Virus record (IMG/VR): IMGVR_UViG_3300018049_000190
Location: 1-20,138 of that record
Strand: one strand, 5' to 3'
DNA length: 20,138 nucleotides
Source: a virus
Shown here: positions 1-20,138 of the stretch, in pieces
Position numbering within the stretch: position 1 is the stretch's first letter
Layout of the letters: each line of letters starts with the position of its first letter
The notes under the pieces: generated by a model
What the model was told of the DNA's origin: nothing
Databases searched by the model: none
What the model saw: only the letters and a program-made list of their open reading frames with translations
Position numbers and translations under genes: made by a program

Positions 1-118
1 AATCTTTGTAAATTTGATTAAGATTGTCAATTGGCGGCGAGTCTAGCATTTTTGCATTTGGTAAAAGTTCATAGTTAGTTTTAGATAAATTTATTCTAGA
101 ATATATTAGTTCATTCAA
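1..118 (-). CDS. Partial small ORF at left edge, TTG start, unknown product
   Basis: An open frame begins at a TTG (118-116) that overlaps the TGA stop of the preceding gene (TTGA overlap) and stays open to the window edge, giving 39 residues beginning (M)NELIYSRINLSK. A purine-rich GGAGAGA stretch lies about 6 nt upstream of the TTG, inside the end of the upstream gene, and fits a Shine-Dalgarno. A TAG immediately precedes the TTG in frame, so there is no longer start. No family is recognisable from this fragment. Its place at the 3' end of the structural block suggests another late gene. Moderate certainty that it is coding, none about function. Confidence 0.5.
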   Translation of the reverse strand, partial: MNELIYSRINLSKTNYELLPNAKMLDSPPIDNLNQIYKD

Positions 119-600
119 CTATCTCTCCATGCTACAACGCTTTGATAATTTTCATTACTCCAGTTTTTGTAATAGCCTTGGTCTTTTAATATTTTACTTG
201 CTTCTGATAGTTTAGATGCACGCTGCAATAAAACAAGAATCGCTTTTCCGAAATTCATTGTTTCACCATTAATTATTTCTGCATCTTTAGGATGATCTTC
301 TAAAGCAACAAGATCAATTTCGTTGTCTTTGCATTCTTGATTAAACTGATCTACAATTTGTTGTAATTCAGATACAGTAAACTGGTCTTGGTTAGCAAAA
401 CAAGCTACAACTTCAAAGCTATCATCCCAGCTATCTTTTAACCTAGCGAATTCTTCAGTAAGACTTTGTGAATTGCAATCTACATACCTAATTGACTTTT
501 TCAACAAGGCTTTTTTTGCAAACGGACAGGGAATAGCATCTAATTTTTTACTTTTTACAGATACAAAATTCAGTATCCATTCTTCGATTTCAGTTTGCAT
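115..600 (-). CDS. Small phage protein with CPFA motif, possibly DUF1415-related
   Basis: A 161-residue soluble protein, no membrane segment. The N-terminus (IEEWILNFV, then PCPFAKKA near residue 24) and a later ALEDHP element (about residues 99-104) follow the layout I know from DUF1415 proteins: a W..NFV helix, a CPFA motif, then a FHP-type motif. This is a distant match by eye and may be wrong. Function is unknown. The start ATG shares one base with the stop of the upstream 929-residue gene (TAATG), so translation is probably coupled; no strong ribosome binding site is seen. The downstream partial gene overlaps its stop. It is co-transcribed with the late structural genes, so it could be a minor virion or assembly protein, or an accessory protein carried in the late operon. 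Confidence 0.8.
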   Translation of the reverse strand: MQTEIEEWILNFVSVKSKKLDAIPCPFAKKALLKKSIRYVDCNSQSLTEEFARLKDSWDDSFEVVACFANQDQFTVSELQQIVDQFNQECKDNEIDLVALEDHPKDAEIINGETMNFGKAILVLLQRASKLSEASKILKDQGYYKNWSNENYQSVVAWRDS

Positions 601-3389
601 TAAACTACGTATTCTTTATCCTGGAACACAATATATTGATCATTTGCATTGTTTTCTGCATTATCTATAATCAGCCTATCAGCATCCAGTTCAAATTCCT
701 TAAAGTTAGTACTAGAACTATTTATTTTTTCAATAACTTTTGAACTTGTTCCTGGTTTACAATAGCATAATACTAGAGCAGGCACATATCCTATTTCTGC
801 AATAGAATCTTGCGGAGTTTGCATCCATAATGGCAAAAAGTCTTTTTCGGTTTCGCCTATTTTTTTAATTTCATCACGAAGGTTATCTATACTTGCAATT
901 GTTTTCTTATTTTTAATAATGCTGTCCACAGTGTATAAATCAAAGTCTGCAGTGACTACATTTGGATTTGTCGGTCGTATTTTATAGTGAGTCGCAGCTC
1001 CTACTTTTGAAATTTCTACTTCTAGATTATTACCAAGATTACTGCCTACGTACAATTTATTTGCAAGAATCCATTCTAAAATTTCATTTTCTCTAGTTTC
1101 CACAGTTAAATTTAAACGAAAGTCAAATATTATATCGCCTTGCTCGCGAGTGCCTATTACCACATGGTATGGCTCACTATCATACAATTCATCCTCATTA
1201 TCGTAGTGTGCACTATTGACGACTAGAGGTGTGTTGTCATTATGTAAATATGTTTTTCTAGTCTTTGATTTAGTTGTACTATTACTAGGATCAATTACGT
1301 CAAGATAAACAACTTCGTATACAATATTTTGTGTACCTAATTCTTTAGCAACTGCTGTTTTTAACTGGCCTATTTGATACGTTTTACGTTTTCCGTAAAG
1401 ATTAGTTGCTGCAATATAGTGTTGCATATTTTTTGTTTCAATGCCACTATAGAGCAATACTTTTGGATCGTCTTGTATGCCAAAATTTGCATCACTAGGC
1501 CTAAACAGCCATTCTGGTTTAAATATTTGAGGATCGTTTATTATATTTCTAAACTTATCACGTTTTGATCTAATTAAGCTAGGTTTGATAAAAAGATTAC
1601 TAAATTCTTTATCATTAGGGTCAGCTACTTTTATTTTGAAAGTCCGTGTGTTAAGACTGTAACCAAAATGATCTTTTGCTGTAACTGTAAAGTTGAATTC
1701 TCTATCTAGTCGAGTGGTATTGTTATCAAATTTTGTGCTGCTTGAATCAAAAACTGTAAGTCCTTGTTCATTTACATTTCCAAAACTTTTTACAGTTCCT
1801 AATAACTCTCCGTCAAAGTTTAAACGCATCCCAGGTGGAAGACTTCCCGATGTTAAGGTATAAAATACGTTTGCATTTGTAACTGATGACGTTGCAACTA
1901 CTTTTTTAACACTTACGTAGTTTGCACTTATAGACCCTAAGTCTGCATCAGTAACCCATGTAATTTCACTTTCTACTTCTCCTAAAAGCTTTACAGTGAA
2001 AGTCTTAGTAGATTTTGCTTCTTCTGCTTCTGTAAGATCAAATATACCTAAATTTATTTCTGTTCCTTTAGGTATAGCAGTTTTTGTTCCGAAAGTCAAA
2101 GTTATTTCATCATATAATGAATTACTAAAATCGGCATTTAGTATTTTATAGGTAAATCCAAGAACTGTAAAAGTTCTGCCTATTAGATCTAACTCGGTAA
2201 TTTTTTCTGTTTTGCTAATCTTTATAGTAGCGGCGTTTTTTGCTACATCTTCATAAGCGTATTGCTGGAGTTCTACACGTTCGGAGTCGAAACTTACTCG
2301 TGTAGCAGTTACAGTAAATTTATAAGTTTTTGTCACACTTGGTTGAAACGGAGTTCTGCCAACGATATAACCATTTCTAAAATCTAATCCTAATCCAGGA
2401 GGAAGTAAACTGTCAGTACCATCGTCGTTTATTTCTTCCAACCTGTACCAAACTAACCCTTCTAGTGTGGCATTGTTGATTACTTGCAGAGGCAAAGACA
2501 CATAGTTATTTGCTCGCCTATACCCAAAGTCACTTGGAGTAAGCCAAACAGGCGCTCTTAGTTTACTAACATCTGCTGTAAATGTGCCTGTACCTGCTTG
2601 CATCAAAGTCACATCTGATGTAAAGAAATCGTCACCTACAACAAATATACGGAATGTTCTAGGAATAACAAATTCACCATCTGTTAAATCAACAGTAAAC
2701 TCAAAATATCTGTTGAGCTTTCTAGGAACTTTTGTTGGTACACTAATATCGTATTTTACTAAATCATAATAATAACTATCAAAACCGTTTGATGATTGAG
2801 CGATTAAACTATACCAATCATAACCTGTGCCTGATCCGTAATCATATGCACCGATATCATAACCACCTTGTTGTGCTTTTTCTATAGCAAGTATAGGGTC
2901 AACTATACCTTGTATTTTTCCATCAACAGTTAATGATAGTCCCGGTGGTAATGTACCACTTGCAAGACTATACCTTAGGGTTTGCCCTGCTCTTGTATCT
3001 TCGTCTGTTGCTTCTAATTGAAAATCAACAAGAGCATTGTCTAATACAAAATAAGCCTTGTTGTTACCAATCGGTAGAAGATCTTCAGCAGTAGTCCACT
3101 GAGGTACATCTGATCCATTTACAATAATGTTAAATGTACGATCATATAAATTGCTATTATAACTAGCACGTAAAACAAATCTGTACTTCGTCTCATATGC
3201 AACCTCAGCTGGTGTACCTATAATTTGGTGTCCGACTATACGTGTACCTTTTGGCAAACTTCCGCTAATCAAAGTAATTGTTGCGGTAGGTTCTGATATC
3301 GGAAGATCTACAGCAACAATGCTATTTTCTTCTAGTGTAGCAATTGTATTGCCAGACTTTTTGGTCCAAATTTGATCAATATGCATCAT
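600..3389 (-). CDS. Virion structural protein with putative-Ig (He_PIG-like) repeats
   Basis: A 929-residue protein. Four copies of the He_PIG-type signature (S-G-x-L-P-x-G-x-x-x...G-x-I-x-G) are visible at about residues 41-60, 142-162, 327-347 and 512-533, each followed by strand-rich sequence ending in a TFxIxV-type strand (for example near 246-250 and 583-588), which implies tandem Ig-like beta-sandwich domains. Residues 600-929 lack the repeat and form a separate C-terminal region starting with PEWLFRP. Ig-like repeats of this kind are common in phage tail and baseplate decoration proteins and in adhesins, so a baseplate or fibre component on the particle surface is likely. A late-promoter-like AATAAATA and GGAG precede the start; two adjacent ATGs (MM) make the exact start uncertain by one codon, the second having better spacing. 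Confidence 0.85.
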   Translation of the reverse strand: MMHIDQIWTKKSGNTIATLEENSIVAVDLPISEPTATITLISGSLPKGTRIVGHQIIGTPAEVAYETKYRFVLRASYNSNLYDRTFNIIVNGSDVPQWTTAEDLLPIGNNKAYFVLDNALVDFQLEATDEDTRAGQTLRYSLASGTLPPGLSLTVDGKIQGIVDPILAIEKAQQGGYDIGAYDYGSGTGYDWYSLIAQSSNGFDSYYYDLVKYDISVPTKVPRKLNRYFEFTVDLTDGEFVIPRTFRIFVVGDDFFTSDVTLMQAGTGTFTADVSKLRAPVWLTPSDFGYRRANNYVSLPLQVINNATLEGLVWYRLEEINDDGTDSLLPPGLGLDFRNGYIVGRTPFQPSVTKTYKFTVTATRVSFDSERVELQQYAYEDVAKNAATIKISKTEKITELDLIGRTFTVLGFTYKILNADFSNSLYDEITLTFGTKTAIPKGTEINLGIFDLTEAEEAKSTKTFTVKLLGEVESEITWVTDADLGSISANYVSVKKVVATSSVTNANVFYTLTSGSLPPGMRLNFDGELLGTVKSFGNVNEQGLTVFDSSSTKFDNNTTRLDREFNFTVTAKDHFGYSLNTRTFKIKVADPNDKEFSNLFIKPSLIRSKRDKFRNIINDPQIFKPEWLFRPSDANFGIQDDPKVLLYSGIETKNMQHYIAATNLYGKRKTYQIGQLKTAVAKELGTQNIVYEVVYLDVIDPSNSTTKSKTRKTYLHNDNTPLVVNSAHYDNEDELYDSEPYHVVIGTREQGDIIFDFRLNLTVETRENEILEWILANKLYVGSNLGNNLEVEISKVGAATHYKIRPTNPNVVTADFDLYTVDSIIKNKKTIASIDNLRDEIKKIGETEKDFLPLWMQTPQDSIAEIGYVPALVLCYCKPGTSSKVIEKINSSSTNFKEFELDADRLIIDNAENNANDQYIVFQDKEYVV

Positions 3390-3401
3390 CTACTCCTATT
3401 G

Positions 3402-3409
3402 TATTTATT
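3402..3409 (-). promoter_or_regulatory. T4-like late promoter motif AATAAATA
   Basis: AATAAATA followed by C (7 of 8 to the T4 late consensus TATAAATA), between the stop of the 225-residue fibre gene (3414) and the start of the 929-residue gene, about 13 nt before its ATG. The same word in the same kind of place recurs at 4950-4957, 12144-12151 and 12439-12446, which supports a shared late-promoter element. Confidence 0.55.
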
Positions 3410-3413
3410 AGGA

Positions 3414-4091
3414 TTAGATACTTCCGAAATCACTGGTTAACGATGCAGGGCTTGTGAAACTGCCATAATCAATTGTAGTAGTGGCAATAATATATGAGCC
3501 GACAGTAGTTACATTTTGTATAAATCCGCCAAAATCTAATGCATTAGAATCATCTGTAACAGTCACACCATTTACTGTGCCAACCACGTTTCCTATAAAG
3601 CTATTTGCAGTTATTGATCCTACGTTTGTAATATTGTTACTATTTGCGTTAAGGGTTCCACCTAGTGTAGGAGAAGTGTCTAACGCAACTAAACCGTTAG
3701 GGTCAATAGCAACATTTACATCGTTACTTGTAATTGTTGTATCAATATTTGTGCCGCCCTTGATACCAAAAAACTTTCCAGTACCGGATACGTTTACACT
3801 GTCCGAATCTGTTTGTATTGTAAAAGCTTCTGTACTGCTTATTGTTATTTCGTCATTGGTGCTACTAAGGTTAATATTATTTCCAGCTTTTAAACTCTTG
3901 TAGTACTGAACATTGTTTTCTTTTGTATAAAAAACACCTTCACCTGTGCCTAAATTTTCTATGGTGTTATTAAAATCAAAACGTTGATCTAAATCTGCAA
4001 AGTTTGTGTTAACTTTTTGGAACGCTTGCCTTAGATTATCTCCTGTGCCATCGTTAGCAATGTTACCTATGTTAATTGTTTGAACTGCCAT
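3414..4091 (-). CDS. Small tail-fibre-like structural protein with NDGTGD N-terminal module
   Basis: A 225-residue protein. Its first ~35 residues (TINIGNIANDGTGDNLRQAF, then KVNTNF) match in pattern the first ~35 residues of the 2268-residue fibre encoded downstream of the Fe-S carrier: I-x-IG-x3-NDGTGD-x2-R-x2-F-x-K-x-N-x-NF. Such N-terminal modules recur in marine phage fibre proteins and probably mediate virion attachment. The rest is Asn/Thr/Ser-rich and beta-rich, with the fibre phrase SPTLGG-x-LNAN at about 140-150. The ATG has a good GGAGAG site 4-8 nt upstream and lies 12 nt after the stop of the 275-residue gene, so the two are co-transcribed. The receptor-binding or structural role is inferred from composition and context. 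Confidence 0.85.
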   Translation of the reverse strand: MAVQTINIGNIANDGTGDNLRQAFQKVNTNFADLDQRFDFNNTIENLGTGEGVFYTKENNVQYYKSLKAGNNINLSSTNDEITISSTEAFTIQTDSDSVNVSGTGKFFGIKGGTNIDTTITSNDVNVAIDPNGLVALDTSPTLGGTLNANSNNITNVGSITANSFIGNVVGTVNGVTVTDDSNALDFGGFIQNVTTVGSYIIATTTIDYGSFTSPASLTSDFGSI

Positions 4092-4102
4092 TTATCTCTC
4101 CG

Positions 4103-4930
4103 TTAAAGTGCTGCTATTCGTGTTTTGAATGCAGCAAAATCTGCACTTGCGGCTACTTCTGCTTTTAAAGTTGCAATGCTTACATATCCTGGAATTGTTC
4201 CATTTACAGCATCAACAAGTAGTGTAGAATCATCTGCAAATACGCTACCTTTTAATTCTCCGACAAAAGTATTAGCGGTTACAGTACTAAATTTGTTTGA
4301 TGCTGAGCCTATGTTATATGTTGCATTATTTGCTGGAATCACGTTGCCGCGAATTGTTCCATCTAAATTTATAGCACCAAGTAAACTATCTATCATTACA
4401 GTACTGTCGTCTGCAAACACCGAACCTACTAAGTCACCAGTATTGTTTACATCAACAGTGATAACACCATTTTGTAGATCACTTGCTTTTAAATATCCCG
4501 AATCATTAACTAATAGACTATTATTAGAACCTGTAGTTAGTGCATCAGTAATTCCGTATCCTGCAAGGGTAGTAGGCTTACTTGTAAGATCAGCAAAAGC
4601 CACAGTTGTCAAATATCCAGCGTTGTTTGTAAACACAGATATATTTGCACCAGTAGTAACAAAGTTTAGATCGTTTGTTAAGTCGCTTACAGCAGATGGT
4701 GCATTGACTAGATCATTATAGCTAGCAGATGTTGCTACACTTTTTACAGTTTGCCCACCTAGTGTCATTGTATTTGCTGTGAGTGTATCAGAAGTAATAC
4801 CACCAGAAGCAGTAATGTTAGTAACTCCTACTACACCGTTGCCTGTAAGATTTAAGTTATCACCTGAAGGTAATTCTTTTATCTTGTTAGAATCTAGTGT
4901 ATCTATTATAAGTGGATATCTATTTGTCAT
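4103..4930 (-). CDS. Tail-fibre-like structural protein with GSVFADDST repeats
   Basis: A 275-residue low-complexity, beta-rich protein. The N-terminus (RYPLIIDTLDSNKIKELPSG) is a recurrent opening of marine phage fibre-like proteins, likely an attachment module distinct from the NDGTGD type used by its neighbours. The middle contains short collagen-free fibre phrases (NNAGYLTT, NDSGYLKA, LAGYGITDA). Two copies of GSVFADDST followed by a hydrophobic VD(S/A) segment occur at about residues 168-187 and 229-248. The C-terminus is helical (ATLKAEVAASADFAAFKTRI). A late-promoter-like AATAAATA lies upstream, and the purine-rich leader AGAGAAGTAGAGA serves as a weak ribosome binding site. Probably a fibre or fibre-adaptor; the exact position in the tail is not determinable. 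Confidence 0.83.
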   Translation of the reverse strand: MTNRYPLIIDTLDSNKIKELPSGDNLNLTGNGVVGVTNITASGGITSDTLTANTMTLGGQTVKSVATSASYNDLVNAPSAVSDLTNDLNFVTTGANISVFTNNAGYLTTVAFADLTSKPTTLAGYGITDALTTGSNNSLLVNDSGYLKASDLQNGVITVDVNNTGDLVGSVFADDSTVMIDSLLGAINLDGTIRGNVIPANNATYNIGSASNKFSTVTANTFVGELKGSVFADDSTLLVDAVNGTIPGYVSIATLKAEVAASADFAAFKTRIAAL

Positions 4931-4949
4931 TCTCTACTTCTCTTTTGTA

Positions 4950-4957
4950 TATTTATT
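4950..4957 (-). promoter_or_regulatory. T4-like late promoter motif AATAAATA
   Basis: AATAAATA followed by TAC, starting 2 nt after the stop of the 2268-residue fibre gene (4959) and about 20 nt before the ATG of the 275-residue gene. It fits the late-promoter pattern seen elsewhere in this window and would give the small fibre genes their own transcript. Confidence 0.55.
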
Positions 4958-4958
4958 G

Positions 4959-7900
4959 TTATTTTCCTACTAAGGCTTCAACAACGCCCTTGTCTGCATC
5001 ATCTTTAATACCTATTGCACGACCAAGTATTGTTCCCACTTTAGGATCATTATCAACAACAGCATATCCTGGAACTGCACTAGTAACTAATATGTCACCT
5101 TTTTCAACTTTTCCTATTACCTTTACAGGTACACGTCCTACAAGTGCAATACAAGTTGCAATACCAGGACAGTCTTGGTTCATTGTAAATGCTGCTGTGT
5201 TAGAAACCACCCCTGCTACTCTTGTTGACTTGTGCTCTGTGCAGCCTGTGACTTCTTTTTCGCCGCCGAACACTAATACTGTGCCAACTTCGTATGTATG
5301 ATCAGCTTCATAATATTCTGCAATGTCTGCATATGTTGCTTCGAATCGTGATCCTACAGTAAGAGTCCAGTTGCCTGTAACAGTACCTGCTGTTGCACTT
5401 CCGCCTGTTGTAAGATTCGTAGTTTGTACATACCCGGAAGTCATTGTCAAGTTTCCTGAAGAAACTGTTACATCTCCAGATGAAACTGTAAGTCCTGAGC
5501 TGTTTACTACAGTACGAACAACGCCGTCTGTAACGTTTATTATCGTATCAGCAGCAGACTCTGTAAAGCCGCCGCCTGCTCCTAAACCGATACCAGTGCT
5601 TGAAGCATCTTTTTCGGTAGCAGCTTCTAAGAAATTTGTGTAAATCCAAGTAGACGCTAGCTTACTTGTGTTTGCGCTATAACTACTAGCATCTTGGAAT
5701 GTGCTGTTAGTTACGCTAGCAATGTCGCCTACTTGAACTGCGCCACCTGTTTCTAGTACAGGCGTAGCACCTTCGCCTCGCAGTAGTACACCACCTGCTG
5801 TAGTTTTAAGCACGGTATCAGTACCGTCTACATCAAGTATTTGATTACCGTCAATTTGATAAGCAGTAGCATCTACCTCACCAGTTGCTGAACGTTTTAC
5901 TACAGCGTTGTTTGCAGTTGTAGCTGAAAGGTTTGTCAATCCATATGACCCAGCAGCAACTTGTGTAAGCACTTTGGAACCAGTATTATCTGTAGTAAAG
6001 TCTCCGTCAAGTATCGCATTACCTGAACTTAAAATAGTGCTAATAGAAACTTCTTCAACATTACCTGTGCCAGCAGTAGTTCTGCCTAAAACAGTGCTTG
6101 TAGCAATTTGTTCGATATCTGCTTTTGTAATACTGTTTGCTTTTACAGTTACAGCACCCGAAGTAACTGTAAAATGATCTGTATCAAAACTTGCTATACC
6201 TTTTGTACTTGTAGTTGCGTCGTTTAAACTTAATTTGCTTTGAGCAATTGCTGCACTTGCATTTATGTCAGCGTCTACAATAACACCTGCGGAAATAGCA
6301 CTTGTTATTGTATTAGCACTAGATCTTGTAAGTGTAACATCACCGCTTACAGCAGCGTCTTCCCATGAGCTTCCGCCGTACACTAGCAAGTCACTTGTTG
6401 CAGCAGTAGAAATACTAATGTCGTTGAGTTCACTTAAACTGTCTTTAGTTGCTACCTGTGCATCAACATATGCTTTGTTTGCTGCATCTGTTGAGTTTGA
6501 CGGCGGGTCTAAGTTTATTATATTATTATTACCAGCATCTAAATCACCAGTCATTGCCTGTGCGCCGTTTAGCGCCATAAAACCAGGTCCTATTTCATCA
6601 GATACAGCAATAGCACTACCTGCTTCGTTAACATGTAAACGTCTATCAATGTAACTTTGTACAGCTTTCTCAGTTGGTACAGCACTGTCAGATTGTCCGC
6701 TCATACTATCATCTGTAGAGAATTCATTAATAGTGGCACCTAAACTAAATCCTAAGCTTTCAGCATCAGAAATACCAATACCACCTGATATAGTGGTTGT
6801 GCCTGTTGCTTGATCTATGTTAAAGAATTGCCCAACTCTAAATACACCAAATTGATCCGAGCTGTTCCAGAACACTCTACCTTTACCACGTTGCCATACT
6901 TCAGCTTTACTTGCACTAGGAGAAGTAGTAAACGGAGTAGGATCTGAGTTGTCAACTGGATCACCTAGTATATCGTTAGGGAAGTTTGTGTCGTTAAACG
7001 ACCCAGCGCCTACACTCTTAAATGCCGTACTGGTTGCTCTAACTACAGCAGTTTTTTCTGTAATTTCTGCATCTACGCCTGTTTCTAGCCCAGCTTTAAT
7101 ACTTTCGGGTACATTACCAGTGTATACTGGTTCTGCTAAACCTGCACCTGCATAGCTAGGATGAATGTTTGGTAGTGCTGCACCATTAGAATCAGTATCA
7201 GCAAATGTTATCACAGCATGTGTAACTGGGGTTGCATCGTAATTTGTAATTCTGTGCGTTCTACCAGCCCAAGTAAATAACATTCCAACTACTCGAGTAG
7301 TATTAGGGAATGAAGCCGACCCACCTGTAATTAAATTAATTGCTAAAGTAGTGTTTCCTTGTGCATCACCCTTGCCTACAATATTTGCTATGCTGGGCTG
7401 GAGGTCAATATATTCAAATTGTTTATCAAACGTAGCTTTTACATGCGTGTTTGGTAAGTCACCGCTGTAATTGTCTTGTGTTGAAAACACAGTTGTACTA
7501 TAAGAAGTATCTTGGCTTTCGGTAAATGTGAAAGTTGTATTAGGTCTTGGATCTAATGTTGTAGGGCTTGCTACATCTGCAAAAATAAACTGCGTTCCAT
7601 CTCTATATTCTACTAATGTATCGTCTGCTAGATCTTGTTGTAGTGTACCAAAAAAGTTTGTAGACGAAACGTCATCTGCGGTAAAGGTTAATTCATAAAC
7701 TGTGCTACTTATTACAGCTGGTGAACCTGTTGCAGTATCAACTTTCACACTGTTAATTTTATAATCTAGTGTTCGGAAGGTGCTGTCATCTGTAAGGCCT
7801 GTGATGGTCAAAATACCGCCTGCCTTAGGAGCTACCGTTACATCATATATTTTAACTGTAGTTTGACTTGTACTGGCACTGTATGTTCCGTGTATTTTGG

Positions 7901-10900
7901 CAGGTTGTACCATACTGTCACGTAAAGTTACTGCATCTGGAATAGTATTAGGATCGGCGCCCTCTGACACAATACCAAACTTACCAAAATTAGAAGTTGA
8001 GTTTGTAAGTTTAATATCACTTCCGTCTTTTGAATATATACTAGCTTGGTTATATGTAGATTCAATGTGATCTGCCGTAATTTTTGCACCGTTAGCAGCA
8101 ACAATACCGTAGCCCAAGTCGTTTATTTGTTGGAAGTTGCCAACTGTAATACTTCTACTACCGCCTATTTGTATAAATGTCTCTACATCTACTGAAGAAC
8201 TAACGTCACCTACATAACCGGTAGAGTTGTTGGTAGTAGGATCAAGGTATAAAATACATCTGCCTAAATCTTTATCATAGTTACTGATAGCATTAATTTG
8301 ATATCTTACACCGTCTACGTAAAACACACTAGGAACTTGCGGTTCTTTTACCTTTAAACCTTGTATGCCTAATACTGAGCTGTCACCAATTAGGTCAGTG
8401 TCTTCACTTTCAACCCAAAGTGTGAATGCATCTAATGATACCGAGCCTGTAGCATCGGTAAATGTTCCACTGTTGCCACGTATTCTAATAGGTATGCTTC
8501 CTGCATAAGCATCTGCAAATACACCACCGGCAAAAGTTTTAGTATTTGTGCTTTTGCTTACACTACTAGAATTTGCAATGTAAGGAGACTTTGTTAATAT
8601 TTGCCCAACTGGATCTAATACAATACCAAATCCGCCGTGCTCTTGTATTGTGATATTTTCTACAGTTGATGCGTCATTTACAAAAAACACGTCAAGTTGA
8701 TCGTTACGTAACGGCGGATTGTAATCAATACTGAATACAAAATTTATCTTGTCAATTAAGTCTTGCACAGCACTTATCGAACCTGATTCACCAGACCCAT
8801 TACTTAGATTAGGAACCACTTTGTCTGTTACTGTTGAGCTACCTGCTGTGTAACTACTGTCGGTATAGCTAGGTGCACTTGCACTTAATATTGAATTGCA
8901 CAAAGTATATATGTTGTCAATTGCTGCTTCTACTGCTGTTTCTGTTGAGCTATCACCTAGTCTAGAAAGATAATCAGTATCACCCACTTCGTGATAAGAT
9001 CCTTGTATTTCTAAACTTCTTTCTTCGCCGCCTTCTCCTAGGTCGTGTGCTAGTGCATCTACTAATTTATGAAAATCATCTCTGTAAGCAACTTCGTCGT
9101 AAGTTACACTTGAATGATTTGTGTTTAGGAATTGCAACGTTTCTTCTACTATATACTTTGAGTTATCTAGTAATATTTGTTTTGCTGTTGTGTAAGATCC
9201 TGCATTTGTTACAGTTGGTCCAACATTTTTAACACGGTCTGGACGATAAAGATAGTGATATCCAATTTTACCTTTTGCATTACCTTGCTGGTCATTTAGT
9301 GTAGCACCTTGGGTAGCAGTAGTAATGCCGTCGAAGGCACTGTCTCTATAGAAGTAAGTACTAGCATGTGCACTTTGGGAGACACGCTTACGTGGTTTGA
9401 CTAGTGTGCGTCTAAACTCATCACCAATGAGCGATGTATTTTGCGGAATTCTAATGGGTAGATCTTCCTCGTAAGTACCACTTTCTACCAGTATAGTTAC
9501 TTGTTTTTCCCTTGTAAGATAACCTACTTCTATTTCTTCGTCTTCTAAGAAATCAATAGGAGCTAACATATTCAAGGAAAATTCTGTTTCTGCTGGACTT
9601 GTTCTATTTGTAAAACTGGTAATTTGTCCTAAAGCGCCACTCTTTTTACCTCTTATGAGTTTACTAGGAAGTGCATCAACATTTGCACTATTAGTCTGAT
9701 CTAAATCTGTACCGTCATTTACAACTTTTAGTATATATTTGTTACCATAAACAATGTCTTGCCCACTTTCAGGTCCATTAGTCCATATGTTAATAACAAG
9801 GTCTTTAAGAGACTCGGCAGCTGATGCTGCACTCAATTCATTATTGTTAACGTGTGTGCCTGACGTGTTTTGTTCGCAGTACTGCTGATATCTTAATTGT
9901 ATTTTACCTTTTGTACTGTCATCTATGTAATCGCTAAAACTGCTTGTGTCATATACAGTTGTAAGTGCTGCATCTGTATAAATTTCAAAAGTGGTAGAAG
10001 TTACACTTTTTATATAGGCAAACTTGCCTTCTAATTGATACATGCCTGGCACTGACGCAAACTTAACCAAGTTTCCGTCGGATAGGTTATGATTTGTAGC
10101 AGTTGTTACTACACTAGGAGTACTGCCGCTAGACTTTGTGATAGCATCTATTAGTTTTTCATTGTAACCAGTATTTTCAAATATACTTGTATTAATTAGA
10201 TTATACAATTGGGTAACAGCAGCACTATTTTCAGTTAAGTGTTTTTTAATTTTTACTCTGTCTGTAATTTCACTGTAAAATTTTTGTGCAAACCTCTTTG
10301 TAAGAGCATTAGATGTAAGACCTTTATTTAAATCAAATCTTATACTATCTATAAGAGTGCCATAGTCATCTTTGAATTCATGCTGATCAAAAACATAGTT
10401 CGGATATGTAAATTCAACATATCCTTGTATCTCTGCTACTAGATAATCTTTATTGTTTTTTAGAGCAGTATTTGCATGTGGCATGACCGGACTGTTAACA
10501 GCAAAGCCACTTTTAACCAGTGCATTCACTGTAAAATTTGTATGAGTCACAGTTTGTACGTAAGGGCCTAATGTCTCTTGTGCATAATTTACAACTTCGT
10601 ATGCATGTTCCGCGGCAGCGTTAATAGTTTTGAATGCATATGAAAGACTAGAACCTTCCTTGCCAGCAGGTGCTACAGATTGTGCATCATTGCCACTTTT
10701 ACTTACAAATATGACGCTTTGTGCAGAAGAACCGCTGTTATCAACATAGTATTTAGATGCAGCTTGCAAGTCAGTGTTATTCTGTGCTTGTCCGCTTAGA
10801 TCGCCGGGATGATCATTTAGGACTAAAGCACCTGTCATTTTATCGCCTTGTCTGCGAACTAGACTTTTTCTAGGTACAGGTTGATCAGACAACCAGAAGC

Positions 10901-11765
10901 CATCTAAAGCACTGTCATACTTAGAGTCTACTAATTTGTGAGTATCTCCTGCTGCAATTGCAGTTTGGGTAATAACAATTTTGTTGGTGTTATTTACTGC
11001 ATCAGATTCTGTTGGATGGAACGATAATTCATTATCATTTACTCTACGTATAAAATAAGTAGTGCCACTTACTAATGCTGGAGATGCAGAAGGAAGTGTT
11101 TCTTCAACAGTGTAAACAAACGCCCTTCCGTTACGCTGAGATGTAAAACCATGACCAGTAACAACAGCATTATTACTAGAATTGTAAGCAGTAATTGTAA
11201 AAGTATATCCAGATGCATCACTAGGTTCGTCACCTAACGACATGCTAACGCCAGATGGTGCATATCTTTGGTCTGCATGCTTTTGTGTTATAACAAGGTC
11301 GTCAACTGTATAATTTGTGCTATTTCCTGGCAGAGCATTAAGTGCGTCAGCGGCTGCATCTGAAATTGCAACACCACCAATTGCTAAATTGTTTGCATTT
11401 AGATGCCCGCCTAATGTTGGAGATGTATCGTCAACTATTTCGCCAAATGCAGTTGTAAGAATAATTTTGCCTGGTACAGTTGTTACATCAACATTAATTG
11501 TATCAGTGCTACTATCGTCTAGTGCATTGTTAGACGCAATAGTAGAAAAAATTACTTCTGTGCCTGTTGCATTTGTTGTAAGTATTTTATTAGATTGAAG
11601 TGTATCCGGAACATCGCTCATGTTAGTGATGCTAATTTGACCACCTAATCCGAATACTGCATACAGTTCTTGAAAGTTTTCATTTGATTTACGAAAGCTT
11701 TCTCTTATGCTATCTCCGGTTCCGTCGTTACCCTCAATACCAATATCTATTACTTGTCTTGACAT
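4959..11765 (-). CDS. Giant tail fibre / receptor-interaction protein with beta-helix middle
   Basis: A 2268-residue virion protein, the largest gene here. Residues 1-35 carry the NDGTGD attachment module shared with the 225-residue fibre protein. SPTLGG-x-LNAN follows near 120-130. Fibre phrases DKMTGALVLN (about 307) and QAMTGDLDAGNNNI (about 1733), each followed by a KxYVD element, punctuate it. Around 758-785, VTILVESGTYEEDLPIRIP then NTSLIGD is a pectate-lyase-like entry to a right-handed beta-helix; further helix-like rungs occur near 1045-1060 and 1195-1260 (GGSRSITVGNF, YGIVAANGAKI). The last ~125 residues (from about 2143, YADIAEYYEAD then VGTVLVFGGE) form a C-terminal domain widespread in marine T4-like phage structural proteins. 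No S74-type chaperone motif was recognised. A good CGGAG site precedes the ATG by 6 nt. It probably recognises or degrades host surface polysaccharide; enzymatic activity is unproven. Confidence 0.88.
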   Translation of the reverse strand: MSRQVIDIGIEGNDGTGDSIRESFRKSNENFQELYAVFGLGGQISITNMSDVPDTLQSNKILTTNATGTEVIFSTIASNNALDDSSTDTINVDVTTVPGKIILTTAFGEIVDDTSPTLGGHLNANNLAIGGVAISDAAADALNALPGNSTNYTVDDLVITQKHADQRYAPSGVSMSLGDEPSDASGYTFTITAYNSSNNAVVTGHGFTSQRNGRAFVYTVEETLPSASPALVSGTTYFIRRVNDNELSFHPTESDAVNNTNKIVITQTAIAAGDTHKLVDSKYDSALDGFWLSDQPVPRKSLVRRQGDKMTGALVLNDHPGDLSGQAQNNTDLQAASKYYVDNSGSSAQSVIFVSKSGNDAQSVAPAGKEGSSLSYAFKTINAAAEHAYEVVNYAQETLGPYVQTVTHTNFTVNALVKSGFAVNSPVMPHANTALKNNKDYLVAEIQGYVEFTYPNYVFDQHEFKDDYGTLIDSIRFDLNKGLTSNALTKRFAQKFYSEITDRVKIKKHLTENSAAVTQLYNLINTSIFENTGYNEKLIDAITKSSGSTPSVVTTATNHNLSDGNLVKFASVPGMYQLEGKFAYIKSVTSTTFEIYTDAALTTVYDTSSFSDYIDDSTKGKIQLRYQQYCEQNTSGTHVNNNELSAASAAESLKDLVINIWTNGPESGQDIVYGNKYILKVVNDGTDLDQTNSANVDALPSKLIRGKKSGALGQITSFTNRTSPAETEFSLNMLAPIDFLEDEEIEVGYLTREKQVTILVESGTYEEDLPIRIPQNTSLIGDEFRRTLVKPRKRVSQSAHASTYFYRDSAFDGITTATQGATLNDQQGNAKGKIGYHYLYRPDRVKNVGPTVTNAGSYTTAKQILLDNSKYIVEETLQFLNTNHSSVTYDEVAYRDDFHKLVDALAHDLGEGGEERSLEIQGSYHEVGDTDYLSRLGDSSTETAVEAAIDNIYTLCNSILSASAPSYTDSSYTAGSSTVTDKVVPNLSNGSGESGSISAVQDLIDKINFVFSIDYNPPLRNDQLDVFFVNDASTVENITIQEHGGFGIVLDPVGQILTKSPYIANSSSVSKSTNTKTFAGGVFADAYAGSIPIRIRGNSGTFTDATGSVSLDAFTLWVESEDTDLIGDSSVLGIQGLKVKEPQVPSVFYVDGVRYQINAISNYDKDLGRCILYLDPTTNNSTGYVGDVSSSVDVETFIQIGGSRSITVGNFQQINDLGYGIVAANGAKITADHIESTYNQASIYSKDGSDIKLTNSTSNFGKFGIVSEGADPNTIPDAVTLRDSMVQPAKIHGTYSASTSQTTVKIYDVTVAPKAGGILTITGLTDDSTFRTLDYKINSVKVDTATGSPAVISSTVYELTFTADDVSSTNFFGTLQQDLADDTLVEYRDGTQFIFADVASPTTLDPRPNTTFTFTESQDTSYSTTVFSTQDNYSGDLPNTHVKATFDKQFEYIDLQPSIANIVGKGDAQGNTTLAINLITGGSASFPNTTRVVGMLFTWAGRTHRITNYDATPVTHAVITFADTDSNGAALPNIHPSYAGAGLAEPVYTGNVPESIKAGLETGVDAEITEKTAVVRATSTAFKSVGAGSFNDTNFPNDILGDPVDNSDPTPFTTSPSASKAEVWQRGKGRVFWNSSDQFGVFRVGQFFNIDQATGTTTISGGIGISDAESLGFSLGATINEFSTDDSMSGQSDSAVPTEKAVQSYIDRRLHVNEAGSAIAVSDEIGPGFMALNGAQAMTGDLDAGNNNIINLDPPSNSTDAANKAYVDAQVATKDSLSELNDISISTAATSDLLVYGGSSWEDAAVSGDVTLTRSSANTITSAISAGVIVDADINASAAIAQSKLSLNDATTSTKGIASFDTDHFTVTSGAVTVKANSITKADIEQIATSTVLGRTTAGTGNVEEVSISTILSSGNAILDGDFTTDNTGSKVLTQVAAGSYGLTNLSATTANNAVVKRSATGEVDATAYQIDGNQILDVDGTDTVLKTTAGGVLLRGEGATPVLETGGAVQVGDIASVTNSTFQDASSYSANTSKLASTWIYTNFLEAATEKDASSTGIGLGAGGGFTESAADTIINVTDGVVRTVVNSSGLTVSSGDVTVSSGNLTMTSGYVQTTNLTTGGSATAGTVTGNWTLTVGSRFEATYADIAEYYEADHTYEVGTVLVFGGEKEVTGCTEHKSTRVAGVVSNTAAFTMNQDCPGIATCIALVGRVPVKVIGKVEKGDILVTSAVPGYAVVDNDPKVGTILGRAIGIKDDADKGVVEALVGK

Positions 11766-11777
11766 ACTTGTCTCCGA

Positions 11778-12122
11778 TTATTCTTGCATTGCTTCTATAT
11801 CAAAGTCTACACTTGTACCACAACCGCATGAAGAAGTTGCATTAGGGTTAGAAATTTTAAACATTTGACCAAAGATTTCAGTTTCGTAATCTATTTCAGT
11901 ACCAACTAAAAACATAACACTAGTTGGATCTACAACTAATTTTCCGTTATCTGATTCAATTACTTCACTGCCTACTTCAATCTGATCGTTGTTAATTACA
12001 TCCCATTTATATTCAAACCCTGCACACCCGCCTCCTTTAATGCTTAAACTAACTGACTTATTATTTGCACTTAATTCGTCAATTTTTTTCTTTGCATTAC
12101 TTGTTAAAGACAGAATTGTCAT
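11778..12122 (-). CDS. A-type iron-sulfur cluster carrier (HesB/IscA/ErpA family)
   Basis: A 114-residue protein, the normal length for A-type carriers, which receive Fe-S clusters from scaffold proteins and pass them to apo-enzymes. All three conserved cysteines are present: C33 in GGGCAGFEY, and C99 and C101 in SSCGCGTS near the C-terminus. The family's hydrophobic core pattern (LVVDPTSVMFLVGTEIDY) lies between them. It could be called ErpA- or IscA-like; the sequence does not decide which. It sits in the late structural block, 12 nt upstream of the giant fibre gene, and overlaps the end of the preceding coiled-coil gene by 26 nt. An AATAAATA motif and AAGGA lie upstream. Related carriers are known in marine T4-like phages, where they may maintain host Fe-S enzymes or serve a virion protein; which applies here is unknown. 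Confidence 0.93.
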   Translation of the reverse strand: MTILSLTSNAKKKIDELSANNKSVSLSIKGGGCAGFEYKWDVINNDQIEVGSEVIESDNGKLVVDPTSVMFLVGTEIDYETEIFGQMFKISNPNATSSCGCGTSVDFDIEAMQE

Positions 12123-12414
12123 ACGTAGAATTCCTTGTTACTGTATTTATTTGATTCTTTAAATTGTTTGTACTGCGATTTAATCTCTCAATTTGTTTTT
12201 GCATTTCTTTTATAGCAGTAGTTTGTTCTAAAACTTTTTGTTCTAAAGTTTCAACATAGCGCTGTGACGGCACTGCTTGTTCACTGCCATCTTCGGCAAT
12301 TACTGTGTATGAATTCATGCCGTGTGCACGCAAACCGCCCATTACCCTGTTGGGATTTTTTGGTTGTGCTAATGATTTACTGCTGTACATTGCACGTAAT
12401 AATTGATTAGTCAT
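12097..12414 (-). CDS. Small coiled-coil protein of unknown function
   Basis: A 105-residue protein with a basic N-terminal part (residues 1-25, containing NPNRVMGGLRAHG) and a heptad-rich helix at about residues 54-92 (YVETLEQKVLEQTTAIKEMQ, then KQIERLN) predicted to form a coiled coil. No family recognised. The ATG is preceded by AAGGA with 6-nt spacing, and by the AATAAATA half of the divergent palindrome. Its last 26 nt overlap the start of the Fe-S carrier gene in another frame. Being first in the late block it could be a virion-associated, chaperone or assembly protein; this is inference from position only. Confidence 0.78.
   Translation of the reverse strand: MTNQLLRAMYSSKSLAQPKNPNRVMGGLRAHGMNSYTVIAEDGSEQAVPSQRYVETLEQKVLEQTTAIKEMQKQIERLNRSTNNLKNQINTVTRNSTYDNSVFNK
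12144..12151 (-). promoter_or_regulatory. T4-like late promoter motif AATAAATA
   Basis: AATAAATA followed by CAG, about 22 nt upstream of the Fe-S carrier ATG and inside the 3' end of the coiled-coil gene. Same word and placement as at 3402, 4950 and 12439. Confidence 0.5.
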
Positions 12415-12436
12415 AGGTAATCCTTTTATTTGATAT

Positions 12437-12459
12437 TGTATTTATTTGCGGTAAATACA
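12437..12459. promoter_or_regulatory. Divergent late-promoter palindrome
   Basis: TGTATTTA (12437-12444) and TAAATACA (12452-12459) form a perfect 8-bp inverted repeat around the 7-nt centre TTTGCGG. On the minus strand it reads AATAAATACA, facing the coiled-coil gene; on the plus strand it reads GGTAAATACA, facing the metallopeptidase gene, whose ATG is only 2 nt beyond the repeat. It therefore looks like two late-promoter boxes back to back. An operator is the alternative reading. Confidence 0.5.
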
Positions 12460-12461
12460 GT

Positions 12462-13001
12462 ATGATAAGATTTATAACAGCAATATTAATTGCTATCTGT
12501 ATACCGTTATCTTCATTTGCACGGGATAGAGATGTAGAATTAGCAGAAATGCAAAAGCATATAGACTGGCTTGCAGAAGTCTATCATTTACCTCACAATG
12601 GCCAATCCCTTCCACTAGTAGTCTATCTGTCGCAAGAACAAATGAATATTTTCTTTTATGGCGAAGAAAAGTATATAGAAGATAAAAAGAACGATAATGT
12701 AACTCAGGTAGAGGCTGTGTTTCAACCTACTCCCGGAAGTGGTGTAATATACTTACAAGATGATTTTGATTGGAACAGTATAGAGGATGCAGACACAGTA
12801 ATACACGAACTAGTTCATTATCTGCAACACATAAACAAAACCAAATATTCTTGCAATCTTTTAAAAGAATTAGACGCTTACAAATACCAAAGTCTGTGGA
12901 TGTTAGAAAATCCTTCGACTAGGCAAGCACCTACATTTTTAACTGCAATTGCTATACTAGAAACATGCGCTCAATCTTGGGAACCCCCTACAGAAGATTG
13001 A
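12462..13001 (+). CDS. Secreted zinc metallopeptidase-like protein (HExxH)
   Basis: A 179-residue protein, the only convincing plus-strand gene. Residues 1-20 are a signal peptide: basic start (MIR), hydrophobic core (FITAILIAICIPL) and an SSFA cleavage site before RDRD. HELVHYLQH at 115-123 contains the zinc-binding and catalytic HExxH (H115, E116, H119). E136 in KELDAY, on a following helix, is a candidate third ligand, as in gluzincins. Three cysteines (C131, C169 and one in the signal core) would allow one disulfide in the exported protein. It may act in the periplasm or cell envelope, for instance in lysis, superinfection exclusion or processing; no substrate is evident. No ordinary Shine-Dalgarno precedes the ATG, and a TAAATA box ends only a few nt upstream. 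It converges with uvdE, overlapping by 14 nt. Confidence 0.82.
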   Translation: MIRFITAILIAICIPLSSFARDRDVELAEMQKHIDWLAEVYHLPHNGQSLPLVVYLSQEQMNIFFYGEEKYIEDKKNDNVTQVEAVFQPTPGSGVIYLQDDFDWNSIEDADTVIHELVHYLQHINKTKYSCNLLKELDAYKYQSLWMLENPSTRQAPTFLTAIAILETCAQSWEPPTED

Positions 13002-14013
13002 TCAAGTCTTCGACAGCAAGGTTCTTCATTTTGCTTTCGCACATGATGTCTGCATATTCTAAGAAGGTTAAAGCCCACTGATTGCATGCTACATTTTTGT
13101 AATAATCACTATGAGCACGGAGCTTTTGTTTTTTGTAGCCTTGCTCCATAAGCAGTTGTAGATCAGGCAGTGTGTTTGTATCAACAGACTCGATGTATTC
13201 TTCACGGCTTACGCTGTAGTGAATAGCAGGACGTTGACCACGCCAACTATCAAACACACGTTTTACACGATCATCGTCGACCTGAATGTATTCACCACCG
13301 CTACGAATGTAGTGGTGATGAATGTCGAGTACAAGAGCTACATGTTTTTCAAGTTCAAGTGATGCATCGAGACCCCATGAGTTCTCGTCGTTCTCGATAG
13401 TAATACAGTTGCGAGCTTCGGGCGACATGCGTGGTAAGGCTTTAATGATACCTTCAGGACCTTGTCGACCGGAAATGTGTACGTTACACTTGAAGTCTTG
13501 CCACTGTGTGCCATATCCCATCCAACGTGCCATGTTGATGTGATATTCAAACTCGTCAATACTGCGATCAACAATGTCGGGATTGTCACTAGCAAGCACG
13601 GTAAACTGACCGGGATGCATAGATAAACGCACATCAAGCTCGCGAGCAAGTTCGCCCACCTTAGCAAACTCACGCTCGCAATAAGCAATCACGTCAGGCT
13701 TTTGCCAGTAGTAACGCCAATCTTCTTGAGTGTACACAGGTAAACAATCACTGCCTAGTCGAATCATGCGATACACAGGAGCACGATTGCCCACATACCA
13801 AATTAGGTTGTAGTAAGATTTGATGTTGTGGACCATAATGTCCCAAAGGCGTTCTTCGGCAACTTCACGAGTTTGCCTGTTGAGCCAGGCAACAGTTGTG
13901 GACCTAGTATTGAAAGGACGTTGAATTTCTTCAAGCTCTTTCTTTTTAAGCGATTGATCAGAGTGCATGTACTTACATGCGAAACCGATACGTTGTGTGT
14001 TATTGTCAAACAT
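12988..14013 (-). CDS. uvsE: UV damage endonuclease UvdE
   Basis: A 341-residue UVDE-family nuclease, which nicks DNA 5' of UV photoproducts and some other lesions to start an alternative excision repair. Its TIM-barrel metal-site motifs occur in family order: RLSMHPGQ (129-136), NVHISG (177-182), ITIENDE (204-210), LDIHHHY (229-235), IHYSVSR (264-270) and RAHSDYY (299-305). The length is normal for the family. The start overlaps the end of the upstream 90-residue gene by 8 nt and lacks a strong ribosome binding site, so translation is probably coupled. Base use differs from the structural genes: 13381-13440 has 32 G+C of 60, against 17 of 60 at 2041-2100. This suggests separate acquisition or different codon selection. 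A sunlight-exposed phage would benefit from repairing its DNA. Confidence 0.93.
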   Translation of the reverse strand: MFDNNTQRIGFACKYMHSDQSLKKKELEEIQRPFNTRSTTVAWLNRQTREVAEERLWDIMVHNIKSYYNLIWYVGNRAPVYRMIRLGSDCLPVYTQEDWRYYWQKPDVIAYCEREFAKVGELARELDVRLSMHPGQFTVLASDNPDIVDRSIDEFEYHINMARWMGYGTQWQDFKCNVHISGRQGPEGIIKALPRMSPEARNCITIENDENSWGLDASLELEKHVALVLDIHHHYIRSGGEYIQVDDDRVKRVFDSWRGQRPAIHYSVSREEYIESVDTNTLPDLQLLMEQGYKKQKLRAHSDYYKNVACNQWALTFLEYADIMCESKMKNLAVEDLINLL

Positions 14014-14278
14014 AGCTTGCCATTATTTGCCATTTATTATGATCGAAAATATTATATTTCAACCTGTATAGTGTAGCATCGCTTTTAGATAAAGTAAAGA
14101 TAACTTTGAAAGTATCTAAGCCGCCGTCTACACTTACATCCTCAACTACAATGTCCATGTTGACTGAATGTTTTACAAGAAAACCTAAATAACCAGCACG
14201 ATTTTTTAAAGCATTAATTGTTTCTTGAACCTGTGCAGCAGCAAAAGCATAGAACCTAATTTCAATATTATCATTCAT
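14006..14278 (-). CDS. Small protein of unknown function
   Basis: A 90-residue soluble protein with an acidic start (MNDNIEIRFYAF), a helix around residues 14-30 and a beta-rich second half. No family recognised. It is embedded in a tightly packed operon: its ATG overlaps the TGA of the AUU-start gene (ATGA), and its stop overlaps the uvdE start by 8 nt. GAGG lies about 10 nt upstream of the ATG. Its position directly before uvdE says only that they are co-expressed. Confidence 0.72.
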   Translation of the reverse strand: MNDNIEIRFYAFAAAQVQETINALKNRAGYLGFLVKHSVNMDIVVEDVSVDGGLDTFKVIFTLSKSDATLYRLKYNIFDHNKWQIMASYV

Positions 14279-14463
14279 ACAAGTGTATCCTCATAATGGT
14301 CAAGTCTTTTGTTAGTTACTGTGTACCAAAAACTATCACCTTTTTTCTCAACAGCTTTCACACCGGCTTCATCAGCTAACTCTTTTGAAGAGAAAACGCC
14401 CACTAGTTTTTGCCAATATCCAGCGGGCGGCTTTTTGTAAATTATAGTAACGTAAGTTTGAAT
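14275..14463 (-). CDS. Small protein with apparent AUU start codon, unknown function
   Basis: An open frame of 62 codons runs from just after the TAA (14464-14466) of the upstream gene to a TGA that overlaps the next ATG (ATGA). No ATG, GTG or TTG occurs early in this frame; the first codon after the stop is ATT (14463-14461), preceded by a perfect GGAGG with 5-nt spacing. The product would read (M)QTYVTIIYKKPPAGYWQKLV onward, a compact sequence with a YxPxGYW element, and ending RLDHYEDTLV. Without this gene, 188 nt would be empty within an otherwise overlapping operon. The alternative is a later GTG (Val20), which would cut off the beta strand and has no ribosome binding site. Function unknown. 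Confidence 0.62.
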   Translation of the reverse strand: MQTYVTIIYKKPPAGYWQKLVGVFSSKELADEAGVKAVEKKGDSFWYTVTNKRLDHYEDTLV

Positions 14464-14715
14464 TTATGCCTCCATTACATAAGCCATGTCCCATCCCCAA
14501 TTAGCATTACGCTGAGGAATATCAACATCGGCAATGTTGGTTTCTTCGTTAAGGGAAAAGATATGTATAGTAATGCATTCTTTGTTCTGAAGCTTTTCAA
14601 TTGCTTCAGTTACGTTATCAGCTTCGACTGTTGCTACTAGTTCAGTTTCTTGTACCAGCTGTTCGAAGTCAAAGTAGGGTGCGCCAACAGGGCGAGTAAG
14701 TTCAAACGTTTTCAT
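14464..14715 (-). CDS. Small protein of unknown function
   Basis: An 83-residue acidic protein starting MKTFELTRPVGAP. The frame is open further upstream, but the ATG at 14715 is preferred: it has AAGGA about 8 nt upstream and lies 10 nt after the stop of the YodL-like gene, whereas longer starts would overlap that gene. It contains a helix near 45-58 (DNVTEAIEKLQNK), in a pattern seen in small phage proteins whose variable loop is followed by CITIHIFSL. No domain recognised. Second gene of the cassette driven from 15151; its GGAGG-containing 3' end supplies the ribosome binding site for the AUU-start gene. Confidence 0.72.
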   Translation of the reverse strand: MKTFELTRPVGAPYFDFEQLVQETELVATVEADNVTEAIEKLQNKECITIHIFSLNEETNIADVDIPQRNANWGWDMAYVMEA

Positions 14716-14725
14716 GATATATTCC

Positions 14726-15085
14726 TTACGCTGCGATCTTTTCGGGGAGCATCTCAAAGCCGAAAGTATCAACTACGAAAGCAAAATCGTTTTCGTCTAC
14801 GATGACGTCGCCAACGGAGACGGAGGAGAAGGTGCCATGCACTTGAACTTTGTCAAGGTCACGATCGTGCATGAAGTTGCCGATGGCATATACATCTTCG
14901 AGGCGTTTGGCATCAACAGTCATTACATGATCGTAATAACCCAACTCCAAAGCCTCAGTAGCGCTCGGAACAACTCTCTCGCCAAACATGTAGGTCTTGA
15001 GAATGTGCTTGCGAACTTGCCAGCCTTCATTGACCATGTCGATTTCGGAATCGGTAAGCTGAATCTGGAGAACCTTGTACTTCAT
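14726..15085 (-). CDS. YodL-like domain protein
   Basis: A 119-residue protein starting MKYKVLQIQLTD. The frame extends to 15190, but the ATG at 15085 fits both the domain start and the promoter, which lies at 15151-15123; an earlier start would overlap the glycosyltransferase gene and the promoter. The second half (LEDVYAIGN around residue 80, then SSVSVGDVIVDE and VVDTFGFEML) follows the pattern of YodL-type domains found in phage and mobile-element proteins: a SVSVGD turn, then a VD-x-FGF strand. Biochemical function is not established. First gene of a cassette leading to uvdE. Base composition is higher in G+C than the structural genes (14821-14880: 31 of 60). Confidence 0.72.
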   Translation of the reverse strand: MKYKVLQIQLTDSEIDMVNEGWQVRKHILKTYMFGERVVPSATEALELGYYDHVMTVDAKRLEDVYAIGNFMHDRDLDKVQVHGTFSSVSVGDVIVDENDFAFVVDTFGFEMLPEKIAA

Positions 15086-15122
15086 CGGAGCAACTTCTTC
15101 TGTGCTGTTTAAGTTATAATAT

Positions 15123-15151
15123 AATATACTACAATTATCGCCAGTTGTCAA
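15123..15151 (-). promoter_or_regulatory. sigma70-type promoter for the YodL-like to uvdE cassette
   Basis: TTGACA (15151-15146), 17-nt spacer, TATATT (15128-15123). The -35 is perfect and the -10 is 5 of 6. It overlaps the end of the glycosyltransferase gene and lies about 38 nt before the ATG at 15085. It is likely read by host RNA polymerase early in infection. Confidence 0.75.
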
Positions 15152-15953
15152 CCACCCAGGGGTCTTTACAGTTTGAGGGATTTGGATCACCGTGGAACAC
15201 TGCTATACAACAGTCTGCTGGCGGTACGACATTTTCAATAACCTTTAAAGTTCTATATCCAGGACTTTTGATAGGAGTTGCCCACTCTTTACTCGATCTC
15301 ACTTCCCATTTCCAACTACGTATCCATTGATCAGGAAAAAACTCTGCTTTTTTATTTCGCATAGCCCAATCCCATATATAATCTTGGTCTCCTCTAAATC
15401 TTTTTTGTATATCTCGTTGATTATCTGTAAAATCTAACCATAATTGATTTAGTTCTCCACTTGTAAACCTAATAACACTACTATTATACTTTTTCCATTC
15501 AGTGCGTTGTGAACGTAAAAAATCTCTAATTATACACCAGTTATCTGCTTTATACGTGAATAATTTATCTATGCTAGCACCAACTACAACATCTAAGTCC
15601 ATATATAAAATTTGTCCAACAAGCTCTAACTCATTAGAAAACATGTAGGGCTTTGCCCACCAACCTTGAATACCGGGAGGTAGTTCAACAGTTGTTATAT
15701 TAGGATTTAGATTTGTCGGATCGTCAGTCAAGCATACAAAAGTAAAATCATATGTGCAGTGCCTTTTACACATATTGTAAAGAGTGTTTACATACTGTGC
15801 AGGATATTTAGATCCATGTTTCACACAGACAATATTATATCCTGCAGAAGCAATCTTAGACTGCTTCCTTTGCCTCTTGAGTTTTTTGTATTCTTCCTTC
15901 GTATATTTAGACTTATCTAGTTTCTGCAATTTTATCTGCCAGCCCAAATTCAA
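15135..15953 (-). CDS. Glycosyltransferase-like protein (DxD motif)
   Basis: About 272 residues. After a Lys-rich N-terminal stretch (roughly 1-34), the fold starts with a strand-helix unit ([12 protein letters not shown], 39-50), followed by FVCLTDDP (72-79), a WWAKPYMF element (98-105) and the nucleotide-sugar/metal motif LYMDLDVVV with D119-x-D121. [10 protein letters not shown] segment (188-196) and HGDPNPSN (254-261) match the acceptor and C-terminal metal-site positions of GT-A enzymes such as GT8-like families. It would transfer a sugar to an acceptor that cannot be named; phage enzymes of this kind modify DNA, virion or host surface. The start is uncertain: no ATG or GTG precedes the domain, and the frame begins at a TTG (15953) overlapping clpP by 41 nt, with only a weak AAGAAG upstream. 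Confidence 0.8.
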
Positions 15954-16497
15954 CAGCTTCTTGTGCAGTCATAAAGTTATCTCTATCCATTGCACGCTCA
16001 AACTCATCATAAGTTTTACCTGCTGTATTATGCTTTACATAAAGTTCTGTAAGCATTTTTTTCATATAGGTAATTTCTTGATATTGAATTTCAATATCAC
16101 TTTGCATACCTCTAGCGCCGCCACTAGGCTGATGAATCATTGTTCGACTATGCGGAAGTACAAATCGTTTACCAGGTGCACCTGCTTGAGCAAGAAAACT
16201 GCCCATTGAACAAGCTTGTCCGATCACAATAGTAGATACATCAGGTTTAATAAATTGCATAGTATCATAGATGCTCATTCCGCTTGTAATGACACCACCT
16301 GGACTATTAATATATAAATTAATGTCACGTTCAGAATCTTCGCTTTCTAAAAATAACATTTGCGACACAATAAGATTTGCTGTTGTGTCTTCAACAGGGC
16401 CATTGAGCATGATAATTCTATCTTTTAGCAATCGACTGTAAATGTCGTATGCACGTTCGCCGCGACTAGATTGCTCAACTACCATTGGTACTAACAT
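15913..16497 (-). CDS. clpP: ATP-dependent Clp protease proteolytic subunit ClpP
   Basis: A 194-residue serine peptidase of the S14 family that forms the degradation chamber used by ClpX or ClpA. The triad is visible: S97 in [12 protein letters not shown]122 in [10 protein letters not shown], and D173 in [18 protein letters not shown] (60-68) and [11 protein letters not shown] are the usual surrounding motifs. Two extra residues lie between His and Asp compared with textbook ClpP. There is no propeptide beyond a few residues. A sigma70-like promoter and AGGA precede the start. No ClpX or ClpA is visible here, so it probably works with host ATPases, or replaces or mixes with host ClpP. ClpP is known from several marine phages; its job there is unclear. 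Confidence 0.95.
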
Positions 16498-16529
16498 AAT
16501 TTATTTTCCTAAGTTATTTTATTTTGTTA

Positions 16530-16558
16530 ATGATACAATAAAAACTTACAAAAGTCAA
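16530..16558 (-). promoter_or_regulatory. sigma70-type promoter upstream of clpP
   Basis: TTGACT (16558-16553, 5 of 6), 17-nt spacer, TATCAT (16535-16530, 5 of 6). It lies in the 66-nt gap between the fibre gene stop (16564) and the clpP ATG (16497), about 33 nt before the start codon. Confidence 0.6.
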
Positions 16559-16563
16559 ACAAA

Positions 16564-17862
16564 TTAACTTATAGCGCCAAACGTCTTCCATTCTCCCGGA
16601 GTGCCTGATCTAATACAAATCCAACCTACATATCCTTTAGACTGCGGAGAACTATTCCAAACAATATCTCCTTGGCTGTATGCTCCTGTATTAGGAATGG
16701 TATCGCCTACTTCAAACTTTTTACCGTTTTGAGCAATCGTGCCATTTACATTAAGCTTTACTGATTCGTCATTTGTTGCACTGTTGATAGAAACAGTTTC
16801 AAAACGTGCAGGCGAGTGTACATGTATGTGTCCTGTTTTGCCCACAGTTATTCTTTTAGCACCGTCTGTAATAATTTGCATACCAGTACTACTGTATGTG
16901 CCCATCTGCCAGTAAAGGTTTTCCATATCGTTAATAACTACAAACTCATGGTCAAACGATCGTATGCTTAATTCTCCATTAGGTTCGTCTGTGCCTATGC
17001 CTAATCTATTAGTATTGTGATCGTAAAAAATAAATTCGTCAATGCTCATAGATCCTGTTGTTCTTAGATTTTTAAGAACACCAACAGTTTTCAAGTTACT
17101 GTCAACAACACCCGTGCCTAGGCTAGTAGCTGATAAAACTGTTTGGTTTGCAATTTTGTAATCATTACCTTTGAAAAGATCTAAAGACTCACTGCTAAAC
17201 AGCCTATCTGGATTTGGCAAAAACACAAATTGTTTTGTGTGTCCGTTACCTTTCCATAATAATCCTTTGTTGGAAATAGAACCATTTTCGTCTGCTTCAA
17301 AATACAAAGGACTTGTTCTTTGAAGTCTTACGTCACTTGTAACTTCATCCACTTTAATGCTTTGTGCTTTTAAGACGCCTGTGGTTGTAAGATTTCCTTC
17401 TACAGTAACATCGCCTAGTAATTTATTAGTTCTAATGTTACTTACTACCACAGCATCGTTGGTTACACGTAAAACTTTGTCAGTAGCTTCGTCTAGTATA
17501 CCTCGGCTAGAAAAGTTTGTAATCATTCCGCCGTTTATCTTGTTACCAGAAATTTCTCTATCTAAAAATTCAGGCTTTTTCATTTTTGCTACTTGCTGAT
17601 TCAAAGTAGCATATTTGTTATCAATTACTTTTACTTTTTCTTCTATTGAAGCAGCTAGGTTACTTTCTAATACCCGAGCTTTGTCATTTACTAATTTGTC
17701 TGCATGTTTATTTACAGATTTAGAAACTTCAGCAGTAATTGCAACACGATCTTGTGAAGAGTCACCCGGAAGCGACTCTTGAACAAGCGTTGATAAGGCA
17801 GTTAAGCCCTCGTTAAGTTTAGATAATTGTTTTGCATGGTTTGACATGCATATATTTATCAA
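16564..17862 (-). CDS. Tail-fibre-like structural protein with coiled-coil N-terminus
   Basis: About 432 residues. The N-terminal ~95 residues are helical, with heptads (KVKVIDNKYATLNQQVAKMK). The middle has fibre repeats (GNLTTTGVLKAQSIKV near 155; RLGIGTDEPNGELSI near 287-301), and the C-terminus (from about 390: TGAYSQGDIVWN, then GYVGWICIRSGTPGEW) is a terminal domain I recognise from marine phage structural proteins. It is probably a trimeric fibre or whisker-like virion protein. Start choice: a TTG at 17862 overlaps the TGA of the 425-residue gene (TTGA) and has AAAGG 4 nt upstream; an ATG five codons later (17847) lacks a ribosome binding site but follows a GATAAATA late-promoter-like box by 5 nt. 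Either may be used, perhaps on different transcripts. Confidence 0.82.
   Translation of the reverse strand: MINICMSNHAKQLSKLNEGLTALSTLVQESLPGDSSQDRVAITAEVSKSVNKHADKLVNDKARVLESNLAASIEEKVKVIDNKYATLNQQVAKMKKPEFLDREISGNKINGGMITNFSSRGILDEATDKVLRVTNDAVVVSNIRTNKLLGDVTVEGNLTTTGVLKAQSIKVDEVTSDVRLQRTSPLYFEADENGSISNKGLLWKGNGHTKQFVFLPNPDRLFSSESLDLFKGNDYKIANQTVLSATSLGTGVVDSNLKTVGVLKNLRTTGSMSIDEFIFYDHNTNRLGIGTDEPNGELSIRSFDHEFVVINDMENLYWQMGTYSSTGMQIITDGAKRITVGKTGHIHVHSPARFETVSINSATNDESVKLNVNGTIAQNGKKFEVGDTIPNTGAYSQGDIVWNSSPQSKGYVGWICIRSGTPGEWKTFGAIS
17853..17860 (-). promoter_or_regulatory. T4-like late promoter motif GATAAATA
   Basis: GATAAATA (7 of 8 to TATAAATA) at the junction of the 425-residue and 432-residue genes. 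Its end lies 5 nt before the internal ATG at 17847, so a late transcript from it would have almost no leader. Confidence 0.4.
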
Positions 17863-19136
17863 CTAACCTTTAGTAAGACCGTATGTTCGTTTGTTCTGCC
17901 GTTTAATTTAGTTTCAGTAGTTGCAATGCTGTCAAGATATTTTCGCAGCTTTACCTTGCCTGCTGCTTTAAATTCTTTTAGTTGCTCTTCTGGCTTACGC
18001 AAAGTTTTTTGCAGACTTAAATTTTCATCGTAGCCAATAATTGTTGTGCCTTTTACACTCAAGCCACTACCGTCACGACCTTGACCAGTTGGATCAATTT
18101 TAGCTGCCACGTACTTGCCAATTTTTCGTGTCTTTGTATTAAACACCCAAAGCTCGCTTGCTCCTACAATAGTGCTTGGAGTAACACTTGAGATTTTATA
18201 CTTGTCATCGATTGTACAAAACTTCAACTTTTGAACAACTTTATCGACACTCTTAGGACGTGGGGTGCGTTTCTTACGTGTAGCTTTGCTGGCGTCTATA
18301 ACGTGCGCACAAGCGTCTACAATAGCTTCTAGTGCATCTAGATATTTTGCTACATCTGCTTTTTTTAGATGCTTGTACCCCTCTTTGATTTGTTCGTAGT
18401 TGTCTCTATCAGCATCGCTCATTTTTTTAAGTTTAGCCGGAGTGGGAATATTTTGTATTAGAACAAATTCATCTTTAAGTGGTTTGTAAAAAGCTAGAAT
18501 CTTACGTGCATGGGCCTGTGTCACTGCTTTGTCTTTAAAGTGCTGAACAACATTAAAAGCCTTAGCATCAAACTTTTTTGGTTGTGTAAGAAAGCCATCT
18601 AACCAGCTGTCTATATCTTCGATTGCTGCTAATGATTGCTGACGAATCCGCTGCTGAATAGTCAGCTTAGGCTGCCCTTCGCGAATTTCTTTTTCTTTAT
18701 CTTCTGCTTGCTTTACGTCTTTTGCTTGCTTACCGCGAACAATGATTTGTTTAACTTCATCATGAATAAAAATATCTACAGGCTCTAATTCGCCCATAGT
18801 ACCAGGCAAGCTAATCCAGTACTCGTTCTCTGCAGGCGAAAACGCAGGCATGCCTTTCAGCAGCATATTTGCATAGATAGCAGGCGCAGTTTCAATGTAA
18901 GGTGCTGCTTTTGCAGCAGCTACATCATCTTTGTCGTAACCATTTTGGTTCATCCAAGTAAACAGTGCTGGCAACAAATCTGCCGTCTTAAAGTTTTCAT
19001 AGTAGAACTTGAAAGCTTCTTTAGCAAAAACATGATATGATTTTCCGTCCCACGATTCCCAATTGTCCCACTCTGGTGCTTTGAGTTTGTGCCCTCTTTT
19101 CACAGTTACAGTTTTTGCTTTTTTACGTGCAGCCAT
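17859..19136 (-). CDS. Lys-rich protein of unknown function
   Basis: A 425-residue basic, Lys-rich soluble protein. The N-terminus (MAARKKAKTVTVKRGHKLKA) is strongly positive. A helical middle follows (roughly 140-290, with QQRIRQQSLAAIEDIDSWL), then another basic patch (KATRKKRTPRPKSVDKVVQK, about 285-304), a beta-rich segment (LWVFNTKTRKIGKYVAA) and a charged C-terminal tail. Similar long uncharacterised proteins occur in marine T4-like phages, but I cannot name a family. The charge suggests binding to nucleic acid. It has its own perfect sigma70 promoter just upstream, so it is probably made early by host polymerase, unlike the fibre gene that overlaps its stop by 4 nt. GAGG lies about 8 nt before the ATG. 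Confidence 0.85.
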   Translation of the reverse strand: MAARKKAKTVTVKRGHKLKAPEWDNWESWDGKSYHVFAKEAFKFYYENFKTADLLPALFTWMNQNGYDKDDVAAAKAAPYIETAPAIYANMLLKGMPAFSPAENEYWISLPGTMGELEPVDIFIHDEVKQIIVRGKQAKDVKQAEDKEKEIREGQPKLTIQQRIRQQSLAAIEDIDSWLDGFLTQPKKFDAKAFNVVQHFKDKAVTQAHARKILAFYKPLKDEFVLIQNIPTPAKLKKMSDADRDNYEQIKEGYKHLKKADVAKYLDALEAIVDACAHVIDASKATRKKRTPRPKSVDKVVQKLKFCTIDDKYKISSVTPSTIVGASELWVFNTKTRKIGKYVAAKIDPTGQGRDGSGLSVKGTTIIGYDENLSLQKTLRKPEEQLKEFKAAGKVKLRKYLDSIATTETKLNGRTNEHTVLLKVS

Positions 19137-19164
19137 CGTTCTGTCCTCTTTTAGTTATTATATT

Positions 19165-19193
19165 ATTATATATGTTTTTGCAAATTTTGTCAA
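19165..19193 (-). promoter_or_regulatory. Perfect sigma70 promoter (TTGACA-17-TATAAT)
   Basis: TTGACA (19193-19188), 17-nt spacer, TATAAT (19170-19165): both hexamers perfect and spacing optimal. It lies directly after the tmRNA terminator and about 28 nt before the ATG of the 425-residue gene. Confidence 0.85.
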
Positions 19194-19196
19194 ATG

Positions 19197-19226
19197 AAAA
19201 AAAGGAGGCAATCTCTTACCTCCTTT
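19197..19226 (-). terminator. Rho-independent terminator after tmRNA
   Basis: On the minus strand AAAGGAGG (19226-19219) pairs with CCTCCTTT (19208-19201) around a 10-nt loop, followed directly by four more T (19200-19197). It ends the tmRNA precursor and insulates the next promoter. Confidence 0.85.
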
Positions 19227-19307
19227 ATAAAACATCTAGTGTTTTTAAAGCTGAGACTGGGTAGTTAACCCTTCTGTTTCTAGGCCGACTCAGATGCCCA
19301 ACTCAGA

Positions 19308-19352
19308 TCACGCTGCAAGAGCGTAACGAGAAGGAGCTACATAATTGTTTGC
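19308..19352 (-). other. tmRNA tag-peptide reading frame (ANNYVAPSRYALAA)
   Basis: Fourteen sense codons from GCA to GCG and then TGA, within the coding half of the permuted tmRNA. The tag begins with Ala-Asn and ends in ALAA, as bacterial tmRNA tags do; the C-terminal LAA class is the one recognised by ClpX. The resume codon is inferred from the frame and from the usual Ala-Asn start. Confidence 0.88.
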
Positions 19353-19433
19353 TCTTAGTTTAATTTGATACTTACGGTATCAATCGGTTTGTCTCCACTT
19401 GCTTTCCGCACCAGTCGATCCTAATTCACCCCC

Positions 19434-19582
19434 CTCATAAACACACGAATTAGCAATGGGCCAAAGCGATAACTTTTATAGGGGTCACCACTGTTATATC
19501 TAAAGTCTCCCCATATAAAGGGGGTTCCTTTAAACGAACCAATCCAGTGCCAATCCCAAGTCATTCTACCCTCATGTGTTTA
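19434..19582 (-). other. tmRNA intervening segment with closing stem
   Basis: The 149 nt between the acceptor-half CCA and the coding-half 5' end would be cut out during maturation. Its ends are complementary: TAAACACA (19582-19575) pairs with TGTGTTTA (19445-19438), extendable to 12 pairs with two G-U, stacking next to the acceptor stem. Inside are GGTTC/GAACC (19540-19536 with 19527-19523) and CCCC/GGGG (19523-19520 with 19512-19509) hairpin halves. It holds no gene. Confidence 0.75.
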
Positions 19583-19650
19583 TGGTGGAGGTGAGGGGAT
19601 TTGCACCCCTGTCCTGTATACGTTCCGCTCGCTTCATCAACGAACAATTA

Positions 19651-19680
19651 TATTTATAACATGTTACACAAAGTTGTCAA
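19651..19680 (-). promoter_or_regulatory. tmRNA promoter: sigma70 -35 with TATAAATA box
   Basis: TTGACA (19680-19675), 16-nt spacer, TATAAA (19658-19653), which extends to an exact T4 late consensus TATAAATA (19658-19651). It overlaps the 3' end of the SWIM gene. The same -35 neighbourhood, GGTTGACAACT, occurs in the promoter at 15151. Confidence 0.7.
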
Positions 19681-19876
19681 CCACTTTTTTGCTGTGCTTA
19701 CATTTGCCATGAAAGCCGAAGCCTGTGCACTCACAAGTAAAGCCTTTCTCAGTAAGAGTTACAGTGTAGTCAGTACCAGCTTTACTGCCGGGCACTGTCC
19801 ATTCAAAACCCATGTACCAGTTGTCCTTGAACTTAAAGCCTTCGGGTTTGAAGTAGCGTTGTGAATATTTAGGCAT
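19664..19876 (-). CDS. Small SWIM zinc-finger protein
   Basis: A 70-residue protein starting MPKYSQRYFK. Its C-terminal half contains a SWIM-type zinc site, C-x-C-x8-C-x-H (C48, C50, C59, H61, in CECTGFGFHGKCKH), preceded by the usual short beta hairpin (YTVTLTEKGFTC). SWIM fingers bind nucleic acid or protein partners and usually sit inside larger proteins; a stand-alone one is small but plausible for a phage. An ATG two codons earlier is possible (MIM), but the later ATG is better spaced from GAGAG (about 6 nt). Its stop lies 6 nt before the tmRNA -10 box, so the tmRNA promoter is inside it. It follows the RimK-like gene by about 28 nt, suggesting co-transcription. Confidence 0.8.
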   Translation of the reverse strand: MPKYSQRYFKPEGFKFKDNWYMGFEWTVPGSKAGTDYTVTLTEKGFTCECTGFGFHGKCKHSKKVVDNFV

Positions 19877-19904
19877 TATCATCTCTCGCTAATGTACGTA
19901 TATA

Positions 19905-20138
19905 TTAACATTTAGATCGTGCAAAGTCAACTATTTCTTTTGCTACATTGACCCCTGTATATTTTTCAAAGCCTAAAAAACCAGGAGCGGAATTAGCTTC
20001 GCACAATTTATAGTCCTCGCCGTCGAACAGTAAATCTATCCCAGCAATATCTAAACCTAATGCTTTTGCAGTATCCAAAGCTATTTGCTCTATTCGTTCA
20101 TTCATAGGAAAGCTTGATCCTACAGCACCTCTTGTAAT
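19905..20138 (-). CDS. RimK-like ATP-grasp ligase, C-terminal part (runs off window)
   Basis: Seventy-seven C-terminal residues are visible and the frame is open to the right edge (ITRGAVGSSFP before the internal Met at 20105), so the true start is outside. GLDIAGIDLLFDGEDYKLCE then NSAPGFLGFEKYTG is the metal/ATP-site end of the RimK family of ATP-grasp enzymes: the D-x-LF..., the E-x-N-x-xPGF and the final helix (VAKEIVDFARSK). RimK relatives add glutamate or other amino acids to protein or small-molecule acceptors; the phage substrate cannot be inferred. Treating the ATG at 20105 as a start would remove conserved residues. It lies upstream of the SWIM gene on the same strand. Confidence 0.85.
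   Translation of the reverse strand: MTRGAVGSSFPMNERIEQIALDTAKALGLDIAGIDLLFDGEDYKLCEANSAPGFLGFEKYTGVNVAKEIVDFARSKC

Follow-up and report, generated by a model that had tools for sequence, protein, structure and literature searches.

The intervening segment that a permuted tmRNA gene discards is, in a group of phages, the site of a conserved and exchangeable protein gene. In the window, the whole stretch of 20,138 bases analyzed here, a small reading frame designated family A lies between the two halves of a two-piece tmRNA. Computational analysis of this locus and its relatives revealed purifying selection on the encoded protein, an RNA stem closing the segment in which the gene lies, and movement of the gene between phages. 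The nested gene was overlooked by the original prediction for this DNA and is the new part of the present analysis. We consider it probable (about 0.68) that the precursor is bifunctional, with one transcript acting as a messenger before it folds and as a tmRNA afterwards.

The tmRNA gene itself had been proposed as an intact, permuted two-piece tmRNA residing in a phage rather than in a host chromosome, and this was borne out. The DNA is a virus record, and positions 19645-19308 on the minus strand match the Rfam model tmRNA_permuted (RF04321) over its full length (model positions 1-213), with a score of 99.2 bits (curated cutoff, 47; E = 1.3e-18). The covariance search suggested with that proposal also returned the alpha_tmRNA model RF01849 above its cutoff (62.1 bits against 50), with many model pairs broken. 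Independently, ARAGORN called a permuted tmRNA at 19674-19217 with the 14-residue tag ANNYVAPSRYALAA, in agreement with the expected tag frame ending in ALAA. The interval first given, 19227-19650, thus points to the right gene but is slightly short and lacks the strand. Also as proposed, the acceptor half precedes the mRNA-like half, seven pairs, G3-U70 among them, make up the acceptor stem GGGGGTG/CACCTCC, and the T-arm AGGGGTGCAAATCCCCT, ACCA and the 5' block GGATCGAC were all found; the T-loop is uninterrupted. The acceptor half contains the T-arm, the acceptor 3' strand CACCTCC and ACCA (CCA at 19585-19583), while the mRNA-like half holds the acceptor 5' strand GGGGGTG together with GGATCGAC. 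In Table 1, the 5' limit of the acceptor half is the limit of the RF04321 match, and the end of the mRNA-like half is the tag stop, not the mature 3' end. The intervening segment is expected to be absent from the mature two-piece tmRNA.

Table 1. Features of the tmRNA locus and its nested gene, in window coordinates.
Feature	Position	Strand	Basis
Acceptor (3') half	19583..19645	(-)	RF04321 and RF01849 matches, ARAGORN, stem test
Intervening segment, 149 nt	19434..19582	(-)	Between CCA and acceptor 5' strand
mRNA-like half up to tag stop	19308..19433	(-)	Rfam, ARAGORN, stem test
Tag reading frame, ANNYVAPSRYALAA*	19308..19352	(-)	ARAGORN
Intrinsic terminator, 11-pair stem and T run	19201..19226	(-)	Stem-loop found in sequence
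Promoter-like TTGACA-16-TATAAA upstream of acceptor half	19653..19680	(-)	Read by eye
Closing stem 5' strand, CATAAACACATG, 12 bp	19573..19584	(-)	12/12 pairs, compensatory pair types, RNAfold
Closing stem 3' strand, CGTGTGTTTATG	19436..19447	(-)	RNAfold, stem survey; also codons near nested gene's end
Nested gene, family A, 47 codons and TAG, MTWDWHWIGSFKGTPFIWGDFRYNSGDPYKSYRFGPLLIRVFMRGVN	19421..19564	(-)	63 IMG/VR loci, dN/dS
Shine-Dalgarno-like GAGGG of nested gene	19569..19573	(-)	Sequence; base of closing stem

Of the predicted expression signals, the terminator was recovered as a stem-loop (Table 1), and a promoter of the gene's own is plausible. A TTGACA-16-TATAAA site is visible by eye, with its TTGACA at 19680-19675 on the minus strand, but it fails the rule of the promoter scanner. 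A perfect 12/12 sigma-70-type promoter, TTGACA-17-TATAAT (19193-19165, minus strand), lies past the tmRNA terminator and ahead of the next gene, which encodes 425 amino acids (17859-19136), and not ahead of the tmRNA. The putative tmRNA promoter region is overlapped by the end of a gene (19664-19882, minus strand) whose 72-amino-acid product weakly matches a SWIM zinc finger. A search of 16 related contigs yielded no SmpB gene, and the SmpB partner of the phage tmRNA, which may replace or retarget host ribosome rescue as originally proposed, is assumed to be that of the host.

A profile search recovered homologs of the family A protein at 63 IMG/VR loci, the window not counted. Across 64 copies including the window, of which 32 were distinct in the 37 codons aligned, dN/dS was 0.109 in frame, compared with 1.26 and 1.08 for the two alternative frames, and ten divergent representatives gave 0.103. 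With dN/dS low in one frame only, family A encodes a protein that is under purifying selection; these values, together with the frame controls, ruled out a frame arising by chance. In the window, the final 13 nt of the frame, TAG included, overlap the mature mRNA-like half, and relatives carry AGGA/GGAG-type ribosome-binding sites at the place equivalent to its GAGGG. The protein had no match in PHROGs, Pfam, PADLOC or NCBIfam, and only weak matches (E of 0.13 or worse) among PDB sequences. An AlphaFold2 model with three strands reached a pLDDT of 62, too weak for a fold search, and the function is therefore not readable from the fold. Isolate phages gave no meaningful match to family A or to the families B and C described below. 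Weak tblastn matches in Pseudomonas phage TUMS_P81 and Roseobacter phage CRP-2 lie inside larger annotated genes and were rejected, as was the sole GTDB hit for family A, a 9-residue chance match, which left no relative among GTDB genomes.

In most cases, the family A gene sits after the CCA and before the acceptor 5' strand of a tmRNA recognized by RF04321 or ARAGORN, and the tmRNAs concerned differ widely from one another. The nested copies lie on the tmRNA strand, with a start codon about 15-20 nt past the CCA and a ribosome-binding site in between. In most copies, the stop ends at -1 to +13 relative to the mature 5' end; earlier stops occur as exceptions (L155-type, L165, and L210). Since this overlap is not universal, removal of the stop codon by cleavage is not a design common to all copies. 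Furthermore, a minority of copies lie outside tmRNAs, and the family A protein can therefore exist without nesting: the gene has no surrounding tmRNA at L152-L154 and L166, and it is placed just upstream of a tmRNA at L226 and L227. At L168/L169 and L162, it follows a lone acceptor-like half, and at L162 (1029-2047) and L168, a complete tmRNA is found downstream of the half and the nested gene.

The closing stem is formed by the CA of the CCA and the next ten nucleotides, which pair with the twelve nucleotides before the mature 5' end. A stem of this kind is present in most of the phage permuted tmRNAs examined, whether or not they hold a nested gene. Among 66 unique phage stems, a mean of 10.7 of 12 positions paired versus 7.9 for arms swapped between members, where the stem offsets had been picked for maximal pairing, which favors the observed mean. 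Several pair types occur at most positions of these covarying stems. When the window precursor was folded with RNAfold, the acceptor stem ran on into the closing stem and the gene was left in the loop. Families B, C, and D (see below) and the L214 branch of family A have their ribosome-binding site within the stem; that of the window starts at the last base of the stem and is not fully inside. Because ribosome-binding sites and end codons lie in or at the closing stem, translation and the folded precursor should exclude each other.

This anatomy suggests how one transcript could serve both purposes. In the bifunctional reading, the intervening segment of a permuted tmRNA gene would have captured a small protein gene. 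The ribosome-binding site past the CCA would remain open until the second half is made, so that the 47-residue protein could be translated and the two products would be co-expressed. Once the transcript extends into the mRNA-like half, the acceptor stem would form together with the 12-bp closing stem, and the two would tie down the start and the end of the small gene. The folded precursor would then be presented to tRNA-processing enzymes, the segment would be cut out, and the two-piece tmRNA would be left; in the window, the small gene would moreover lose its stop codon through the cut at the mature 5' end. A more elaborate version, which we regard as possible but doubtful, makes the pre-tmRNA a switch. 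Nested translation would keep the halves apart and tmRNA folding would stop translation, such that ribosome scarcity shifts the output from small protein to rescue RNA; with its stop codon in the mature half, the excised segment would be a non-stop message that is itself tagged by the tmRNA.

In other phage tmRNAs, this segment holds at least three more small genes that are unrelated (families B, C, and E). Family B (MKNPLVQEVSKWMIRAYMVWSICADVFLLSGVVYLVFF-like, with one hydrophobic stretch) comprises 27 loci that are mostly nested, with dN/dS of 0.14-0.19. The 34 loci of family C (LQENLAKDLV...VYDI) include nested genes, free-standing genes and genes placed directly upstream of a tmRNA; dN/dS is 0.21 versus 1.0 and 2.3 in the other frames, computed without gap alignment. 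Family E, of 67 codons and 7 loci, is nested in all six loci with a complete ARAGORN call; where dS exceeds zero, its pairwise dN/dS values range over 0.2-0.5. Two pattern scans of IMG/VR yielded at least about 57 and at least 70 permuted tmRNA calls. Genes of these families were nested in at least 2 of the about 57 calls of the first scan, and at least 8 of the 70 calls of the second had a nested gene, with a candidate F (L331/L337) counted; the resulting share of about 8% is a rough floor that depends on the scan patterns used. A candidate D of 41 amino acids, MYYVMNLKTGSIIDTYDSLLEASELVSKHPEWTIMVKYKDR, lies in a tmRNA intervening segment at L168 (350-480). Unusually long tags of 31 residues, for example ANDNVAVDNVVYANFGSQKALVSYENFALAA, were seen in the phage tmRNAs of L235, L243, and L245-L247.

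Sequence comparisons between loci separate the history of the small gene from that of its surroundings. Between the window and L123, the leader (18/18) and the reading frame (124/126) are near identical, against 69% identity in the acceptor half, 70% in the mRNA-like half, and about 52% in the flanks (Fisher P = 1.7e-13). L173, which shares its contig with L125, matches the window at 100% identity in the acceptor half, 90% in the reading frame, and 74% in the mRNA-like half. Mean identities over 33 distinct loci were 0.87 for the reading frame, 0.71 for the acceptor half, and 0.65 for the mRNA-like half, and certain pairs of loci combine 97-98% identity in the frame with 62-69% in both tmRNA halves. 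Some 10-12-kb neighborhoods (e.g., L182 versus L184) have a common segment of only ~140-220 nt by blastn, and most pairs of loci share 0-2 neighboring genes by blastp; a few of the pairs are true relatives (L174/L182, L224/L225, and L184/L164). The T4 capsid gene Gp23 was found in none of ten family A contigs and in some family B and C contigs, and Terminase_6N matched 1 of 10 contigs. The sequence comparisons show computationally that the small gene is exchanged between phages as a cassette, and the route is probably recombination at the conserved tmRNA motifs on either side of it. As for its initial capture, family C at L275/L276 lies between a tmRNA-half relic and the apparent start of another half, and this arrangement and that of L162 look like leftovers of tandem duplication. 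The tmRNA may have been duplicated in tandem around a small gene, with subsequent loss of the outer halves. A similar kind of event was reportedly proposed by Williams in 2002 for the origin of permuted tmRNA.

Exchange on this scale could also mark the nested gene as a selfish mini-element or recombination passenger, for which the segment is a safe harbor and co-expression with the tmRNA is incidental. Such an element would account for a near-identical island in otherwise unrelated phages, for a segment that also accepts unrelated cargo (families B, C, and E), and for free-standing copies with different borders, two of which (5193 and 6001) flank thyX in one operon of L201, the same contig as L166. 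However, neither an integrase nor a nuclease nor a target-site duplication was identified, a protein of 47 residues is too small to be a known mobility enzyme, and such strong purifying selection suggests that the protein is of use to the phage; we hold this explanation to be unlikely. The L201 copies overlap start or stop codons of neighboring genes.

A phage-encoded ClpP (15913-16497, minus strand; PF00574, E = 4.8e-79) is found a few genes from the tmRNA. Since ALAA tags in bacteria direct ClpP-dependent degradation, a link between the phage ClpP and the tmRNA tag is possible. This neighbor would suit a nested protein that is a partner of the phage tmRNA, acting, for instance, on SmpB, on processing or on tag-dependent proteolysis, with nesting keeping the pair together. 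In line with such a role, un-nested family A genes often lie just upstream of a tmRNA (L168, L226, and L227), and so do family C genes (L277/L278, L285, and L293). It is nonetheless improbable, given that the nested proteins are unrelated to one another (A strand-rich, B membrane-like, C charged, and E) and that A, B, and C are also found without an adjoining tmRNA. The window also contains host-like accessory genes on the minus strand, which encode a UvdE-type endonuclease (12988-14013), an Fe-S_biosyn iron-sulfur assembly protein (11778-12122), a glycosyltransferase-like protein (15135-15953), and a RimK-like ATP-grasp fragment (19905-20138).

Finally, although conserved RNA structure is indeed present at both ends of the segment and a chance frame of this length is conceivable at 37.6% GC, an ordinary two-piece tmRNA whose spacer frame reflects RNA structure or chance is very hard to reconcile with selection confined to one frame, with retention of the frame in copies that have no surrounding tmRNA, and with long segments that have no full-length frame (L073, L035, and L053), which also rule out segment length alone as the source of such frames.

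A two-piece phage tmRNA is by itself a new member of a published kind. The original prediction overstated its rarity, as 53 of 133 unique phage tmRNA structures had already been counted as two-piece, 50 of the 53 being marine or aquatic (Buchholz et al. 2022, PMC9004378). The two-piece ssrA genes of Pelagibacter phage Mosig EXVC030M and Methylophilales phage Melnitz, described in the same study (PMC9004378), resemble the window in being permuted, in belonging to marine phages and in having an ALAA-type tag. Mosig, whose SsrA gave the single isolate-phage DNA match to the tmRNA gene of the window (54 nt), also shares the closing stem (CATAAACACATT/AATGTGTTTATG). In contrast to the 149 nt and gene of the window, its intervening segment is 44 nt long without a nested gene, and many phage relatives lacking a reading frame have segments of 24-50 nt. 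Both phages carry a glutamine riboswitch (PMC9004378), whereas the window had no match to one at the Rfam gathering score. Bacterial permuted tmRNAs (RF04321, PMC11915505) have the same gene order, tRNA-like domain and tag frame as the window. Among their unusual intervening sequences, one is reported to contain a tRNA-Ala gene and another a repetitive element (PMC11915505); we found no report in the literature of a protein gene in this segment of a bacterial permuted tmRNA. Some tmRNA genes contain a group I intron, in part with a homing endonuclease gene (PMC11915505), and are like the window in having a protein gene within a tmRNA gene. However, that self-splicing intron interrupts the T-loop, while the gene of the window lies between the two halves, and Rfam gave no group I intron match in the window.

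Collectively, these findings indicate that the spacer which a permuted structural-RNA gene discards can itself accommodate genes. The tmRNA spacer has taken in at least four small phage genes that are unrelated, one of them swapped among unrelated phages like a cartridge, and small phage proteins may be hidden by tmRNA annotation. If the precursor is indeed both messenger and tmRNA, it would offer a simple system in which to test how translation and RNA folding compete, and it would hint at the way in which phages manage ribosome rescue.
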